Below, piece by piece: positions 1-64,000 of a stretch of DNA of 64,000 nucleotides; within the stretch, counting starts at the first letter, position 1; every line of letters begins with the position of its first letter. The notes beneath the pieces are model-generated. The model was not told the origin of the DNA. It did no database searches and saw nothing but the letters and a program-made list of their open reading frames with translations. This stretch comes from Lachnospiraceae bacterium (GTDB lineage Bacteria; Bacillota; Clostridia; Lachnospirales; Lachnospiraceae). Where the stretch lies: positions 110,642 to 174,641 of the forward strand of contig JAGAKD010000002.1 of NCBI GenBank assembly GCA_017625815.1, in the 5' to 3' direction. The position numbers and the translations under genes were made by a program.

Positions 1-94
1 CTTTCATAGATTTTCTCCTAAATTTAAATAAAATTTATAAATTATAATAAATACATTAATTAATAAGCATTAATTAATATATATTAATATACAT

Positions 95-110
95 TATATA
101 ATACAATAAA
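95..110 (-). promoter_or_regulatory. Putative early/middle promoter (TTTATTGTATTATATA)
   Basis: Minus-strand match to the TTTATTGTATWATATA motif seen before most early operons in this window. It lies just downstream of a terminator hairpin, the usual terminator-then-promoter order here. It would drive genes beyond the left edge of the window. Confidence 0.45.
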
Positions 111-142
111 AAGAACTGAATTTTATCTCAGTTCTTTTTATG
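107..142 (-). terminator. Rho-independent terminator of the tail-fibre operon
   Basis: Inverted repeat AAGAACTGA / TCAGTTCTT with an 8-nt loop, followed on the minus strand by a T-rich run. It sits directly after the last gene of the tail-fibre region. Confidence 0.75.
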
Positions 143-146
143 ATTA

Positions 147-518
147 TTATTTATCTTTATTATGGTATTTATGTTCTTGCCAAGGTTTTCTAAATTTACC
201 ATATTCCATTAAAAAAGCCATCTGTTCTTCAATAAGACTAATACGTGCTTCTAAAGTATTATTTTTTATAGACTCTTGTTCAGTTATATCTTCTTCAGAC
301 ATTATCTCCCAAGATTGCAAAATATAAGTATCTTTTTGTATATATACTGGTTTATAAAGTTGACCATCTGTTGGATAGTTATCTTCTTTTACTTCAAAAT
401 AGCCATATTCAATATATTTTTCATCTCTTGGATTAAAATAATTAAATTTTTTACCCTTTATATTTTTAGGGGCTTGAATAAAAATTCCATTTTCAATCTT
501 ACCAAATTTCTTTTTCAT
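147..518 (-). CDS. Hypothetical tail-fibre-region protein (123 aa)
   Basis: I do not recognise the family. It is a short, charged protein. The N-terminal half (K/G/F/Y-rich, with NPRDEKYIEYGYFEV around residues 30-44) looks like a small beta-rich domain. The C-terminal third (about residues 80-110) is a predicted amphipathic helix, and the tail is basic and His/Lys-rich. It is the last gene of the tail-fibre operon, 4 nt after the preceding gene and directly before a terminator. That position often holds a fibre assembly chaperone or accessory protein, but nothing in the sequence proves such a role. Confidence 0.75.
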   Translation of the reverse strand: MKKKFGKIENGIFIQAPKNIKGKKFNYFNPRDEKYIEYGYFEVKEDNYPTDGQLYKPVYIQKDTYILQSWEIMSEEDITEQESIKNNTLEARISLIEEQMAFLMEYGKFRKPWQEHKYHNKDK

Positions 519-522
519 AGTA

Positions 523-1416
523 TTACTCCTTAATTCTTAAACAGGTTCCCGAAATAGGCATAGTTCCAAATAAACCGGATGGAATTACATCATAGGTTAT
601 CACAGAAGTCGTATTTGCAAGTTGAACCGGATTTAGTTTTTTCAGTAGTTCTTGCCCAAATAATGTATTAGTTACATCAATTTTAGAAGGGTTTGCAATA
701 TAAAAAATTTGCATTGGTGTTTTTATAGTACTGAGTGTCGCTAAATAATCCATATAAGCTTCTGGTGAATCAAAATTATAATTATAAATATACATTATTA
801 AAGAACCATCTGGGTTTGTTCCCCAAATATCCCAACCTTGTGTCGTGCCATCTGCAAAATTTCCAGCGGTGTCATGTTTATAATGAGAACATCCACAGAA
901 GGGCCAATATTCATTAGATATATTGAAATCGGAAATAATTGGGTGTATTATTAAGTTATTTCCAGGCATATTTGAACTTGGCAGTGACCAAGATTCTTTA
1001 CCTGTAAAAGTATATGCTTTGATATTCAGTTCTAAAAATACTTTAAGTGCTTTAGTATCTACTATTATATAATTATAATAAGTACTACCACCAGCTGTTG
1101 AAGATAATCCCCAAAAAGCTTCTTGTGATAGTCCTTTATCTTTTAAATTATCAATAATAATAGTCTCAACTATATCAGCACTATTTGTATCTGATATAAG
1201 ATTAAATTCAAGCGAAGCATTTTCAGTAATTGGTGTTTTTGGATAATATGGATTTGTGACTGATATAGAATTTTCATCCCATTTTGAAGGACATCCAAAT
1301 TTTATTTTTGGAATATAACAACTAACGTTACTATTAATTTGTAAAGCATTTAGCGTTTCAGGTATATCATAAAGTTCATATTTAGTTCGTTGTAAATCAA
1401 ACATACTTAAACTCAT
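523..1416 (-). CDS. Tail-fibre-region protein of unknown function (297 aa)
   Basis: Unrecognised protein rich in N, S, T, Y and aromatic residues, as expected of beta-structured virion proteins. No signal peptide or membrane segment is visible. A CGCSHYKHD stretch near residue 175 could be a metal or disulfide site. Its start overlaps the stop of the upstream fibre gene as TAATG, so the two are probably translationally coupled. Context suggests a receptor-binding or fibre-tip protein; that is inference. Confidence 0.75.
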   Translation of the reverse strand: MSLSMFDLQRTKYELYDIPETLNALQINSNVSCYIPKIKFGCPSKWDENSISVTNPYYPKTPITENASLEFNLISDTNSADIVETIIIDNLKDKGLSQEAFWGLSSTAGGSTYYNYIIVDTKALKVFLELNIKAYTFTGKESWSLPSSNMPGNNLIIHPIISDFNISNEYWPFCGCSHYKHDTAGNFADGTTQGWDIWGTNPDGSLIMYIYNYNFDSPEAYMDYLATLSTIKTPMQIFYIANPSKIDVTNTLFGQELLKKLNPVQLANTTSVITYDVIPSGLFGTMPISGTCLRIKE

Positions 1417-2333
1417 TATTCAAGCACCGTCCATATACCATAAATGTTATTGTGTATCTGTTTAAATGTAATTAAATATCTGTGATTTGCTTCAAATACA
1501 GGTTCTGCGTAAAGCCATTTAACCGTATTAGGTACAGTTATGGAAGGGCTTTCTTCATTAGTTAAAAATGAAATAGTCCATTCTTGTACTACTGTTTCAG
1601 GATAGCTTTTAATAAAGTTAATAATATGAATATTAGTCAATGGTTCCGCACAAACATACTCAGTATCACTGTTAATATTTACACCATAAGATACTTCCAC
1701 TTCTACTCCACTATATTTAGATATAAATGCAGTGGTATCCTGTATTGATAATTGGTCTTCTGAAAGTCTTATATATAAATTAGTGCTTTCACCTGAATTG
1801 ATAGTAACTTCTTCATTTATGTTATGCCATTCCGCCTCAGCATGGTAATTAACAACCAAATAACCTAAAGAAGTTTCATCAATAGAATCGTGTCCAGTTT
1901 CAGTAGCGTTAATAGAAATACGTTCACAGGGACACGAGAACCCAGCAGAACCAGTATTATCATACTCACTTTGGTTTTCTGCACTTGAAATACCTAAACT
2001 TGCTGGGTCTTTGCCATTAACAAATTTAAATGTGACATCTGTATTCTGTGGTACTGTTACAGAAACACACATGTAAAGATCATTTACAGGTGTTAATGAT
2101 GATAATGAAACTATTTCTGTATAGCCAGATAAATCTGCATTTATAATTTCTTTTTTATAAACTCGATTTATCTCAGTGTCTACATAAGATTTATCCACAA
2201 AGTCATCTAATGAAGGTAAAACTGGTATTTCAGGTTTATTATGTATGTAGTCCATTTGAAGCGGATCAGTTTGATTCCAATCCGCTTGTATTATATGACC
2301 ATGTGCTTTAAATTTTCTTGGAGTATCTGACAT
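1416..2333 (-). CDS. Tail fibre protein (305 aa)
   Basis: The N-terminal 45 residues contain ADWNQTDPLQMDYIHNKPEIP-like sequence. DWNQ-D-DYI-NKP is a common linker motif in phage tail fibres and collar/fibre adaptors. The rest is a Ser/Thr/Asn-rich beta-type domain without recognisable enzymatic motifs. It lies 2 nt after a 69-residue accessory gene and is coupled to the next gene through TAATG. Structural role in the tail fibre is likely; receptor specificity is unknown. Confidence 0.7.
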   Translation of the reverse strand: MSDTPRKFKAHGHIIQADWNQTDPLQMDYIHNKPEIPVLPSLDDFVDKSYVDTEINRVYKKEIINADLSGYTEIVSLSSLTPVNDLYMCVSVTVPQNTDVTFKFVNGKDPASLGISSAENQSEYDNTGSAGFSCPCERISINATETGHDSIDETSLGYLVVNYHAEAEWHNINEEVTINSGESTNLYIRLSEDQLSIQDTTAFISKYSGVEVEVSYGVNINSDTEYVCAEPLTNIHIINFIKSYPETVVQEWTISFLTNEESPSITVPNTVKWLYAEPVFEANHRYLITFKQIHNNIYGIWTVLE

Positions 2334-2335
2334 AA

Positions 2336-2545
2336 TTATCTACCTCCAGTTGGTTCTTCCTCAGTATTAATTTTAGAAATTTTTGTTTTTGTTTCAATAT
2401 ATTCAAAACCGGCATCTTCTACATCAATAGATTCTCCATAGATTTCGTTAGTACCAACTTTTTGAATTTCAAAACCTTCATCTGAATAAATTCTATAAAG
2501 ATTTATTCCATCTTCTCTTGTTAAATAAAACTCTCTAATTACCAT
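2336..2545 (-). CDS. Small tail-fibre accessory protein (69 aa)
   Basis: Short protein starting MVIREFYLTREDGINLYRIY and continuing YSDEGFEIQKVGTNEIYGE-IDVE. This pattern is familiar from small proteins interspersed with tail-fibre genes in Bacillota phages, but its function is not established. It overlaps the end of the upstream BspA-repeat gene by 10 nt, consistent with coupled translation. Confidence 0.7.
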   Translation of the reverse strand: MVIREFYLTREDGINLYRIYSDEGFEIQKVGTNEIYGESIDVEDAGFEYIETKTKISKINTEEEPTGGR

Positions 2546-4239
2546 TCTGTAGATTCCTCCATTTTTGATGCAAATGATGACCAGTTAGATGCTGTTTTAT
2601 ACTTATCTAGACATCCTTGAGGTACTATTATTTTTAAAAGGTTATTTGTACTATATACAATTGAACGAGTACTGTATAAACGTGGCGGAGTTTGGGCCTT
2701 TATTTTGATTACTTTCGTTAAGCTGGTATTATAACCCTCATAAAAAGCGTTATAATCAATAAATTTTATAGTAGATGGCAATGTAATGTTTTGTAAAGCT
2801 GTACAGTATTCGAAAGCAGACTCGTTAATTGTTTCTATTCCTTCCGGAATTACTATATCTGTAAAAGCACTATTTGAGCTATAAGCACAAAAGCTTGCTG
2901 AAATTTCAGTAGCAGTTACAGTTTCTGCAAAAGTAATACTAGTTAGCGACGTTTTACGACTTAAACTACCTGGAGGTAATGAAGTTATAGTACTAGGTAG
3001 TTGGATTGATGTAATGTTACTAGGAGTTTGTACTACACCTAAACAACCTTCAGAAATTACTAAATCAGTAATTTCTGTATTAGATGACTTTATATAATAA
3101 GCAATATTATTAGACTCTGTAGGTATATAATCTAGGCTAATTCCTTGATAACTCAAGGCATTACAAATAGTTTTTAATGTAACCCCAGGTATATTTATCA
3201 AGCTATCAGGTAAAGGTAAGGTTTCTTCAGAAAACATACTACTATCGCCATAAAAGGTAGCATAATAATAGTCAGATGCGTTATCATTTATAGTTCTTAA
3301 TTTATTAGGAAATTTAATAGCAGGACCACAAATGCGATTAAAAGATGAAAAACTATTAGCATTTAGTATTTCTAAGTCTTTTGGAAAATTAATACGTAAT
3401 ATACTTGAAACAACGTATTTAGAATCATAATCATAACCATAATAGTATGACATTGCTTGTCCAAATATACCAGCTCCTAAGCTTACAACTGGTAAGTCTT
3501 CAATTTCATCTGGAAACTTAATACTAACACCTGAAACAGTGTTAGTGTATTCGCTTCCGGAGTCTTGATAACTATAAGTATCTTCATAAATAAAATCACG
3601 ATCTAGATATGATTTTTCATGATTTAAGCTAATAATATATACTTTATTATCAGCAATAACATAATCAAAGGTTCCATTTTCGGTAGTTTTAATTTCGCTA
3701 CAATTTGATATAATTAAATCAGTATTATATTCAGGTAATTCAAACTGACTTAAGTCATCCTGACAGAAAACTTGCCCATAAAAATTAGAACTATATGTGA
3801 ATGTAATCAGTTTATTATAAAAACTACTTTTTTGATCAGCAGCTACAGCAATTTTAGGTAAATAAATACTATGTTGATAATCATAATAGCAGTTATAATC
3901 GTAACTATCTGTTGATATTGTCTCTATAGCTCCATATTTCATGTACTGTAGAAATGGAAAGTTGCTACTATATGTGATGCTGGATAACGAATTTACTATC
4001 CCATATTTAGTGATGCAACCTAAGCGTAAACCATCTTTATAGCATATATTGTCAGAATCATATAAGTATAGCATACCCTTTATGAGTTCATTACTATCAT
4101 CTTTACCTTCAATAAGTTCTCCTTTCTCATTAAAAAATAAATTACCAGAAGCTATGTTATTTTCATTAATAGTTTGCTTAGTAAAATCAATTACACAGTC
4201 TCCATTTACATAAATTTTTTTATAAGCTTTATCACTCAT
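2539..4239 (-). CDS. BspA-type leucine-rich-repeat tail protein (566 aa)
   Basis: After an N-terminal phage segment (KKIYVNGDCVIDF..., about residues 1-60), the protein carries irregular LRR_5/BspA-type repeats between about residues 240 and 545. Examples are LPDSLINIPGV, SNITSIQLPSTITSLPPGSL, IPEGIETINESAFEYCTALQNITLPSTI and FIDYNAFY. Such repeats build a solenoid that binds proteins or glycans in gut bacterial surface proteins. In a tail-fibre operon the simplest reading is a receptor-binding or adhesin fibre. The gene lies 4 nt after the upstream fibre gene. A second LRR-bearing protein, the spike at about 34-36 kb, is encoded in the same tail module. Confidence 0.8.
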   Translation of the reverse strand: MSDKAYKKIYVNGDCVIDFTKQTINENNIASGNLFFNEKGELIEGKDDSNELIKGMLYLYDSDNICYKDGLRLGCITKYGIVNSLSSITYSSNFPFLQYMKYGAIETISTDSYDYNCYYDYQHSIYLPKIAVAADQKSSFYNKLITFTYSSNFYGQVFCQDDLSQFELPEYNTDLIISNCSEIKTTENGTFDYVIADNKVYIISLNHEKSYLDRDFIYEDTYSYQDSGSEYTNTVSGVSIKFPDEIEDLPVVSLGAGIFGQAMSYYYGYDYDSKYVVSSILRINFPKDLEILNANSFSSFNRICGPAIKFPNKLRTINDNASDYYYATFYGDSSMFSEETLPLPDSLINIPGVTLKTICNALSYQGISLDYIPTESNNIAYYIKSSNTEITDLVISEGCLGVVQTPSNITSIQLPSTITSLPPGSLSRKTSLTSITFAETVTATEISASFCAYSSNSAFTDIVIPEGIETINESAFEYCTALQNITLPSTIKFIDYNAFYEGYNTSLTKVIKIKAQTPPRLYSTRSIVYSTNNLLKIIVPQGCLDKYKTASNWSSFASKMEESTEW

Positions 4240-4243
4240 TTAT

Positions 4244-5611
4244 TTATTCCTCCTCAACATATAAAGTAGTAGAACTATCTTCATTACTAATTTCAGTAGT
4301 AGTTCCATTTACATATAAAATATCCGATGTTGTCTCAGTAGTTCCATCTGGATATATAATAGTTTCTGAAGACATATAGTTTTCAACATATTCAGCTATA
4401 AATTGTGCCATATAAGCTTTCATCTCGTCTTGAATATCTTCTTTAAAGCTACTTAATGTCTTACCGCTATATTTAAAAGATTTAGTAGCCTTATCAAAAA
4501 CAAAAATTGCATCATCTTCCCAAGAATCATCAAAAGCTTGAGTAGGTACAACAGGTAGATTATTAACAGTAATTTCTTTTGCTGAAATACTTCCTGATGG
4601 GGTAATTGTTACATTAGGGTCAGACTCATGTGTTTTAAAATACATATTATTATAAACACTATTAGGTCCATAATTATGTAAGATAGGAGTATTTTTTGAA
4701 AAGTCAGGACGGTCTTTTTTCCACTCCAGCTGAGAGATCCAGGTCTCAGATGTTTCATTACTAAAAATGATAAACTCTAAGCATGTACGATGGAAATTTT
4801 TTCCGTCATAAACATTTTCAACAACATTTACACCTGAATTAGCATCACCAACATAATAGCTGAAATCAATTTTTTTCCAGCCTTTTATATGGTCATAATC
4901 ATTTGTTTTATTATAACATCTGTAATGTGATCGTTTATTTAGATTTGGTAGTTTATCATAGTAGTATGATAGATAAAAATTACCATAAGGATATGTACCA
5001 TATACTTCAGATGCTGCTTTTCCTGTTAATGGTGTCCAGTCAGCTTCATTACTAAATCTTATATGAATCTTTGCATAAGAATTTGCTGGAATTTTGATAC
5101 AAGTTTCAAAACAGTTATCAAATAGATGACTAATATCTTTAGTACCAAATTCAAATGTTTCAAAAGGTTCACTATCTACCCAATAGTCTAAATCTTCAAT
5201 TGAGCCAGCTATTTTTTCATATGGATAAGTAATATTTGGATCTGCTTCATCAGTACATTTGTGATAAGTTACTTTCACCCAGAATTTTTTATCAAGTGAA
5301 GCAAAAGCATTATCTAATGAGTTTATATATAATTTTCTTCCGCCAAATGGATTACTATTTTGAATAACAGAGCCATAACTAATGGTTTCATTTACTATTT
5401 TTGTATCGAGTTCAGTATGTGATACTGCATCAATATTTGTTCGTGCCTGAGCTTTTTGCACATCGGTTAGTGCTTGTGTGGTATAATTTATTGAAGTATC
5501 AGGTGTTAAGTATATAGCCGTGGTATCTAATCTTTCATTGGTTTTTTCACGCTCATATTGGGCATCTGATAACTTATTAATCTTTAAAGCAGGTAAATTT
5601 TGTGTTATCAA
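4244..5611 (-). CDS. Tail fibre protein (455 aa)
   Basis: The N-terminal region contains ALTDVQKAQARTNIDAVS (about residues 45-62). This L-T-x-x-Q-K-A-Q-A-R-x-N-I-G/D-A motif is characteristic of phage tail fibre/collar proteins and also occurs in the 7337-8368 gene. The middle (about residues 90-330) is aromatic-rich beta-type sequence. The C-terminus is acidic and Thr/Ser-rich with repeated short TTE/STT stretches. It probably forms a side or tail-tip fibre. Confidence 0.75.
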   Translation of the reverse strand: MITQNLPALKINKLSDAQYEREKTNERLDTTAIYLTPDTSINYTTQALTDVQKAQARTNIDAVSHTELDTKIVNETISYGSVIQNSNPFGGRKLYINSLDNAFASLDKKFWVKVTYHKCTDEADPNITYPYEKIAGSIEDLDYWVDSEPFETFEFGTKDISHLFDNCFETCIKIPANSYAKIHIRFSNEADWTPLTGKAASEVYGTYPYGNFYLSYYYDKLPNLNKRSHYRCYNKTNDYDHIKGWKKIDFSYYVGDANSGVNVVENVYDGKNFHRTCLEFIIFSNETSETWISQLEWKKDRPDFSKNTPILHNYGPNSVYNNMYFKTHESDPNVTITPSGSISAKEITVNNLPVVPTQAFDDSWEDDAIFVFDKATKSFKYSGKTLSSFKEDIQDEMKAYMAQFIAEYVENYMSSETIIYPDGTTETTSDILYVNGTTTEISNEDSSTTLYVEEE

Positions 5612-5626
5612 AAGTTACTCCTCCCT

Positions 5627-6211
5627 TCATTCAAGTTCTTTGACTAAAGAAGCTGTTTTTTCAATTAACTTCTCATAACCAGCGTTTAAATCATGAAGTG
5701 TATTTATTTCAACTTTCTGCTCTGGTGTTACTTCATAAGAATTATTCATTAAAATATATGTACCTCTTAAGATATGGTACCATCTTTTTTGATTTTTAAT
5801 TTTACCGTCAAGTAATTCTTGTGCTTTTTTCTTAAGACACTGACTGAATTCTTGCCGATGTTCTTTAATTATATCAGTTTTTGGACATACATCTTTGCCA
5901 ATAACTTTTATCATAAGCGAGTCTAAATAAGAAAACCAAGTAATTTTAGTATAAGGATAAGCCCTAATTTGTGAAAAATCTTTACCATCAACTAATAAAG
6001 TTTCCTGTGGTTTATTAAGTTGAGACATTGATCGTCTAAAATTATGCTTTGTTAATATATGTGAAGCTCTTTGATAATGTAGTCTTTCCGAGAAGCATAT
6101 ATAATCATAATCATGTGGATTATCTATTACAGAGTCTACTCTTGAACCTCCCATATAGATTGCAGCACAAGAGTCACCTAATAAAGAATATATATATTCA
6201 ATTTTATCCAT
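5627..6211 (-). CDS. Nucleotidyltransferase-like (Pol beta fold) protein (194 aa)
   Basis: Residues 19-38 read YMGGSRVDSVIDNPHDYDYI. This matches the nucleotidyltransferase signature hG-G/S followed about 10 residues later by D-h-D, the metal-binding pair (here D-Y-D). The remainder is mostly helical, resembling small phage or host nucleotidyltransferases. The closest thing to it in this window is the RlaP-like protein at 47-48 kb. It overlaps the upstream structural gene by 8 nt and sits between two fibre genes, an unexpected place for an enzyme. Substrate unknown; it could nucleotidylate RNA or a virion or host component. Activity is inferred from the motif only. Confidence 0.65.
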   Translation of the reverse strand: MDKIEYIYSLLGDSCAAIYMGGSRVDSVIDNPHDYDYICFSERLHYQRASHILTKHNFRRSMSQLNKPQETLLVDGKDFSQIRAYPYTKITWFSYLDSLMIKVIGKDVCPKTDIIKEHRQEFSQCLKKKAQELLDGKIKNQKRWYHILRGTYILMNNSYEVTPEQKVEINTLHDLNAGYEKLIEKTASLVKELE

Positions 6212-7337
6212 TTGCGAGGTCCTCCTTATAAATTACTTGCCAGCAATTATTATCATCTACATAGATACTACCTAGATAATTACCATATTGTGCTATATAA
6301 GAAGCTTCTAATTCAGGTGTACCTATAGTTTCTTGATAACCCTGATCACTATATGTATCAAACTCATAAATATCAATTGTATTATTTATAGTTGGATAAG
6401 AAGAATCAATTATTTGATAACCCCAGTTACAGCCACTACAGATAAATTTACCATCAAAATCAGCAGTAAATTCATAAGCATCAAAATCATTACCATTGTT
6501 AGCAACTATTTTGGCTACACTTATACTATAGTTATTTGCTAATATTAACTCGTGGGAGTCATTTGCATTAAATAATTCCCAAGGTAGAGTATCTATTACT
6601 TGTGATTGTTTTTTATATGTTATATACCATACTCTATTTGAATCTTGATCATCATAATCTACCCAAATAGCTCCTAAATATTTTCCATATTTTCTTACAT
6701 GCATAGCTTGTTGTTCTGAGGTTAAGCTAAAGCTATCTCCATTGTATGCTTGTAGTTCATAGTACCAATCTAATGGCATTTCATAGATTTCTAACGGAGT
6801 CTCAGAAGTTAGATAATCTATGTCTATTGCTGTAGTATTTCCCCAATGTAAATTATTCCAAATTAAGTCCAACTCAAAATCAGCTGTTATACTAATACCA
6901 TACTCGTGAATAATTTGTAAATCACTCCCGTTGGGGGTTATCTCAACTATAAAATCCTCAGGTAGATAGATTTCCTGTGCTTGTTCAACAGGAGTCTCTC
7001 CAGCAGGTTCAATATAAATTTCGGTATTACCCGTAACTATTAGACTTCTCTGATATTCTGTTAAATTAAAACCATCTACATTAGTTGCTGCAATTTCAAG
7101 AGTATCACCCATATAAATTTTATCACCACTATAAAGTCTAGCTAAAGTTGCTTTAGAATTTCGTGATGAAGTTCTTATAACTTCTACATCTTGAACACCG
7201 GGACGCCAGTAAATTGTTAATGTATATTCTTGAATATTTTCTTCTGATTCTTCTTGTTTTGTGGTCTCAACTCGAACTTTATAAGTCTGTCCACCTAAAT
7301 TTATTTTAAACTGGTTGGAGCCTAGATGAAATCCCAT
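6204..7337 (-). CDS. Tail-region structural protein with internal repeats (377 aa)
   Basis: Unrecognised beta-rich protein. Two copies of a YGxYLGxIxVDxxD...WYITYKK/WQVIYKE unit occur near residues 220-245 and at the C-terminal end. An N-terminal IYWRPGVQDVEVIRTSSR segment resembles repeat domains that present loops. It is coupled (TGATG-type overlap) to the upstream fibre gene and overlaps the following nucleotidyltransferase gene. Probable fibre or fibre-tip component. Confidence 0.7.
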   Translation of the reverse strand: MGFHLGSNQFKINLGGQTYKVRVETTKQEESEENIQEYTLTIYWRPGVQDVEVIRTSSRNSKATLARLYSGDKIYMGDTLEIAATNVDGFNLTEYQRSLIVTGNTEIYIEPAGETPVEQAQEIYLPEDFIVEITPNGSDLQIIHEYGISITADFELDLIWNNLHWGNTTAIDIDYLTSETPLEIYEMPLDWYYELQAYNGDSFSLTSEQQAMHVRKYGKYLGAIWVDYDDQDSNRVWYITYKKQSQVIDTLPWELFNANDSHELILANNYSISVAKIVANNGNDFDAYEFTADFDGKFICSGCNWGYQIIDSSYPTINNTIDIYEFDTYSDQGYQETIGTPELEASYIAQYGNYLGSIYVDDNNCWQVIYKEDLANG

Positions 7338-8368
7338 CAGTCATCCTCCTCCCAAGTAACTATCTGAATAGCTGCAGTACCAATATTATTTCTAGCTATT
7401 TCCATCTGCTCATCGCTTAAAGTTTGTTCTTCATCGTAAGATAGAAAATGCTTTTTACCATAATGTTTTATTAGATCATCAGGATCTATAGCAACCGGTG
7501 TAGCCATAATATTATTGTTGTCTAGCCCGGCATAACTAGGACTTGTGTCAAAATAGTATTCCCCTGAAAAACCAAATATTTTATCAATAGTTTTTTCAGT
7601 ACCACTATCGGTCCAAGTATAAGAATCACTTTCAGACTGTATAATACGATTAGGATGGTGAATAGTTTTAAACCAGTTTGTCCACTTCGAACCGTTAAAT
7701 AGCCTATAATGTTCAGTTCTAAAAGGTCCATCATATGCTACTTGTTTAATTTGAATAGTATTTGGGGATAGACGACCCCAGGAATCAGTTGTAGCAATCA
7801 CTTCACCTCTAATTATAGACCCTTCGCTTAATGCACAAAAATGGCCATAAGGATCTGCAAAAGTTGAATCTTCTAGTTCATTCGTAATATCAGAATCTGA
7901 GTATCCAATGCTTTTAGTTAAAATATAACTTTTTAAAGGATCTTTATTCCAAGTTTTGTTGGTTGAGTCATATATAAAATCAATGTCCTCAATTTCAATC
8001 AAAGTTTCAGCTTCAGCTGCTCCTATGTTTATTCTTGCCTGGGCTTTTTGAGCTTCTGTAAGCTCTTGTTCTATATATTTCAGCGATGTATTATCAATAA
8101 AAGGCAATTCAGAGATTTTAGTTTTTCCATCGCCTAGTTTTATTCGTTCGTAAGTATAAGGTGTAGTTCTTCCAACAAGTTCATAGACAGTCTTTTTTAC
8201 ACCATCAACTATTTGGGTAATATCATTACCCTCTTCATCTACTTCAATATCGTAGATAATAAATTCACCTTTATAAGGAACAAAGTTTTCTGCTTTATTC
8301 CAGTTTACTTCAAGGTCATGTTTTTGTATAGAACGTGACCTAATTCTTTTTTCTAAATTTTCTGACAT
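7337..8368 (-). CDS. Tail fibre protein with adaptor N-terminus (343 aa)
   Basis: The N-terminal 95 residues (RSRSIQKHDLEVNWNKAENFVPYKGEFIIYD ... ERIKLGDGKTKISELPF, given here in part) match the widespread phage tail-fibre adaptor that begins R-x-x-SR-x-I-x-KHD-x-E-x-NW-x-KA. Next comes ELTEAQKAQARINIGAAE, the fibre motif also present at 4244-5611. The C-terminal half is Tyr/Thr/Asn-rich and probably receptor-facing. It follows a hairpin terminator-like element after the upstream gene, so it may open a separate transcript. Confidence 0.75.
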   Translation of the reverse strand: MSENLEKRIRSRSIQKHDLEVNWNKAENFVPYKGEFIIYDIEVDEEGNDITQIVDGVKKTVYELVGRTTPYTYERIKLGDGKTKISELPFIDNTSLKYIEQELTEAQKAQARINIGAAEAETLIEIEDIDFIYDSTNKTWNKDPLKSYILTKSIGYSDSDITNELEDSTFADPYGHFCALSEGSIIRGEVIATTDSWGRLSPNTIQIKQVAYDGPFRTEHYRLFNGSKWTNWFKTIHHPNRIIQSESDSYTWTDSGTEKTIDKIFGFSGEYYFDTSPSYAGLDNNNIMATPVAIDPDDLIKHYGKKHFLSYDEEQTLSDEQMEIARNNIGTAAIQIVTWEEDD

Positions 8369-8456
8369 CGTAAATTTTACTCCTTCAATTTGTCATTTTC
8401 AAAATTCTATAGAGAGTATATACAAACTAATCCGTTTCAAGTTTGTAAATTTTTAT

Positions 8457-8486
8457 ATAATGCCCCTATATTTCAAGAGGCATTAT
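8457..8486 (-). terminator. Intergenic hairpin, probable terminator
   Basis: ATAATGCC / GGCATTAT inverted repeat with a 14-nt loop, followed by an A/T-rich run, 19 nt after the stop of the 563-residue fibre gene. Confidence 0.5.
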
Positions 8487-8504
8487 ATAAATTTATATTT
8501 TTAT

Positions 8505-10196
8505 TTATTCTGCGCCACCACAGTCAAATACCCAAACTTCAGCATCTTCACCAGTATAACTCTGTTCTGCTTTAATTTGTGCTGCGCCTACTGCATGGTC
8601 TGCAATTTTATCTGTAGTTATTGCTTTATCGGCAATCTTTGCAGTTGTAATACCTTTAGCAGCAACACCAATAGTGATACTATTATTAGTCTTTTGATTT
8701 GCAGTAAAATCTACCGAGCCGGTAAGAACTCCACTTTCAGTAGTAATAGCAAGTTTACCGTTACCAATATCTCCAGGCTTAGCTGCACCAATATCCTCTG
8801 GTGTTGGAAGCGCTGGTAGAGTATAAGTAGTTGCAACACCACCATTTAAGTGTCCCCAAGCATCAAATGATTCTTCAACTACAGTAAAAGAATCACCATG
8901 ATTAAGTGCTATACCATTAGTAGAATAGCTATCAGATGGAGCAGCTTTATGGTAAATTTCAACATGGGTAATACCATTCAGTGAGCTTGTTTTAAGTTCA
9001 ATTTTCTCTGTGGATACGAGGTCTAAAGTATCTGTTGATGGTATACTTACATTATCAACTTTAATTGTTCTCCAAGTATCTTCAATATCGTCACCAGAAG
9101 GAATTAGATACCATTTAGCACCATCATATACGATAGAGTCACCAACTTTAGCAGTAAAGCCCTCATCTTGTGCATCCTTAGCAGGCTCAACCGTAAATTC
9201 GCCTGATATCTTATACATATCTCCTTTAACCGCAGAAGTAGGTAAAGAGGCAGTAGCACCTTTAAATTCCATAGCTGCAGTAGTTTCTTGTCCAATTAAA
9301 GTCTTTAAAGCTGCTTCATTAACAGAAACTTTATAATTGTTTGCACTATTTTCCTTAAACTCCTTATTATTTGTTGTTAATTCAACATCAATAAGGGTAC
9401 CAGCTGATACTGTTGTCTTTGTATCCTTTTCATTACTACTAACGTACTCTTTAGTTGCAAAGTTACTTAAATCAACTTCTGCCTTTAAGCCATTATTACT
9501 TTGGCTTAATTTAACGGCAGTTCCACCATTAGCATTACTTGATGTAGAATCAATGATAAAGCCAACTTTTGGATTCTGAGCGTTGGTATTATCAACTTCA
9601 ATTGCAGTGCCATCTTTTTTATTTACAGTTAAAACACCAAAGTCATTCTCATCTGGCAACTCAGGAAAATCAATATTTTCATAAGTAACAGTCACTTCAC
9701 CGTTGGCATTTTGTTCAACTTTCGTAACTGTTTTAATAGTAGAACCTGCTGCACTATAAGCAGTTTGCTTTGTTTTATAGCCTTCAAGTTCTTCTTGTGT
9801 AGCAAATGTAGTACCTTTTGTTACAAGAATACCATAAATAGTTTTATCATTTTCAGTCCAAGTACTATATTCAATTTTTGTTATTGCATTACCACTACCG
9901 GTTTCTTTAACTGGAAGATTTTCTTGCTTTGCCCAAGCATAAACGTCAGCAGCTTTTGCATACGCCCAAGCTGTTTCATTAAAAGTTTTACCCTCAACAC
10001 CTATTTTGACTAAATAAGCAGGAACTTCAGAGATTTTGCCACCAGCGTGTTGTTCTGCTACTGTTACTTTAGCAAGAGCAATTTCACCCTCTTTAAGTTT
10101 AAGGGTAGATTGATCCCAACCTTTAACACCATCTTTAGTAATAAGTTCGGCATGTTTATTAACAATTCTAGTATTTAGAATTTTTTCAGTTGCCAT
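8505..10196 (-). CDS. Tail fibre/structural protein (563 aa)
   Basis: Large Thr/Lys/Ala-rich protein with low-complexity stretches typical of trimeric fibres. The N-terminus (MATEKILNTRIVNKHAELIT..., then STLKLKEGEIALAKV) has the layout of the fibre adaptors that begin with KIL-T/E-TRI and have a LKEGEIA segment. The 12733-13857 gene begins MAEKILETIIVLRTDT...YKLREGEVGV, a related start. Near the C-terminus, AKGITTAKIADKAITTDKIADHAVG is a short-repeat segment commonly found in phage fibre stalks. A 120-nt AT-rich promoter-like gap precedes it. Confidence 0.75.
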   Translation of the reverse strand: MATEKILNTRIVNKHAELITKDGVKGWDQSTLKLKEGEIALAKVTVAEQHAGGKISEVPAYLVKIGVEGKTFNETAWAYAKAADVYAWAKQENLPVKETGSGNAITKIEYSTWTENDKTIYGILVTKGTTFATQEELEGYKTKQTAYSAAGSTIKTVTKVEQNANGEVTVTYENIDFPELPDENDFGVLTVNKKDGTAIEVDNTNAQNPKVGFIIDSTSSNANGGTAVKLSQSNNGLKAEVDLSNFATKEYVSSNEKDTKTTVSAGTLIDVELTTNNKEFKENSANNYKVSVNEAALKTLIGQETTAAMEFKGATASLPTSAVKGDMYKISGEFTVEPAKDAQDEGFTAKVGDSIVYDGAKWYLIPSGDDIEDTWRTIKVDNVSIPSTDTLDLVSTEKIELKTSSLNGITHVEIYHKAAPSDSYSTNGIALNHGDSFTVVEESFDAWGHLNGGVATTYTLPALPTPEDIGAAKPGDIGNGKLAITTESGVLTGSVDFTANQKTNNSITIGVAAKGITTAKIADKAITTDKIADHAVGAAQIKAEQSYTGEDAEVWVFDCGGAE

Positions 10197-10316
10197 AAAT
10201 TATTTAATCTCCTTAAATTTATTAATTTTATATAGAATTTAGTATAATATTGTATACTATATTTATTAATAATATACAATATTATACAGTAAATTTAATT
10301 TTTAATTATGCTTTAA
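10197..10316 (-). promoter_or_regulatory. AT-rich intergenic region with repeated GTATAATATTGTATA motif
   Basis: This 120-nt non-coding gap holds two near-identical blocks around 10228-10250 and 10268-10296, each containing the palindromic core TATAATATTGTATA. On the minus strand it offers TGTATAATATTGTATATTAT, resembling the early/middle promoter. A dedicated promoter for the 8505-10196 fibre gene or a binding site for a dimeric regulator are both possible. Nothing else is visible. Confidence 0.4.
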
Positions 10317-12713
10317 TTATGCCTCAGCAGAGGTGTTTGCTTTAGCATTGCCACCACTAAGAATTATAACTTCACCATTATATGTAAGTTCATTGTTAGC
10401 ATTAGCTGTTACATATTTCTTGTCAGCCTCTTCAAGAGCATCCGCGATAGCCTCAGTTTTAGCTGTTGAAATAGCTTCTGGAAGTGTTGTATTTACAGCT
10501 GTCTTAAGTACTGCAATATCATTAGCCATTGCAGCTGCACCAGATGTATCATTTGCAATCCATGTAGCAACTTCTTCTAATGTATCAAAAGCTTCTGGAG
10601 CGGTTCCAACAATTTTAGCAACTTCTTCTGCCGCAATAGCTCTTGCAGTCTTATTAGTATCAGTACCAACAAGTGCTGCAATAGCATCAGTGTTTACTTT
10701 TACTTCTGCTTTAGTAGCATAAGAATCTTTATTGTCTTCATAAACTTTAATACGTTCTGCTAAAGCATCATCTGCATTTGCACGAGCAGTAGCTTCATTA
10801 GTTATTGCAGTTGTATTACCATTAATTAAGCCAGCAAGTTCAGCATCTTTTTGGCCTAAAGCTGTAATACTAGCTGCGTGCTCACCTAATGTTGTATTGA
10901 TTGTAGTGTCAGCACCCTCAAGTGTAGTAATTTTACCTGCTAATGTAGAAATTTCTGTGGTATGACCACCAACTGTACTCTCCACATTTCCTACGCGTGT
11001 CACTAGCGCTGCAATATCTTTTTTATTAGTAGCTACTTGACCTTTGGATAGAGCATCAACTGCAGCAGCTGCATCTGTACCAGCTTTTTTAGCTTCAGCT
11101 ACAGAACCTGCAACAGTATCGTCACCGAGTAAGGTAGTAATATTTGAGCTATTAGTATCGATTCGGCTAGTAGTATTTTCGTAACTATCTACTGTTTCTT
11201 TACCAAAAATCTCATTATTAATAGCTTTCTTATAATCATTAAGAGCTGCTAATACATCAGCTGCAGATTCGCCGCCAGTCATATCAGCAATCTTATCAGT
11301 AATTGCTTTATCAACTTCACTCTTAGAGTAAGTTTCAGATTTTTTATAAGCATCTACAACAATAGCAAGAGTACCGTCAACAAGTGATACACTATCAGTT
11401 GCCTCACCTGTAGTGTGCTCAATAGTTGTTAATGTAATTTCATCTTGTTTACCGTCTAGTGCTGTTTGTACTTCACCTGCAAGCTCAGATATAGCAGTAT
11501 CAATCTGTGTATTAGTATAGTCCGCTGCGTGAGCCTGTGAGTAATCATCAATAGCTTTTTGGGCATTGCTTGCTTTAGTATCAACAGTAGTAAGATTACC
11601 ACTAAGTGTCTCTACATCAGCTGCTTTTGCATATTGGCTAAGATTTGCAGTTGCAAAAGCCTCACTAATTTTCTTATCTACAGAGCCGTCAGTCTCCGCA
11701 TTACCATTAAGAGTTTCGATAGCAGTTTTATTAGCAAGAACTTGCTCAGCAACTTCGCCGTCTTCATCAATATATTTTTGAATTTCAATTAAAGTGTCAA
11801 GAGCTTGATCTAAAGATTCTCCTTCAGCTGTAGCAAAAAACTCTTCAATTTTAGAAACCCTATTAGTTAAAGCAGTATCATCATAAGCATCTGGAACTAT
11901 AATTTCTTCAGTAACCTCTACTCCGTCCTTTTCAAGATGATAGGTAGTTTCAGTAGCACCTTCTGCCTTTTCTTCTTTAACAATCTTATATTCTGGGTGT
12001 GTGATAACTGGAAATTCTGGTATTTCAATAGCAACATCTACTTCTTTGCCAGCTTTAGTTAGTTTATAAGTAGCTTGTGAGCCTTCACTTGGAGTATCAA
12101 GCTTCTTAATTGCATACTCAGGAACTTCTGGAATCTCTGGAATTTCAGGTTCATCAACACTTATTGTATAAGTATATGTATCAGTTTCTTCATTTTGGGT
12201 TGTAGTAACATGAACATTAGGTGAACCTGCAGCTACGACAGTTTTTGTATTACCATCACCGTCTACAATAGCATCAATAGGTACCCAAGTTAAAGTACGT
12301 TTACCTTCTTCATCAATTTGAATTTGAGGAAGTGTACCATTTGCAGCCTCATCAAAACCAGGAATAGTTCCAACAGGTTTAAGATATACGTCGTATTCTT
12401 TTGCTTCGCTCTCAACAATTTTACCAGTGATACTATCTTTATAGTTACCAATAGTAACCTTACCTTGAGATTCAGTAGTAATAATATATACAACACCTTC
12501 AGCAGCGATTACTTGGTCAACATATGCAATAGCATTTGTTGCTGCATAAACAACTGCATCATTATAGGTAGCGTGTAAAGATGATAAGTCAAGTGGAATA
12601 CCATTATCACGAGTAATAGCATTACCAAGACCCATTCTATTTTTATAGGTACCAGTGCCTGTTTCAAGATTAATACCCATTAATTCCCAAACTTTATTAA
12701 TATTATTTGCCAT
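10317..12713 (-). CDS. Long coiled-coil tail fibre protein (798 aa)
   Basis: The N-terminal about 110 residues contain LGNAITRDNGIPLDLSSLHATYNDAVVYAA-type sequence (read in pieces) that closely parallels the 14286-16799 protein (FGNSMIRGNGIPLDITEVW), so the two share an attachment domain. Residues about 270-760 are dominated by Ala/Thr/Asp/Glu-rich heptad-like segments with repeated TLxGxxTT-type and AxxAALxTxVGxVES-type patterns. This is typical of long trimeric coiled-coil or beta-helical fibre shafts. It lies 19 nt after its partner gene at 12733-13857, forming the second copy of a duplicated two-gene fibre cassette. Confidence 0.8.
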   Translation of the reverse strand: MANNINKVWELMGINLETGTGTYKNRMGLGNAITRDNGIPLDLSSLHATYNDAVVYAATNAIAYVDQVIAAEGVVYIITTESQGKVTIGNYKDSITGKIVESEAKEYDVYLKPVGTIPGFDEAANGTLPQIQIDEEGKRTLTWVPIDAIVDGDGNTKTVVAAGSPNVHVTTTQNEETDTYTYTISVDEPEIPEIPEVPEYAIKKLDTPSEGSQATYKLTKAGKEVDVAIEIPEFPVITHPEYKIVKEEKAEGATETTYHLEKDGVEVTEEIIVPDAYDDTALTNRVSKIEEFFATAEGESLDQALDTLIEIQKYIDEDGEVAEQVLANKTAIETLNGNAETDGSVDKKISEAFATANLSQYAKAADVETLSGNLTTVDTKASNAQKAIDDYSQAHAADYTNTQIDTAISELAGEVQTALDGKQDEITLTTIEHTTGEATDSVSLVDGTLAIVVDAYKKSETYSKSEVDKAITDKIADMTGGESAADVLAALNDYKKAINNEIFGKETVDSYENTTSRIDTNSSNITTLLGDDTVAGSVAEAKKAGTDAAAAVDALSKGQVATNKKDIAALVTRVGNVESTVGGHTTEISTLAGKITTLEGADTTINTTLGEHAASITALGQKDAELAGLINGNTTAITNEATARANADDALAERIKVYEDNKDSYATKAEVKVNTDAIAALVGTDTNKTARAIAAEEVAKIVGTAPEAFDTLEEVATWIANDTSGAAAMANDIAVLKTAVNTTLPEAISTAKTEAIADALEEADKKYVTANANNELTYNGEVIILSGGNAKANTSAEA

Positions 12714-12732
12714 CAGTTAATTCCTCCTTCAA

Positions 12733-13857
12733 TTAAGCCCAAGCAAGTACAAGAGACTTAGCAGACGCAATAGGACCGTCCCAAGTAACTGACCACATAT
12801 CATATTTAACAGCTGTGTATCCATTAGCACCTTCAACTTCAACTGCATTAGCAGTTTTTGTAAAAGATACTTCTGCATTCATAGCTTTGCTATCAGTTGC
12901 AAAAAGACTAGAATAAGCACCAGCTTTTGCAAAGAATACTACCTGACGGCTACCTGCTGCAACTTCAAGAGCTGTAGGAAGTCCTCTAGTAGCTGTTCCC
13001 TTACCTGAAAGACCGCGAACAGTAGCAGATGTAAGAGCTGTTAGATCAAGTGGAGTGTCAAGAACTGCCCAGAAAGGCTTTCTATAACCAGTAACCTTAG
13101 CTGTACCATTGAAAGTAATTGTTGTACTAGCTACTTTCTTATCTTCTGCAAGAGTCTTGATGTTGGTATAAGGAACGTATGTTCCCTCAGCTGCTGCAGT
13201 TACAGCAACTGAACCATTAAGTGTAAGTGTCACTTCGCTGTCTGTCATTTGAGATTCATAGCTAATGCCAGTCTTATCTTCAACAGTACCAACTACTGCC
13301 TCTCCATTTTTAACAGTCCAAGCTAATGTAACACCTGTAGTGGAGTTTGCAGCACTATTAGAGTTAGATCCATACTGATAACTACCTTTACTAGATTGAC
13401 CGTCATAGTTTACTGCAGTGATATAGGTACCAGCCTCGCCACTGCTTGGAGTAAATGTTACAGATTTAAAGCTTGCAGAAGGAGATGTAACTGTAGGTTT
13501 TTTAACCTCAGAAAGTGCATCAATGATCCACTCAGAAGTAGTCATGCCTTTACCACCAGCATTTACTGAACCATTACTGATCTTATGTCTGCCAAAATCA
13601 GAAGTAAGAACAATATCGTCTTCAAAAACACCTTCTGCTTGAGGAAGGTCTTTCCAAGACATTAATTCACCTTTTGCATCCTTTGCACCAATTTTAATAA
13701 TTGTTGCATTTTTAATTACGTTACCACTATTATCAGTAATAGGCATATAACCTACACCAACTTCACCTTCACGAAGCTTATAACTGTTATCCGCTTCCCA
13801 AGCTTCTTTTGTGTCAGTTCTTAGGACAATAATGGTTTCTAAGATTTTTTCTGCCAT
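12733..13857 (-). CDS. Tail fibre/structural protein, cassette copy 2 (374 aa)
   Basis: Residues about 250-374 form a domain also found at the C-terminus of the 16814-18199 protein. Shared elements include F-x-G-x-A-x-x-TGYRK-x-FW, later VEVEGAN-x-Y-x-A-x-x-YD-x-W-x-V and a final LVLAW/LVLTW. The middle has SSGEAGTYITAV, which parallels the other copy's SGGSGEVGTTFDYPI, giving Ig-like repeat units. The N-terminus is a fibre-adaptor type (MAEKILETIIVLRTD). Probably a receptor-binding or whisker protein. Confidence 0.75.
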   Translation of the reverse strand: MAEKILETIIVLRTDTKEAWEADNSYKLREGEVGVGYMPITDNSGNVIKNATIIKIGAKDAKGELMSWKDLPQAEGVFEDDIVLTSDFGRHKISNGSVNAGGKGMTTSEWIIDALSEVKKPTVTSPSASFKSVTFTPSSGEAGTYITAVNYDGQSSKGSYQYGSNSNSAANSTTGVTLAWTVKNGEAVVGTVEDKTGISYESQMTDSEVTLTLNGSVAVTAAAEGTYVPYTNIKTLAEDKKVASTTITFNGTAKVTGYRKPFWAVLDTPLDLTALTSATVRGLSGKGTATRGLPTALEVAAGSRQVVFFAKAGAYSSLFATDSKAMNAEVSFTKTANAVEVEGANGYTAVKYDMWSVTWDGPIASAKSLVLAWA

Positions 13858-13895
13858 TTGTGTTTTACCTTTCTTAAAAATATATTTTATATTTA

Positions 13896-14189
13896 TTATT
13901 TATTAGTTGTACCTTTAGCGGTACCACCATGAATAACCTGAATTTGTGGAAGTTCTCCATAATTTCCTATAGGTTCGTATCTTTTATTTATCCTTGACCA
14001 GCAGTAAAGAAGATCTGTATCTTCTGCCCTATATAGAAGATTAGAAAAACCGGTTTTTGGAAAGCTATTTAAAGTAGCATATACTTTAATTCCACCGTTT
14101 TTTTCTAACAGATGATTTATTCGATCATTAACTTCATGTGCTTCCGGCAGTGTTTTAGTTATGCCGTTTTGAGTTATTTGTACTGCCAA
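13896..14189 (-). CDS. Small tail-region protein (97 aa)
   Basis: Begins MAVQITQNGITKTLPEAHEVND. The same kind of start (MGVKIKLTDGTEKKLIEYGEVNE) opens the 461-residue protein at 16814-18199, so this looks like a stand-alone version of that N-terminal module. It is the first gene after promoter motif 14216-14231 and ahead of cassette copy 2. The middle (YATLNSFPKTG...NLLYRAEDTDLLYCW) resembles a short beta domain seen in fibre-associated proteins. Function unknown. Confidence 0.7.
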   Translation of the reverse strand: MAVQITQNGITKTLPEAHEVNDRINHLLEKNGGIKVYATLNSFPKTGFSNLLYRAEDTDLLYCWSRINKRYEPIGNYGELPQIQVIHGGTAKGTTNK

Positions 14190-14215
14190 TTTTATTACCT
14201 CCTTGTCAATTTAAC

Positions 14216-14231
14216 AATCATATAATTTAGC
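14216..14231 (-). promoter_or_regulatory. Putative late promoter (GCTAAATTATATGATT)
   Basis: Match to the recurring GCTAAATTATAYGATG motif, 27 nt upstream of the start codon of the 97-residue gene and just downstream of a terminator hairpin. The same arrangement appears at 20.17, 34.17 and 37.55 kb. Confidence 0.6.
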
Positions 14232-14249
14232 AAATATCTGAATAAAAAT

Positions 14250-14275
14250 AAAGGACGTTTTTTTAACGTCCTTTA
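14250..14275 (-). terminator. Rho-independent terminator
   Basis: AAAGGACGTT / AACGTCCTTT inverted repeat followed by a T-rich run, immediately after the stop of the 837-residue fibre gene. Confidence 0.8.
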
Positions 14276-14285
14276 TTTTAAAACA

Positions 14286-16799
14286 TTAAAGTAAATCTAC
14301 TGATGTTTTATTTTCATAAGAAATTGCTGTTATTTTCCAACCATAGTTTACACTATTAGCTGCTACTAAACACATAGCATTAGTAGTTGTATCAACAGTG
14401 TAAACATCTCCTGCTAGCCACACTATGCCGTCAGTATCTACAAGAATTCTATTGATATTTATATGATAACTGATAGAACCAACAGTAAATACAACATTTC
14501 CACCTGTACATACTATTTTTCCTTCTCGTATTGCTTCTACCACGTCATCTACTGAATAAGTAAGTAGGTCCTCATAGCCCAGGCATAGTAATGATAGTGT
14601 ATTGTTACTACCCGAACTTATAATAGCATTTGCAGTTGCGGCGGTAGTATTTGTATCAGTTAGTTTTAAATTTGCTTTAGAAAGCTTTAAAGTTTTATTT
14701 AATTTTATTTTGTCTTTAGCGCTCATTAAACCAGCAGTGGTCTCAGTAGCTTCATTATAAGTGGTGTTAGTATCACTCCAAGGAACATTTACATAAGCAT
14801 TACCTTCTTCATCGGTTTTAACTGCATAATTTTTACCATTTTGTTCATAACCAGTTTTAATCAAACCAGCAGTATCTGAAGTAGCTAAATCATATGTAAC
14901 AGAATTTTCAGTAGAGACTGTAGGGAGACTAATAGTATTAACTGTTTCACTACCTCTTTTAAATATAAGCTGAGTATTATCTTCACTTAATTCAAGAGTA
15001 TAATTAGTAAGATCAGAAATGTTTTCACTTGTTATAATTTCATGGAAGAATGACCAGTTCTTAACTAGTGCAGTACCATCTTCTGCTATTTTGGTGAGTG
15101 GACGTAAAGTTCTATAGAATATTCTTGTACCCTCTTCCCAATTTCTTGTACCTTCAGTGTCTGCACTCCAGCAACGAATAATAATAAATTGAATATATTC
15201 TTCAGTACGTTCATCAATAGTTGGAATTTCTTTATGAAGTCCATATTTACTACCACGGCTCCAAATTTCTGGTACACAAATAGATGTATCATCATCAAGA
15301 TACATTTTACCCATATCTTGAATCTTACAGATATTATAATTACCTACTGGGTTTAATCTACCAACAGTATAGCTACCATTGCTATTAAAAGTAACTTTCT
15401 GGTCTGCTGTATAAGTAAAATTACCTAATTGGTCTTCAGAAACCCATTCATTTTTTGGATTACTACCAAAAAATATGTTAGTTCCTGCAGATAGTAATGC
15501 AAAAGGTTGTACATTTGTAACCAAATTAGACTCACCTTTAAATGCTTTAATTAAATCATAGGCATCAAAAGCTTCATCAAAACCACTAAGTATTGTATTA
15601 TTTTCGATTAGCTCATAACCTTTGCTATTTCTACTAAACTTACTTGTATTGATTGTCTCAGGTAAATTTAAAGCAGTTTTTCCCCAAGAAGGATAATATG
15701 CACCCAATGGAAGAATGTAATAATGTCCATCAGTCCCTTTATAAAGTAAAAACTGGTGATAGTTATTTGGTGTGAACATTTTGGCTTTAGCTGTAGCAGA
15801 GTCACAAGCAGTTGCAACTACGATATCATCAGGCTCAGCTGTAGTAGTTTCAACGATTTTTCTAGCCTTTGCTGTTTTATTTCCATCAGTGTCTTCTGAA
15901 TACCAAGCTGGAGCTAAAGCGCCAACACCAGTACCAAAATTTGTTATTGGTTCACCTGTATTTAAACACAAAACAGTAATTTGGCTTGGCACATCATTAT
16001 TATAGTCGACTCTATATGTAAAATCTCCTAAATAAATATAGCTAACATTAGGATCTATCTGACTAGTAGGTGTTGTTATATCAAAAGCTAAATCAAAATG
16101 CGCATATTTAAAATTATCTATAAAACTAATACGCTTAGTATTTGTTGATGTTGCTGACTCTGGAATTAATGTATAATAGCCATTTTGATTTAATTTATCA
16201 TAGATAGTTCCGGCAGGGTCACCTGTAAGAGTATTATCAGTCACAATTACATTCCCCTTAGTTGGGCTGTTTACTATATCGGAATGCACAATTGGGTCAC
16301 CAGTAAAGCGTGAAATTGTTGCTGTAGTATCTGTAAATTTTAGTTCAATTAGATTTGTTAAACTTTGTCGACTTACTACCAAACAATCATCTTTATATTC
16401 AATAGCGTAACGTTCTCCTCCCTCGACGCTACCAACATCCTTAACAGATTCATGTGTTTCATCTATTTTTGTGTCCAGTCTAGTAATACTTGCTCTTAAA
16501 TCTGCTATTGCAGCTAGTATTTCTGTAAGGTCAGCTATTGGTCTGATGTAGCTTTCATCTTCTTGTTTTACAGGAGTAATTATATATGCTTGTGCATCAG
16601 TTTCAGTAATGACAGCAATAATTTGTCCTTGGTATGCAACAGGATTACTTGCTGCATACTCTTTTGCTTTGTCCAAGTCATCCCAGACTTCGGTAATATC
16701 TAGTGGAATTCCATTACCTCTGATCATTGAGTTACCGAAATCCATTTTATTTTTATCAGTATAAACAGACTTATAAATTTGTGAATAGTTTTTAGCCAT
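14286..16799 (-). CDS. Large tail fibre protein, cassette copy 1 (837 aa)
   Basis: The N-terminus (KMDFGNSMIRGNGIPLDITE... near residues 17-38) is homologous by eye to the 10317-12713 protein and presumably anchors the fibre. Residues about 90-130 include a short coiled coil (ILAAIADLRASITRLDTKID). The long middle is Asp/Thr/Tyr-rich beta-type sequence. Around residue 690, TTYNEATETTAGLMSAKDKIKLN is the TAGLMS-x-x-D-K-x-K-L motif common in phage fibres. The protein ends with a compact C-terminal domain. It lies 14 nt after its partner at 16814-18199. Confidence 0.8.
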   Translation of the reverse strand: MAKNYSQIYKSVYTDKNKMDFGNSMIRGNGIPLDITEVWDDLDKAKEYAASNPVAYQGQIIAVITETDAQAYIITPVKQEDESYIRPIADLTEILAAIADLRASITRLDTKIDETHESVKDVGSVEGGERYAIEYKDDCLVVSRQSLTNLIELKFTDTTATISRFTGDPIVHSDIVNSPTKGNVIVTDNTLTGDPAGTIYDKLNQNGYYTLIPESATSTNTKRISFIDNFKYAHFDLAFDITTPTSQIDPNVSYIYLGDFTYRVDYNNDVPSQITVLCLNTGEPITNFGTGVGALAPAWYSEDTDGNKTAKARKIVETTTAEPDDIVVATACDSATAKAKMFTPNNYHQFLLYKGTDGHYYILPLGAYYPSWGKTALNLPETINTSKFSRNSKGYELIENNTILSGFDEAFDAYDLIKAFKGESNLVTNVQPFALLSAGTNIFFGSNPKNEWVSEDQLGNFTYTADQKVTFNSNGSYTVGRLNPVGNYNICKIQDMGKMYLDDDTSICVPEIWSRGSKYGLHKEIPTIDERTEEYIQFIIIRCWSADTEGTRNWEEGTRIFYRTLRPLTKIAEDGTALVKNWSFFHEIITSENISDLTNYTLELSEDNTQLIFKRGSETVNTISLPTVSTENSVTYDLATSDTAGLIKTGYEQNGKNYAVKTDEEGNAYVNVPWSDTNTTYNEATETTAGLMSAKDKIKLNKTLKLSKANLKLTDTNTTAATANAIISSGSNNTLSLLCLGYEDLLTYSVDDVVEAIREGKIVCTGGNVVFTVGSISYHININRILVDTDGIVWLAGDVYTVDTTTNAMCLVAANSVNYGWKITAISYENKTSVDLL

Positions 16800-16813
16800 T
16801 TATATATTCCTCC

Positions 16814-18199
16814 TTATTTCCAAGTTAATACAAGTTCTGCTGAATCTGAGAATTCAGAATCGAGATTAACATACCATAAATCATAAGCTTTAGCTTCATA
16901 TTTATTTGCACCTTCAACTTGAATACCAGATTCAACATAAGTACAAGCAACAGGAGCACCAAGTGCACTCTTATTAGTAATACTTAAACTAGTAAATTGT
17001 CCATTTGGAGCAAGAAAATAAACCTGTTTAGTTTCTGCTGGAACAGTATAATTACCACGATTATTAGTAGTTCCAATCATATAGCGGCCACTCTTCTCAA
17101 TAATGGTTGAATTACGAACCTGCTCAGATGTAATACTTTCTGGATTTTCAAGTGCATCAACAGTTTTTCTATAACCCCAGAAGCACTTTCTATAACCAGT
17201 AAATGTTGCAGTTTTACTTGTAACGATCACTGAATCACTAGTAATTTGTTTACTTGGAATTTTGGTTCCAAGGTTATTTATAGGAATTCGATCAGATTCA
17301 GTATAAGAAGCAGTACCTGTAAAAGTGTACTCAATAGCAGTATCACTATAAGTAGTTTCGCCTGTGGTAGCTTGAAGTGTAATAGTATTTCCTGTTGTCA
17401 TTGCTGTTTCATTTGTAGTTGCGTTGTCATCGCCATTTTTGAGAACAACATTACCTGAAGCAAATATGACACCAGTATCAGCTGCTTCATATTTAAGATC
17501 ATTAGCATCTTTAGAACCATAGGTATAACTACCAACATCATCAATTTTTAATGTTGCTATCGGATAATCAAATGTTGTACCTACTTCTCCACTTCCACCC
17601 GAAACTGATATTGATACAGAAGGTTTATCTACTATTGGATCTTTTGCCTCACTAAACAGTCCTGTAAATACTTCATGAATGTTTTTTCCAACTGCCTCAT
17701 AAGAAACAGAACCATTGTTTGCAGCTATTGTTTCAGCGGTAATAGTACCTACTGGTGTAGTAACCATAATATTTTCACTAAAATAAATATTATTGGCGCT
17801 ATAATTACCATCCATAGCAAGCCAGTCAAAAGTATCCTCAGCTATTTTACTATAAATATATCCAGTATAAGAATATTTATCTTCTATAATCAGGGCTTTA
17901 ATAATAGCAATGTCACCTACTGACATATCTGTAATAGCTTTTAATTCCTCATAGGTGGCTAATATATATGTTTTAGGTTCTTTTGTAGCAGGTTCAATAG
18001 TTATACCACTAAGTTGACTTTCAACTTCATTTTTAATTGTATCAGATAGATTTAAGGCCCCTATCTGATTAGTTACTTCTGTAGTTACTTTAGAATCAAT
18101 ATCGTGGTCTAAAAGTTCTTCTACAATAAATTCATTTACTTCACCATATTCGATTAGCTTTTTTTCGGTACCATCTGTAAGTTTAATTTTTACACCCAT
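16814..18199 (-). CDS. Tail fibre/structural protein, cassette copy 1 (461 aa)
   Basis: Its C-terminal about 130 residues (TGYRKCFWGYRKTVDALENPES ... QVEGANKYEAKAYDLWYV, in parts) correspond to those of the 12733-13857 protein. Its N-terminal about 40 residues resemble the 97-residue protein at 13896-14189. The central part has Ig-like, Thr/Gly/Ser-rich segments. Together with the downstream 837-residue gene it is the first copy of the duplicated cassette. TAATG coupling joins it to the small coiled-coil gene upstream. Confidence 0.75.
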   Translation of the reverse strand: MGVKIKLTDGTEKKLIEYGEVNEFIVEELLDHDIDSKVTTEVTNQIGALNLSDTIKNEVESQLSGITIEPATKEPKTYILATYEELKAITDMSVGDIAIIKALIIEDKYSYTGYIYSKIAEDTFDWLAMDGNYSANNIYFSENIMVTTPVGTITAETIAANNGSVSYEAVGKNIHEVFTGLFSEAKDPIVDKPSVSISVSGGSGEVGTTFDYPIATLKIDDVGSYTYGSKDANDLKYEAADTGVIFASGNVVLKNGDDNATTNETAMTTGNTITLQATTGETTYSDTAIEYTFTGTASYTESDRIPINNLGTKIPSKQITSDSVIVTSKTATFTGYRKCFWGYRKTVDALENPESITSEQVRNSTIIEKSGRYMIGTTNNRGNYTVPAETKQVYFLAPNGQFTSLSITNKSALGAPVACTYVESGIQVEGANKYEAKAYDLWYVNLDSEFSDSAELVLTWK

Positions 18200-18543
18200 T
18201 AGTTTTCCTCACTTTCTTGCCACAAAGAGTCTTCAGGAATATTTTCAAACTCTATTGTAAAATTATTTTCAATTATTTTTTCATTTAAATTTTTAAGCTG
18301 TTCTGTATGCTCAGTATCTTTGCCTGTAGAACGTTGAATTTCTTTATCTAATTTTTTATCCAGTCCTAAGACAAGAGCAGAAGCATCAGCCAAGGATTCT
18401 GCAGCCTTTAAAGCTTCTTCAGCTTTAGCTAAAGCCTCAGTTGCTTTTTTCTCTGCTTCTGACGCATAAATTCTAGCACTGCCATTACCTGAGCTGGTGA
18501 CAGCGGTAAGATTTGTTCGTTTTAATCTATAATTATCTGACAT
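18199..18543 (-). CDS. Small coiled-coil tail-region protein (114 aa)
   Basis: Residues 24-95 form a long Ala/Glu/Lys-rich heptad helix (SEAEKKATEALAKAEEALKA..., then LDKKLDKEIQRS...), a clear trimeric or dimeric coiled coil. The N-terminus is short and polar and the C-terminus acidic. It is coupled to the downstream fibre gene through a TAATG overlap. It probably acts as a fibre connector or adaptor; no enzymatic motif is visible. Confidence 0.7.
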   Translation of the reverse strand: MSDNYRLKRTNLTAVTSSGNGSARIYASEAEKKATEALAKAEEALKAAESLADASALVLGLDKKLDKEIQRSTGKDTEHTEQLKNLNEKIIENNFTIEFENIPEDSLWQESEEN

Positions 18544-18551
18544 ATATCCTC

Positions 18552-18941
18552 CTAATTATTTAATACAAATTTAGTTCTATTTATAATGGTTAAAACTTGC
18601 ATTTCAAAGTTTTCCGTTGGATATGGTCGTCTAATAAGTTTAACTGTGTAATAATAAACTCCTACAGGTAAATTTTTTGTATCTGAGTGCTCTAAATAAA
18701 AGGTACATTCATCGTTTGGATTTTCGTCCTCGATTATAATTTGCTTACGTATAGGTAACAAGTCTTCTTCATCGCTATCATTAAAATGATGTGTGTATTC
18801 TTGATTTGGCCTCAATATAGCAAATTCTATTACGTCACCAGGACGAGTTTCAGTATAATAATGACCATAAAGTTCTTCAAATATAGTCACTGTAAAGTCA
18901 AAAGTATCCCCTTTGGTCATTGTTATTATATTTTGGGACAT
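18552..18941 (-). CDS. BppU-like N-terminal-domain structural protein (129 aa)
   Basis: The sequence starts with ITMTKGDTFDFTVTIFEE and continues through a D-V-I-E-F-A-I-L segment, an IIIEDE turn and ending strands DTKNLPVGVYYYTVKLIRR. This KGDTF-x-F ... L-x-x-G-x-YYY-x-V-K-L pattern is shared by baseplate upper protein N-terminal beta-sandwiches in Bacillota phages. It probably attaches receptor-binding proteins to the baseplate. Its 5' end overlaps the ParB-like gene by 16 nt. Confidence 0.65.
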   Translation of the reverse strand: MSQNIITMTKGDTFDFTVTIFEELYGHYYTETRPGDVIEFAILRPNQEYTHHFNDSDEEDLLPIRKQIIIEDENPNDECTFYLEHSDTKNLPVGVYYYTVKLIRRPYPTENFEMQVLTIINRTKFVLNN

Positions 18942-19321
18942 ATTTCTTCCTCCAACTCAATTAACTTTTTCTTATCTGTCCAATAAACTATTACAGGTTG
19001 TTCTATATCTCCAAATAATTGTAAGCAAGCCCACATACGATGACAACCATCAAAGCGATAATAAGGACTGAAATGTAGTAGAACGGGCAAAGCTAACGGC
19101 TTTTTCATTTGTATTTTGTGTTTAATTTCTTCAAACTTCAACTGATTTTTTTTAATTCGATCAATAGAATCAGAAAAGCTATTTTTTAAAACAAAATCTA
19201 AAAATTTGCTGGGTTTTATTTTTAATGTTGTAGTATAAACAGGCTTATTGTGTTCTGGTATGCCTGACAGCCACTGTTGTACAGTATCTGTTTGAATGTG
19301 TTCATCCCAGATAATATTCAT
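18926..19321 (-). CDS. ParB/sulfiredoxin-fold domain protein (131 aa)
   Basis: The C-terminal half reads ALPVLLHFSPYYRFDGCHRMWACL-type sequence (about residues 75-98). The pattern V-L-x-x-x-x-x-x-x-x-F-D-G-x-HR-x-x-A is typical of ParB-like N-terminal domains (ParB/Srx fold), where the DGxHR segment forms the nucleotide- or DNA-binding loop. The N-terminal half is unrecognised. Such a protein in a tail operon is unexpected; a DNA-binding, CTP-binding or nuclease role cannot be chosen from sequence alone. Confidence 0.6.
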   Translation of the reverse strand: MNIIWDEHIQTDTVQQWLSGIPEHNKPVYTTTLKIKPSKFLDFVLKNSFSDSIDRIKKNQLKFEEIKHKIQMKKPLALPVLLHFSPYYRFDGCHRMWACLQLFGDIEQPVIVYWTDKKKLIELEEEICPKI

Positions 19322-19364
19322 AAAGATCCCTCCATAAAATAATAAATAATTTATGAGCTAAAAT

Positions 19365-19385
19365 AAGCTTGTTTTTCAAGCTTTT
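19365..19385 (-). terminator. H-bonded hairpin, probable terminator of the membrane/lysis genes
   Basis: AAGCTTG / CAAGCTT perfect stem with a 5-nt loop, followed by AT-rich sequence, in the gap after the membrane-protein gene at 19459. The gap (19322-19458) otherwise has a possible sigma-70-like TTGAGA...TATAGT arrangement, too weak to call. Confidence 0.5.
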
Positions 19386-19458
19386 ATATTTTTATTATTA
19401 CTTTACTATAAAGTCAAAGAAAGTCTCAAAAACAAGCCTTAATTGACTTTAAAAGCTA

Positions 19459-20139
19459 TTATTCATCTGTAAAAGGTGTATCACAGAATAAGAAAGGAAA
19501 TACATCAGCTTTTGTTAAGAAGCTTAAAGCAAAAAAGAATAATGCAATAGCTTCCATTAACCAAACTTTAATATAGAAATCTGGAAGAAGTAGAATCAAG
19601 AATGATGCTACCATACCTACTCCACAAACTCTATAAATAATATTTCTTATCTTTTTGTTCTTTGTCATTTCTCCTTTTGACTTTGTGAATAAGAATATTG
19701 AATTATAGGCAAGTAAGCCAAAGAAAATAACTGCACAGACACTGTGTACAATATTACTTATATTCATTGGAACTCTGAAAGGTCCAACTAATTGATATTT
19801 ATCAATATCATACGCATAACGAGTAATTGTGTCAGCCATACCTGCTAAATAGTTTGTTCCATCTTTTTCTATAAAACTGCAAGGGAATAAACAAATACCA
19901 AGTCCAGCAATTCCAGTAGCAGTATTTATAATATCATCTATCTTTTCATAGCCTTTGTAACACATCAAAAGTATTGAAGCCGCACCTAAAATAATCATAA
20001 AAGGTGTGCAGGCTACCGTATACCAAGTTGCTGAAATTGAAGGCGGAAATTGTCCCACAAGTGGAACTACTATCCAAGGAAGCAATAAACCTAAAATACC
20101 AATAGCAACTCTTAATCTAATTGTATCTATTTTTTGCAT
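19459..20139 (-). CDS. Multi-pass membrane protein (226 aa)
   Basis: About six hydrophobic segments are visible (residues roughly 10-28, 40-60, 75-92, 125-150, 165-185, 195-215), with no catalytic motif. A longer reading frame begins at 20160, but its first codons contain the ribosome binding site GAGAGGAG, so ATG at 20139 is the better start. It has its own late-type promoter at 20166-20181 and follows a terminator. The architecture resembles small DUF998-like integral membrane proteins. Roles in lysis timing or superinfection exclusion are possible but unproven. Confidence 0.75.
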   Translation of the reverse strand: MQKIDTIRLRVAIGILGLLLPWIVVPLVGQFPPSISATWYTVACTPFMIILGAASILLMCYKGYEKIDDIINTATGIAGLGICLFPCSFIEKDGTNYLAGMADTITRYAYDIDKYQLVGPFRVPMNISNIVHSVCAVIFFGLLAYNSIFLFTKSKGEMTKNKKIRNIIYRVCGVGMVASFLILLLPDFYIKVWLMEAIALFFFALSFLTKADVFPFLFCDTPFTDE

Positions 20140-20165
20140 ATATGTATTAACTCCTCTCAAAGTTT

Positions 20166-20181
20166 CATCGTATAATTTAGC
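20166..20181 (-). promoter_or_regulatory. Putative late promoter (GCTAAATTATACGATG)
   Basis: Exact copy of the consensus, 26 nt upstream of the membrane-protein start codon and directly after terminator 20201-20230. Confidence 0.65.
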
Positions 20182-20200
20182 AATTAAATTTAATAAAAAT

Positions 20201-20230
20201 AAAAGACTCTTTTATCAAGAGTCTTTTTTA
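20201..20230 (-). terminator. Rho-independent terminator of the lysis operon
   Basis: AAAAGACTCT / AGAGTCTTTT stem with a 7-nt loop. It overlaps the last codons of the 181-residue membrane protein gene and is followed by AT-rich sequence. Confidence 0.75.
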
Positions 20231-20760
20231 GTTTCTAATTGTTTTATAAATGCACGGCCTGATTTAGTTGCCTGTCCTTCAAACCAAGCTTTGTCATAAG
20301 ATTCAAGCTTAATTTCAGGATTTTTCTTTTTCTGCAACTCTCTTGTCCAGAATCTAATACAAGAAGGCAGTGACACAACTGTTATAGCAAATGGACCAAG
20401 ATAAATATTTTGAATAGCATGACCATGTTCATGATTTTTAGTTGACTTAGATTTCTTTGGAGCAATAAAGAAAATTCCTAATTCTAAGCCCCAATTAACA
20501 TCCAGTTCAAAACAATAACACCAACCATATTTAACTGGTTTCTTTTTACAGCAGAGTAAAACAAGTGCTACAATACAACCAATCAAAGTCATTGGCAAAG
20601 ACCAAGTAAATTGCAATATCCACCAAAGCCATTTATATTTAACATTTGGTAATACTTGAACTTTCTTTTTCTCATAAAGATATTTCATTATGAAATAAAT
20701 TGGAATTGATAATACAATATATCCGGCTAAGATGCTTAATAGAATCCAAAAAACTGTCAT
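20215..20760 (-). CDS. Membrane protein with HExxH-like motif (181 aa)
   Basis: Two N-terminal transmembrane segments (about residues 3-25 and 45-70) precede a soluble part with NHEHGHAIQNI (about residues 108-118). H-E-H-G-H fits the HExxH zinc-binding pattern of membrane metallopeptidases. A YDKAWFEGQAT segment near the C-terminus follows. Third-ligand identity is unclear. It lies at the end of the holin operon, one base overlapping the zinc-ribbon gene. Possible envelope metalloprotease or lysis accessory protein; activity is unproven. Confidence 0.65.
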   Translation of the reverse strand: MTVFWILLSILAGYIVLSIPIYFIMKYLYEKKKVQVLPNVKYKWLWWILQFTWSLPMTLIGCIVALVLLCCKKKPVKYGWCYCFELDVNWGLELGIFFIAPKKSKSTKNHEHGHAIQNIYLGPFAITVVSLPSCIRFWTRELQKKKNPEIKLESYDKAWFEGQATKSGRAFIKQLETKKDS

Positions 20761-20921
20761 TATTTTGCCTCAGCTTTAGTCTCGGGTGTGTTAGCAGTAT
20801 TGCACTGTGGGCAGGTTACTTTTTCATTAATAATATCTTCTTTATCAAAAGAAAACTTGCATCCGCAATCACTACAAGTAATTAAATTATATTTACCATT
20901 TTCAATAATTCTCTTACTCAT
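20760..20921 (-). CDS. Zinc-ribbon protein (53 aa)
   Basis: Contains C-x-x-C at ITCSDCGCKF and C-x-x-C at VTCPQCNTAN about 20 residues later, the classic zinc ribbon. A longer frame begins at 20942, but AAGGAG sits 8 nt before the ATG at 20921, which I prefer; the gene then overlaps the end of the holin gene by 8 nt. Small zinc ribbons in phages usually serve protein-protein or nucleic-acid contacts. The role here is unknown. Confidence 0.7.
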   Translation of the reverse strand: MSKRIIENGKYNLITCSDCGCKFSFDKEDIINEKVTCPQCNTANTPETKAEAK

Positions 20922-21228
20922 CTGCTTGCTCCTTATCTTCAATTACTTGTTTCTTTGCAAACTCAGCTACTTTATCGAATACTTTTTGAACAATAACTTC
21001 TACAATTGATCTAGGAATAAAAGGTTTTGCAACTGCTGGAATAACTCCCATAACAATATCTACAGCTTGCTTAAATTTTTCCTCACCAACAGCATCCATA
21101 TTTTCTGCTTCATTGATGGCATCAAGTGCAGTATTTTCAATCTTCTTTCTAATGTGCATATAGTAAGCAGCAATAGCACCAGCTATACCAACTATAGCCA
21201 TTATAATTGTAATAATAATTTCTGGCAT
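20914..21228 (-). CDS. Phage holin, LLH family (104 aa)
   Basis: Single N-terminal transmembrane segment (IIITIIMAIVGIAGAIAAYYM, residues 4-24) followed by a charged amphipathic helix and VMGVIPAVAKPFIPRSIVEVIVQKVF. This matches the LLH-type holin layout (one TM plus a C-terminal helical region with the IP-x-x-x-I-x-x-x-V motif). Holins permeabilise the cytoplasmic membrane to release the endolysin at the end of infection. No endolysin is encoded next to it. Confidence 0.75.
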   Translation of the reverse strand: MPEIIITIIMAIVGIAGAIAAYYMHIRKKIENTALDAINEAENMDAVGEEKFKQAVDIVMGVIPAVAKPFIPRSIVEVIVQKVFDKVAEFAKKQVIEDKEQADE

Positions 21229-21255
21229 TTTTAATTCTCCCTTCAGTTTAAATTT

Positions 21256-21879
21256 TTAATCTTGTGTATCCTCAAAAAAACGTTGATTTGTAAGTCTTTC
21301 TTGGTAGGCTTTTCTTATAATGCCATAAGCAACATCAACTTCACCATTAGTCATTTCATGTTCAGCTAAGAAGTGCTCATAGTCTTCATAAACTTTAAAA
21401 ACTCTATTAAATTCTTCTCTTGATACGATTCGTTGCTTGTTACTTACTTTTTCTGCAAAACTAATAATAATAGTTCTACAATCCTGTATAAATAACTTGT
21501 CAGTTACTTTAGTATTAGCTTCCAAAGCTGCTGTAATTTTAGCCATATTATCAGAAAGAAGTGCAATAGATTCATCATATTTTACAGCACGGTCATCTAC
21601 CCCGTGCATCCAGTTATCACGACGGGCAATACTCTCAGGGCTTGTATGATTTTTCATTATTTCCATATAAGCAATAGTATCATCTATAAGCTTTTCCCTT
21701 TTAGCTTTCTTCTCTTTTTTCTCTTTTACAAGTTTCACAATATTTAAAAACCCTTTAGTGGTCTTTCCTCCTTTATCCAAAATAAAATAAATAAAGTTTA
21801 ATATTGCAATAAAAGCTGCAATTGCTGATACTACCCCGACTGGCACGCCCCAGCCTCCTAAAAGTTCTATAATTTCCAT
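21256..21879 (-). CDS. Membrane-anchored coiled-coil protein of the lysis cassette (207 aa)
   Basis: One transmembrane segment at residues about 10-33 (GVPVGVVSAIAAFIAILNFIYFI), then a very basic stretch (KEKKEKKAKREK) and a long helical region. Its end carries SREEFNRVFKVYEDYEHFLAEHEMTNGEVDVAY in parts, a sequence type common in small phage proteins next to holins. Not an enzyme by any visible motif. It probably acts with the holin at the membrane; a second holin or an antiholin is possible. A 140-nt leader with a strong hairpin precedes it. Confidence 0.7.
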   Translation of the reverse strand: MEIIELLGGWGVPVGVVSAIAAFIAILNFIYFILDKGGKTTKGFLNIVKLVKEKKEKKAKREKLIDDTIAYMEIMKNHTSPESIARRDNWMHGVDDRAVKYDESIALLSDNMAKITAALEANTKVTDKLFIQDCRTIIISFAEKVSNKQRIVSREEFNRVFKVYEDYEHFLAEHEMTNGEVDVAYGIIRKAYQERLTNQRFFEDTQD

Positions 21880-21937
21880 CGTATTTTTAGAGTAAAAACT
21901 CTTAACCTCTTTCTTGCCAAAGTAAAATTAATGAGAA

Positions 21938-21971
21938 CGGAAGACAAAGTTAATATTGGCTTTGTCTTCCG
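21938..21971 (-). terminator. Perfect 12-bp hairpin in the leader of the lysis genes
   Basis: CGGAAGACAAAG / CTTTGTCTTCCG with a 10-nt loop. On the minus strand it lies after the late-type promoter 21977-21992 and before the lysis gene at 21879, so it could end the upstream fibre transcript or act as a leader attenuator. Confidence 0.6.
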
Positions 21972-21976
21972 ACTTT

Positions 21977-21992
21977 CTCTATTTAATTTAGC
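21977..21992 (-). promoter_or_regulatory. Putative late promoter variant (GCTAAATTAAATAGAG)
   Basis: Keeps GCTAAATTA of the late motif but diverges after it, like the variants before the HNH genes at 43.09 and 61.33 kb. Located 28 nt after the stop of the HNH-like tail-region gene. Confidence 0.4.
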
Positions 21993-22019
21993 TAATTATT
22001 AATTCATTGTTTTATTAAT

Positions 22020-22748
22020 TTACTTAAACCCTTCCATAGTAACTGCTATTATACCAAGCTGCTGCCAATGTTCTTGTTCTTCTCCATTTTCTGTAGTAGA
22101 CTTTATATGTCCATACACAGGTAGCTTTAATACATTTGAAATATTTTGAGTAAAGTTATTTGTTGCATGCGCTAACTGATGTCCAATATTGCACAAAGCC
22201 TGATCAATTATCTTATCAGCACTATCTGACTTTGCAGTAAAGATAATTAAATTTTCAGGGTTATTATCATTCTCATGTTTATTTTTATGATGAATTAAAA
22301 TTGAATTATAATTTGCAGGATTCAACTCTTTACCATCAACAATAACTTTATAAGAAACAACATCAGACAATGCTCGTGAACGTAAAGCCCTATCTGTTAA
22401 TGTTAGATAAAGACTATTCTTCAAAGATTCATCTGACATATCTTTCGGTTTTTCTGGGAGTTTTTCTTGTTTTTCATTCACCGGTACAATATCAAAAGGA
22501 AAATCAGTTAAATCTGCCGTTTTATACTTCTTACGAATTTTATCTAAGGCAAACCTATTTAAACCCTGTTTAAAGGTACCTGTTTGAGTACCTTTAATTT
22601 GAGGTGTAAGTGATTTTATTACCTCATCTTTACTAACAGCATAAAAATAATATGTAGGTAATTTTTCACCTTTAGTATCATTATCGACTAGCTTAACCCA
22701 GTATTTTTCAGTTAGCTTTTCCGGTTCTTCTGCTAAAATATATTTCAT
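22020..22748 (-). CDS. HNH-like domain protein of the tail region (242 aa)
   Basis: Residues about 145-175 read SILIHHKNKHENDNNPENLIIF, which resembles an HNH nuclease motif (HH ... N-x-x-NPENL). It lacks the zinc-binding cysteines and the usual LTxxEH end, so catalysis is uncertain. The N-terminal half (VKLVDNDTKGEKLPTYYFYAVSKDEV) is unknown. ATG at 22748 is preferred over an upstream TTG because GGAG lies 9 nt before it. It directly follows the Gp10-like fibre gene, which may indicate a fibre partner rather than a homing nuclease. Confidence 0.6.
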   Translation of the reverse strand: MKYILAEEPEKLTEKYWVKLVDNDTKGEKLPTYYFYAVSKDEVIKSLTPQIKGTQTGTFKQGLNRFALDKIRKKYKTADLTDFPFDIVPVNEKQEKLPEKPKDMSDESLKNSLYLTLTDRALRSRALSDVVSYKVIVDGKELNPANYNSILIHHKNKHENDNNPENLIIFTAKSDSADKIIDQALCNIGHQLAHATNNFTQNISNVLKLPVYGHIKSTTENGEEQEHWQQLGIIAVTMEGFK

Positions 22749-22763
22749 TTTAGTATACTCCAA

Positions 22764-25700
22764 TTACTTTATACGTTGCCAAATATAACAAACTAAATAT
22801 GGAGGTAAGTTTGAAGCATTATCTGCACCCGTGCTGGCAGTTTTTCCTGACATATTCATATTTTCAAGTTTGTGATTATGACTAAGAGCGTTTAATGAAA
22901 TCTGGTGATTATGTCGTATATCATCTATACTACAGTAATTACATTCATGTTTGTGATAACCGTCATCTCGATGTAGACGTTTACCATTTTCAATAGCATT
23001 AAAAAGGTCTCGCATAAAAGCATCTTTAATAGTATATTTTTCTACTTCTTTGTTAGTACTTACTGTACCATTATCCTTAAACAACCATTCAGTATGGCCA
23101 GCAGTTTTATTAAGTACCTTATAACAATTGCCGTGTAAACACTCATAAGTATCATTATAACACCAGTTATGGTCACCGTCAGAAAACTCAGCTTTACCGT
23201 ACGTATCTACATTATTAATGTCTATCTGCCAACCCATAGTATCATGCCAGAAATTTATATCTTCTTCAGGTACATAAAAATACTTAACACAATCTGTGAA
23301 CCCAGGTCTTACTTTAAATTCATCATTAGCATAACCATCTCCAGTTCCTCCAGAACCACTATCACCATCTGCGAGCACCAAATTATGAATAAAAGTTGTT
23401 CTGAAAAGCTTTTCTACGTAGTTTTTGAAATTTTGCTCAGAAACACCTTCAATGCCAAAATAGCCAGTTCTAACATTTGATTCTTTATTATCAGATAGCT
23501 TTGGTCTTATTTCACGTCCAGCTTCGTTAGGAGTTTCACACCAATTTAAAATATGATATCCCTCTAACCAAGTACCCATACTAACCAAGGGTATTGGTGC
23601 CTTAATTTTTTCATTTATAAGTCCCCAATAACGGCTAGAATTACTAAATTTATAACCCTTATAGTCGGCATAAAGGTCATTTCCATTAATACCTTTATCT
23701 ATACTTAAAAAAGCTCTTGGATCTTGATAAGCTAAGTAACCAGAATAACCAGTTGGGTATGATACTGGAATATTATGACTATGAAGACCATTTCCTGTAA
23801 TTATATGATTGTGTACGGGGCTTGCATTAGCGGTCTCTATAAAATCTTTGGTAGAAGTACTATATGTAAAATTAGTAGGTTCACATTTAGCTGTATACTG
23901 AGCATTAATTTTTAAGGTTCCTGCACCATGTGTATGATTGGCCAATTGAGCTTTATAATAGCCTCCCGTAGTAGGTGTTGGGTTTTGTTTAGAAGGTCCA
24001 TTAAAAGTATTGCTTTCATTATTTAAGTCAGTTCCAGTTCCAGCACCAATCAACATACGTCCTTGTGAAATTTGTTTCCAGGTACCGCCAAATTTAGCTG
24101 CCGGATTTATATTTTCCATGGTCATATAAATAGAACCAACTGGATAAATTAAATTACAAATATATTTAGCAAGACCATCTTGTTCTAAGTCATCATTATT
24201 TACCTCAACATCCATGAGGCCTCGGAAAGTTGATTTACCAGTTATTTCAACATCACCATTTAATTTGATTACTTTACCATCAAAAGTAACTGAGCTTGTA
24301 TCATTTTTATCATTATCATTATAAATGCCGGCTACATTAAATAAGTTATCAGTATTAGTATCTGATTCTTGTTTAATGCGAATATTATTAATAAATTCTC
24401 CGGTAGAGTCTGACTTAATTACTAATTTATCATGTGCTAATGCTAGTGCTGCAGATTCGTTACTGTCTAAGCCAATTTTAATAGAATGCTTATAATTAGG
24501 CATATTATCAATATCAATACCTTTATTAATGGTTTTTAATTGACTTCTGACTAAACCTGCATTGCAAGGTCTAAATAATAAGGCTTCTTCATTGATTTCA
24601 TGAACGTTAGTAATTTTTAATCCACGAGCATCTGGGTCTATAATATTACTAGGTCCCGTTGCAACTTCTACTACTTGGAAGGTAGATATAATTTTTTCGT
24701 CAAAATGAGTACCAGTCCAAGATATATCTTTAAATTGAAGTTTACTTCCGTTATTTTCTGCTTTGCTTAAAAGATTGATATTTCCGTATGAGTGTATACC
24801 AATTTCAGGGTGCTGCTTAAATGTATCACCTATAGGGCGATTTACAATAATACCTGAGCCATCTTCTAATATTTCAGTTCTTTCATTAATTAAATGAAGT
24901 GCTTCAATATCACCGCGATTAATAGCTTCTTTATCCTTGCTGTAAGTAAATTTAACACCACCAGCTTTTACTGTTGACTTAAAATCGCCGGTATTATCAG
25001 TATAACCAGTAACTTCAAAAGCGTTTCGTCTTGAGTTATCATCAAAGCCATTACCTACTGCAAAAATGGTCTTTTCAGTGGCAGATGTACCTGAGGTAGT
25101 ATTAAATTGTCCAACTGCAAGCATATGTGCAACATCTGCTTTTAATCCGGCTTTACCTATAACAGTAGACTTACCGTCAGAGCGTCCACCCTTAACTTCA
25201 GATGGCCAGAAGTTTCCATAGCAAAGTTCCCCATTTTCAAATAATTTTAAAGAATAATAATTATCATTATCTTGAAGAGGTTCTGTAGATAGTACTAAGC
25301 CAGTAAAAATATATGTAGTATCTTCATGATTTTTAATATCATCAATTTTTACGCCGCCAGTTAATTCACTTAATATACTATTAAAAGAAGTCTCATCATC
25401 AGCATCTATTAAATATGCGTCGCGTAAAGTAGCATCAAGTGGAATAGGTGTATTAATAGCTGTCCAGTAATATGGCATTAATACCTTAGTATCATCTAAG
25501 TCAGCATCGCCAATTTCAAGGTCACCAACACGAATTCCTGCATATAAATCAAACTTTTCAGCTTTAATTGGGTTCTTACTTAAATCATTATCTGGGTATT
25601 CATAACGAGATAAATCCAGATTAAAAATTTCAAAAGCATAACCTTCAATAAAAAACTTAAGGTCATAGACTTCTTTACTGATCCTTTCATCTGTAAGCGT

Positions 25701-25976
25701 TTTAGCTTGTGCATAGTCAATAAAAGATTTAATACCACCAGCAGTGCGAGTAATATTATATTCTGTATTTAAAACAGATTCAGGATTGAATTGTTTTTTA
25801 CCTTCTGCTACATAGGCCCCGGTCTGCTCACCGCTTTCTGGGTCTCTAACTTCTGTAGGTTTAAAATCCGCACCACGCCAAGATGATGGGAATACTTTAA
25901 TAAAATCACTTTTTACATTAAAGCTAGTATTATGTCCTTTACCACTTGGATATAATCCAGTTACAATATCTGACAT
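22764..25976 (-). CDS. Tail fibre with Gp10-type C-terminal domain (1070 aa)
   Basis: Around residue 615 comes YPVGSIYMTMENINPAAKFGGTW, then GRMLIGAG. This is the hallmark of the baseplate structural protein Gp10 C-terminal/receptor-binding domain (GSIY-x-S-x-x-x-x-x-P-x-x-x-FGGTW-x-x-x-x-GR-x-L-x-G). The protein ends with repeated HNH/HSH-type histidine pairs and NLPPYLVCYIWQR, typical of trimeric fibre tips that bind metal in the threefold axis. The N-terminal 600 residues hold attachment and shaft domains. It likely recognises the host surface. Confidence 0.85.
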   Translation of the reverse strand: MSDIVTGLYPSGKGHNTSFNVKSDFIKVFPSSWRGADFKPTEVRDPESGEQTGAYVAEGKKQFNPESVLNTEYNITRTAGGIKSFIDYAQAKTLTDERISKEVYDLKFFIEGYAFEIFNLDLSRYEYPDNDLSKNPIKAEKFDLYAGIRVGDLEIGDADLDDTKVLMPYYWTAINTPIPLDATLRDAYLIDADDETSFNSILSELTGGVKIDDIKNHEDTTYIFTGLVLSTEPLQDNDNYYSLKLFENGELCYGNFWPSEVKGGRSDGKSTVIGKAGLKADVAHMLAVGQFNTTSGTSATEKTIFAVGNGFDDNSRRNAFEVTGYTDNTGDFKSTVKAGGVKFTYSKDKEAINRGDIEALHLINERTEILEDGSGIIVNRPIGDTFKQHPEIGIHSYGNINLLSKAENNGSKLQFKDISWTGTHFDEKIISTFQVVEVATGPSNIIDPDARGLKITNVHEINEEALLFRPCNAGLVRSQLKTINKGIDIDNMPNYKHSIKIGLDSNESAALALAHDKLVIKSDSTGEFINNIRIKQESDTNTDNLFNVAGIYNDNDKNDTSSVTFDGKVIKLNGDVEITGKSTFRGLMDVEVNNDDLEQDGLAKYICNLIYPVGSIYMTMENINPAAKFGGTWKQISQGRMLIGAGTGTDLNNESNTFNGPSKQNPTPTTGGYYKAQLANHTHGAGTLKINAQYTAKCEPTNFTYSTSTKDFIETANASPVHNHIITGNGLHSHNIPVSYPTGYSGYLAYQDPRAFLSIDKGINGNDLYADYKGYKFSNSSRYWGLINEKIKAPIPLVSMGTWLEGYHILNWCETPNEAGREIRPKLSDNKESNVRTGYFGIEGVSEQNFKNYVEKLFRTTFIHNLVLADGDSGSGGTGDGYANDEFKVRPGFTDCVKYFYVPEEDINFWHDTMGWQIDINNVDTYGKAEFSDGDHNWCYNDTYECLHGNCYKVLNKTAGHTEWLFKDNGTVSTNKEVEKYTIKDAFMRDLFNAIENGKRLHRDDGYHKHECNYCSIDDIRHNHQISLNALSHNHKLENMNMSGKTASTGADNASNLPPYLVCYIWQRIK

Positions 25977-25988
25977 TTGTCATCCCTC

Positions 25989-26630
25989 CTAATTTTGGTT
26001 AGATAGAGTCATTGTCCACTCTACCGCAAATATTTTATTTAATTCATCTTCTTCCACAGGAAGTTCCACTGGGTCCCAATCTAAATAAGATTTACCTTCT
26101 GCATCATAGACTTGTTGAGTTAACAGATAATAAGCACTATACTCTCTAAAACTACTAATACCTGGACCATAGATAGCTACCATATTTGCGCCAGTACGTC
26201 TTAGTCTAGCATAAGGAAATACGAAGCTAAATGATACTTTACAGGTATACCCTTTATCATTTTCCTGTACAATAATTTCAGGAGCTGCTGCCATATTGAT
26301 AAAGTCAGTACACTCAACTTCAGCAGAATTTGCAGTGGCGAGAGCTTCAGTTAATAATTTTGGTGCTCTACTGAATTCGTCAGGTAATATTGTATTATTT
26401 TCTTCATCTGTTACTGGAATTTTTAAAAGTTTAATTTTATAAGGACGAAGTGTATAAGCTGCTGGGAAATTTCCAGCTAAGCAGTTAGCTAGAAACTGAA
26501 ATAAAGGTAAGGCACCCTTATTTCTATAAGTTTTAGTAGATAAAAGGTGCTCGCCAATATATGTGGCTATTTTAACATCGCCACGATAACTAAGCGCGGT
26601 GCCTTTACCTAATGAAGTTTTTCTACTCAT
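25989..26630 (-). CDS. Baseplate/tail-tip protein (213 aa)
   Basis: Soluble protein with a beta-rich centre (YTCKVSFSFVFPYARLRRTGANMVAIYGPGI). A longer frame starts at 26690 inside the upstream gene, but a GGAAGG site lies about 9 nt before ATG at 26630. It lies between the gpI-like gene and the Gp10-type fibre, the place where contractile phages encode the adaptor joining the baseplate wedge to fibres. I do not recognise a specific family. Confidence 0.7.
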   Translation of the reverse strand: MSRKTSLGKGTALSYRGDVKIATYIGEHLLSTKTYRNKGALPLFQFLANCLAGNFPAAYTLRPYKIKLLKIPVTDEENNTILPDEFSRAPKLLTEALATANSAEVECTDFINMAAAPEIIVQENDKGYTCKVSFSFVFPYARLRRTGANMVAIYGPGISSFREYSAYYLLTQQVYDAEGKSYLDWDPVELPVEEDELNKIFAVEWTMTLSNQN

Positions 26631-26646
26631 ATTTAAGTACCTTCCT

Positions 26647-27366
26647 TTATCTTCGGTTATTTCCACGACGCCATACAAAAGCATTTGCAATATGATTTTT
26701 TGATAAAGCTTTTGTTTCTTTTCCTTGTGCGTTAGTTGTGGATTGTATAGGATTTATAGAATTTAATGGAGTTTTTAATCTATAGTTTTTAGTAACAAGA
26801 TTACCATCGATATCACGTAAAATATTAATAGTATCTGCGGTAGCAATTCCGACCTCAGTAATTATTGGGTCAAGCATTTCGCCACGTACAATTTCAACAG
26901 TAACCCCTACTGGAACTACATATTCGAGTAAATCGTAAAATAAAGCAATTTCAGCTAGTTTTTCAGGCACAATAATTCTCAAAACCGGTAGGTCTCTTTG
27001 TAGTGCCGGATCATATTGCATCATACAGACAACATCTCCAACAATTCCTTCCGTTTTTAAAATTACTTCTCCAATTAGTTGTATAGCTTTTACATTACCC
27101 TTATTTTTAAGTATTTCTGAAAAAACACTACAAATAGCTAATAATTGCTCACGACTATAATAATGTTTAGGTTTAAAACCAAGGGTAAGGGTCATAAGAG
27201 TTAGTAATTCTTGAGGACTTTGAGGATTAAAGGGAAGTCCTGACCTTATTATATCTGCATTTGTTTTAACAGAGTTTAAAACCACGTCATAGAGACGTCC
27301 AATAAATTGGAAGTCTCTAGAACGCTCATAATAAACTTCAGGAGTATATTTTTGTAATCTAATCAT
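26647..27366 (-). CDS. gpI-like baseplate protein (239 aa)
   Basis: The N-terminus (YTPEVYYERSRDFQFIGRLYDVVLN) and the following helical region are characteristic of tail protein I/gp7-like baseplate components, which start with P-x-x-Y-x-x-SRDFQ-x-x-x-x-YD. The position just after the J/gp6-like wedge protein fits the conserved gp25-J-I gene order of contractile tails. The role is baseplate wedge assembly and linkage to fibres. Confidence 0.7.
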   Translation of the reverse strand: MIRLQKYTPEVYYERSRDFQFIGRLYDVVLNSVKTNADIIRSGLPFNPQSPQELLTLMTLTLGFKPKHYYSREQLLAICSVFSEILKNKGNVKAIQLIGEVILKTEGIVGDVVCMMQYDPALQRDLPVLRIIVPEKLAEIALFYDLLEYVVPVGVTVEIVRGEMLDPIITEVGIATADTINILRDIDGNLVTKNYRLKTPLNSINPIQSTTNAQGKETKALSKNHIANAFVWRRGNNRR

Positions 27367-27387
27367 ATATCATTACTCCTTATTTTA

Positions 27388-30300
27388 TTACTTTAATTTA
27401 GATGCTTTAGCAATTACAATTCCCTTATCGAGATAATCAGCATCTATTTGTGAAATTACAAATTTGTTATTCATATTATTTGGTTCATACCAAAATTTAG
27501 GATCACTAAGTTTTTCCGCATCAGAAGAACCTAATAAAGAAGTATTTATATCTAAAGCTGTTGCAGATTGTAATGGACAGTTATAATAAAATTCATTATT
27601 AGGGTCCTTTGCTCTAATATCTCGTAAAAGCTTATAAGCAACTTTATTTACTTTGCGAGACTCTTCGTCAGATTGGTTATCAGAATATTGATAATCAATC
27701 ATATCAAGATTTAATCCTAGATCAGCTCTATCTTTTTTAACAGAATCAATATCGCTTAAGAATAGTGCGCCACCGGCGTCGATTTCTGGGAAAAATTCAA
27801 ACTTACCACTTTCCTTGAAAGTAAGAATATTTAAACCTGGTTTTAAGAAGTAAACGCCAGAGATCTTACGATAAGCACCAACGGTACTTGCAGAACCTTG
27901 AGTATCTTCTTCATCTTCATTATTTCTGGTTAAGTCAGCATAGCTTGGAATTTCCTTAATTCCAAATGCTAATGCAGTAGAAGTTGTATATCCCAAATCT
28001 TGTTGAGTCCACCAAGAAAGCTGATTAAAATAGTCGTCATAGAGTAAAGATCTATCATGGTTTTTATCTAAGAAGCTATCCAAAGTCTCTACAGGAAGAT
28101 TATTAAATATTCGAATATGCTTACAGTCTTCATCTAATAAAAATCTATCAGAAACTGTTACAGAACATTTAGTATTTTCGTCTTTACCAGTAAGAGTATA
28201 TTTACACACTTCAGTATTTAGCTTATTACTAAATACATCATAGTTTGTTAGTTCCATAGTTCCATCATTAGCCTTATATTCTAATACCTCACAAAAAGCA
28301 CTGGCAGTATATTCTCTAAAGAATTGAGAATTATCCGCTTCGCTTTGGTCTTTATAACCTAGTACATAAGTAGTACCTTTATAACACATAGTAAGTGTGT
28401 TGTTATTGTTACTATCTATATCAAAGCAACCCTCAGTAAGTGGTGAAGTTACCATCTGTGTTTTTTCTGTATCCTTATAAAGACTAATTGTTTTTATTTC
28501 GGGATTATAAGTATAATACCAAGTTTGGAACAAGCTAGACTCTTCTGCATCATTAAGTTTTCCATAGATACAAATTCTATCTTTAAAAATTGTTACTTGT
28601 TCAATTGTACTTCCATCTTCAGTCTGTACAGACGGTTTTGGACAGTATGTACCAATAATATCAAGATTATCAGCTGCAGAAGCTTCTGATGGGAATATAA
28701 ATTTAATTCCTCGGCAAATAGCGCTTAATAGTTTTTCAGGTGTTGCACCATTAGCTAATTTTACTGATGCAATGAGTGATAATTTTCCTGAATCATTTTT
28801 AGTGCTTTCAATATCTGCTGCAGAATAATTTATTATAAGACTATCTTTGGTATTGTCTAATTCGTAAGTATATTCATCTTCGAAAGACATGCCAGTTGTA
28901 GGATCGTTATATTTAAATATAATTCTTTCTTGGTCAATAAGCACTGAACCATATTTATTATCACTTGGTGTTTCAGCAGTTTCTAATAAATGATAACCTG
29001 CTGCAGTTTCAAGAGTCTTACCCTCACTAAATTTAAAGGTATAATCATTATAGTACAATTCACTCATTGTAGAAGAACTGTTCATTGTAATAATAGGTTT
29101 ATCTCTATAAGTATAGAATCTAAAGCCCATACCTTGACCATATGTATAAGTAGTTTCAGGTGCTAAATAATATAACATCATTATATTATAATGATTAGCT
29201 GGTACGTTAGCATTAGCTCTTACCCAAGAATAAAGATTACTATCATCCTCGCCTACACCCTTACTGATAAAATCTTCAGCAGAAACCAGTGTCCAAAGGG
29301 TATTAAAGTTATAAAGATTAAGGGCTTCTGTTACTTCTTCATTGCTAAATTTTTCAATAAAGCTTCGTTTAACAGAGCTTTCTGTTACTGTATAAATGTC
29401 ATCATCAGTAACCTCAGCAGATATAGCAGCTATAGGAGCATCTTCAAAAACTTTTAATTTAACTACAAGACTAGAATTAGCCTCTTCAGCTTCGTTTGCA
29501 TAAAGATTAACTTCGCCGCCAGGAGATGTTAATGCTACATTTGTCTTAATAGCCATAGGTATAATTGTACCAGTTTCATCTTTTTGAGGACTAATGATAG
29601 CTAAACTTTCATTACCTGCTTTAAGTTCTAAAGAATTTCCTTCATTTAATACTTGTGCCTCATCTGGACTTGTATTAAGCTCTAAAAAGCTTCTAGCTTC
29701 CCAGCCTAAACCAGAACCTTTATTTGGGGTGCTACTATTGTTGGTAGTTGTGGCAAAGGTAAACTTTGGAAGTGGTGTACCACCATTCTTCATATCTTCA
29801 CCGGCAAAAGCATAATAGCATGGGCTATTTGCATCAATTAGAGTCCAATCATTATCTAAATAATCTTTATTCTGTAAAGCTAATCCTCTTAGCGAATCGC
29901 CCTCAGTAAGTGTTATATATTGAAATTCTCTAAGAACTATATAATTATTATTATCTAAGCTTATCATTTTCCAAGGAACTGCTGAAATACCATTAAGCAT
30001 AATTTCCTCGAGATTTACTTGTGTAATATCTTTTCTAAATACAAATTTACGTGTGCCTTGACCTTCTATTCGAAGTTCTGTACCAGCACCATAATAAGCC
30101 ATATCAAGTTTATTTTTATCTGTATAGAAAATATATTCACCGTCTTGTAGGGTATAAGAGCTTTTAGCACCTGCGGCTTTTGCCGAAAGTGTCTGAGTTT
30201 CATTAAGCATCCAATACATATAAGAAGGTTCACTTAAAGTTACTTCTATAAAATCTCTTATATCTATTTGTTCATTTGGACCAATACTATACATACCCTC

Positions 30301-33300
30301 AATATCTTGGCCATCTTCAAAAGCTGAAAAGTCAAAGCCTGTTGTTTTTGCCCAGCTGTGATAGCCTGCTGAACTATGATATGTATTTGAATCATAAAGG
30401 GTAAGTGCTGCATTTGGTTTTATAATCGTACCAGGTCCATGATGGATATTTAAAGGTTCTACTGCAGCTGTTGTCGCTTGATCTGATGTAGCAGAAGTAC
30501 TTGCTGGAGTATAGTTTATAAATAAATGCTCTCCAGATTTTAGTTGATATTCTTCAAGTGGCTTAATACCAGCTAATTTAGCATCAGTACCTACAGATGT
30601 TTTTGTATAACCTTTTTCAAATTCATTAGCACTAGTCTCAACTTGTTTCCAACCATCTGCAGTAAGTTCAACATGAAGTCCACCAGACTTATAACCATCC
30701 GTATTATCAGGAGTTATAGAACCCTCAGTCTCTGCAATAACCAATCCACGAGGCGCTGGCCAATAGTAAGCATTCCAAGCGCTTACTTGAGACACATCTG
30801 CTTGTGTTGCAGGCATAAATTTTTGACGAGAATTATCTACATATTGACCTGGATTACGTTCATAGTTGGCACCAATATTTCTAAAGATATAGGTACTTCC
30901 ATCAATAAGCTTATATGGCAAGTTTCTAAGCATAAGCTCTTGTCCAGCGTCTTCAGTATCTTCTTCGGTGTCTTTTTCAGTATCAGTTTTACTAATAATA
31001 TCTGTCTTAGTGCCAAATAAGCTAGCCCAATCCGCAAGAGCATTTAGAACAGCTCCAGTATTTTTAAGCTCTACTACACAATATTCTGCTACACCTGTGG
31101 AATCAACATTGCCGCATAAATCTCCTTCATTTAGATCTTCTTTACTATAAACTAATTTTTTACCACCATTAGTTACAAGATATAAACAGCATTTTTTTGC
31201 TGCATCTTGATACTTAGTAAGTTGTGAGTTTGCTTCTTGATATATTGGGTCAAGAGCAGCTTTAGCAGTCACTGCAGTAGCATATTCTGTATTGTCTTCA
31301 GTATCACCTTTTTTAATTATCTCAGCTAGATCTCCAAGTGCAGTTTCTGCCTCTTTAACAGTTTTCGGTTCTGTTATACTAGATGGAAAATCTATTTCTG
31401 AGGCATCAATCATGCCTATTCCTTTAACCCTACCTATTTCAGCAAAGTCATTAGATTGACCAAAAACAGGTGGATTATTATAGAAGTTCTTTTGTTCTAA
31501 GAATCTAAAAAAGCTTATACCAAAAAGAGTAAAAGTTTTATTCTCATCATCTTTATAAAAGGTATCAGTTTCAGACTTCCAAGTCCAATCTGGCAGTTTA
31601 CCTTCGGTTCTATTATCTATAGATTTTAACCAAAGTTGGTCAATACTTAAAAATCTTGCGGCTTCAGCCGGCTCTGCATTTTTTTGATTTAAAATTAAGT
31701 GATAATTTACATATGCAGAATAAGGTGTTAAAGTCTTTAAACTTGGAGCTCTAAATTTAACAACTTCATTTGCTTTAAGTGTAATTGGATTACCAGTTAT
31801 TTGCGGCATTAAATCTTTTTTACACTCTGTTACAATTTTAGTTAAAATTTTAGATTCAGTCTCTGGATAGATTGGACTATAATTATTAGTAGGATATAGT
31901 GCTTCACCTAATTCAACTTTGAAAGAAGTATCATAGTTAAATAATTCGACACGACCAGCTAAAACATTTCTTAAAGCTAACTTGTTATATAAATCCATAC
32001 CAAGATTATTTCCGCCCACAGAAGCAATATCATACTCATAACCATTTGCTGTTGCAAACTTAGTGTATAAAATTGGCTCATCTAGTGCAACGCTCTTAAT
32101 TTTTGGGTCTGCGCCTTCAATGCAGGCTAAAATTGAGTCATAAGGAATCTCTTCACCAAAGTCTAATTCTCTCATATTAAAAGTACTGAACAACGCTTTT
32201 TTAACGTTTGCTAAAATAAGTTCTTCTTCAGCGGAATTAACCTTATTGACGGTAGAAATACGTGCATTTAATTTAAGATAGTTCTTAATACAAGTAATTT
32301 CATCACCAACAGGATTAGTATAATTATGAGCAATACTCTTAATATCTGCTAATTGAGCTTGAATTAATGGCATCTGAGCACTTGAATACTTAAAAGATGA
32401 TTTATAGTCGTCATCTGTATCTAGCTTTTGATAAGTTTTAAAAGGATATACTACCAAGTCAAAGTGGTCAATAGGCTGTTCGCTGATGTCAGACCTTGAT
32501 ACAGTGTTATCTTTTTCTTTGTTAGCTTTTTCAATATATACGATACCGTAATCGCTAAAACTACAAAGAACATGTGCTCTATTTATATCATCTCTAATGT
32601 CAGAAACTACTACATTAGAAACTAATTCAATATTTTGGTCATCCACTAATTGGTAGATTTTATTCATATAGTCACGACAAGTAACTAAAGTATCAAAAGT
32701 TCCAATAGTTTTCTTAAAGCCATTATATGCTTGATTAATGCTTTCTGGATTTTTACCATTGTAAGAAGCTCTTGGGTTTGTGACAATAAACTTTTCATTA
32801 TCAGAATAGTCTGCCCAAGCACCTATTGTAGGTTTTTCAAGAACAGAAAGTGTTCTTGCCGAGATATTACCGGCAGCGCCACTAGTTCTAATATAGTATA
32901 TTTCAAGGCCGTCTTCAATTAATAAACCAACATCATCTGGAAATTGTAGATAAGGACGATTTTCAACTGAATCAAAACCAAAAGAATATGCTTTTGTATC
33001 ATTTGGAGTTATATTTAAGTTATTTACCTTTTTCCAAAGTGTAGTTTGTACTCCGTCAACAGTACCATAAACAAAGATACCATTTTCTGCAATTTGAATT
33101 TCAGGAAGGTAATATCTATTATTTGCATCAAGATTAGCTAGAGTAATAATATGAGAAGTACCAGTTTCACAAAGAATACGTTGACCTTCAATACAAGGAA
33201 TTGTAATATAAGTTTCTTCATTAGTTAATCTTGCTTCTTTAGTAGTAGAATAATAAATTGATTTATCTTCATTATGCAAAATAGTAAATGCAGGAATAAC

Positions 33301-33708
33301 TAAACCAATACCTTTTTCTGGGTCTGTTCCATCTGGCAAACGTTCAGTATTTCCTTCATCATTATTTGCAACATTACCCACATATCTAATAGTAACATCA
33401 GTGGTAGCTGACTCATAGTATCCTATGTGGTAGCCGAGCATTTCACATAGGCGTCTCATACTTTCAGACTGAGCAGCAGTTGGCATAAAAGCTTCAAGAA
33501 TATTCTTATCAATATTATAATTTAATTTATCTGCTATTGCAGTTAAAACCTTAAGTAATATAATACCTGGGTCACTCTCATTTGTGCTAGAAGGATCCCA
33601 ACGCTCTGAGAGTTTACCTGCAATTTCAATAAGCTCTGACCAAACTTGATAATAATCTTTATTTGTAGGCGATAAATTTAGAGTATTCAAATCTTTGTTT
33701 GTAATCAT
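27388..33708 (-). CDS. Giant baseplate wedge protein, J/gp6-like (2106 aa)
   Basis: The N-terminal 110 residues (SSTNESDPGIILLKVLTAIADKLNYNIDKNILEAFMP..., in part, then AQSESMRRLCEMLGY) match baseplate J/gp6-like wedge proteins, whose DPG-x-x-LLxLxA segment and helical start are well known. Most family members are 350-700 residues; this one is about three times that. Residues 650-2000 contain long Asp/Thr/Tyr-rich insertions with repeated LxxGExLxL-type units, suggesting extra surface domains. It would form the outer baseplate ring and probably sugar-binding arms. It follows the gp25-like gene by 14 nt. Confidence 0.8.
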   Translation of the reverse strand: MITNKDLNTLNLSPTNKDYYQVWSELIEIAGKLSERWDPSSTNESDPGIILLKVLTAIADKLNYNIDKNILEAFMPTAAQSESMRRLCEMLGYHIGYYESATTDVTIRYVGNVANNDEGNTERLPDGTDPEKGIGLVIPAFTILHNEDKSIYYSTTKEARLTNEETYITIPCIEGQRILCETGTSHIITLANLDANNRYYLPEIQIAENGIFVYGTVDGVQTTLWKKVNNLNITPNDTKAYSFGFDSVENRPYLQFPDDVGLLIEDGLEIYYIRTSGAAGNISARTLSVLEKPTIGAWADYSDNEKFIVTNPRASYNGKNPESINQAYNGFKKTIGTFDTLVTCRDYMNKIYQLVDDQNIELVSNVVVSDIRDDINRAHVLCSFSDYGIVYIEKANKEKDNTVSRSDISEQPIDHFDLVVYPFKTYQKLDTDDDYKSSFKYSSAQMPLIQAQLADIKSIAHNYTNPVGDEITCIKNYLKLNARISTVNKVNSAEEELILANVKKALFSTFNMRELDFGEEIPYDSILACIEGADPKIKSVALDEPILYTKFATANGYEYDIASVGGNNLGMDLYNKLALRNVLAGRVELFNYDTSFKVELGEALYPTNNYSPIYPETESKILTKIVTECKKDLMPQITGNPITLKANEVVKFRAPSLKTLTPYSAYVNYHLILNQKNAEPAEAARFLSIDQLWLKSIDNRTEGKLPDWTWKSETDTFYKDDENKTFTLFGISFFRFLEQKNFYNNPPVFGQSNDFAEIGRVKGIGMIDASEIDFPSSITEPKTVKEAETALGDLAEIIKKGDTEDNTEYATAVTAKAALDPIYQEANSQLTKYQDAAKKCCLYLVTNGGKKLVYSKEDLNEGDLCGNVDSTGVAEYCVVELKNTGAVLNALADWASLFGTKTDIISKTDTEKDTEEDTEDAGQELMLRNLPYKLIDGSTYIFRNIGANYERNPGQYVDNSRQKFMPATQADVSQVSAWNAYYWPAPRGLVIAETEGSITPDNTDGYKSGGLHVELTADGWKQVETSANEFEKGYTKTSVGTDAKLAGIKPLEEYQLKSGEHLFINYTPASTSATSDQATTAAVEPLNIHHGPGTIIKPNAALTLYDSNTYHSSAGYHSWAKTTGFDFSAFEDGQDIEGMYSIGPNEQIDIRDFIEVTLSEPSYMYWMLNETQTLSAKAAGAKSSYTLQDGEYIFYTDKNKLDMAYYGAGTELRIEGQGTRKFVFRKDITQVNLEEIMLNGISAVPWKMISLDNNNYIVLREFQYITLTEGDSLRGLALQNKDYLDNDWTLIDANSPCYYAFAGEDMKNGGTPLPKFTFATTTNNSSTPNKGSGLGWEARSFLELNTSPDEAQVLNEGNSLELKAGNESLAIISPQKDETGTIIPMAIKTNVALTSPGGEVNLYANEAEEANSSLVVKLKVFEDAPIAAISAEVTDDDIYTVTESSVKRSFIEKFSNEEVTEALNLYNFNTLWTLVSAEDFISKGVGEDDSNLYSWVRANANVPANHYNIMMLYYLAPETTYTYGQGMGFRFYTYRDKPIITMNSSSTMSELYYNDYTFKFSEGKTLETAAGYHLLETAETPSDNKYGSVLIDQERIIFKYNDPTTGMSFEDEYTYELDNTKDSLIINYSAADIESTKNDSGKLSLIASVKLANGATPEKLLSAICRGIKFIFPSEASAADNLDIIGTYCPKPSVQTEDGSTIEQVTIFKDRICIYGKLNDAEESSLFQTWYYTYNPEIKTISLYKDTEKTQMVTSPLTEGCFDIDSNNNNTLTMCYKGTTYVLGYKDQSEADNSQFFREYTASAFCEVLEYKANDGTMELTNYDVFSNKLNTEVCKYTLTGKDENTKCSVTVSDRFLLDEDCKHIRIFNNLPVETLDSFLDKNHDRSLLYDDYFNQLSWWTQQDLGYTTSTALAFGIKEIPSYADLTRNNEDEEDTQGSASTVGAYRKISGVYFLKPGLNILTFKESGKFEFFPEIDAGGALFLSDIDSVKKDRADLGLNLDMIDYQYSDNQSDEESRKVNKVAYKLLRDIRAKDPNNEFYYNCPLQSATALDINTSLLGSSDAEKLSDPKFWYEPNNMNNKFVISQIDADYLDKGIVIAKASKLK

Positions 33709-33722
33709 ATATTATTATCTCC

Positions 33723-34109
33723 TTATATACTTGAATTTTTGAGTAGATTTAAACTGTAGGTATAAACTTTATAGTCTATTTGACTAACTCCGGTAAATCT
33801 ACAGATAAGCTTTCCACGAACAGCGTCTTGAATAATTTCAATATCACGACGATCTACCTTAATTTGTGGTAAAAAATTTACAATTTGATTATAAATTAAA
33901 TCTATAACTATATCTTTCAGAACATAATCATTTTGCTCAAATAAATATTGTTCTAAAGCATTCCCAAAATATGGGTCTCCTAATAATGAACCTCTGCATG
34001 CTTCCAATAGTAAGAAGCTATTTTGTCTAGTAGAAGCATCATACTCGGTAGAAGTTGTAACATTAGTAGTATTAATATTGAACATTTGTGGAAATTTTAA
34101 AGAACGCAC
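33723..34109 (-). CDS. gp25-like baseplate wedge protein (128 aa)
   Basis: Residues 26-60 (ASTRQNSFLLLEACRGSLLGDPYFGNALEQYLFEQ, in pieces) fit the gpW/gp25 family pattern of QN-x-x-x-LLL-x-x-x-G-x-x-x-x-DP-x-FG-x-x-L-x-x-x-LFE. The C-terminal part (FTGVSQIDYKVYTYSL) gives the expected beta strands. The start is a GTG codon with AAGGAG upstream. In contractile tails this protein nucleates sheath assembly on the baseplate. Two promoters, one of each motif class, lie within 80 nt upstream. Confidence 0.75.
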   Translation of the reverse strand: MRSLKFPQMFNINTTNVTTSTEYDASTRQNSFLLLEACRGSLLGDPYFGNALEQYLFEQNDYVLKDIVIDLIYNQIVNFLPQIKVDRRDIEIIQDAVRGKLICRFTGVSQIDYKVYTYSLNLLKNSSI

Positions 34110-34130
34110 CGTAACTTCTCCTTTAAATCT

Positions 34131-34147
34131 AATATATAATACAATTT
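34131..34147 (-). promoter_or_regulatory. Early/middle-type promoter motif before the gp25-like gene
   Basis: AAATTGTATTATATATTA on the minus strand, 22 nt upstream of the start codon. It is a weaker match to TTTATTGTATWATATA and lies between the late motif 34172-34187 and the gene. Confidence 0.35.
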
Positions 34148-34171
34148 TTTAATATTAAATATTTTTTTTAT

Positions 34172-34187
34172 CATCGTATAATTTAGC
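34172..34187 (-). promoter_or_regulatory. Putative late promoter (GCTAAATTATACGATG)
   Basis: Exact consensus copy, 62 nt upstream of the gp25-like gene and just after terminator 34222-34245. It would transcribe the gp25-J-I-fibre baseplate operon. Confidence 0.65.
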
Positions 34188-34221
34188 GCATTATTTTGAA
34201 AATAGATTTAATAAATTTAAA

Positions 34222-34245
34222 AAGAGCTCAAATATTTGAGCTCTT
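34222..34245 (-). terminator. Rho-independent terminator
   Basis: Near-perfect palindrome AAGAGCTCAAATATTTGAGCTCTT followed by AT-rich sequence. It directly follows, and slightly overlaps the stop of, the spike gene. Confidence 0.75.
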
Positions 34246-36058
34246 ATCTTTTATAATTATATACAATTACTGGGTGAGCATCTGTAGCACTGCCTAACAC
34301 ATAACCAGAGCTACCGTCAACCATATAAGCATCTAACCCTTCTGGTAAATCTGCAATATCACTTAAATCGCGATTATACCAAGTTCTGAAAAACGCAACA
34401 ATATCAGATTCTGCAATAAGCTTTTTGACTTCTTCTTTAGTCTTGGAATAAACCAATTCTAGTGTAAATTGATTTATATAAACCATAAAATCATCAGTGC
34501 CACTATAGTTATAAAAGCAGCTTTTGGGATAATTACCTGAGTAATCTGAGGTCAATACTAATTTACTATTTACAAATAAAGTTTTGGTATGACCACTTTT
34601 CTGATTGTTATTATTATAGTGATTGCCTAGGGACTTTAGCTTAAAGGTTACACAGTCAACAGTTTTTGGCAAATATAGTGTGTCAAGACTTGTATTTTGA
34701 ATAGCTGAGGTACCAAATTCTGAAATTAAGGAATTTTCCATATTTAGAACAGAATTAAGTTTAACAGTGCCATTAAAAACATTTTCACTAATTTTAGTAA
34801 TTGAATTTGGTATATAAACCTCTTTTAAAGCGCTTGCTTGACTAAATAAATAATTATTTAAAACATTATTGTTGTAATGGTCATTTAGATATATGTATTC
34901 TAAAGTATTACTATTGCAGAATAAGCCATTACCTAAATGAGCACTAAACTTACAATATTGTCCATTTGGGGTGCATAAATTTATATCTCTTAAATTTAAT
35001 ACTGCAATAGAATCTACTGGATTACTACTATTACTAACAGTTTTTAATAATGTACCATCAGGTAAACTAATAGAAGTAATCTCTGTGCTATTATTTTTTA
35101 AAACATCTTTACCAGTGCTATCTTTAAATAGCAGCTTATTAGTAGCAATACTCATTAGTTTTTGATGCTTACGATATGTACTATTCTGATTCACGTCAGG
35201 GTCTTGTTCCCAATAATAGCATAAAGGCTCATCAGTTTCAGGATTACGTAATGGACAATTGCGTGCTTGAGTATCACTTACCATTACACTAACATATGTA
35301 GGTATTTCAGTATAATTTGGTTGACAACGTTGAGCTAAAACTGCACCATTAAGTATAGTTTTAACTTTCCAAATGCCAGGTAGAGCAGTAAAATTTTTAT
35401 TTAATTGGGAATTTGAAAACTCAGCTATATTAGTTGCTAAACTCGCTACTGGATATATTTTAATATCTGACCAAAGAGTATATTTAATTCCCGCATCATT
35501 TTGTACAAACAGTACACGTCCCAGAGGATACTCTTGATTTAGATCCTCATAAGATTGTGACATAGTAATTGTACTAAATAAAGCTGCCTCCAATAGACTG
35601 TGGTCATATCCTTCTGTAGTTCCAGTATTGGGTGGGGTAGTTGGTGTACCGCTAGAATTTAAGCTAGCATTACTTTCTAAAAAATTAGTGACCTCTTTTA
35701 GTTTATTGATGATTTTAGGAATGCTATTATAGGAAACTTCAGCATCACTAAAAATAGTATCACGTGGCAGCTTAGCAGTAGTAGTGATATCAAGAGTCTT
35801 TCCTATAAGAGCGGTTTCAGGCTTTACTTGAGCAGTCATAAAACCGAGTACCACCGGTGCGTGTTTTTCACCACGAATAAAAGCCACCCATACCTTATCA
35901 CCTTTTTTATACCCTTTACATGAACCGGGTGGCTCCGAAAAGCAGGCAGAACAGATTACTGGACTTGGGTCATCATTTATGCCTTTTAAATCTGGTATAT
36001 TTACTGTACATGCATAATTTATATAGTCTATACTTACTATTTCCGCCGGATATATCAT
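34244..36058 (-). CDS. Tail spike/hub protein: OB-fold domain plus BspA-type repeats (604 aa)
   Basis: Residues 1-95 (IYPAEIVSIDYINYACTV...DDPSPVICSACFSEPPGSCKGYKKGDKVWVAFIRGEKHAPVVLGFM, in parts) form the OB-fold of gpV/gp5-type central spikes, with the usual K-x-GDKV-x-V-x-F-x-x-G-x-x-x-x-P-V-V-x-G ending. Residues about 330-480 contain irregular LRR_5/BspA repeats (LKEVYIPNSITKISENVFNG, SLDTLYLPKTVD). Normal spikes end in a beta-helix needle or lysozyme domain. Fusion to LRRs is unusual and suggests a surface-binding function. No lysozyme catalytic pattern is apparent. Confidence 0.75.
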   Translation of the reverse strand: MIYPAEIVSIDYINYACTVNIPDLKGINDDPSPVICSACFSEPPGSCKGYKKGDKVWVAFIRGEKHAPVVLGFMTAQVKPETALIGKTLDITTTAKLPRDTIFSDAEVSYNSIPKIINKLKEVTNFLESNASLNSSGTPTTPPNTGTTEGYDHSLLEAALFSTITMSQSYEDLNQEYPLGRVLFVQNDAGIKYTLWSDIKIYPVASLATNIAEFSNSQLNKNFTALPGIWKVKTILNGAVLAQRCQPNYTEIPTYVSVMVSDTQARNCPLRNPETDEPLCYYWEQDPDVNQNSTYRKHQKLMSIATNKLLFKDSTGKDVLKNNSTEITSISLPDGTLLKTVSNSSNPVDSIAVLNLRDINLCTPNGQYCKFSAHLGNGLFCNSNTLEYIYLNDHYNNNVLNNYLFSQASALKEVYIPNSITKISENVFNGTVKLNSVLNMENSLISEFGTSAIQNTSLDTLYLPKTVDCVTFKLKSLGNHYNNNNQKSGHTKTLFVNSKLVLTSDYSGNYPKSCFYNYSGTDDFMVYINQFTLELVYSKTKEEVKKLIAESDIVAFFRTWYNRDLSDIADLPEGLDAYMVDGSSGYVLGSATDAHPVIVYNYKR

Positions 36059-36091
36059 GCTTGCTTTGTCCTTTCAATTAATTATATTATT

Positions 36092-37504
36092 TTAGTCTAT
36101 AAAATCTCCACCATACCAGTCAGCATCTTGTGGTTCATAATATTCTGCTGTTACTATATCACTTGCAGCAAAATCTACAAATAATTCTTCTTGTGTACTA
36201 TCTCCAGGGGTATCATCGTCAACATGTTCACAAGCAGTTTTGTAACTATAACTGCTGTCATTATAGAATTGCGCAATTGACTTAACTCTAATAGTATCAC
36301 CTATATGCGCTAATGGAATCTCAATAGGGTCATCGTTATATATAACTTGCTCAGCACTCCAAGTACTTTCGTTATATCTTTGAATACTAAATACAAAGCC
36401 TCTTCCTGTAACTTGTTCCGGATTTATTGCATCAACATGAGAAATAGTAGCGATTTTACTTGTAGTATTATATAAAATGTTAGGTGTCTGAAGAGTTCTA
36501 AAGTTGGTGTGCTTAATTTGTGAAGTTAAAATTAAAGTATTGTTTGTATTAAAAGTAGCATTTTCTACGCTAGGATTTAATTGACAGTCAATTTTAGCAA
36601 ATAAAACTTCACCTAAATTAAGTTCAATAGAATTACTATCAAGTACTTCACCTTCTTGTACTTTTAGGCTAGTTGTGCCAGTTTCATAATCATAAGAATC
36701 TACCCAATAAATAACCTTATTAACTAGCTCTGGGTTATTTAATATAGGCACTTTATTTTCAACTTCTAAAAAATCATCAGTAGGTTTTTTTATTGTACAT
36801 GTTTTTATTCCTGTATCAGTATTCATATAAGCACTACTTACAGGTAAACCTGGTGATATACGATAGAGTAAAGCAGGTTCGGAGTCATTTGTTTTAAAGT
36901 CGTCACCCGGTGTAATAGCACCTATAACTTGAAAACTACATTTACGAGAGTCAAATTCTGGTAAAGTAATAGCTGCCTGATACCAAGAATGACTTGTTTT
37001 TACATTATCAAGTATGTCAGTCTCTATAAAATAGTACAAAGGTTCTGTGTTTTCTTCAGCGGTAGGATTGCCATCAATATCTAATTTATATGCAAATACT
37101 CTAGTTTTATCAGAAGAAAAAGCAATTATTGGTGCCGGTGCTGGAGTAAGTTCAGCTTCATTATCTGCATTATCGTCTCCTTCTTCTTGGGACTTAAACA
37201 TATTAATAATATCCTCGTCTTTAGCATAATTTGCTATTGCGACGCTTTTATTAATTGGACTAATATAAATAATACCCTGTGGCTCACTAATAAGAAAATC
37301 ATCAGTAAATACTGCTGGTTTATTGTCTTCATTAACAATATATTGACCACCACCAACAGTATTTTTAATTACTGGCTTTTCCTCAGCCATACCAAATACA
37401 CTTTCTGCGGTATTTAAAATTTGTTTAATTACTTTACCATGTTTATCAAGCTGGTATTTAGGATACTTTTCAAAATCTGACATTCCAGTTGTATTATTTG
37501 CCAT
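36092..37504 (-). CDS. Tail/baseplate structural protein (470 aa)
   Basis: Unrecognised Asp/Asn/Thr-rich protein. An acidic linker (EEGDDNADNEAELTPAPAPI, about residues 106-125) separates an N-terminal helical region from a beta-rich remainder. No membrane segment or enzyme motif is visible. It opens the tail-tip transcript from late promoter 37553-37568 and directly precedes the spike gene, so a hub or tail-tip role is reasonable but unproven. Confidence 0.7.
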   Translation of the reverse strand: MANNTTGMSDFEKYPKYQLDKHGKVIKQILNTAESVFGMAEEKPVIKNTVGGGQYIVNEDNKPAVFTDDFLISEPQGIIYISPINKSVAIANYAKDEDIINMFKSQEEGDDNADNEAELTPAPAPIIAFSSDKTRVFAYKLDIDGNPTAEENTEPLYYFIETDILDNVKTSHSWYQAAITLPEFDSRKCSFQVIGAITPGDDFKTNDSEPALLYRISPGLPVSSAYMNTDTGIKTCTIKKPTDDFLEVENKVPILNNPELVNKVIYWVDSYDYETGTTSLKVQEGEVLDSNSIELNLGEVLFAKIDCQLNPSVENATFNTNNTLILTSQIKHTNFRTLQTPNILYNTTSKIATISHVDAINPEQVTGRGFVFSIQRYNESTWSAEQVIYNDDPIEIPLAHIGDTIRVKSIAQFYNDSSYSYKTACEHVDDDTPGDSTQEELFVDFAASDIVTAEYYEPQDADWYGGDFID

Positions 37505-37552
37505 ATATTTCTCCTTATTTATAAATTATATAATTTGAAACGAAAAGTGTTT

Positions 37553-37568
37553 CATCGTATAATTTAGC
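37553..37568 (-). promoter_or_regulatory. Putative late promoter (GCTAAATTATACGATG)
   Basis: Exact consensus copy, 48 nt upstream of the 470-residue gene and just after the terminator of the permuted tRNA unit. Confidence 0.65.
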
Positions 37569-37593
37569 AATAAATTTATTAAATATAAATAAG

Positions 37594-37618
37594 AAAAGAC
37601 GCCACGAAGACGTCTTTT
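37594..37618 (-). terminator. Terminator of the permuted tRNA-Lys unit
   Basis: AAAAGACG / CGTCTTTT stem with a 9-nt loop. It lies 24 nt after the 5'-half of the tRNA and ends a transcript that would begin at promoter 37747-37762. Confidence 0.8.
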
Positions 37619-37641
37619 AATTTTTGGCCAAGCTAAATTTA

Positions 37642-37722
37642 CGGTGCTCTACCAACTGAGCTACATGATTTTCTTCGAAAACCACGACAGGACTCGAACC
37701 TGCGACACCCGGCTTAAAAGGC
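37642..37722 (-). tRNA. Circularly permuted tRNA-Lys(UUU): 3' part precedes 5' part
   Basis: On the minus strand, 37722-37679 encodes tRNA nt 30-73: end of the anticodon stem, loop CTTTTAA, variable GTGTC, T-arm GCAGG/TTCGAGT/CCTGT, acceptor strand CGTGGTT. After an 8-nt linker, 37670-37642 encodes nt 1-29: acceptor strand AATCATG, TA, D-arm GCTC/AGTTGGTA/GAGC, A, CCG. Joining CCG to GC restores a perfect anticodon stem CCGGC/GCCGG, and AATCATG pairs with CGTGGTT over 7 bp with two G-U pairs. All 73 positions fall at canonical numbering. CCA is not encoded. The flanks can pair (GCCAA[T]GCT with AGCTTGGC). The locus has its own promoter and terminator. Nothing shows that it is matured; a rearranged relic is the alternative. 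Confidence 0.8.
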
Positions 37723-37746
37723 ATTAGAAATAAGCATTGGCTCTAT

Positions 37747-37762
37747 TATATTATACAATAAA
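37747..37762 (-). promoter_or_regulatory. Promoter motif of the permuted tRNA-Lys unit
   Basis: Exact TTTATTGTATAATATA on the minus strand, 25 nt upstream of the first tRNA-derived base and 12 nt after the stop of the 62-residue gene. Confidence 0.55.
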
Positions 37763-37774
37763 TTTTTTTATTTT

Positions 37775-37963
37775 TTATTCAGATGTTTGCTGTGCAAGCT
37801 CTTTCTCATATTCTTTTGAGAGCTTCTGGAGCTTTCTGGCGGCATTATCTTGAACGATAAGCCTCATTATATGGTCTACAACTTCGGGCTGAAAAACGGC
37901 CTTTAATTGCGTCCTAATAGTGTATGTGTGACTTAGGAATTCTTCAAGTTCAGGTGTTATCAT
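37775..37963 (-). CDS. Small helical protein (62 aa)
   Basis: Unrecognised, almost entirely helical protein (PELEEFLSHTYTIRTQLKAVF..., ending in a charged helix LQKLSKEYEKELAQQTSE). It lies 2 nt after the HD-domain gene and is the last gene before the permuted tRNA unit. It could be a partner of the HD protein or a small regulator; nothing more can be said. Confidence 0.65.
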   Translation of the reverse strand: MITPELEEFLSHTYTIRTQLKAVFQPEVVDHIMRLIVQDNAARKLQKLSKEYEKELAQQTSE

Positions 37964-37965
37964 TT

Positions 37966-38496
37966 TTAAACTCCTTGAATTCGACTCGCAATCATATCAG
38001 CTGTGTGAGTATAAAGAACATTTGGATATCTTTCTATTGCTCTTCCATAATAATCCCACATCTTTGTATCCGTCTCATAGGCACCCATATGCCAACGAAT
38101 ACAAGCCATTTCTTCATCCGTAAGCTGAATAAGTTTTTGAAGCATTATTACTGATTTATCACCATGTCCTGGAATAATTATATCATTGTTCCAAGTCCAT
38201 TTACCGTCTTGGGTTTTTACATAAGCATTACATTTACACATATCGTGGAACATTCCTACAATATAAGGACTTTCTGGTCTTTCCCACTTCAAACCAAGTT
38301 TCTCAGTAAGCTCTACCAAAGAATTTGCTACAGCAAGAGAGTGGTCAAACAATCCGCCATCATAAGCTCCGTGGTATTTAGTACTTGCTGGAGCATCAAA
38401 GAAACCTAAACAATCTAGTGTAGTTGTCCCTATAAGGGCAGCCGAGCCCATAAAATCTTCATAAGCTTGAAGTCTTATTTTCTTCATATCTTCCAT
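37966..38496 (-). CDS. HD-domain phosphohydrolase (176 aa)
   Basis: Carries HD-superfamily metal ligands in order: H42/H52 in KYHGAYDGGLFDHSLAVAN, the HD doublet in GMFHDMCK (about residues 81-88), and later histidine/aspartate in IRWHMGAYE and HTADMIAS. This layout suits a small HD phosphohydrolase acting on nucleotides or cyclic/2',3'-phosphates. GGAGG lies just upstream of ATG at 38496, which overlaps the previous stop as TAATG. An alternative start at 38538 lacks a ribosome binding site. Substrate unknown. Confidence 0.75.
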   Translation of the reverse strand: MEDMKKIRLQAYEDFMGSAALIGTTTLDCLGFFDAPASTKYHGAYDGGLFDHSLAVANSLVELTEKLGLKWERPESPYIVGMFHDMCKCNAYVKTQDGKWTWNNDIIIPGHGDKSVIMLQKLIQLTDEEMACIRWHMGAYETDTKMWDYYGRAIERYPNVLYTHTADMIASRIQGV

Positions 38497-38768
38497 TAAT
38501 AACAATCCTCCGGTGTCCAAACGTCCATACCCATCCAAGAGTAATATTCTTCATCATGATTAGCATCTCGGGCTTCTTTTTGCCACTGTCTGAACTCTTC
38601 TATATTTTCTTTAATAAACTTTGCGTAAGCATACTTTGTAAAATCTCTTGAACTTTGTGGAAAATCTATATTTAAACGATACGCAATAGTATCTACAAAC
38701 TTTATTTGTTTTTCTGTTGGTGCGGGTTGTTCTTGCCACCAATAAGTTTCTGGAAATCCTGTAAACAT
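38496..38768 (-). CDS. Conserved small phage protein (90 aa)
   Basis: Contains APTEKQIKFVDTIAYRLNIDFP followed by FTKYAYAKFIKENIEEF. This T-E/D-K-Q-x-x-F-x-x-x-I-x-x-x-L-x-I layout recurs in small Bacillota phage proteins of unknown function. The start at 38768 is set by AGGAGT 6 nt upstream; a longer frame begins at 38846 inside the terminator/promoter region and is unlikely. First gene of a two- or three-gene operon with the HD protein. Confidence 0.7.
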   Translation of the reverse strand: MFTGFPETYWWQEQPAPTEKQIKFVDTIAYRLNIDFPQSSRDFTKYAYAKFIKENIEEFRQWQKEARDANHDEEYYSWMGMDVWTPEDCY

Positions 38769-38792
38769 TCTATCACTCCTAATAAATACTAA

Positions 38793-38808
38793 TATATAAT
38801 ACAATAAA
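38793..38808 (-). promoter_or_regulatory. Putative early/middle promoter (TTTATTGTATTATATA)
   Basis: Matches the recurring motif, 25 nt upstream of the HD operon and after terminator 38831-38854. Confidence 0.5.
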
Positions 38809-38830
38809 TTAGAAGCTATTTTAAATAAAA

Positions 38831-38854
38831 AAGACAAGTTTTTCAACTTGCCTT
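38831..38854 (-). terminator. Terminator after the tRNA/ncRNA cluster
   Basis: CAAGTT / AACTTG stem extended by AAG/CTT with T-rich flank, ending the second RNA cluster. Confidence 0.65.
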
Positions 38855-38865
38855 GAATTTTTTGG

Positions 38866-38936
38866 CGGCAAGGGGCACATCCCCCTGCATGTCTGGTGGG
38901 CCCAGTCGCTATTGCAACAGCCCGTTACTTGTTTTA
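38866..38936 (-). ncRNA. GC-rich structured segment of unknown identity
   Basis: About 70 nt, clearly more GC-rich than its surroundings. It has local hairpins on the minus strand: CTGG/GCCCA/CCAG and GGGG/GATGTG/CCCC. It lies between tRNA-Leu and the cluster terminator. It has no T-arm consensus, so it is not a normal tRNA, and no open reading frame supports a protein. Confidence 0.4.
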
Positions 38937-38937
38937 C

Positions 38938-39013
38938 TGGTGCGGGTGAGAGGATTCGAACCTCCAAATTTTAGTTCCTAAGACTAACGCCTATGCCGTT
39001 CGGCTACACCCGC
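38938..39013 (-). tRNA. tRNA-Leu(UAG), short variable loop
   Basis: Cloverleaf on the minus strand: acceptor GCGGGTG/CACCCGC, D-stem GCC/GGC, anticodon arm TTAGT-CTTAGGA-ACTAA (anticodon UAG, reading CUN codons), T-arm GGAGG-TTCGAAT-CCTCT, discriminator A and encoded CCA. The variable region is only 5 nt, whereas bacterial tRNA-Leu is normally class II with a long arm. Identity by anticodon is Leu, but charging is uncertain. Confidence 0.85.
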
Positions 39014-39111
39014 ATATAAAAACTCTCATATTCAATGAGAGCCTACTTTGTAAAATTATTTAAAGCCGCCTAGATTAACTATATTGTTTATTTATTGGCG
39101 GCAAATTGTCT

Positions 39112-39186
39112 TGGAGCTCCCGGTCTGAATCGAACAGACAACAGCGGATTACAAGGCCGCAGTTTTACCATTAGAACTACGGGAGC
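39112..39186 (-). tRNA. tRNA-Thr(UGU)
   Basis: Acceptor GCTCCCG/CGGGAGC, D-arm GTTC...AAAC, anticodon loop CTTGTAA (UGU, reading ACA), T-arm TCTG-TTCGATT-CAGA, discriminator U and encoded CCA. One mismatch (C-U) at the base of the anticodon loop. Confidence 0.85.
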
Positions 39187-39188
39187 GT

Positions 39189-39265
39189 TGGATGCAAAGA
39201 CCCGAGAATCGAACTCAGTTTGCTGGGTTATGAGCCCAGTTAGAAGACCACTCCTACCGTCTGCA
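39189..39265 (-). tRNA. tRNA-Met(CAU)
   Basis: Anticodon arm CTGGG-CTCATAA-CCCAG with anticodon CAU, T-arm CTGAG-TTCGATT-CTCGG, and D-arm AGGA...TTCT are clear, and CCA is encoded. The acceptor strand TGCAGAC pairs with GTC..TGCA only if two extra bases bulge, so the acceptor stem is imperfect. Elongator Met or an AUA-reading tRNA-Ile (CAU modified) are both possible. Confidence 0.7.
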
Positions 39266-39899
39266 ATATCTAATAATCTTAATAATGTATACTTAATAGT
39301 CCTTCAACTTACCTTAGTATAAAGACTGTTATTTGTTTACAGTGAGAATAAGACTGAGCATTAAGGAGCTACCTTAATACTTCTTACCCTAAGACACAAG
39401 GTCTATCAAACACTGACGGGATTGATACCCGCACCTTTCACCGAGGATTCAGAAAAATTGTTTAATTCTATATCCTATTATATAAAGCATTAAAAATTAA
39501 TTTCTTTAAATTTTGTACATACGGCTACTCAGAGGTAAACTTATCTTATAGTGTAATCACTTACACATCAAGTACAAAGCTTTGGTTGGTGTTTCCTTGG
39601 TTTGAAATAGATTACCAGTCTATAACCTAACAAGGATTATTCCTCACAGAGGCGTCTATTGTCAGCCCGATAAGAACCCTAACTTACACTAATTATACTA
39701 AAAGCACCAGAAACGCCATCATTGTCTGTTTCAGACTTCCCACCGCATATGTTACCGTATCGGCAGCTATATTTAATTACATTATCACATAATCAAATAT
39801 AGAGATGTTTTGCATTATGTCCCCGTCCAAGCAAGGATACAATCCCTCTTCACTTGGGTAGTAAATACACATTATTAAGATTATTAAATTGTCTTATAA
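39266..39899 (-). ncRNA. About 0.6 kb structured non-coding RNA candidate (RNA-B)
   Basis: No coding sequence on either strand, but many local stems on the minus strand: CTATATTT/AAATATAG closing a long hairpin, GTCTG-AAA-CAGAC, ATTAAGG-TAGCT-CCTTAAT, GTGTAA/TTACAC, and a compound stem (CCTT/AAGG, GGTT/AACC, ATAGA/TCTAT) capped by CTGGTAA. Two promoter motifs (39900-39915 and 39934-39949) lie immediately upstream, and tRNA-Met lies downstream. Size and tRNA-side location resemble large phage RNAs of the ROOL/GOLLD type, but I cannot assign a family. Confidence 0.55.
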
Positions 39900-39915
39900 T
39901 ATATTATACAATAAA
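39900..39915 (-). promoter_or_regulatory. Early/middle promoter motif before RNA-B
   Basis: Exact TTTATTGTATAATATA, at the upstream edge of the structured RNA-B region. Confidence 0.5.
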
Positions 39916-39933
39916 AATTTTAAATTTTTATTG

Positions 39934-39949
39934 CAACATATAATTTAGC
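39934..39949 (-). promoter_or_regulatory. Putative late promoter (GCTAAATTATATGTTG) before RNA-B
   Basis: Close match to the late motif, placed 20 nt upstream of the early/middle motif. RNA-B and the tRNAs after it may therefore be made throughout infection. Confidence 0.5.
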
Positions 39950-39980
39950 GAATAAATTTTTTATAAAATAAAAAGTTGAA

Positions 39981-40001
39981 CTATAAGTCTCACACTTATA
40001 G
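39981..40001 (-). terminator. Terminator after the 40.0-kb tRNA-like units
   Basis: CTATAAGT / ACTTATAG with a 5-nt loop, followed on the minus strand by a T-rich stretch. Confidence 0.65.
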
Positions 40002-40002
40002 G

Positions 40003-40084
40003 AATAGAGGTTGGATTTGACCTGCAGTATCTTACCAACAGCGCATTACTAACCCTCGGCGCTACCTTCTAATTTGACTCTATT
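40003..40084 (-). ncRNA. tRNA-like unit closed by AATAGAG/CTCTATT
   Basis: An outer 7-bp stem encloses AGCGC/GCGCT (D-arm or anticodon-arm like, loop containing GG) and GTTGG/CCAAC, which abuts the outer stem as a T-stem would. The loop of that stem is about 20 nt and ends TCAAAT, a T-loop-like end. No canonical cloverleaf can be drawn without removing or reordering bases. It could be a tRNA with an insertion, a permuted tRNA or a decayed tRNA. Confidence 0.4.
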
Positions 40085-40124
40085 TTTTCTTACATCATAC
40101 TTTTAAGAGATTTTTCTTGTTGCT

Positions 40125-40199
40125 CAGCCACCCAAGGACTTGAACCAAGGCCCTCCGGCCACTTCACGGCCAGCGTGCTCTCCACCTACACCAGTAACC
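40125..40199 (-). tRNA. tRNA-like, anticodon GAA (Phe?), degenerate
   Basis: Anticodon stem CTGGCC/GGCCGG with loop GTGAAGT (GAA in the anticodon position) and a TTCAAGT T-loop at the right distance. The acceptor pair GGTTACT/GGTGGCT is mostly G-U, the T-stem has two U-U mismatches, and CCA is not encoded. The unit is bracketed by AGAGATT/AATCTCT (40106-40112 and 40201-40207). Possibly a decayed or unusual tRNA. Confidence 0.4.
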
Positions 40200-40296
40200 T
40201 AATCTCTGCTACCTCACTTCATAAGGTGTACGGCCTCTAAAAAGCAAGTTGTACATTGTAGCATATTTTGTAAGGCTTTTTACTCACTATTCAACT

Positions 40297-40313
40297 ATAT
40301 TATTATACAATAA
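40297..40313 (-). promoter_or_regulatory. Early/middle promoter motif before the 40-kb RNA cluster
   Basis: TTATTGTATAATAATATA on the minus strand, after the stop of the 69-residue gene and before the tRNA-like units. Confidence 0.5.
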
Positions 40314-40330
40314 AATTTTTTAATTTTTAA

Positions 40331-40540
40331 CTATTTTTTAAAATTATTTATATTAAAATTTTCACCCTTATAGCCAATAACTTCTACCCCATAAGGGCAA
40401 TTCTCATTAGCTACTTCTGCAACCTGCTTTGCATACCTTTCAGCAGTTGCACCTTCACCATTTTCAGCATCATTCTGAATTAAAGCTTCTTCTTGGAAGT
40501 CTTCTACAGTTAGGTATAAAGTTACTTTAATTTGTTTCAT
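40331..40540 (-). CDS. Hypothetical protein (69 aa)
   Basis: Unrecognised small protein beginning KQIKVTLYLTVEDFQEEALI, with a beta-strand then helix layout. The middle contains YAKQVAEVANENCPYGVEVIGYKG. It is 2 nt after the upstream gene, the last of a four-gene early operon, and before the RNA-cluster promoter. No function can be assigned. Confidence 0.65.
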   Translation of the reverse strand: MKQIKVTLYLTVEDFQEEALIQNDAENGEGATAERYAKQVAEVANENCPYGVEVIGYKGENFNINNFKK

Positions 40541-40542
40541 AT

Positions 40543-40794
40543 TTATACCTCCAATACCTGAAAATCTTTTTTATAAACATGTGTATATTTATCAAAAATT
40601 ACAATATCACCAGTTGAAAGCCAAACAGCTGCTCTCTGTTTCATTCCGTCAGAAAGAATGTTTCCTATTTCTTTTGTGATATTATCACAGTATGAAGGGC
40701 TTAGCATCATATAAGTCAAACCTTCATGAACAAAAGTTTCACCGGGATTTAAGTTGTATAAAACTTCATATAAATTATTATTAGTTACTTTCAT
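40543..40794 (-). CDS. Small protein of the LxxGexF family (83 aa)
   Basis: Contains LNPGETFVHEGLTYMML followed by AAVWLSTGDIVIF. The same layout (L-x-x-G-x-x-F ... Y-x-x ... L-x-x-G) occurs in genes at 48834, 49064 and 52215, so these are probably paralogues. They look like small beta-barrel (SH3-like) folds. GGAGG upstream supports ATG at 40794; the frame overlaps the end of the upstream gene by 14 nt. Function unknown. Confidence 0.65.
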   Translation of the reverse strand: MKVTNNNLYEVLYNLNPGETFVHEGLTYMMLSPSYCDNITKEIGNILSDGMKQRAAVWLSTGDIVIFDKYTHVYKKDFQVLEV

Positions 40795-41026
40795 TTTTAA
40801 TTTTATCCTCCACAATTTTATTTAGTCTTTCTATACGCTGTCTTATACAACGCTCCAAAAATTCGTGCTCTTGCTCGGTTAAAGTTAAACAATCTGGAAG
40901 TCCAGCGCCCATATCACTAATTTCCATTGCATAACGGACCTTTTCATCAGTATCATAAACCTCATCATCAAAGATAAATACCTTATCACCATGATTTATA
41001 GTTTCATATACTAAATATTTAATCAT
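40781..41026 (-). CDS. Hypothetical protein (81 aa)
   Basis: Unrecognised acidic protein with an N-terminal beta part (KYLVYETINHGDKVFIFDDEVYDTDEKVRYAM, in part) and a C-terminal charged helix. The start at 41026 follows GAAAGGAAG; an upstream in-frame start at 41062 overlaps the previous gene and is less likely. Early operon, no visible enzymatic motif. Confidence 0.65.
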   Translation of the reverse strand: MIKYLVYETINHGDKVFIFDDEVYDTDEKVRYAMEISDMGAGLPDCLTLTEQEHEFLERCIRQRIERLNKIVEDKIKNESN

Positions 41027-41027
41027 A

Positions 41028-41219
41028 TCAGTCTTCCTTTCCGAAATCAAATAATTCCCCACGGTCGCTTACAATCAAACCTGCACGAGCTTTTACAAAG
41101 CTTATACACTTACCACGTGGATTTAACTCAATATTAGACTTCAAGCAATGTGTAGACATTCCTTCCATCCAGCAGGAATTAAAAACACAATTTGTTTTTT
41201 GACATTCAATCTTTTCCAT
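41028..41219 (-). CDS. Small cysteine-containing protein (63 aa)
   Basis: Four to five cysteines in the first 40 residues (EKIECQKTNCVFNSCWMEGMSTHC, then KCISF) suggest a zinc-binding knuckle or an Fe-S-like site, a pattern seen in small phage proteins. Strong AGGAGAG ribosome binding site. First gene of the operon after promoter 41241-41260. Confidence 0.65.
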   Translation of the reverse strand: MEKIECQKTNCVFNSCWMEGMSTHCLKSNIELNPRGKCISFVKARAGLIVSDRGELFDFGKED

Positions 41220-41240
41220 CTCTTCTCTCCTTATGTCTTA

Positions 41241-41260
41241 TATATTATTATACAATAGAA
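41241..41260 (-). promoter_or_regulatory. Early/middle promoter motif
   Basis: TCTATTGTATAATAATATA on the minus strand, after terminator 41262-41282 and before the 63-residue gene. Confidence 0.5.
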
Positions 41261-41261
41261 A

Positions 41262-41282
41262 AAGGCATAAAACTTATGCCTT
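41262..41282 (-). terminator. Terminator after the HAD gene
   Basis: AAGGCATAA / TTATGCCTT stem followed by a T-containing run. It touches the stop codon of the nucleotidase gene. Confidence 0.7.
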
Positions 41283-41835
41283 AATCAAAAATATTATGAA
41301 TCTTTGTATAAATTTCTTTCCAGTCCTTAACGTGATATACATTAGGTGCCTCAAAGTCTCTATTGTGTGGAGTATCTTTGAGTAAACCAATATATGGACC
41401 CACTATATTATGTTCCCCATCATCTATAAGAACATCACATCTAATTAATTGCTTATTCTTTGCTACTATAACATGCTTCCAGTCCAAGTAAGGAAAATGA
41501 ACTTTTAAACACTTATTAAACTTATGTATAACAGTATCAGGTGGAGCAGAAGTTACAATATAAAACTGAAAACCTTCTTCAATAAGTTTTGGAATATAAT
41601 ATTGAGCATCTTCCATTGGCTCAACTGTTTCCCAAAAAGCTTCTAGTCTTAAAGGAGCAAATACCTGTTCCTTTTGTAGAGTAGGAAAAGCTTTTGTTAT
41701 ATCCCAATCCACTATATCATCGTAGATTACTTTAGTGCCATACTTATTATTAAGCCACTTAATCCAAGCTGGCACCAAGTATTCTATTGTATCATCCATG
41801 TCACAAGCAATTATTATATCTTTATACTTGCTCAC
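41281..41835 (-). CDS. HAD-family 5'(3')-deoxyribonucleotidase-like phosphatase (184 aa)
   Basis: The start IIIACDMDDTIEYLVPAW contains the HAD nucleophile motif D-x-D-D-T (D12, D14). VTSAPP near residue 95 is motif II (S/T), and the K..VLIDDGEHN segment near residues 125-140 gives the motif III lysine and motif IV acidic pair. Length and layout match the NT5C-type phage nucleotidases that dephosphorylate nucleoside monophosphates during nucleotide salvage. It is coupled to an upstream membrane-protein gene with adjacent start and stop. Confidence 0.75.
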   Translation of the reverse strand: MSKYKDIIIACDMDDTIEYLVPAWIKWLNNKYGTKVIYDDIVDWDITKAFPTLQKEQVFAPLRLEAFWETVEPMEDAQYYIPKLIEEGFQFYIVTSAPPDTVIHKFNKCLKVHFPYLDWKHVIVAKNKQLIRCDVLIDDGEHNIVGPYIGLLKDTPHNRDFEAPNVYHVKDWKEIYTKIHNIFD

Positions 41836-42111
41836 TTAGTCACGTCTCCTAAATAAATGCTTAAATAGTTCACAGGGTAAAAAGAGACACGTAATCACTC
41901 CAATAAAAACAAAATAACCTACAAGTGCTGGTGCAAGTAGTATTGAAAAGACTGTTACAACTATCACAGTTCCAGGAATATTTAAGTCATCTCTTAGATG
42001 TTCAATAAGACCAGGATAAATAAATAGATTATCATTTTCAAAGCCTTCATATGTGAGACACAACATAGATATTACATTAAAGATAATATACATAACTAAA
42101 AATAATATCAT
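41836..42111 (-). CDS. Two-helix membrane protein, family copy 1 (91 aa)
   Basis: Two hydrophobic segments (residues about 2-20 and 50-80) joined by a charged loop (EGFENDNLFIYPGLIEHL), with a basic C-terminus LFRRRD. It shares the P-G-L-I...N-x-x-G-x-x-x-x-x-x-x-x-I-x-L-AP-x-x-x-G-Y-x-V pattern with proteins at 44571 and 45128. ATGA overlap with the HNH gene suggests the operon was split by insertion of that nuclease. Confidence 0.65.
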   Translation of the reverse strand: MILFLVMYIIFNVISMLCLTYEGFENDNLFIYPGLIEHLRDDLNIPGTVIVVTVFSILLAPALVGYFVFIGVITCLFLPCELFKHLFRRRD

Positions 42112-43058
42112 TCAGTTACCTCCTGTGCCTCTTCCATATCTGGTATAATATATTTTTTTATTCTATGATCTGAAATTCCATAACGTTTACCAACTGTATG
42201 TATTGGAATTCCTTGTTTCAATTCTAAAATTATTTTCATTTTTAACTCCTCTGTTATTTCGATTGAGCCAAAACGTTTTTGTTGAGCAGCGGCTAAACTT
42301 TCTTTATGAGTACTAGATTTTTCTTTACCTTTATTTGCAGCACTCATCTTTTGTTTAGTTTCTTCTGATAATGCCCAACGTGGGTGCTCTGTTTCATAAT
42401 ACTTTTGTTTGCGTTCTTCAGACCAATAGTAAGTACCATTCTTTCGTTTTGTCTCTAGTATTTTATCTATAGATTCTTGTGAAAGTTTGTGGCCTTGGGC
42501 ATTTGTATTACCTTTTTTACATTCTGAACATTTTTGTCTAAATTCCGCCGACCTTTTACGTCCCTTATTTGCTAAAGAAAGCTTTTTACGAGTTTCTTCT
42601 GATACCTGACGACCCATTTGAGCAGCTGACTGCTTACATTTAGCCTCTTCTGTTGGCTTATATAGCTTGCAAGTAGTTCTAATTTTTTCTTTGTGCTCTT
42701 CAGTTAATGGTATACCACGACGTGGTGAAATTGTACCAGTATTTCTAATTTTACTTAGTTTAGCCTGTGCTTCACGACACTCTGCAAACTCTTCAGGTGT
42801 TACTTCATGGTGATCTTTTCCCATAAAAGCCATGCATGCCCAGGCTTGTTGTAAACAGAGTATATCTGGATTTTCTTTAGCTAAAAGCTTATGAGCAATA
42901 AAATGCTCTTTTGCGGTTAAGTCTATTAAATTTTCTTCGCTGTCAGATCCGCCTTGTGCTCGAGGCACAATATGATGTCGTTCTTTATAGATATTCTCAG
43001 TAATGACTCTACCACGAGTATTTAAAATATTAGTAATGAATTGATTGTAAGTTTCCAT
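42108..43058 (-). CDS. HNH homing endonuclease with NUMOD3 repeats (316 aa)
   Basis: The N-terminal HNH domain (YKERHHIVPRAQGGSDSEENL, then LTAKEHFIAHKLL) has the HH, N and H catalytic/metal set. Residues about 110-260 contain several NUMOD3-type DNA-binding repeats (LTEEHKEKIR, VSEETRKKLSLANKG, LSEETKQKMSAANKG). The C-terminal 40 residues form a helix-turn-helix (IPIHTVGKRYGISDHRIKKY). This is the classic modular architecture of free-standing or intron-borne homing nucleases. It has its own late-type promoter and lies between coupled small genes, consistent with an insertion. Confidence 0.85.
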   Translation of the reverse strand: METYNQFITNILNTRGRVITENIYKERHHIVPRAQGGSDSEENLIDLTAKEHFIAHKLLAKENPDILCLQQAWACMAFMGKDHHEVTPEEFAECREAQAKLSKIRNTGTISPRRGIPLTEEHKEKIRTTCKLYKPTEEAKCKQSAAQMGRQVSEETRKKLSLANKGRKRSAEFRQKCSECKKGNTNAQGHKLSQESIDKILETKRKNGTYYWSEERKQKYYETEHPRWALSEETKQKMSAANKGKEKSSTHKESLAAAQQKRFGSIEITEELKMKIILELKQGIPIHTVGKRYGISDHRIKKYIIPDMEEAQEVTE

Positions 43059-43085
43059 GCTTTTATTTCCTTAAATAATTTTGTT

Positions 43086-43101
43086 ATATATTTAATTTAG
43101 C
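43086..43101 (-). promoter_or_regulatory. Late-promoter variant before the HNH-NUMOD3 gene
   Basis: GCTAAATTAAATATAT, 28 nt upstream of the homing-nuclease start. It shares GCTAAATTA with the late consensus. Confidence 0.45.
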
Positions 43102-43143
43102 TTATTTTTAAGCATAAAAACTTACAATTCAAAAAACTATTTT

Positions 43144-44556
43144 CTACATTTCAGCAAGAATATCTTCTGAAACACTATTTGGGTCTATGTTATCCACAGC
43201 TATTCCAGACAGACACTTAAAAGCAAAATTCTTGTGCTTATATGCGCAGAACTTAGGTCTATTAAGAATTCTTACTACTACACCCTCTCTAACGTGAGTC
43301 TGTCCAATTGGGTCTGGTCCATCGTAGAACTTTTCAGCGGCATTAAGTATAATATCTGATGCAGTTGGCATAGTAAGTCCAGATTCCTCAAGAACTTTTA
43401 CCTCCTCTTCAGAAGGAAGAATACCCTTATAAAATACTGGAACGGTCTTAATACCCATCTGCTCACATCTATATCTCATAAAGTCTGGAGTGTATTCTAC
43501 TACAAAACCATCTTCATTAGTCATAGTCATTCTGTAAACATAACAGTCTGATACCGGAACATCAAACTCTACTGCAAAATCTCGATCAGTAATAGACGCA
43601 TTTTCATTTATCATTACTTGTTTACCAGTTGGTGCACAACCATAAGAGAAGCAAGTAGTTTCACCGTATTGCTTGATAAAGTCCTTGTCATTGAGCTTCT
43701 TGTTTTCACAATTACCCATAATTGGAGCTCCAGTATCAGTAAAACCAACTACTTCGTAGTAAACAGTTTCACCTTTCATAAGCTTTCCTTCAAACTTCTT
43801 AGCGTGCTGCTCTCTAAAAGCATTTGAGCCATAGAAACCTTCACCGTCAAAGTCTCCAAGAACTACTCTACGAGTTCCTGAAACATAGCCGTACTCATAG
43901 ATTGGCTTACCAGGTCTTCTAAGAATTCTATCAAGTAGAGTTCTCTTGTAACCAGTTAGTCTTGGAAGGTAGCCAGTTCTCTGAGAAGTTCCATGCATCT
44001 TAAGAGTAATTTCTATCTCATCACCTGGCTTGAAGGCACCAAGATTATAAGCAAGTTGTTCAGTATCAGCATGCTCTGCAAAAAGTGGTGCAATTGGATC
44101 CTTCTTCTTACGAGTTCTATTACCGTCAGTTGGATGTCCGGTTCTCTTAGTAGTCTTTGGTATGTACTTCTTGCAGATTTCATGACCATTAAATACATTG
44201 ATAATATCACCTTCTGCAAGCTTTGAAATATCACCAAAAGCTTCGAGAGAAGTAATTGGAAGGAAAAGTCCGTCTGACTTCTCACCTCTAAGTCTGATAG
44301 TAGTTACATTTCTCTTGTCTGGGTCCATATAACCACCAATATTATTTCCGTTTTCGTCCTTCTTTCTGAGAAGGTTGTTCTTTTCCGCAAATTCTACTGA
44401 AAGCTGTCCATCAGTTGGGAAGTAAACACCAAGCTGGTTGTCTACATAATCAAGTGAAACAACTACAGTATTTCCAAAGCATTCACCACACTGAAGTCTA
44501 TCAGCATTTGAATGCTTTCTAAGATTCTTAATTCTAGTTATGTATGCGTTATACAT
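43144..44556 (-). CDS. RNA ligase, DRB0094/Rnl5-like (470 aa)
   Basis: An N-terminal OB-like segment (residues 1-125, ITRIKNLRKHSNADRLQCGECF...) precedes a nucleotidyltransferase core. Motif I is ITLKMHGTSQRTGYL with the candidate adenylated lysine K186, motif III lies near YYEVVGF (about residue 268), and a late REGVVVR...YKHKNFAFK (about residues 420-450) supplies motifs IV and V. This arrangement with an N-terminal OB domain fits the Deinococcus DRB0094/Rnl5 RNA ligases, which seal 3'-OH/5'-phosphate RNA nicks. It is the sealing enzyme of a possible RNA-repair set with the kinase-HD protein (49.3 kb) and RlaP-like protein (47.1 kb). Confidence 0.8.
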   Translation of the reverse strand: MYNAYITRIKNLRKHSNADRLQCGECFGNTVVVSLDYVDNQLGVYFPTDGQLSVEFAEKNNLLRKKDENGNNIGGYMDPDKRNVTTIRLRGEKSDGLFLPITSLEAFGDISKLAEGDIINVFNGHEICKKYIPKTTKRTGHPTDGNRTRKKKDPIAPLFAEHADTEQLAYNLGAFKPGDEIEITLKMHGTSQRTGYLPRLTGYKRTLLDRILRRPGKPIYEYGYVSGTRRVVLGDFDGEGFYGSNAFREQHAKKFEGKLMKGETVYYEVVGFTDTGAPIMGNCENKKLNDKDFIKQYGETTCFSYGCAPTGKQVMINENASITDRDFAVEFDVPVSDCYVYRMTMTNEDGFVVEYTPDFMRYRCEQMGIKTVPVFYKGILPSEEEVKVLEESGLTMPTASDIILNAAEKFYDGPDPIGQTHVREGVVVRILNRPKFCAYKHKNFAFKCLSGIAVDNIDPNSVSEDILAEM

Positions 44557-44570
44557 TGTTTATCACTCCT

Positions 44571-44804
44571 TTATTTCTTTCTACCTACTGTACAAGCTTT
44601 ATACACCCAATAACCTATTGCATACGGAGCTAATATAGTATTAAGTAAAATAGTTATTAAAATTGTACCAAAAATATTTACTTTGATAGTGTTATATATC
44701 ACTACTGGATTGAAAAATTCAAAACCAGCTGCGTTACATGATACGCCAATAAAGCAAGCAATACCTAAACTTATAAACATATACATAAATATTGCTATAA
44801 TCAT
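44571..44804 (-). CDS. Two-helix membrane protein, family copy 2 (77 aa)
   Basis: Two transmembrane segments (residues about 2-22 and 43-70). The motif FFNPVVIYNTIKVNIFGTIL...LNTILAPYAIGYWVY parallels copies at 41836 and 45128. Short basic C-terminus VGRKK. No enzymatic motif; possible envelope or superinfection-exclusion peptide family. Confidence 0.65.
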   Translation of the reverse strand: MIIAIFMYMFISLGIACFIGVSCNAAGFEFFNPVVIYNTIKVNIFGTILITILLNTILAPYAIGYWVYKACTVGRKK

Positions 44805-44820
44805 AGTATCACTCCTTATA

Positions 44821-45126
44821 TTAACTTTCGCGGTCAGCAGTAATGTCTTTCTTAGTATATCTAAATTTACTCTTAATAAAAGTTTCTACTTTTCTTAAAG
44901 CTTCACACTCAATTTGATATGTTTGATCGTTTGGATCACAATCCATACCCGTTAAGTAATGCAACTCAAAAAGAATCTTATCAATAATATCTTGTTCTTT
45001 TGCATAACCATATTCAAGTAGACCATTTGCTACATGAACGTTTCTACCTATGGTTCCAATATACCCATCATTAAGTTCTTTTATTTTATCAGCGAGTTCT
45101 ACAATTCTTTTATCTACTAAACTCAT
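44821..45126 (-). CDS. Hypothetical protein (101 aa)
   Basis: Helical acidic protein, LVDKRIVELADKIKELNDGY followed by a central helix pair and LRKVETFIKSKF. No family recognised. It sits between two members of the two-helix membrane family with 1-17 nt gaps, clearly within one operon. Confidence 0.65.
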   Translation of the reverse strand: MSLVDKRIVELADKIKELNDGYIGTIGRNVHVANGLLEYGYAKEQDIIDKILFELHYLTGMDCDPNDQTYQIECEALRKVETFIKSKFRYTKKDITADRES

Positions 45127-45127
45127 A

Positions 45128-45388
45128 TTATTTCTCCTTTTTTAAAAATATTTTACGACTATACCATATTAACACAAATGGTAAGTAAATAATGTTTAAA
45201 ATAACTCCTATTAGTATTGCACCAAACCAATTAAATCGAGTTTTTTGATGCAAATAAGCTGGGCTAAAACAAGTAAAGCCTGATTTAAGAAAAATTTCTG
45301 GCCAAATGTCAGTTAAAATAATAGTTAACATAACAATTAAAAATACATAGACTAATAAACTTAAAATAATTATTACATATACTGGCAT
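45128..45388 (-). CDS. Two-helix membrane protein, family copy 3 (86 aa)
   Basis: Hydrophobic segments at residues about 4-26 and 52-75. The loop and second helix (CFSPAYLHQKTRFNWFGAILIGVILNIIYLPFVLIW, in parts) match copies 1 and 2. GGAGG before ATG at 45388 supports this start rather than one 48 nt upstream. Overlap and spacing place it in the 44.6-46.5 kb small-gene operon. Confidence 0.65.
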   Translation of the reverse strand: MPVYVIIILSLLVYVFLIVMLTIILTDIWPEIFLKSGFTCFSPAYLHQKTRFNWFGAILIGVILNIIYLPFVLIWYSRKIFLKKEK

Positions 45389-45389
45389 A

Positions 45390-45647
45390 TCAATTCCTCC
45401 AATAAACACAAAGATCTGGGGCTGTGATAGGACCAAAATCTACTGTATAGCCAAGAAATTCTAATAAGTGTCCAAGGTCACCCGCCTCTGAAGCAGTTTC
45501 TATATTTTCTATTCTACAATAATACTTACCCTCAGCTGCTGCACCTCTTATAATATTTTCTGCTCTTTTAAATAATTCTGGCGAAACTCTTTGATAGAGA
45601 GTTATCATTGCCAGCTCTCTTGTCTTTTCTTTGTGATCGCTTAACAT
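45390..45647 (-). CDS. Hypothetical protein (85 aa)
   Basis: Small soluble protein; YYCRIENIETASEAGDLGHLLEFLGYTVDF near the C-terminus suggests a compact alpha/beta fold. Unrecognised. One-base gap to the following membrane-protein gene. Confidence 0.6.
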   Translation of the reverse strand: MLSDHKEKTRELAMITLYQRVSPELFKRAENIIRGAAAEGKYYCRIENIETASEAGDLGHLLEFLGYTVDFGPITAPDLCVYWRN

Positions 45648-45649
45648 GG

Positions 45650-45901
45650 TTAGTCCCTCCAGTTAGTTATTGCACTAATCATATTCCAGAAAGTAAGCGC
45701 AGTCCAAAGTAAAATTTCAAAATAATAACTTAGACGAAGTCTATTTATTACCATTTCTGAGTCTTTAAAGCTTCCACCTTCTTGAACTGAAACTTGAACG
45801 TCATTAAAGTCTAGCTGACAAAGTTCTACTATAGTTACAACCAAAGAAATTAGACATAGTATACAAAAAATTATTGAAATTATACTCATACATTTACTCA
45901 T
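45650..45901 (-). CDS. Membrane protein (83 aa)
   Basis: Residues 5-28 (MSIISIIFCILCLISLVVTIV) form a transmembrane segment and residues about 63-80 a second. A polar loop (DFNDVQVSVQEGGSFKDSEMVIN) lies between. Overlaps the upstream gene by 8 nt. Function unknown. Confidence 0.6.
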   Translation of the reverse strand: MSKCMSIISIIFCILCLISLVVTIVELCQLDFNDVQVSVQEGGSFKDSEMVINRLRLSYYFEILLWTALTFWNMISAITNWRD

Positions 45902-46139
45902 TATTTTTTACCTCGATTCCATAATCTTTTAATTCTTCTGCTGCCATTACAGGTGTTGAACTGTCATTTGATATACAAACCAAATGAATATAACCAAGCT
46001 GACCATCACCATATAACTGAGCAACATTAGAACTTGCTTCAGTATAATTTTCACCTATAGTTATGCCACTTTCTTTTGTGCCTGTGAAGTTGTTGTCGTC
46101 GTCAAACCACTCAACTTCATATTTATAAAAATATATCAT
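45894..46139 (-). CDS. Hypothetical protein (81 aa)
   Basis: Starts MIYFYKYEVEWFDDDNNFTGTKESGI and continues GENYTEASSNVAQLYG, giving a beta-beta-alpha layout resembling small phage proteins of the type V-x-W-x-D-x-x. No function recognised. Adjacent to a helical gene with a 1-nt gap. Confidence 0.6.
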   Translation of the reverse strand: MIYFYKYEVEWFDDDNNFTGTKESGITIGENYTEASSNVAQLYGDGQLGYIHLVCISNDSSTPVMAAEELKDYGIEVKNNE

Positions 46140-46140
46140 C

Positions 46141-46335
46141 TTAGTCTTGCTCTTTCTCTTTTAGTTCAAGCATACGGCTTTGAGCGAGCATTCCTAAGTA
46201 ATGATTTGCAAAACCAAGCATTCTTACAATCTCAAGTGGGTTGTCACTTACACAAATTCTACAAATGCAACCGTCTAATGAACGTAATTGGTCATCTTTT
46301 TCAAAGTGTGTGAAAGGTTTATCCTTTAATTGCAT
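46141..46335 (-). CDS. Hypothetical protein (64 aa)
   Basis: Short protein with FTHFEKDDQLRSLDGCICRICVSDNPLEIVRML and a C-terminal charged helix. C-x-C-x-x-C near residue 22 could bind metal but is unproven. TAATG-type junction with the upstream 61-residue gene. Confidence 0.6.
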   Translation of the reverse strand: MQLKDKPFTHFEKDDQLRSLDGCICRICVSDNPLEIVRMLGFANHYLGMLAQSRMLELKEKEQD

Positions 46336-46520
46336 TATAGTGCCTCCAATTCTTTCTCTTTTTCTTTTTGATATTGCTTACATAAAGCAATTACCTGTTT
46401 TGTTAAATCAAGAGGTGCCTCTGTCTGCTCAGCCGCCATCTCAATTTCAACCATAAATTTTGTCACGTCGTCAATAACATATAGCAAATTACTTGCTTTT
46501 ACTGCAGTTTCTTTTGTCAT
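46335..46520 (-). CDS. Small helical protein (61 aa)
   Basis: Almost wholly helical (ASNLLYVIDDVTKFMVEIEMAAEQTEAPLDLTKQVIALCKQYQKEKEKEL in parts), probably a coiled coil. Overlaps the macro-domain gene by 4 nt (ATGA), so translation is coupled. Function unknown. Confidence 0.6.
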   Translation of the reverse strand: MTKETAVKASNLLYVIDDVTKFMVEIEMAAEQTEAPLDLTKQVIALCKQYQKEKEKELEAL

Positions 46521-46996
46521 CCTTTATCACACTCGCATATTAAAATTTCTAGCTTACTTTGACCGAAGATGTCCTCAATAATTTGACGAACAATATTCCA
46601 GTCTCCACCGCCTCGTTTGCAGCCCATATATTTGGGGAAGGCTACTGAATAACCCATATCTTCTATAACTCTTTTCATACTCTCTAAAGCTGTCCTAAGA
46701 GCTCCATATTGAGTATAAACTCCGGTATAGCCGTATCTATCCTGTGCAAAGATATTTACAATATATCTATCTTCAATATCTTCATAATTAATGGGTACAG
46801 CTTGCCAAGTTCCAAGTGGGGACTTTCCTTCTTGCTTATACTCATCACAATATCTGCTGTAATTCATATAAACGTGTGGAAATTTTTCTTTAACTTGCTT
46901 AGCTAAACCAGAACCCATAACACCTTGACAATTTACTTGGTGACAAATCATATTTGCTCCAGACTCAAAGATATTACATTTAATTTCCTTTACCAT
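46517..46996 (-). CDS. Macro-domain protein (159 aa)
   Basis: Residues 13-35 read GANMICHQVNCQGVMGSGLAKQV, the macro-domain ADP-ribose-binding motif (VN-x-x-G-x-MG-x-G-L-A). YPKYMGCKRGGGDW-type sequence later forms the second loop. Family members bind ADP-ribose, de-ADP-ribosylate targets or act as ADP-ribose-1''-phosphate phosphatases, a by-product step of tRNA splicing. ATG at 46996 with GGAGG is preferred; longer frames run through the terminator-promoter hairpin. Opens an early operon. A counter-defence or RNA-repair by-product role is inferred. Confidence 0.8.
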   Translation of the reverse strand: MVKEIKCNIFESGANMICHQVNCQGVMGSGLAKQVKEKFPHVYMNYSRYCDEYKQEGKSPLGTWQAVPINYEDIEDRYIVNIFAQDRYGYTGVYTQYGALRTALESMKRVIEDMGYSVAFPKYMGCKRGGGDWNIVRQIIEDIFGQSKLEILICECDKG

Positions 46997-47012
46997 AAAG
47001 CCTCCAAAATAA

Positions 47013-47055
47013 AAATTTGCTCTAATATATAATACAATATACATAGAGCAAATTT
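47013..47055 (-). promoter_or_regulatory. Promoter embedded in a terminator hairpin
   Basis: AAATTTGCTCTA / TAGAGCAAATTT forms a 12-bp stem followed by T-rich sequence, i.e. a terminator for the RlaP-like gene. Its 19-nt loop holds ATATTGTATTATATA, a match to the early/middle promoter motif. The macro-domain start codon is 17 nt beyond the hairpin. Confidence 0.6.
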
Positions 47056-47060
47056 GCTTA

Positions 47061-48089
47061 TTAAATTTCATTTTTAACAATTCTTTCGTTAACTGAAGCT
47101 ACAAACTCATTAATTTTCTTATAGTCTGGCTTCTCTGGAAGCTCAGTAGTTTCTTTAAGTCTATCAAGCTTTGCCTCATACTCATCTACAATCTCAAAGA
47201 ATTCTTTTGTAGGTTGGTCTCGGTCGTCAAGATACTTACCATCTCTAATGCTCATTAAGAAGTCGTGGTCTTTCTCTCTATAAGTAATAATCTCACCCTT
47301 TTCAAGAATATCAAAACACATTAAATAAAGTCTAATAAGGTGCATCATATGCTTGTTAAGCTTACCACGTTCAATAGCATTAGCATTACGATGTCCAATC
47401 TTGTTATATTCTTTAACAATATTGTTCATTTCAAGCCACATACTCTTGTAATCTCTGAGTGGGTAGTGAGTAAGATTTACATCCATAAAGATTTCTGTTT
47501 CGTAACCTTCATTAACTGCCTTATCAATATAAAGCTTAATTGCATCCTCAGGCATTTCGAGGTATTGTTGCTTGAATGTATAAGCTGCATTGTTAATACT
47601 ATTTAAAATATGTTGCTCTTGACCAGCTTGACCAATAAGTCTACCTGCTTTGTTGTCAAGTCGACGTAATTGGGCGTTTGCATAACCACCAAATGAGTGA
47701 ATACACTTCTTAGAAAGAAACAAATGACGATTATCAAGAAGTTCTTTACCAATATCTGAAAGATATAAATAATGTTCTGGCTTACCGCCAAGCATTTCAA
47801 TAGTATTTGGGTTAACGTTTGATAACAAATGAATCAGCTTATTAAAACTATAAATAACTGTATCTGTTTCATCGTTAGTAAATTGTTCAAAATTTTGATT
47901 TGTAAGAATATCCATCTTACTATTTAGAGCACAACCTCTGATATCTACATCAGAAGTTTCGATATTTGTACCATAAGCATGACTTCCACCAAGTGTAAGA
48001 AGAATAATATTCTTACCAAGATGTTCATTTGTCTTTAAAAAGTCATACTTGGGGCTACTAACTTCTGCTTTAATTTGGTCTAGCGTCAT
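47061..48089 (-). CDS. RlaP-like nucleotidyltransferase (342 aa)
   Basis: LTLGGSHAYGTNIETSDVDIRG (about residues 27-48) is the Pol-beta nucleotidyltransferase signature GGSHAYG-x-x-x-x-x-SD-x-D-x-RG. This matches the RNA-repair-associated RlaP/YcgL family, found in bacterial RNA-repair operons with ligases and 5'-kinases. The remainder (LRRLDNKAGRLIGQAGQ, HMMHLIRLYLMCFDILEKGEI in parts) is also typical. ATG at 48089 has AGGTG upstream. Probable transfer of nucleotides to RNA or tRNA ends; substrate unproven. Confidence 0.75.
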   Translation of the reverse strand: MTLDQIKAEVSSPKYDFLKTNEHLGKNIILLTLGGSHAYGTNIETSDVDIRGCALNSKMDILTNQNFEQFTNDETDTVIYSFNKLIHLLSNVNPNTIEMLGGKPEHYLYLSDIGKELLDNRHLFLSKKCIHSFGGYANAQLRRLDNKAGRLIGQAGQEQHILNSINNAAYTFKQQYLEMPEDAIKLYIDKAVNEGYETEIFMDVNLTHYPLRDYKSMWLEMNNIVKEYNKIGHRNANAIERGKLNKHMMHLIRLYLMCFDILEKGEIITYREKDHDFLMSIRDGKYLDDRDQPTKEFFEIVDEYEAKLDRLKETTELPEKPDYKKINEFVASVNERIVKNEI

Positions 48090-48099
48090 TAAAATCACC

Positions 48100-48543
48100 T
48101 CAATTTCTAAGTTCTTCTCTCACTGCCATTAAAATCTTCCCAAGTCGATTTTCACCAACTATATCTTTACACTTCTCACAATAACAATCGCCCCAGCAGT
48201 TGTCATGCCAGTAGGTGCCTTCAATAAGTTTAGCATCACCAGTTGCAAGAAGTTTTTCTCTCAAATTATAGTTCTGTTCAAACTTTGCTTTTACAATTTC
48301 ATACATCTTTTGAGTCTTAACTTCTTCCCAGTCAGGTCTTAGAGTAAGCTTTCTTCCAAGTTTCTTGGAATCTCTCGGACTTAAATTTTGAAATTTGTAT
48401 CTTTCTTCAACAATTTGAGTTTTTTGAGCATGGAAGGCTGCTTCACTGTTAGTATAAGTAATGCCTTCATAGAGCACCGGAGCCATATAAAAGTTGCTCA
48501 AAAAATCATAGTCACCATCAAATATGTCAATTATTTTCTTCAT
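48100..48543 (-). CDS. NADAR-domain protein (147 aa)
   Basis: DGDYDFLSNFYMAPVLYEGITY followed by NSEAAFHAQKT and, at the end, YWHDNCWGDCYCEKCKDIVGENRLGKILMAVREEL in parts, match the NADAR (DUF1768) family: FLSNFY, G-x-x-Y-x-x-x-E, WG...G-x-N-x-LG-x-x-LM-x-x-R. NADAR proteins hydrolyse N-glycosidic ADP-ribose bonds and some remove ADP-ribose from DNA guanine. Located with macro-domain and RNA-repair genes, it may counter host ADP-ribosylating toxins. Activity here is inferred. Confidence 0.8.
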   Translation of the reverse strand: MKKIIDIFDGDYDFLSNFYMAPVLYEGITYTNSEAAFHAQKTQIVEERYKFQNLSPRDSKKLGRKLTLRPDWEEVKTQKMYEIVKAKFEQNYNLREKLLATGDAKLIEGTYWHDNCWGDCYCEKCKDIVGENRLGKILMAVREELRN

Positions 48544-48832
48544 GTCTATCTATCTCCAATCTTTCAATAGTAATGTCTTGAATTCCTCGAGTAGTTAAGG
48601 GTACAATCATACAATTATAGACTCCCAGTGTTGATAAGGTATCATTAATTGAATCTAATACAAGTCGTATTGACTCTGCAGGTGCATTACCTAAATCAAC
48701 TTTTATTAAGTTAACAAAAGACGCATCTAGTGAAATTTGTTCGACAGCTTTATTAACTATATTTGCAATATCTGCTATTTTTGCGCCATCAGCTACTTCT
48801 AATGTTAAATTTTTAATATTTATCTTAGCCAT
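48527..48832 (-). CDS. Hypothetical protein (101 aa)
   Basis: Unrecognised alpha/beta protein (INIKNLTLEVADGAKIADIANIVNKAV..., later VYNCMIVPLTTRGIQDITIERLEI). Overlaps the NADAR gene by 17 nt, so the two are probably co-translated. No motif visible. Confidence 0.6.
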   Translation of the reverse strand: MAKINIKNLTLEVADGAKIADIANIVNKAVEQISLDASFVNLIKVDLGNAPAESIRLVLDSINDTLSTLGVYNCMIVPLTTRGIQDITIERLEIDRHEENN

Positions 48833-48833
48833 A

Positions 48834-49067
48834 TTAATCCTCTATATAAGTTTCTGGCTTGCCATTTGCTGAAAAAGTATAAACTACTTTAGCACACACC
48901 TTTTCAACATCGGCTTCTGCACAAATAGACTCAGAACAACCGTTTGACAGATTTATATCACCTCTATTTGAGACTATATAAACATCTCCGTGCCACAAAA
49001 AGCAATCTCCCATACTTAAAGTATTTCTTGCTACTTTATACATTACTTTTTCTTCATAACATCTCAT
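48834..49067 (-). CDS. Small protein of the LxxGxxF family (77 aa)
   Basis: LSMGDCFLWHGDVYIVSNRGDINLSNG follows the pattern L-x-x-G-x-x-F-x-x-x-x-x-Y-x-V ... L-x-x-G shared with genes at 40543, 49064 and 52215. The start at 49067 is set by AGGAGGG 7 nt upstream. Its ATGA overlap with the next gene (49064) supports coupled expression. Function unknown. Confidence 0.6.
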   Translation of the reverse strand: MRCYEEKVMYKVARNTLSMGDCFLWHGDVYIVSNRGDINLSNGCSESICAEADVEKVCAKVVYTFSANGKPETYIED

Positions 49068-49276
49068 ATTCCGTCCCTCCTTGGAATAGCTAAATCTACA
49101 CCATCAATTACATATCTAAGTTCAATAGGACACACCCCAGCAATATCACAAAAAGTTACATGGTGTCCATTATGTAAACAAATTGCATTTGAAGCAGTAT
49201 CATTTGAAATCTTGATATAACAAGTTTCAAGACACTTAAAAGCTTCGCCGCGTTTTAATTCCTTAAAATATTTCAT
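49064..49276 (-). CDS. Small protein of the LxxGxxF family (70 aa)
   Basis: KYFKELKRGEAFKCLETCYIKISNDTASNAICLHNGHHV has the family layout L-x-x-G-x-x-F-x-x-x-x-x-Y-x-K ... NA-x-x-L-x-x-G. Overlaps the end of the kinase-HD gene by 4 nt. May be a small SH3-like adaptor; unproven. Confidence 0.6.
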   Translation of the reverse strand: MKYFKELKRGEAFKCLETCYIKISNDTASNAICLHNGHHVTFCDIAGVCPIELRYVIDGVDLAIPRRDGI

Positions 49277-50448
49277 ATAATAGTAATCCTTTCTGCAAAC
49301 TTTTTCATAATAGCACGAGTAAAGAATTTAAGTCTTGGACCGTCCATATACTCGGTATCCGCTTCTAAAGTTCCATCTTCCTTGATATAAATGGTATACT
49401 CTCCAGCTCCCATATCCGGTGCTGCCCAAGAAATAATTACAGAAGTTATACCTTGCCATCTACCGGAAGTAACTTCAAGAATTTCTATATCCTGATATCT
49501 ATCAAGAACATCATATACATTATGTTTAGCTCCAAAGTTATCACAGTTCATAAGAAGAAGCAAGTTGCTAAACAATATTGGGCCAAAAAGCTCTCTATAT
49601 TTATTTATTGTCTCAGTCTTGCCACGAACTATGTCTCTAATGTGCATATGTTCACCAGCATAAAAAGCAATCTCCAAGTCATTGTATACATAGCCAGTTA
49701 AACCGGCACCCAAAATCCAAAGTGCCGAATAGTTTGCGTGGCAGTAGTAATGTCCCTGACCTTCTTCATCAATAGTCTGAGTATAAAGCTTTCCGACATC
49801 GTGATAAACACAAGCAGCAATTAAGTTATTATTCTCAATAGTGCTTCTGTCTTCCTGCTTTAATTCTTCAATCATACAATCATAAACATTCTGACAGTGA
49901 TTCCAAAGAGTAAACTTATGATGTTTATTTTTCTGATCAAACATTCTCATTCTGTCTGCAATATCATGCCAACGCTCCTTGTGATAAACAAGCTCTCCCA
50001 TCTCTGGAATTACTATCTCATCAAAACCTTCAAAAAGCATAGGAACCTCAAAACTTGCAGTCATTCTTCTAATAACTTCCTCACCAACAGTTCTGTCCCT
50101 TGCGGCATCACGCTCAATGCAAACATCAAAGAAAGTTGGAATAATATGACACTCTCTAAGAATATTCATATCCTTAAACTTTTCAAGGCAGCGTCTACGG
50201 CTCTTTCTGGTCATATTGGTAGCATCTATAATAGCAGTACAGTCCTGTTCAAGACACTTTCTAGCCTCTGCATACAAAGTCTTAAAAACGAGCTCATTTT
50301 GGCTCTGGTCATTGACATCGTGAAGAAGTCTTTCTCTGTATTCATCACTTGAAAAAACAAAAGCGTCTGCGTGAGTTCTTGCAAATTCCTTTGCGTATGT
50401 AGACTTTCCGCTTCCTGGAAGTCCAACTAATATAATTAACTTTGCCAT
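49273..50448 (-). CDS. Polynucleotide kinase-HD fusion (RNA end healing) (391 aa)
   Basis: The N-terminal kinase domain (about 1-165) has Walker A GLPGSGKST at residues 9-17, SSDEYR, DATNMTRKSRR and a lid-type ERDAARDRTVGEEV, as in T4 Pnkp-type 5'-kinases. The C-terminal domain (about 175-391) has HD-superfamily ligands (HHKFTLWNH, YHDVGK, HANYSALW). Fusion of a 5'-OH kinase with an HD 2',3'-phosphatase is known as HD-Pnk, usually with HD first; here the kinase is first. It would prepare broken RNA ends for ligation. ATG 50448 has AGGAGG 8 nt upstream. Confidence 0.75.
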   Translation of the reverse strand: MAKLIILVGLPGSGKSTYAKEFARTHADAFVFSSDEYRERLLHDVNDQSQNELVFKTLYAEARKCLEQDCTAIIDATNMTRKSRRRCLEKFKDMNILRECHIIPTFFDVCIERDAARDRTVGEEVIRRMTASFEVPMLFEGFDEIVIPEMGELVYHKERWHDIADRMRMFDQKNKHHKFTLWNHCQNVYDCMIEELKQEDRSTIENNNLIAACVYHDVGKLYTQTIDEEGQGHYYCHANYSALWILGAGLTGYVYNDLEIAFYAGEHMHIRDIVRGKTETINKYRELFGPILFSNLLLLMNCDNFGAKHNVYDVLDRYQDIEILEVTSGRWQGITSVIISWAAPDMGAGEYTIYIKEDGTLEADTEYMDGPRLKFFTRAIMKKFAERITII

Positions 50449-50471
50449 AATAAGCCTCCTAAAATTTACTA

Positions 50472-50513
50472 TTTTATTATACAATAAAAGGTGAGCTAAT
50501 TTAGCCCACCTTT
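50472..50513 (-). promoter_or_regulatory. Terminator followed by promoter
   Basis: Hairpin AAAGGTG/CACCTTT (with inner GCTAA/TTAGC) at 50487-50513 ends the upstream operon. TTTATTGTATAATAAAAT on the minus strand (50472-50489) directly follows as promoter for the kinase-HD gene. The GCTAAATTA here belongs to the terminator palindrome, not to a late promoter. Confidence 0.6.
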
Positions 50514-50518
50514 TGAAA

Positions 50519-50821
50519 TTAAAATCCTATTTTTGTCATAAGACACGAGTCATCAAGAAGCTTTTCAATAGTTTTAATAATTTTAACTTCTTCTACAGCT
50601 TCTTTTTCTGCTAGTCTAATCTCATGATTCTCATTGATAAGAAGCAAGATATTTGCCACAGCTTCAAGAGCAAGGTCCTTATTCTTTAAGTTTCTATCAA
50701 GCCACTGACCTGGCGTCAAGTTTGGGTGTTTAGAGTAATCATCTTTTACATAACGAGTAATAGATGTCATATTTTCTCTTAATGCTGGTAAAAGTTTTAC
50801 AAGTGCTTCATTTGGTTTCAT
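50519..50821 (-). CDS. Hypothetical protein (100 aa)
   Basis: Helical protein with KPNEALVKLLPALRENMTSITRYVKDDYSKHPNLTPGQWLDRNLKNKDLALEAVANILLLI in parts. GGGAGGG lies 7 nt before ATG 50821; an alternative start 27 nt upstream lacks support. Last gene before the terminator. Unrecognised. Confidence 0.6.
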   Translation of the reverse strand: MKPNEALVKLLPALRENMTSITRYVKDDYSKHPNLTPGQWLDRNLKNKDLALEAVANILLLINENHEIRLAEKEAVEEVKIIKTIEKLLDDSCLMTKIGF

Positions 50822-50822
50822 A

Positions 50823-51002
50823 TTAACCCTCCCGGTATTCATTATCAATTACTATAAGATTATCAAGTGATACTTTTAAAATCTTACCTGAGTTTGCTTC
50901 AACTACATATGCCCAACCCTTAACTTGGTCTCCTGGTAGTAGCTGAATAATTTTTACAAGTCTCTCTTGTTCTTGATATTTATATATTGCTGCAATATTC
51001 AT
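50823..51002 (-). CDS. Small hypothetical protein (59 aa)
   Basis: An uninterrupted small frame from ATG 51002 encodes MNIAAIYKYQEQERLVK... and then LLPGDQVKGWAYVVE and KVSLDNLIVIDNEYREG. L-x-x-GDQVKGWAYV has the look of a small beta-barrel. It fills the gap between two real genes with only a few bases on each side, and its stop overlaps the next start region, so it is likely expressed. Confidence 0.55.
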   Translation of the reverse strand: MNIAAIYKYQEQERLVKIIQLLPGDQVKGWAYVVEANSGKILKVSLDNLIVIDNEYREG

Positions 51003-51013
51003 TTATTAGTCTC

Positions 51014-51466
51014 CTAAAAGAATTCTTCATCTGCTTTTGCTTTTACTCTTTGATTTTCATCCCAAATAAGTCGTTGTCTACTAAATTCAAAATTAGCATC
51101 TTGCTTATCAAAATAATAGTCTTTGCCAATTTGTGCAAGTGTAAACGTGTCTTGATAACTGTGCGGGAAAGTTGCTCTGATAGAATAACTCTTATCAGCC
51201 TTCTGAGTAATCATTGATACTCTACCTTCCACAAATTCTGGTGGAATTCTACTAGTTCCGCCCCAGGTGCAGTAAACTGGCTGACCAATAAAACAAGGTG
51301 GAATAAGTCCTTCTTCCATCATTGTCTGAACATGTCTTACTTGGTCGCACATTCTATCTTGGAAAATACAATCAAAACATTCTTCAGTTGTATATGAAGT
51401 TGGGTTTTTATGACAACCCTTGACTGCATAATGACTAATTGCTAATCTATTTTTCTTCAATTCCAT
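51014..51466 (-). CDS. Cysteine-rich hypothetical protein (150 aa)
   Basis: N-terminal half carries several cysteines (KGCHKNPTSYTTEECFDCIFQDRMC), a likely zinc site. The second half (GQPVYCTWGGTSRIPPEFVEGRVSMIT...) resembles a small beta domain of RNA/protein-binding type. TAATG-type junction with the upstream Cys-rich gene. Function unknown. Confidence 0.6.
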   Translation of the reverse strand: MELKKNRLAISHYAVKGCHKNPTSYTTEECFDCIFQDRMCDQVRHVQTMMEEGLIPPCFIGQPVYCTWGGTSRIPPEFVEGRVSMITQKADKSYSIRATFPHSYQDTFTLAQIGKDYYFDKQDANFEFSRQRLIWDENQRVKAKADEEFF

Positions 51467-51849
51467 TATTTATCCTCATCATCGTATTTATCACAGTCTC
51501 TGCAGTCAGCACAAGTGCCATCCCAACAAGCAGCGTCTAGTGGTGTCATTTCACCGAATAAACTTTTATACCATCTTGGGTAAGTTTCTTTTATATAAGC
51601 AGGGTCATAAATACAATCTATACAGCCATATTTACAGGTTGGTTTGTAATAAATATTCTTAAATTGATCAGGACCCTCATCCATACGAATTGTTCTTGAA
51701 AGTTTTTCGTCTGCTTCCATTGAAGCTTCTTGGGCCTCATAAAGCTGCTTAACAAGTGCTTCAACTGCTTCAAATGCCTTTGGATCAGTAGTCTTAAAAT
51801 CGAGTCTATACTCGCCTCTGGCAGATATATGTGTACTATAATTTACCAT
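51466..51849 (-). CDS. Cysteine-rich hypothetical protein (127 aa)
   Basis: Helical N-terminal half (FKTTDPKAFEAVEALVKQLYEAQEASMEADEKL in parts). The C-terminal half contains KYGCIDCIYDPAY and CWDGTCADCRDCDKYD, clustered cysteines suggesting zinc binding. One base overlaps the following gene. Unrecognised. Confidence 0.6.
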   Translation of the reverse strand: MVNYSTHISARGEYRLDFKTTDPKAFEAVEALVKQLYEAQEASMEADEKLSRTIRMDEGPDQFKNIYYKPTCKYGCIDCIYDPAYIKETYPRWYKSLFGEMTPLDAACWDGTCADCRDCDKYDDEDK

Positions 51850-51858
51850 TTAAACTCC

Positions 51859-52218
51859 TTAACAAGCCCAAGCATTTAACATACATGCTCTAAAGCCATT
51901 TAATACTTGCTCTATAACATCTACAGATGCACTACTTGCATTTGTAAAGTCTAATATGAAGCTATTCCAAATGATTGTTGTCCTACCATTTTTTACAGCA
52001 TTCATACACTCTGTAAAGTTAGCTAATTCATCCATATTTTGTATTTCAACGACTACTACTTTGCCAGTAAGAGCTACTTTACCGGTTTCTAAATCATCTA
52101 GAGCTAAATTACCTACAACTTGAGGCTTGTTTATTTCTCTAAATCTTAAACCCCTACATGTATAATCGACTAAAATATCGCCATAACCAAATTGTACAAT
52201 ATAATCATTAATAATCAT
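51859..52218 (-). CDS. Hypothetical protein (119 aa)
   Basis: Alternating strands and helices (VALTGKVVVVEIQNMDELANFTECMNAVKNGRTTIIWNSFILDF in parts, then SSASVDVIEQVLNGF) give a possible alpha/beta fold resembling STAS-like domains, but the match is weak. Overlaps the next small gene by 4 nt. Confidence 0.55.
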   Translation of the reverse strand: MIINDYIVQFGYGDILVDYTCRGLRFREINKPQVVGNLALDDLETGKVALTGKVVVVEIQNMDELANFTECMNAVKNGRTTIIWNSFILDFTNASSASVDVIEQVLNGFRACMLNAWAC

Positions 52219-52445
52219 TTAATTATCGCTCCTTCTTGTGGAATTACTTTAGCCAATCTACAAATTGCTTTAAGTTTACCTGTAGATAACTCAACAGCAA
52301 AATCCTCATTTGGTGAGAAGATTTCTGTCTTGGGGTGCTGATAATCAGTCTTCAACCAAACTGAATTCTCAGATATAAAAGTATCACCTGGATTTAATTC
52401 ACCAAAATATACAAGTTCAGGTTTACATTGCTTGGGTAGGTTCAT
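52215..52445 (-). CDS. Small protein of the LxxGDxF family (76 aa)
   Basis: YFGELNPGDTFISENSVWLKTDYQHPKTEIFSPNEDFAVELSTGK matches the L-x-x-GD-x-F-x-x-x-x-x-W-x-K ... A-x-x-L-x-x-G layout of three other genes in this window. Overlaps the end of the HNH gene by 23 nt. Function unknown. Confidence 0.6.
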   Translation of the reverse strand: MNLPKQCKPELVYFGELNPGDTFISENSVWLKTDYQHPKTEIFSPNEDFAVELSTGKLKAICRLAKVIPQEGAIIK

Positions 52446-53127
52446 CTGTAGTTGCTCCTTCTAGCATAATTTCTTCGAGTGATTTGCCACCAATAATTCT
52501 CTTCTCAATAGTCCAAAGTCTATTACAAAGCACAGACTTAGTGTTAATAGCGTTCATTAAATCAAGAGTAGCTTGAACAGCTTTTCTAACGCAAGTTTGC
52601 TTAATTTTCTTATTCTTTTTGTCTAATCCAATACCTCTAATAACCATACAAAGCTTGTATGCAGCATCTTCAATAGATCTGTAATAAGTTTCTTTACCGC
52701 TTTGAATTTCAGTTGCAACAACTACGTCAAGCTCAAGATCCTCTTGTGGTGTACTTCTCTTCAACTCATTACAAGTCTTACACATAGTTTGAAGATTTTC
52801 AACGCAATCTTCTCCACCAAGTGACTTAGGAAGAATATGATCCTTAGTCATCAAAGTTCCATCTTCGGCATAAAGATTAAAGTGTCTTCTTTTTGTACTT
52901 TCTGGGTCTACTCCACGCTCCACATCGAGTTTAAAATGCGTTCCTTGCTTACCACAGCAAACGCAGGTTGTACCCTTTTGGTAGAAAGTTGCATATCTAA
53001 GTGATTGGTGTTTTACAAGATATCCATCAACTTCTATACTTCCTCTTGTGCCATGCTTAACTCTCTGAACTTTAAGGTTTTCCTCACCAAGCATATCAAA
53101 AACTTCTTGAATTCCGTATCTTTTCAT
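52423..53127 (-). CDS. HNH endonuclease (234 aa)
   Basis: TTCVCCGKQGTHFKLDVE (CxxC) followed by MTKDHILPKSLGGEDCVENLQTMCKTCNELKRS (second CxxC) is a zinc-stabilised HNH/McrA-type nuclease core (residues about 55-125). The flanking regions (QEVFDMLGEENLKVQRV at the start, a helical C-terminal third) are not known DNA-binding repeats. It lies inside an ordinary early operon rather than having its own promoter, so it may be a functional phage nuclease rather than a recent homing insertion. Confidence 0.8.
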   Translation of the reverse strand: MKRYGIQEVFDMLGEENLKVQRVKHGTRGSIEVDGYLVKHQSLRYATFYQKGTTCVCCGKQGTHFKLDVERGVDPESTKRRHFNLYAEDGTLMTKDHILPKSLGGEDCVENLQTMCKTCNELKRSTPQEDLELDVVVATEIQSGKETYYRSIEDAAYKLCMVIRGIGLDKKNKKIKQTCVRKAVQATLDLMNAINTKSVLCNRLWTIEKRIIGGKSLEEIMLEGATTDEPTQAM

Positions 53128-53156
53128 TTCTCTTATCTCCTATTTGTATCATTTAA

Positions 53157-53567
53157 TTATATTTCTAAAGTTATTTTACTTACTTCCCAGATGTGTCCAT
53201 CATTGTAATAAGTCGCACCACCGTGTACACCATTTGGATTTACACCAACTGGGCATAAAATTGAAGCAAGCGCATTTTTATTAAGACAATAGATTCTCAT
53301 TTCTTTATGTTGAACCTTGACTTGATAAGCATTAAAAACAAGCTTTTCAAGGTAAGTTTCACGAGCAAGCAAACGTCTAAACCAGAATAAAGTATCTTCT
53401 GTAAGTATACCACTTTTAAAAATCGCAACTACTTCTGCAAACTCTTCTAAAGTCATATTTTTTGTAAATTCTTGATAAAAGCCTTTAATAAAAGTGTCTA
53501 TATCAGTCTCAAAACCTACTTGAATACCAGTCTTTTTGTGAAATGCCATTCCTCTTAAATTAACCAT
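53157..53567 (-). CDS. Hypothetical protein (136 aa)
   Basis: Unrecognised helical protein (GFETDIDTFIKGFYQEFTKNMTLEEFAEVVAIFKSGI in parts) with ANVHGGATYYNDGHIWEVSKITLEI-like C-terminal end. GGAGG before ATG 53567. First gene after promoter 53597-53614. No motif. Confidence 0.6.
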   Translation of the reverse strand: MVNLRGMAFHKKTGIQVGFETDIDTFIKGFYQEFTKNMTLEEFAEVVAIFKSGILTEDTLFWFRRLLARETYLEKLVFNAYQVKVQHKEMRIYCLNKNALASILCPVGVNPNGVHGGATYYNDGHIWEVSKITLEI

Positions 53568-53596
53568 AAAGCCTCCATTAAATTATTTGTTCTTGT

Positions 53597-53640
53597 AATA
53601 TATTATACGATAAAAAAGAAGCCCATTTCGAGCTTCTTTT
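53597..53640 (-). promoter_or_regulatory. Terminator followed by early/middle promoter
   Basis: Hairpin GAAGC/GCTTC with A/T flanks (53613-53640) ends the radical SAM operon. TTTTATCGTATAATATATTA at 53597-53614 is a match to the promoter motif for the next operon. Confidence 0.6.
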
Positions 53641-53643
53641 AAT

Positions 53644-54549
53644 TTATTTTAAAGATTTATACATTTCTTCTATAGTTGGAAGCAAATCAAAGCGTTCAAT
53701 ACTACAACTATTCTTTGCATACTTTCTTTCTACCATATCAACATACATTGAAGCAGAAGTAAAGCCATCACCTATACCGTCGTCACCCATATAAAACTCA
53801 TTCCACTCATCTTCTTCCATAAGTCTCTTTGGGTCAAGTTGTTCAATAGCAAGGTTATCAAAGCTTAATACCTTAAACCAATTTTCTTCAACCATTTGGG
53901 GAAGTGTTTGATACATACGAGTCTTTCTCATTTCAATAAGCAAGCCTTCTTGGTCATAGAGCGCTTCGCCACGTCTGAACACTTTGTAGCCTAAAATAAG
54001 AACTTTTAAATCCTTATCTTTAAGTTTATGAAGCTGTTCAAGAGATACCAAACCATTGATTATATGTATTACTGCATTTGGAATAGTTTTAACCTTAGCA
54101 ATGAATTCGTCGGTAGGATTTCCCAAAGAAATTCCAAGGCCATAAATAAGCTTTTCATTAACAAGCTGCTTAATTAAGTCATAATGCTTTAGAAAGTGAG
54201 TTTGATTTACTGTCATACTTGGAATGAATTCTCTTTCTTTACATCTTTGAAGAAATTCATACAAGTCAGGATGAGAAAGTGGATTTCCACCACCAAGTGC
54301 AAGCTCGGTATAAGGATGAAGTCTATCAAGAAAACTTGGTCCTAAAATATCTGCGTGCTTACCTTCAGTTGTAGAGTTTTCGTGACACATTGGACATCCC
54401 ATATCACAGTAATTTGTAATCTTAATGTCCATAGATTCGACGGTATCAGCCTCGAAAAAGTCTAAATCGTTCTCTCTTATCTTTGTGCCGGTTAAAGTAT
54501 CAAGTGTTACAGTATAATTTCCGTTTTGGTATCTAACAAATCTTTTCAT
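53644..54549 (-). CDS. Radical SAM protein (301 aa)
   Basis: KITNYCDMGCPMCHENS (C48, C52, C55) is the CxxxCxxC cluster-binding motif. Then ELALGGGNPLSHPDLYEFL matches the GGG/GGE SAM-binding region, followed by a TIM-barrel-like rest. Substrate unknown. The next gene downstream starts 10 nt away and carries a conserved N-terminal TFETNSSSTHSL segment, also found two genes further on, so peptide modification is conceivable. It lacks the long CX14C spacing of QueE. Promoter for the following operon lies just beyond its terminator. Confidence 0.75.
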   Translation of the reverse strand: MKRFVRYQNGNYTVTLDTLTGTKIRENDLDFFEADTVESMDIKITNYCDMGCPMCHENSTTEGKHADILGPSFLDRLHPYTELALGGGNPLSHPDLYEFLQRCKEREFIPSMTVNQTHFLKHYDLIKQLVNEKLIYGLGISLGNPTDEFIAKVKTIPNAVIHIINGLVSLEQLHKLKDKDLKVLILGYKVFRRGEALYDQEGLLIEMRKTRMYQTLPQMVEENWFKVLSFDNLAIEQLDPKRLMEEDEWNEFYMGDDGIGDGFTSASMYVDMVERKYAKNSCSIERFDLLPTIEEMYKSLK

Positions 54550-54558
54550 TCTTACCTC

Positions 54559-54978
54559 TTAGCAGTCGTATCCATAATAACCAAAGGCAACTACTTCGTC
54601 ACCATTCTTAGTCTTATAAGTTCTCTCAAAGCTTTCATAACAATCATGACGTCCCCAGTATTCATCGTAGGTATAGTATTCGAGCTCGCCGAGATATTCA
54701 TCTACACTATTAAAACTCATAAATGCGTAGTCATCTCCGGTCTCTTGATACTCATGCCACTTTGCCGGGTCAAAATCTGGCTGACAAACTATATCATTAC
54801 AATGATACTTTGATTTCTTAAGTTCCTCAATTACCTCATCATAAGTAAGAAATCTTGAGTTGTCATCAAAATAAAGCTTGCCTTCCTTCCACTCAGTAAA
54901 GTCTGACTTATCGACCATAGTCAATGAGTGGGTAGAACTTGAATTTGTTTCAAAAGTGTCTCTTCTAATTTGAATCAT
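54559..54978 (-). CDS. TFETNSSS-motif protein 1 (139 aa)
   Basis: Begins MIQIRRDTFETNSSSTHSLTM. The second copy at 55391 begins MRQIRQGTFETNSSSSHSLVL, so the N-terminal 18 residues are strongly conserved while the rest (Asp/Tyr-rich, ending FGYYGYDC) is not. Such TFETNSSS-x-HS starts occur in several phage proteins of unknown function. It is 10 nt downstream-adjacent to the radical SAM gene and one base from a membrane-protein gene. Confidence 0.65.
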   Translation of the reverse strand: MIQIRRDTFETNSSSTHSLTMVDKSDFTEWKEGKLYFDDNSRFLTYDEVIEELKKSKYHCNDIVCQPDFDPAKWHEYQETGDDYAFMSFNSVDEYLGELEYYTYDEYWGRHDCYESFERTYKTKNGDEVVAFGYYGYDC

Positions 54979-55391
54979 TAGTTAGTTCCTCCAATAATAA
55001 TAGGTTCAAGGTTTTGAACACTGTCATCTATATACCAATACCACCAACGAGTAGCATCATATTTAGCATTTGCTAGTTCTTCATTCTTGTGTATTGCTTC
55101 TTTAATTAGGTCTGGATTATCTTTTATAATAGATTCATAATCGCCATAAACACTCATAGCTTGCTCATAATTTGCCTTAGTTGTTTCCCAAGTTCCCATG
55201 AGGTGGTCATAATGCAAAATATCAGTAACTAATCCAATACCAGCACAAATACCTATAATAACAAAGAAAATAATTATCCAAAAAATAATCTTTGCACCTC
55301 GAGACCATCTCCAGTCAAACTCAAAGCCAAAGTGTCCAACAGCAAAGAATATAAGAAAAGGAATAAATCCTACAAAAAGTCCGATAAACAT
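54978..55391 (-). CDS. Membrane protein (137 aa)
   Basis: Two or three transmembrane segments in the first 60 residues (FIGLFVGFIPFLIFFAVGHFGF; IIFWIIIFFVIIGICAGIGLV) and a soluble C-terminal part (YEQAMSVYGDYESIIKDNPDLIKEAIHKNEEL in parts). One-base overlaps with both TFETNSSS genes. It may localise or export those proteins; unproven. Confidence 0.65.
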   Translation of the reverse strand: MFIGLFVGFIPFLIFFAVGHFGFEFDWRWSRGAKIIFWIIIFFVIIGICAGIGLVTDILHYDHLMGTWETTKANYEQAMSVYGDYESIIKDNPDLIKEAIHKNEELANAKYDATRWWYWYIDDSVQNLEPIIIGGTN

Positions 55392-56035
55392 TAGTCTTCA
55401 CCTTCTTTCTTATAAGTTTCTAAGATTTCTTCTGTAACGTCAATATCTTCATCTTGGTCTTCTTCCCACCATTCCTTTTCAGGAATAGTAGTAAAGTTTT
55501 CAGTATTAAGAACACCAAGACGTTTCATATCAGACCAGATACAATACTCGTCGCCATCACAGATAACAATAATATTTTTATTTGTAAGAAATTCAAGTAA
55601 ACTAATGTTTGCTTTCTTAAGCCAGCTGGCTAAGCAGTGGTCATCAGTACCAATATAACCATCTCTGCGCTTACGTTTTGACAAGCCCTTCCACTGTGGA
55701 ATAAGCTTTCTAACCTCACGGTCTACTTTATAATACTCAGCCCAAATTGGACGATAACCTCTCTTATTCTTTCTACTCTCTGGCGCCATTCTGTGTGGTG
55801 CACAAGCATAAGCATATCTAAGCTTATCTCTAAAAGTATAAAGAACTTGGAAAGGTGACCTACCAAAATACATATCGTCATAAGGATTAAAGTAGCCGTC
55901 GTCATATTTACAACTATATCTTACTTCTTCCCAAGCCTCACTTGCTGAGTAATGCTTTGTATCACCCTTCATAAGTACAAGACTATGTGAAGAGCTTGAG
56001 TTTGTTTCAAATGTTCCTTGTCTTATTTGTCTCAT
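55391..56035 (-). CDS. TFETNSSS-motif protein 2 (214 aa)
   Basis: N-terminus RQIRQGTFETNSSSSHSLVLM matches copy 1. The remainder contains GYRPIWAEYYKVDREVRKL, a helical block (WLKKANISLLEFLTNKNIIVIC) and an acidic C-terminus. Overlaps the downstream membrane-protein gene by one base. The long, non-homologous remainder suggests the shared N-terminal segment is the functional common element. Confidence 0.65.
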   Translation of the reverse strand: MRQIRQGTFETNSSSSHSLVLMKGDTKHYSASEAWEEVRYSCKYDDGYFNPYDDMYFGRSPFQVLYTFRDKLRYAYACAPHRMAPESRKNKRGYRPIWAEYYKVDREVRKLIPQWKGLSKRKRRDGYIGTDDHCLASWLKKANISLLEFLTNKNIIVICDGDEYCIWSDMKRLGVLNTENFTTIPEKEWWEEDQDEDIDVTEEILETYKKEGED

Positions 56036-56037
56036 AA

Positions 56038-56223
56038 TTAACCTCGTCTTAATAATTCTGCGGTGCTCTCAAAAAGAGCAGCTATATCAGCATTTTTATT
56101 TCTGAGTGCTCCTACTTCTCCCCGTAAATCTGAAATTGTTTTATCTGTCTCTGATATATATTGAGTAAGAGCCCCAATAAAAACCTCTGCTGATTCTAAT
56201 AATCTTTCTTTAGTTTCATTCAT
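56038..56223 (-). CDS. Small coiled-coil protein (61 aa)
   Basis: Residues 1-55 form a continuous helix (ERLLESAEVFIGALTQYISETDKTISDLRGEVGALRNKNADI in parts) with a heptad pattern. ATG 56223 follows AGAGG; a longer frame overlaps the upstream gene. It ends 2 nt before the TFETNSSS gene 2 start. Function unknown. Confidence 0.6.
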   Translation of the reverse strand: MNETKERLLESAEVFIGALTQYISETDKTISDLRGEVGALRNKNADIAALFESTAELLRRG

Positions 56224-56605
56224 CTGAAGCCTCTTTCGGCTCATTTGCATTAAGCTTCTTTATAATATCTTTACAATAAGCCATCATTTTCTTAATGTTT
56301 ATGTAATTATCATTTCTAATTTCTGGCTGATAGTAATAATCACCAGACTCGCTTGGTGGTGGTGCACAGTAGCCTTCATACTTACTAACAGCAGTAAAAG
56401 CTTCAACTTCTTGCTTATTTTTTAGTCTAACAAAGAAAGTCTCGTCAATATCATCTGTGGGCAAGCCTGTATTATCAAGCTTTACTATCTGGTCTACTAT
56501 ATCAAGCTTTTCTTGCCAAGCAATCGCCTCTGCCTCATTTATAAAGTCGTCGCGACCATCAGTGGCTTCATATGAGTAAATAGGAATTTTCTTAATTTCT
56601 CTCAT
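56216..56605 (-). CDS. Hypothetical protein (129 aa)
   Basis: Alpha/beta protein (REIKKIPIYSYEATDGRDDFINEAEAIAWQEKL in parts), with a tyrosine-rich central loop (CAPPPSESGDYYYQPEIR). GGAGG before ATG 56605. Overlaps the next small gene by 8 nt. Unrecognised. Confidence 0.6.
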   Translation of the reverse strand: MREIKKIPIYSYEATDGRDDFINEAEAIAWQEKLDIVDQIVKLDNTGLPTDDIDETFFVRLKNKQEVEAFTAVSKYEGYCAPPPSESGDYYYQPEIRNDNYINIKKMMAYCKDIIKKLNANEPKEASDE

Positions 56606-56607
56606 AT

Positions 56608-56979
56608 TTAGCCTCCATAAGCTGTAAGCAATTCGGCAATCTCTTCTCTTACTAGCCACTTCTCTGCAAATATACCATAACGCTCAATAGCTTGCTGCCA
56701 TTCTACCAAATTTGCTATAGCAACATCATTTGTTGGGTCAATCTCAAGAATTGCTGTTATGTCAGCTATTCTCTGTGCACTATCAATTGGAATTACAAGA
56801 GCAAGCAATCCGAATACTAAAGCAAGCACACCGCAGATTGCAATTACCAGTATAGCCCAGTAATTTGCCACATAGCAATGATGCTTCTTGATAGTCTTAC
56901 GCTCAATAATTAAATCAATACCTAAACAAATTGCTGCGATACCAACACAGCACATAAATAAAATCAACCAACCTGTCAT
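56608..56979 (-). CDS. Membrane protein (123 aa)
   Basis: Transmembrane segments at residues about 3-25 and 42-72 (WLILFMCCVGIAAICLGIDLII; WAILVIAICGVLALVFGLLALVIPI), then a soluble helical end. One-base overlap with the following 134-residue gene. Function unknown. Confidence 0.65.
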   Translation of the reverse strand: MTGWLILFMCCVGIAAICLGIDLIIERKTIKKHHCYVANYWAILVIAICGVLALVFGLLALVIPIDSAQRIADITAILEIDPTNDVAIANLVEWQQAIERYGIFAEKWLVREEIAELLTAYGG

Positions 56980-57383
56980 TATTTCTTATCCTCCCAAATT
57001 TGCATATAACAAGTATAAAAATCTTCAAGAAATGTTTGAAAGCTACAAATCTCACACTCAACTGTATTGCATTGCCAAGCAGCTAATCTAAATTCATGTG
57101 CTGCTTCAAGTGAAAGTTTAAACTCATTTGCAAGATATTTATCCATATCAATCCAAAACTCTTGTAATTGTCTATTATACTCATCACGAGCATTCTTATA
57201 CTTTTCCATCGCTTCAGCATTTCTACGTTGGACCTCTTCTCGGTTCCACTTTACAGATTGATTTTCATCAAACACATGATTATCAGGATAAGTCTGACCA
57301 AAAGCCTTTCTACTTGGAAACTCTATGCTGTCATAAATACTTACAATATCACTAAAATCAGTTATTTTTGTTGGATATCCCAT
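56979..57383 (-). CDS. Hypothetical protein (134 aa)
   Basis: Helical protein with a conserved-looking N-terminal DFSDIVSIYDSIEFPSRKAFGQTYPDNH and a C-terminal helix with cysteines (WQCNTVECEICSFQ). First gene of its operon, 21 nt after promoter motif 57411-57428. Unrecognised. Confidence 0.6.
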   Translation of the reverse strand: MGYPTKITDFSDIVSIYDSIEFPSRKAFGQTYPDNHVFDENQSVKWNREEVQRRNAEAMEKYKNARDEYNRQLQEFWIDMDKYLANEFKLSLEAAHEFRLAAWQCNTVECEICSFQTFLEDFYTCYMQIWEDKK

Positions 57384-57410
57384 ATGTATTCCTCCATAAA
57401 TTTATCATTA

Positions 57411-57428
57411 ATTTATTATACAATTTAA
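57411..57428 (-). promoter_or_regulatory. Early/middle promoter motif
   Basis: AATTGTATAATAAATTAA on the minus strand, close to the TTTATTGTATWATATA motif, upstream of the 134-residue gene. Confidence 0.45.
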
Positions 57429-57439
57429 TTTAATAAAAT

Positions 57440-57976
57440 TTAAGCATTTTTTACACATAAATGTGCTAAAACATCTTTAACTATTTCTTCTGCACCAACA
57501 ATGTCTCCAGTGACAGATTTATAATTAATATGATTTGCATCCAACAGAGTAAAAACGCAACAGTCAAGCATCTTAGCTTCATCTTCTGTTTGATTTCTAC
57601 CTTTTGGATTATAAGCTTTCTTTCTATGCAATATATAATTTAAATTATTATATTCAGCATATTTACTAAAAACCATATTTGTAAAATGTGGTTTAATTGC
57701 CTCATCTGTATTATATACAACTGATAGAAGAAGTGGACTATCTGTTACGATAACATCTACATCATCAATACATCTGTCAATTCTATATACTTGCTTTCCA
57801 AAAACATAAGGCTGACAGCGAAGAGCTTTAGTGTTTCCTTCCCAAGTCTTATCTTTTGCAAACTCCGTTACAAGTTCTGCATTAACGCCTAGCATCTTAA
57901 GCTTTGAAAATACATAAGCTGCAGTTGTTGATTTGCCACAACCAGGGCCGCCATATAAATTTACAATAATTGCCAT
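57440..57976 (-). CDS. P-loop NTPase/kinase (178 aa)
   Basis: LYGGPGCGKSTTAAYVFSKL (about residues 8-27) is a Walker A motif, and DVIVTDSPLLLSVVYN (about residues 70-85) gives the Walker B acidic residue. The length and the R-x-x-YNPKGRNQTE lid-like segment resemble small phage deoxynucleoside/nucleotide kinase-type ATPases. Start 57976 is set by GGAGG; a longer frame overlaps the sigma gene. Substrate unknown. Confidence 0.7.
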   Translation of the reverse strand: MAIIVNLYGGPGCGKSTTAAYVFSKLKMLGVNAELVTEFAKDKTWEGNTKALRCQPYVFGKQVYRIDRCIDDVDVIVTDSPLLLSVVYNTDEAIKPHFTNMVFSKYAEYNNLNYILHRKKAYNPKGRNQTEDEAKMLDCCVFTLLDANHINYKSVTGDIVGAEEIVKDVLAHLCVKNA

Positions 57977-57990
57977 AAATTCCTCCAAAA

Positions 57991-58662
57991 TTAAATTCTC
58001 CATAAAGGATGTTTTTTTAATACTAAAAAGCTTCTAATTGCTCTTAAACATTTCTGATAATACGACTGAAACTCTTCAATAGATAGTCCTAAAGATTTTG
58101 CATTTTCTTTGTCTGGCATCGGCCACTCTGAATTAAAACCAAATTTATTTCGTATCAAAGTAATTGCCTTCTCGCTAAAATATTTATCCATAAATGCACT
58201 AATCTTGTTAATAGTTTTTTCCACATCTGGGTCAAGACCTTCGTCTATCTCAAAAGTATCATCTACTAAAATATCTTTTAGTAGCATTTCGTCACCGTTT
58301 CTATTTGTAAATAAAGGTTCATCAAGTGATTTAGTATCAGGATTATGAAAATAATAAACTTTTAAAAAATTCCAAATCTGCCTTGACGCACATAAAGCAG
58401 CATAAGAGCTAAAACAAGACTTTGACTCGTCATTTATATCATAAGTTCTAGCCGCTTTAATAACGCCAATTAATGATTCAGAAAAACAATCATCCTGGTA
58501 AGCTTCAGTTGGACTAAATCTATAAGCCAGTCGTGAACAAAGCTTAACCATGGCACGAATAATTTGTTCTAATAAGTCATTATTATTCGCTTTTTGATAT
58601 TCTACAACTAACTGATTTAATTCATCTCGTGAAAGTTCAATTGCCGGAATGTGAATGGTCAT
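57991..58662 (-). CDS. Sigma-70-family RNA polymerase sigma factor-like protein (223 aa)
   Basis: A region-2-like segment (DDCFSESLIGVIKAARTYDINDESKSCFSSYAALCASRQIWNFLK, in parts) matches the -10-binding helix of sigma-70 proteins (FSY-x-A-x-x-A-x-R-x-I). A possible region 4 (KENAKSLGLSIEEFQSYYQKCLRAIRSFL) near the C-terminus carries the helix-turn-helix-like pattern. This size and layout fit phage sigma factors that redirect host polymerase to late promoters. The recurrent GCTAAATTATAYGATG motif is a plausible target. Confidence 0.7.
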   Translation of the reverse strand: MTIHIPAIELSRDELNQLVVEYQKANNNDLLEQIIRAMVKLCSRLAYRFSPTEAYQDDCFSESLIGVIKAARTYDINDESKSCFSSYAALCASRQIWNFLKVYYFHNPDTKSLDEPLFTNRNGDEMLLKDILVDDTFEIDEGLDPDVEKTINKISAFMDKYFSEKAITLIRNKFGFNSEWPMPDKENAKSLGLSIEEFQSYYQKCLRAIRSFLVLKKHPLWRI

Positions 58663-58664
58663 TT

Positions 58665-59042
58665 TTATTGGTCCTCTTTAAATCTTGGAACATAATATCT
58701 ATTTTGTTTATGCTGTTCTTGCTTTCTCATCGCTCCAAGGATCTCTGTTAATCTATTTCTTATTATTTTGCCGTCTTGAGACTCAAAAAAGTGTACTAGA
58801 GCCTCATGAATCTCACAGTAGTCTTTATGTATTCGTCTTTCTTTCCGTGTGTTTTTGAGCTTCGTAGCCAGCTTATTTTTATTATCAGCAGGTCCAAGTT
58901 CAAGCTCGTGAAGAATATCTTGTGTAAGGTCTTCTTGTGCCTTACATTCTCTTTCATGTCGACTGTATTCAACAATAGACTCAGTTACAAAATTCAAAAA
59001 ATCAGCAAGTTTTACTGAATATTTTCCATCTTTCTTACTCAT
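58665..59042 (-). CDS. Hypothetical protein (125 aa)
   Basis: Charged helical protein (KKDGKYSVKLADFLNFVTESIVEYSRHEREC, later LKNTRKERRIHKDYCEIHEALVHFFES). ATG 59042 has GGAGGGG upstream; an upstream TTG start is unlikely. Ends 2 nt before the sigma gene. Unrecognised. Confidence 0.6.
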   Translation of the reverse strand: MSKKDGKYSVKLADFLNFVTESIVEYSRHERECKAQEDLTQDILHELELGPADNKNKLATKLKNTRKERRIHKDYCEIHEALVHFFESQDGKIIRNRLTEILGAMRKQEQHKQNRYYVPRFKEDQ

Positions 59043-59526
59043 CGTCAAGCCCCTCCGCTTCTCTGTAAGCTTTAATATTTTCTACAAATTTATGTTCTTG
59101 CTCTGGAAAACTGCCATAATAGGTGTTTAAAAGTGTGTAATAACAATGTCTATTTGGTGCGTACTTAGGATTTCTAAATATATCCATATCATCTTGTCCA
59201 AGTATTGTCTTAATTGCTGCTGCTATACCAGCACTTCTTGATACGCCGCCTTCACAGTGAACAATAAGTCTTAAAACTGGGTCTACTTGAGCTGCACTTA
59301 CAAACTCAAGAATATTTACAGCATCCTCAACTGTCATTGCATTTGGTTCATCTTTTTGAACATCATCAAACTTTAAACGTAAAATACCGTGAATATTTGA
59401 GAATCGTCCAAAAACTACATCCGGCTTATCAACATCTGTTATACTAATAATTCCAGTAGGCATCCAGTCTTCAGTATTATATGAAAAATCTAATGCTTCT
59501 TTTCTATTCATTATCTCGATTATCAT
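59035..59526 (-). CDS. Dual-specificity/tyrosine phosphatase (163 aa)
   Basis: RLIVHCEGGVSRSAGIAAAI (H90, C91...R97) is the CX5R active-site loop of cysteine phosphatases. ISITDVDKPDVVFG and LKFDDV upstream supply the conserved aspartate region. It may dephosphorylate host or phage proteins or nucleotides. ATG 59526 has AGGAGG 5 nt upstream; longer frames run into promoter 59547-59563. It overlaps the next gene by 8 nt. Confidence 0.75.
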   Translation of the reverse strand: MIIEIMNRKEALDFSYNTEDWMPTGIISITDVDKPDVVFGRFSNIHGILRLKFDDVQKDEPNAMTVEDAVNILEFVSAAQVDPVLRLIVHCEGGVSRSAGIAAAIKTILGQDDMDIFRNPKYAPNRHCYYTLLNTYYGSFPEQEHKFVENIKAYREAEGLDDE

Positions 59527-59546
59527 AATTAGCCTCCTATATCTCA

Positions 59547-59614
59547 ATATATTATACAATAAACTATGAGCTAATTTTGACAAAATAAAAAAGAACCCAT
59601 CGAAACAGGCTCTT
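59547..59614 (-). promoter_or_regulatory. Terminator followed by early/middle promoter
   Basis: Hairpin AAGAGCC/GGGTTCTT (one G-U pair) with T flanks at 59587-59614 and the motif TTTATTGTATAATATATTG at 59547-59563. It ends the 59.6-60 kb gene and starts the phosphatase operon. Confidence 0.55.
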
Positions 59615-59616
59615 TT

Positions 59617-59964
59617 TTACTTATGTATAAATGTATACGCAAAAGATAAAATCTTATATAAAGACTTTCTTACTGCAGACTCATTTTCATTTAAGTCTAC
59701 ATTTGCGGTTCTAGCTGTTTGGTAGTCGAAAGCATGAAGTAAGTTGTGAGCTCGCCACTCCTGCAACCACTCTTTCTCAGTTCTTTCAAAAGTGATACCT
59801 TGTTCTTTTTCAGCAAAGTCTCTAATCATTTTAATTGCATTTTTCATACTTTTGCGAGATTTAATCTGATATGATTTATAAATGCAAACATTAGCCTCAC
59901 TAATACTACAGGTTAAAAGAACGTCGTCTACCAAAAAATCTTGACGACAATAGCGCATTTTCAT
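59617..59964 (-). CDS. Hypothetical protein (115 aa)
   Basis: Basic alpha/beta protein with ADVLLTCSISEANVCIYKSYQIKSRKSMKNAIKMI-like central part. ATG 59964 follows AAGGAGAG. It lies downstream of a hairpin that contains a promoter motif. Unrecognised. Confidence 0.6.
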   Translation of the reverse strand: MKMRYCRQDFLVDDVLLTCSISEANVCIYKSYQIKSRKSMKNAIKMIRDFAEKEQGITFERTEKEWLQEWRAHNLLHAFDYQTARTANVDLNENESAVRKSLYKILSFAYTFIHK

Positions 59965-59987
59965 TTTCTCTCCTTTATAAAATAAAA

Positions 59988-60034
59988 TAACTAACATCAT
60001 TTTTGTCATTATAACAAAGCTAATGTTAGTTTAA
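59988..60034 (-). promoter_or_regulatory. Promoter inside a terminator hairpin
   Basis: ACTAACAT / ATGTTAGT 8-bp stem whose loop contains TTGTTATAATG on the minus strand, a good -10-type motif. The start codon follows 24 nt further on. Same arrangement as at 47013-47055. Confidence 0.5.
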
Positions 60035-60045
60035 TAATTTAGATG

Positions 60046-60243
60046 TTATTTTATGAATTTCGGAAACTTGAACAGCGCACCTGGTCTGTTTTGTGATTCT
60101 TCATATAAAGCCAAACATTTAGGACACTGATAAAGATTATAATACTCATATACATTATCTATTGCATGTGTATAAAGATACTTTTCAATTTTTTCAAGTT
60201 TTGCTTCTTTACACTGAAGACAGGTGATACAAGTAATTTCCAT
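60046..60243 (-). CDS. Zinc-finger-like small protein (65 aa)
   Basis: ITCITCLQCKEAKLEK (two CxxC-like pairs in nine residues) and YQCPKCLALYEE give a four-cysteine zinc site. Short basic C-terminus. Between two hairpins, expressed from a region with no clear promoter. Function unknown. Confidence 0.65.
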   Translation of the reverse strand: MEITCITCLQCKEAKLEKIEKYLYTHAIDNVYEYYNLYQCPKCLALYEESQNRPGALFKFPKFIK

Positions 60244-60273
60244 AAAAGACCTCTAAATCATTAAATTAACTGC

Positions 60274-60303
60274 AAAAAAGACACCGTTTCCGATGTCTTT
60301 TAT
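60274..60303 (-). terminator. Terminator after the structured 3' region of the HNH gene
   Basis: AAAAGACA / TGTCTTTT with a 10-nt loop and strong flanking T-run. Confidence 0.7.
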
Positions 60304-60500
60304 TTTCGGTATAGGGTTTTTCGTACTTCCGCGCATTTCCATACCTTGTCCTTACCGTGGTTACCTAATGCAATATGATAACAACGACCCTAAACACTTA
60401 CGCTCTATGTCGGTTTCCCCGAACTCCGAAAAACAGACTGGGGTCTTTATTTTTTCCGTCGTTGCTCCAGCCCTCGACGGGTACCTCGAGATATTGCGCT
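60304..60500 (-). ncRNA. Structured 190-nt non-coding element after the HNH gene
   Basis: Clearly more GC-rich than its neighbours. Long-range pairs are visible: GCAATAT (near 60492) with ATATTGC (near 60373) and, inside them, CAACGAC with GTCGTTG. Local hairpin CTCGA/TCGAG also occurs. No tRNA consensus and no group-I core found. Probably an RNA element or the 3' part of a mobile intron-like unit with the adjacent HNH gene. Confidence 0.45.
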
Positions 60501-61304
60501 CTAATATTTATCTTCATCTCTAATAAGCTGTAAATATTTTTTACGAGCAGTTCGAGCTGAATTCTTATTTTTTGACTTATATGTATCTAGCTGACTATCG
60601 CAATTAGGACAAATAAGTCTTAAGTTTGTTGGTGCCGAATTTGCAGCATCACCATTAATATGGTCTAATATAAAAGTAATTGGTTTATTATTCCAAATAT
60701 CAGTTATACCACAAATAGCACAACAATGATTTTGCTTAGCTAAAATATAATCACGTATAGCGCCACGAATAGTTGTATCTGGCTTCATACCAGTATCTCC
60801 GGACGCTAGCCAAATATTCAGTTTTTCCTGACGATTATGCTCAATTAAATGCTTTTGACAATAAGGTGTCGTATGATTTGGTAATAACTCTTTACCACAT
60901 ACTATACAATAATCTTTTGGTTTTATTAAATGAACTGATGGAAGTATATCTCCAGATTTCTTTGTCAAAGCTTGTCTAATTTTTTCTCTAGTTTCTTTAG
61001 ATCGATCACGAGCATTAGCACAAGCTCTAGAACAAAATTTACCAGAACCAAACTTTTCTGTCATTACTTTACCACAACGTGCACAAGCGTGTTGCTCAGA
61101 TACCCATAAAGCTAATTTTGCGGCTTGTCTTTCTTGAGCTCGCTTATGATTACCTTCATGTAAACCAGCTAATTTAGCTTCTTTATGTACCTCGTATAAA
61201 GCTAAATCACCATATTTATTAATATAGTGTTCTTTACAATGACTTTTATGATTATTAAATTTTTGAGAATTATCAAATTCTTGTCCACATACGCATTTAA
61301 ACAT
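60501..61304 (-). CDS. HNH endonuclease with zinc fingers (267 aa)
   Basis: The C-terminal HNH core reads CAICGITDIW ... FILDHINGDAANSAPTNLRLICPNCDSQ (residues about 195-240), with the DH and N catalytic pattern and flanking CxxC pairs. Upstream are three further zinc knuckles: CVCGQEF...HKSHC at the start, CARCGKV...CSRACA and CIVCGKELL. This multi-zinc HNH type is typical of mobile, homing-like phage nucleases. It sits at the edge of the tRNA cluster with its own late-type promoter (61327-61342) and a structured 3' region. Confidence 0.85.
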   Translation of the reverse strand: MFKCVCGQEFDNSQKFNNHKSHCKEHYINKYGDLALYEVHKEAKLAGLHEGNHKRAQERQAAKLALWVSEQHACARCGKVMTEKFGSGKFCSRACANARDRSKETREKIRQALTKKSGDILPSVHLIKPKDYCIVCGKELLPNHTTPYCQKHLIEHNRQEKLNIWLASGDTGMKPDTTIRGAIRDYILAKQNHCCAICGITDIWNNKPITFILDHINGDAANSAPTNLRLICPNCDSQLDTYKSKNKNSARTARKKYLQLIRDEDKY

Positions 61305-61326
61305 ATAATTTACCTCATCTCACAGT

Positions 61327-61342
61327 CTACATTTAATTTAGC
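61327..61342 (-). promoter_or_regulatory. Late-promoter variant before the HNH gene
   Basis: GCTAAATTAAATGTAG, 23 nt upstream of the HNH start, sharing GCTAAATTA with the late consensus. Confidence 0.45.
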
Positions 61343-61384
61343 AAATTATTTTGGCGAATTTGGCAAAAATCGAACCTTCGAACT

Positions 61385-61479
61385 TGGCGGGGAAGGTAGG
61401 ATTCGAACCCACGCGCCGGCTCAGCACCGACCTCTCTGCTTTCAAGGCAGACCCCTTCATCCAACTTGGGTACTTCCCC
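61385..61479 (-). tRNA. tRNA-Ser(UGA)
   Basis: Class II tRNA: acceptor GGGGAAG/CTTCCCC, anticodon loop CTTGAAA (UGA), long variable arm GAGGTCGGTGCTGAGCC-type, T-arm GTGGG-TTCGAAT-CCTAC, discriminator G and encoded CCA. Last tRNA before the HNH gene. Confidence 0.9.
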
Positions 61480-61481
61480 AT

Positions 61482-61543
61482 AACTTATTAAATATGATAA
61501 ATTAGCTTAAATAAATTAAGCCAACTTATCAAATATGATAAAA
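61482..61543. repeat. Direct repeat pair AACTTATYAAATATGATAAA
   Basis: Two near-identical 20-nt copies at 61482-61501 and 61524-61543 flank a short AT-rich segment between tRNA-Ser and the next tRNA-like unit. They may mark an insertion or recombination point. Confidence 0.6.
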
Positions 61544-61675
61544 TAACATAGCCCAGACTCCCGATTCTCCAACTGGGACTTACGTCCAATACGTCCTCAA
61601 CATCGTATTGTTACGGATTGCTAAAACCGCAAGTGTCTATTTTGATTGATCGTACTTTTAACACTACTATGTTAT
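61543..61675 (-). ncRNA. tRNA-like unit closed by ATAACATAG/CTATGTTAT
   Basis: A 9-bp perfect outer stem; CCCAG/CTGGG abuts it like a T-stem, but with a 16-nt loop. Inside are CAATACG/CGTATTG (7 bp) and TTGCGG/CCGTAA hairpins and a D-arm-like TCCC-AGTTGGAGAATC-GGGA. No canonical cloverleaf can be drawn; an inserted, permuted or decayed tRNA is possible. Confidence 0.45.
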
Positions 61676-61693
61676 ATTTATTTTAAAGAGAAC

Positions 61694-61806
61694 CAATACT
61701 GTATGCACCTCTACACTATCCGAATCGAACGGTTCCTCTCTGCAGTTCTCAAGTACAGAGCGCCCTCACCAGAAGACTTCCCGAGTTGAACGGTCCCTCA
61801 GTATTG
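61694..61806 (-). ncRNA. tRNA-like unit closed by CAATACTG/CAGTATTG
   Basis: The outer 8-bp stem encloses a D-arm-like GTC-TTCTGGTGAG-GGC, an extended anticodon-like hairpin CTCTGTA/TGCAGAG, and two T-arm-like pieces (ACCG-TTCGATT-CGG and ACCG-TTCAACT-CGG). Two T-arm-like pieces in one unit is abnormal. Confidence 0.4.
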
Positions 61807-61814
61807 CTTTGGTA

Positions 61815-61918
61815 AATAAAGTGAGTCTACAATGGAGTTCTCCCAGCCTAAACTATCACACCGCCTAAGCACATGCTGTCGGATTTGAACCGATGCTGCC
61901 ATATCGAGCCACTTTATT
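61815..61918 (-). ncRNA. tRNA-like unit closed by AATAAAGTG/CACTTTATT
   Basis: The outer 9-bp stem encloses a T-arm-like CGG-TTCAAAT-CCG that comes before a D-arm-like TA-GTTT...GAAC segment, i.e. 3'-part before 5'-part order. The junction helix continues inward from the outer stem. Acceptor pairing is mostly G-U, so a functional tRNA cannot be asserted. Confidence 0.45.
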
Positions 61919-61919
61919 T

Positions 61920-62006
61920 TGGTCGGGGAGGTGGGATTCGGACCCACTCAGCACAATGGCAACGGTGTTACAGACCGCCCCGGCTCTCCAACTCCGGCGC
62001 TCCCCG
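61920..62006 (-). tRNA. tRNA-Tyr(GUA)
   Basis: Class II bacterial-type tRNA: acceptor CGGGGAG/CTCCCCG, anticodon loop CTGTAAC (GUA), long variable arm, T-arm GTGGG-TCCGAAT-CCCAC, discriminator A and encoded CCA. Confidence 0.9.
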
Positions 62007-62277
62007 ATATAAATGAAGGTCATATCCGTCAACACCTTCTCCGATTTACTTTACAAGTATGGTAGGAAAATGACCTAAACTTGCTATCCTTACGGTTAAT
62101 TCCTTTTCTCAAACACGGATTTGTTTTTTACTGTTAGGTGCCAGTAACAGTAAACTGGACTTCTCGACCTTTATTTCGGAGTCTCGTGTCTCCTTAGGCT
62201 TCCGCATTGCCATTAGATAAGGCTGGACCTGTGTCCATTTAACGTAGCTACCTTGTAGAGCTAGCACCCAAATATTT
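62007..62277 (-). ncRNA. Structured non-coding segment between tRNA-Tyr and a tRNA-like unit
   Basis: No credible protein. Local stems on the minus strand include GAAGGT/ACCTTC and CCAGT/ACTGG. It may belong to the larger RNA features around it; identity unknown. Confidence 0.35.
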
Positions 62278-62376
62278 GCAACAGGCCGGATTTGAACCGG
62301 CACGTCTGCCATAGACCAAGGCGGATTCGAACCGCAAAGGCAATTATCCTACTCTACCATTTTAGTTTACTGTTGC
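62278..62376 (-). ncRNA. tRNA-like unit with insertion, closed by GCAACAG/CTGTTGC
   Basis: Acceptor-like 7-bp stem followed by TA, and at the 3' side a perfect T-arm GCCGG-TTCAAAT-CCGGC abutting the acceptor, as in a real tRNA. The central part contains an extra T-arm-like hairpin GCGG-TTCGAAT-CCGC enclosed by TTGCC/GGCAG, so an inserted segment within the anticodon region is likely. No encoded CCA. Confidence 0.5.
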
Positions 62377-62378
62377 CA

Positions 62379-62445
62379 AGCTCAAGACAGGAATCGAACC
62401 TGTTCTTCCTAACTCAGTAGACGTTTTACCAATCACCACTTGAGC
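62379..62445 (-). tRNA. Short tRNA-like gene, identity unclear (67 nt)
   Basis: Acceptor GCTCAAG/CTTGAGC and T-arm ACAGG-TTCGATT-CCTGT are perfect. The D-arm and anticodon region total only 35 nt, giving a 6-nt anticodon loop CTGAGT and a poor D-stem. No CCA. Possibly defective or shortened; the anticodon cannot be assigned safely. Confidence 0.5.
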
Positions 62446-62469
62446 ATATAAATAGTGTTTTTTCTCGTG

Positions 62470-63625
62470 GAGCGTTCCCCACCCGCCGAAGAAACATCTT
62501 GCATTCCTAACTTCAGAGTTACAAGTCTTCTCTTGTAGCTTTAATTTTAACGCTATTAAGCCTTCACTTAATAGTTAATTGTGGTTTTCTTTCGCGCTAC
62601 TGATCAGATAGCCTATTTCAGTATTGGATTACTCACAAACCTGTTTGTGCCCGCTCCTAACCCTCTCACTCCCTGAACCGAACAAGAGTCTTCATCGAGC
62701 GCCCCATAAAATCTTCCATTATGGGTCACTAGCATACCAATGGTGGCAGATTAAATCAAGTAGAAGTTTTTTAATATCTGGTCTTTACCTACGCGTTTAG
62801 GTACTTCTACTATGAGGTCAAAGACTCGTATTACTCGAGCAAACCAGTAAACCTCCACACTTGTCGTGTTAAATTCTGTATTTAGATAAGTATGCACTCA
62901 TCTAGGGCTACCGCCCGTAGGTTTCAGGTTAACCTACAACCAATCATTTTGGGCTGTTCAATCCTCTCCATTTACCACAGCTTCTTCATTCATATTGGGA
63001 GTGTTTCCCTCTCTGCTTCGTGGCACCCAGCAAAAATAATGTGCTAATATGGTGCAGGTGGGCGCAGTTTCACTCTCACCACAAGAATCGGGCTAAACCT
63101 ATCTTGCTCTAATCCGCTAGACATCATATTTCGCTTGTTTAATATAGGCTGTTTTTCACATTCCATTTACCACAGCTCTTTTGACAATCCCGGTCCAGTG
63201 TTCAACCCCCAATTTAAAGGCGTTACTTGAGCTTTGACCACCCCGATTCATCTTTATACTGTTGCGCACCTTTATAGGCCAATATAAAGAGCTAACGGCT
63301 TAAGGATCCTTCGTGGCACCTACTATTAAACTTATAAGGGAATATTTTCTTCACCCTTTATAACGGGAGGCAAGCCCGTCTGTCGGGATTCAGCAGCACC
63401 CGCTCGCCGTATTCGTCCTTACACCTCACAATGTAAGCCATCTTATAAAGGTTAAGATGTTAAGAAACCTGAGTATCTAATTTCATGCGTGCATAAAGCT
63501 CAGCCCATAGTGTTCGGATACTTCTTAAGCCCCCACACGTCAGAGGCATATGTAAGCTCTAACCTCAGGAACGTGATAACTCATTCAAAAAGAGCATTCA
63601 GTTGAGGAAACAAACTTGCTTACTT
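62470..63625 (-). ncRNA. About 1.15 kb structured non-coding RNA candidate (RNA-A)
   Basis: No believable protein on either strand. Dense local stems on the minus strand include CTATTAAG/CTTAATAG, CACAAA/TTTGTG, GTAGAAGT/ACTTCTAC closing ACCTA/TAGGT, GTAGGTT/AACCTAC, CTTTATA/TATAAAG and CATCTTA/TAAGATG. Two hairpins GCTGT...ACAGC share the loop start GGTAAATGG (about 62952-62982 and 63147-63177). GGTGCCACGAAG recurs at 63016-63027 and 63309-63320. Size and its place between tRNAs resemble GOLLD/ROOL-type large phage RNAs; family unproven. Confidence 0.6.
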
Positions 63626-63632
63626 AGTTTTA

Positions 63633-63709
63633 TGGTGGAAGCGGAAGGACTCAAACCTTCGACAACCCGCGTATCAGACGGGTACTCTAATCAACTGAGT
63701 TACGCTTCC
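63633..63709 (-). tRNA. tRNA-Ile(GAU)
   Basis: Canonical cloverleaf: acceptor GGAAGCG/CGCTTCC, D-arm ACTC...GAGT, anticodon loop CTGATAC (GAU), T-arm GAAGG-TTTGAGT-CCTTC, discriminator A, encoded CCA. Confidence 0.9.
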
Positions 63710-63767
63710 ATAATGTTTATTATATTAAACAAAACAGCTTGAATTGTTTATTATAACTTGCTTTACA

Positions 63768-63785
63768 TATTATTATACAATATAA
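63768..63785 (-). promoter_or_regulatory. Early/middle promoter motif before tRNA-Ile(GAU) and RNA-A
   Basis: TTATATTGTATAATAATATG on the minus strand. The sequence from here to 63929 holds a short hairpin ATGAGA/TCTCAT after tRNA-Ile(UAU) and otherwise no clear feature. Confidence 0.45.
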
Positions 63786-63929
63786 ATATATAAAATTTTG
63801 ACATAAATCGCTAAATAATCAATGATAGCTTTTCACCATCAAACCGTCCGTCCACTGCCTGACTATTTAACTTCCTCATTCTTTGTTCCGGACACAAAAG
63901 TTGAAGCATTTATGAGACTTACTCTCATA

Positions 63930-64000
63930 TGGTCCTAATGGGTGGAATCGAACCACCGGCTACCGCTTTATAAGAACGGTCCCATCACCACTTGGGTACA
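63930..64000 (-). tRNA. tRNA-Ile(UAU), truncated by the window edge
   Basis: Anticodon arm CCGTT-CTTATAA-AGCGG (UAU, reading AUA), T-arm GGTGG-TTCGATT-CCACC, acceptor 3' strand CATTAGG, discriminator A and CCA. Positions 1-5 of the tRNA lie beyond base 64000. Confidence 0.8.

Follow-up and report, generated by a model that had tools for sequence, protein, structure and literature searches.

A Y RNA can be superposed on tRNA through a circular permutation (excerpts of PMC11472068), and tRNA-mimicking Y RNAs of phages are already in print (excerpts of PMC12282133 and PMC7765460). In Listeria phage CKA15, putative Y RNAs lie upstream of the Rsr-like gene CKA15_055, with the identity of the RNAs left open in the excerpted text (PMC12282133). 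A Y RNA of D. radiodurans tethers Ro60 to PNPase (excerpts of PMC8394870), and the tRNA-like domain of Salmonella YrlA has been proposed as a competitive inhibitor of anticodon nuclease, YrlA itself not being a substrate of the nuclease studied (excerpts of PMC7790460). Mimicry of tRNA by Y RNAs, phage Ro60-type proteins and phage Y RNAs are all known; in the open-licence papers that we searched, nothing turned up on anticodon arms in Y RNAs or on Y-like RNAs that lack Ro. The other comparable system is the circularly permuted tRNA gene of algae and archaea, in which the 3' half comes first, the halves rejoin into a cloverleaf and the flanks can pair (excerpts of PMC3978253). The original prediction placed such a gene, for tRNA-Lys(UUU), in a phage and knew of none described there. 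Among the open-licence papers listed by our searches on permuted tRNA genes there was indeed none on phages (the word 'phage' is absent from the review PMC3978253), but the statement has to be qualified by the phage Y RNAs cited above.

The locus lies in a 64,000-nucleotide stretch of DNA, analysed as a whole and here called the window, which takes up the final part (110642-174641) of contig C94 in a MAG (G000). Contigs C84 and C94 of this MAG share a 30,030-base overlap with one difference, so the phage probably measures at least 220 kb; the redundancy of the two contigs reflects redundant phage assembly within a bacterial bin. C94 terminates within a tRNA gene, and the genome is therefore not closed at that end.

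On the minus strand, which carries every feature of the locus, a permuted tRNA layout occupies 37741-37628: the 3' half, an 8-nt linker and the 5' half, with a promoter-like motif and a terminator on either side. This is the order originally described, and the sequence bears it out. The promoter-like motif TATAATATAATA (37755-37744) precedes the 5' strand of a basal helix (GCCAA-T-GCT, RNA GCCAA-U-GCU; 37741-37733). TATTTCTAAT separates this strand from the tRNA 3' half, and a conserved UAUUUC (37732-37727) stands directly after the strand. The 3' half (37722-37680), which covaries with three relatives, comprises nt 30-31 (GC), the anticodon loop (CTTTTAA, RNA CUUUUAA), nt 39-43 (GCCGG), the variable loop (GTGTC), the T arm (GCAGG, TTCGAGT, CCTGT) and the acceptor 3' strand (CGTGGTT). 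It is joined by the linker TTCGAAGA (37679-37672), 8 nt without CCA, to the 5' half (37671-37643), which comprises the acceptor 5' strand (AATCATG), TA (RNA UA), the D arm (GCTC, AGTTGGTA, GAGC), nt 26 (A) and nt 27-29 (CCG). TAAATTT then leads to the basal 3' strand (AGC-TTGGC, RNA AGC-UUGGC; 37635-37628), identified from the fold, the motif sites and the alignment, and an intrinsic terminator with a 10-bp stem and a T run is predicted at 37618-37594.

Rejoining the halves at 29|30 restores, as had been claimed, a complete cloverleaf including the anticodon arm, in which a 5-bp stem (CCG|GC / GCCGG) closes the CTTTTAA loop of Lys(UUU) type. The 7-bp acceptor includes G-U pairs; when the RNA is folded as a single strand, the linker lengthens this helix to 10 bp, closed by a GAA triloop; the flanks, which had been predicted to be able to pair, do so over 8 bp with a bulged U. 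The minimum-energy fold (z = -2.7) pairs the anticodon region differently, and the 29|30 anticodon arm is absent from it. Our module scanner returned one hit in the window versus none in 20 dinucleotide shuffles, and neither ARAGORN nor the Rfam tRNA model made a call on the permuted module.

Whether the locus forms its own transcription unit, as originally proposed, can be affirmed in part. The terminator stands and the unit is apparent, but the promoter is only plausible: a simple sigma-70 scan lists none just upstream of the RNA on the minus strand. Contig C94 has 7 copies of the TATAATATAATA motif, counting the window site, every one of them on the minus strand, and the RNAs of relatives are preceded by similar motifs; judged from sequence, a promoter role is plausible, and the locus is presumably transcribed. 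The phage also encodes a sigma-70 region 2 protein (57991-58662, minus strand), which might read TATAATATAATA-type promoters.

The best Rfam match of the window RNA was YrlA (RF02553; 42.8 bits, E 2.9e-8 for 501 bases), short of the gathering score of 69. Two RNAs of Bop (Schiekvirus), located upstream of a Ro-like gene, also had YrlA as their best match below gathering (45.8 and 34.3 bits). Weak YrlA hits occur in ordinary genomes (7 of 14 controls at E <= 0.001). A YrlA search of 37 genomes of the genus gave hits in 19, with the window's own RNA on top; the other loci printed by the scanner (L009-L013, L015) resemble neighbouring ordinary tRNAs. A weak YrlA hit by itself was therefore given no weight. 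In architecture the window RNA follows YrlA, a mimic of tRNA that binds Ro60 (Rsr) and is modified by TruB/DusA: basal strand, T arm, hairpin acceptor, D arm, basal strand. It thus has the permuted T arm-acceptor hairpin-D arm module, as well as a basal stem built from both ends (8 bp with a bulge, covarying). By contrast, the Rfam consensus has no anticodon loop while the window RNA has a full anticodon arm, the basal motif is different, and no linked Ro60/Rsr gene was found in C94, C84, the MAG or the relative G037, nor Ro60 in the phage group. We therefore class the locus among Y-RNA-like variants and not within YrlA itself.

The same permuted module was recovered by blastn at 73-77% identity in 20 Enterococcus phage records, in two of which a hypothetical protein overlaps the match; the four records that we opened belong to Herelleviridae, Schiekvirus, and have no annotated feature in the matched stretch. 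Schiekvirus loci hold three or four tandem units with a common repeated element, whose enclosing helices show compensating differences, and a second permuted module is present in L004, L005 and L007. A self-splicing (permuted intron-exon) reading of these repeated elements was rejected: at E <= 5, Rfam put YrlA first, and the only intron match was group-II-D1D4-4 (13.1 bits, E 2.5). Closer relatives in viral contigs (L265/L292, L297 and L301) keep the promoter-like motif, the basal motif and the cloverleaf; an exact T-arm pattern search of the viral contigs found none. In an alignment of four rows only, with the structure defined from the window row, 111 of 111 cells across 29 pairs were paired and 10 pairs changed on both sides, a result seen in 0 of 500 shuffles, and sliding the partners lowered pairing to 25-43%. 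Pair 27-43 is C-G in two of the four RNAs and A-U in two. Comparing the locus between related phages, one of the checks originally suggested for it, has revealed compensatory changes between the two halves.

Modules of this kind form a wider class of at least 122: at least 20 from a first scan, at least 96 from a second, and six from inspected phages and the window, with at least 116 from viral contigs. To pass the scanner a module needs TTCRA, fully paired T and acceptor stems, a score of at least 14, a linker of 3-15 and a variable loop of 4-5; modules with both halves inside ARAGORN tRNAs are dropped, and those that fail (for example in L104 and L112) go uncounted. Because TTACTTC was the selection motif of the second scan, all of its modules come from loci with this motif, and all class counts include related contigs that are not independent of one another. 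Among the matches listed, 92 viral-contig loci have at least four anticodon-stem pairs, and at 72 of these a Ro60-type cluster protein lies within 5 kb. In all 72 listed cases the gene is on the same strand as the RNA, at a median distance of 140 nt, and the RNA is upstream in 62, an arrangement like that of CKA15, where the phage RNA genes are on the same strand as the Rsr-like gene and upstream of it (excerpts of PMC12282133). TROVE was above cut-off in 5/5 sampled members of the cluster protein. In the first scan, which was not selected on the motif, Ro60 was found at 8 of 17 loci among the matches listed. Rfam at gathering called no YrlA at 20 viral-contig loci; of these 20, 16 pass the module filter, and the Ro60 cluster protein is present at 14.

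Once the helix is extended, 86 of the 122 modules listed have an acceptor closed by 3-4 nt, the loops of the other 36 being longer (up to 13 nt). GNRA, UNCG or CUUG make up 53 of the 71 four-nt loops listed, and CCA falls within the first 5 linker nt in 6 of the 122. Among the 79 listed modules that bear an anticodon arm, 58 are closed by 3-4 nt, and 39 of 48 four-nt loops are GNRA, UNCG or CUUG. Such closure, mostly without CCA, resembles a permanent cap rather than a spacer at which RNase P and RNase Z would act.

A whole anticodon arm (5 pairs, T33, R37) is rebuilt by 79 of the 122 modules listed versus 1.3 expected; each arm is the best of several break points with T33 and R37 rewarded, and the shuffles, single-letter rather than dinucleotide here and for the short hairpins below, made the same choice. 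The first scan alone (at least 20 modules in 18 loci) gave 11 arms versus 0.13 expected, with 15/20 acceptors closed by 3-4 nt. Arm-bearing modules listed have 46 distinct anticodon stems, and their arms follow the 36/37 rule of tRNAs: among 78 unique arms listed, A37 follows A/U in 52/53 and G37 follows G/C in 20/25 (Fisher p 5e-13). That most modules listed rebuild a rule-abiding anticodon arm is new here. Many different anticodons occur among the other members listed, and the break point ranges between 26 and 31. Ser (eight) and Leu (seven) anticodons account for 15 of the 79 arms listed, on bodies with a 4-5-nt variable loop, a length for which the scanner preselects. Real Ser and Leu tRNAs are not known to have such short variable loops. 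The anticodon arm is kept, and probably not for ordinary decoding.

In the Schiekvirus genomes that we opened, the gene that follows the RNAs carries a DUF2828 domain (L004 by profile, L006 by annotation). The L004 protein matches 669 of 50,697 phage records, and the annotation 'Ro-like RNA binding protein' stands on several of the mycobacteriophage matches listed; a profile built from 13 Ro-like proteins matched the profile of the TROVE cluster proteins at 99%. Among the 13 inspected phages with such proteins, four have the permuted module (Schiekvirus, counted once, PJN02, FelixO1 and FBKp34), another four (LP-048, Staph 74, Staph 41 and VRE9_2) have an RNA with a similar basal stem ending ACAGC and no tRNA module, and in five (Erwinia phage, Aegeus, Milchi, CPX and Grn1) neither was convincingly found; the basal-stem scan left out L006. 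In Listeria phage LP-048 the RNA is upstream of the DUF2828 gene, with the stem AGGAAGC/GCTTCCT. Unannotated RNAs of this ACAGC-ending, module-free kind near phage Ro-like genes are at 2822 in L018, 4538 in L022 and 4915 in L023, with further ones at 2902 in L017 and at 4728 and 5349 in L026.

The window's own phage group presents a different neighbour. Sibling RNAs in C84 and 15 viral loci adjoin a protein of ~650 aa, which we call X. Nine of the 15 loci supply distinct sites, and the shared RNA motif, [5 nt]-U-R-CUUAUUUC ... AGY-[5 nt], is present in all nine. Of 36 motif sites, 35, the window's included, have a matching 3' partner (0.42 expected), amounting to 17 distinct helices. Eleven of the RNAs at these sites score as permuted tRNAs, a few others look tRNA-like, and 19 short siblings of 53-65 nt have the same basal stem without the tRNA module. 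X has no Pfam family above cut-off. As a candidate TROVE relative it was rejected, since no similarity was detected: against Ro/TROVE profiles it gave 0.3-0.6%, the same as reversed controls, with a shallow X alignment. Against TerD it gave 52% with a 12-sequence alignment, 12% with a 10-sequence alignment and 0.3% reversed, so that a TerD-like C-terminus is only weakly suggested by sequence. Relatives of X lie beside permuted RNAs in L120, L142 and the phages Weasels2 and RcXuper, with no Ro-type match in L120 (11.3 kb) or L142 (only 2 kb); in LR745208 the 4 kb on either side of the X relative gave no permuted RNA in the module scan. X and the window RNA are not adjacent on the assembled contigs and are assigned to one phage because of the overlap between C84 and C94.

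No TROVE, DUF2828 or DUF7788 match was found in the MAG (the DUF2828 search having no positive control; the DUF7788 model does give hits in other phages), no Ro-type profile matched C94 or C84 (the phage contig being open at one end), and TROVE, DUF7788 and VWA_2 were absent from the 233-kb relative G037. One of the MAG's two vWA hits was dismissed as a Ro candidate, being the host protein YfbK. A neighbouring 470-aa protein, also tried, was not Ro-like by eye and had no confirmed relatives and no Pfam or PHROG match. We infer that X stands in for Ro60 in this group.

RNA-repair genes lie 5-13 kb from the permuted RNA, all on the minus strand: an RNA ligase (43144..44556; phrog_968 RNA ligase, E 1.3e-62, with Pfam RNA_ligase and PHA02142 just below cut-off), a Macro-domain protein (46517..47080; PF01661 above cut-off), an RlaP nucleotidyltransferase of RNA repair (47061..48098; PF10127 above cut-off, phrog_388) and a polynucleotide-kinase-like P-loop protein (49273..50484; PF13671 above cut-off), whose best PHROG is phrog_6931, function not assigned, followed by phrog_505 polynucleotide kinase (E 3.3e-22). 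The repair region (41281-50484, minus strand) also codes for an NT5C nucleotidase. An RNA_ligase match at C94:17050 was set aside as DNA ligase-like by eye. RtcB was found in neither the MAG nor G037. A nearby intact tRNA-Lys, which the original prediction had named as a sign of debris, was not called: none of the 7 ARAGORN tRNAs of C94 is tRNA-Lys, and C84 has no ARAGORN tRNA at all. Rfam, but not ARAGORN, called two more tRNAs in the window: one is Ile-like by eye, and the other, a weak match at 62379-62445 (minus strand, 35.6 bits), has an ambiguous anticodon loop. A ROOL RNA (RF03087, 307 bits; 39278-39881, minus strand) sits between tRNA genes, ~1.5 kb upstream of the permuted RNA.

We consider it likely that the locus encodes a tRNA-mimicking, Y-RNA-like noncoding RNA of ~120 nt rather than a permuted tRNA precursor, because of the YrlA match, the Ro60-type linkage, the capped acceptors, the basal covariation, the module-free siblings, the X relatives beside permuted RNAs and the RNA-repair genes. 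The sequence, the conserved fold, the gene linkage and the anticodon arm are seen directly. Against it we count the YrlA score below gathering, the weak hits in control genomes, the missing Ro in the window's group, the lack of Ro similarity in X, the X relative of LR745208 with no RNA nearby, the distance between X and the window RNA, an anticodon arm preserved well beyond the needs of a pure body mimic, and the phage-encoded RNA ligase. The ends of such an RNA would form the basal stem and its apex a circularly permuted tRNA cloverleaf; with the usual tRNA ends closed by a hairpin and the strand opening in the anticodon stem (29|30), it would mimic tRNA without splicing. A Ro60-type protein is the likely partner at many loci of the class; in the window's phage group the partner is probably X, which may bind the basal stem. 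By analogy with the D. radiodurans and Salmonella Y RNAs, the basal stem could hold X while the cloverleaf presents a tRNA-Lys lookalike. The tRNA or anticodon lookalike might attract or block tRNA-recognising proteins, such as an anticodon nuclease or RNase, and by the same analogy a role as bait or inhibitor against a tRNA-cleaving defence would fit the setting of phage RNA-repair genes.

A sharper form of the Y-RNA-like explanation, and not an alternative to the RNA class, is that the displayed anticodon arm is itself the working part, a decoy for an anticodon nuclease, and that the permutation merely seats it on the basal stem. We advance this tentatively. tRNA-Lys UUU is the tRNA cut by PrrC-type enzymes, and the window, L297 and L301 have an identical loop, CUUUUAA, even as pair 27-43 covaries; however, the loop of L292a is GUU, and other members display many different anticodons. 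A lone anticodon-like stem-loop occurs in 10 of the 19 short siblings (1.9 expected), four of them with CUUUUAA, but not in the two short siblings of the window phage itself. The RNA-repair genes suit a decoy, as does the inhibitor role proposed for Salmonella YrlA, although the nuclease in question did not use YrlA as a substrate (excerpts of PMC7790460). The RNA is a candidate decoy only.

Less probable, and in our view improbable, is the original proposal of a true circularly permuted tRNA-Lys gene, whose product would be cleaved at 29|30, circularised by ligation and matured by RNase P, RNase Z and CCA addition as in algae and archaea. The complete cloverleaf, the rebuilt arms and their adherence to the 36/37 rule, the kinase-like protein and the absence of an ARAGORN tRNA-Lys from both contigs speak for it, and the phage RNA ligase keeps it alive at low probability. 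Yet most acceptors are capped, CCA is absent from the first 5 linker nt of 116 of the 122 modules listed, the break point varies, short siblings have the same flanks without a tRNA body, Ser and Leu anticodons sit on short-variable-loop bodies, Ro60-type genes accompany many loci and neither the MAG nor G037 yielded RtcB. We know of no splicing endonuclease in bacteria or phages. Algal and archaeal permuted tRNA genes differ in the same respects, namely the capped acceptor mostly without CCA, the module-free siblings and the protein linkage (excerpts of PMC3978253).

That the locus is a relic of tandem tRNA duplication or an att-like rearrangement, as first allowed for, is very unlikely on sequence grounds: tandem tRNAs minus their outer halves would yield the same order, but the compensatory changes, the basal partners at motif sites and the module shared with Enterococcus phages lead us to reject it.

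For phage biology, an apparent permuted tRNA is probably explained as a Y-RNA-like mimic, which exposes a large class of phage RNAs, mostly without ARAGORN or Rfam names and many of them with an anticodon arm that obeys the tRNA rule, and makes X a possible Ro-free partner protein. It is conceivable, though we would not wager on it, that phages use Y-RNA-like stems, bound by Ro60 or, in the window's group, by the unrelated X, to show whole permuted tRNAs or anticodon stem-loops on their own, the anticodons being genuine and changing. Such RNAs would act, in concert with phage RNA repair, as baits or inhibitors specific to an anticodon, directed against tRNA-cleaving defences of the host. An anticodon-bearing form near RNA-repair genes would make the bait or inhibitor idea directly testable.
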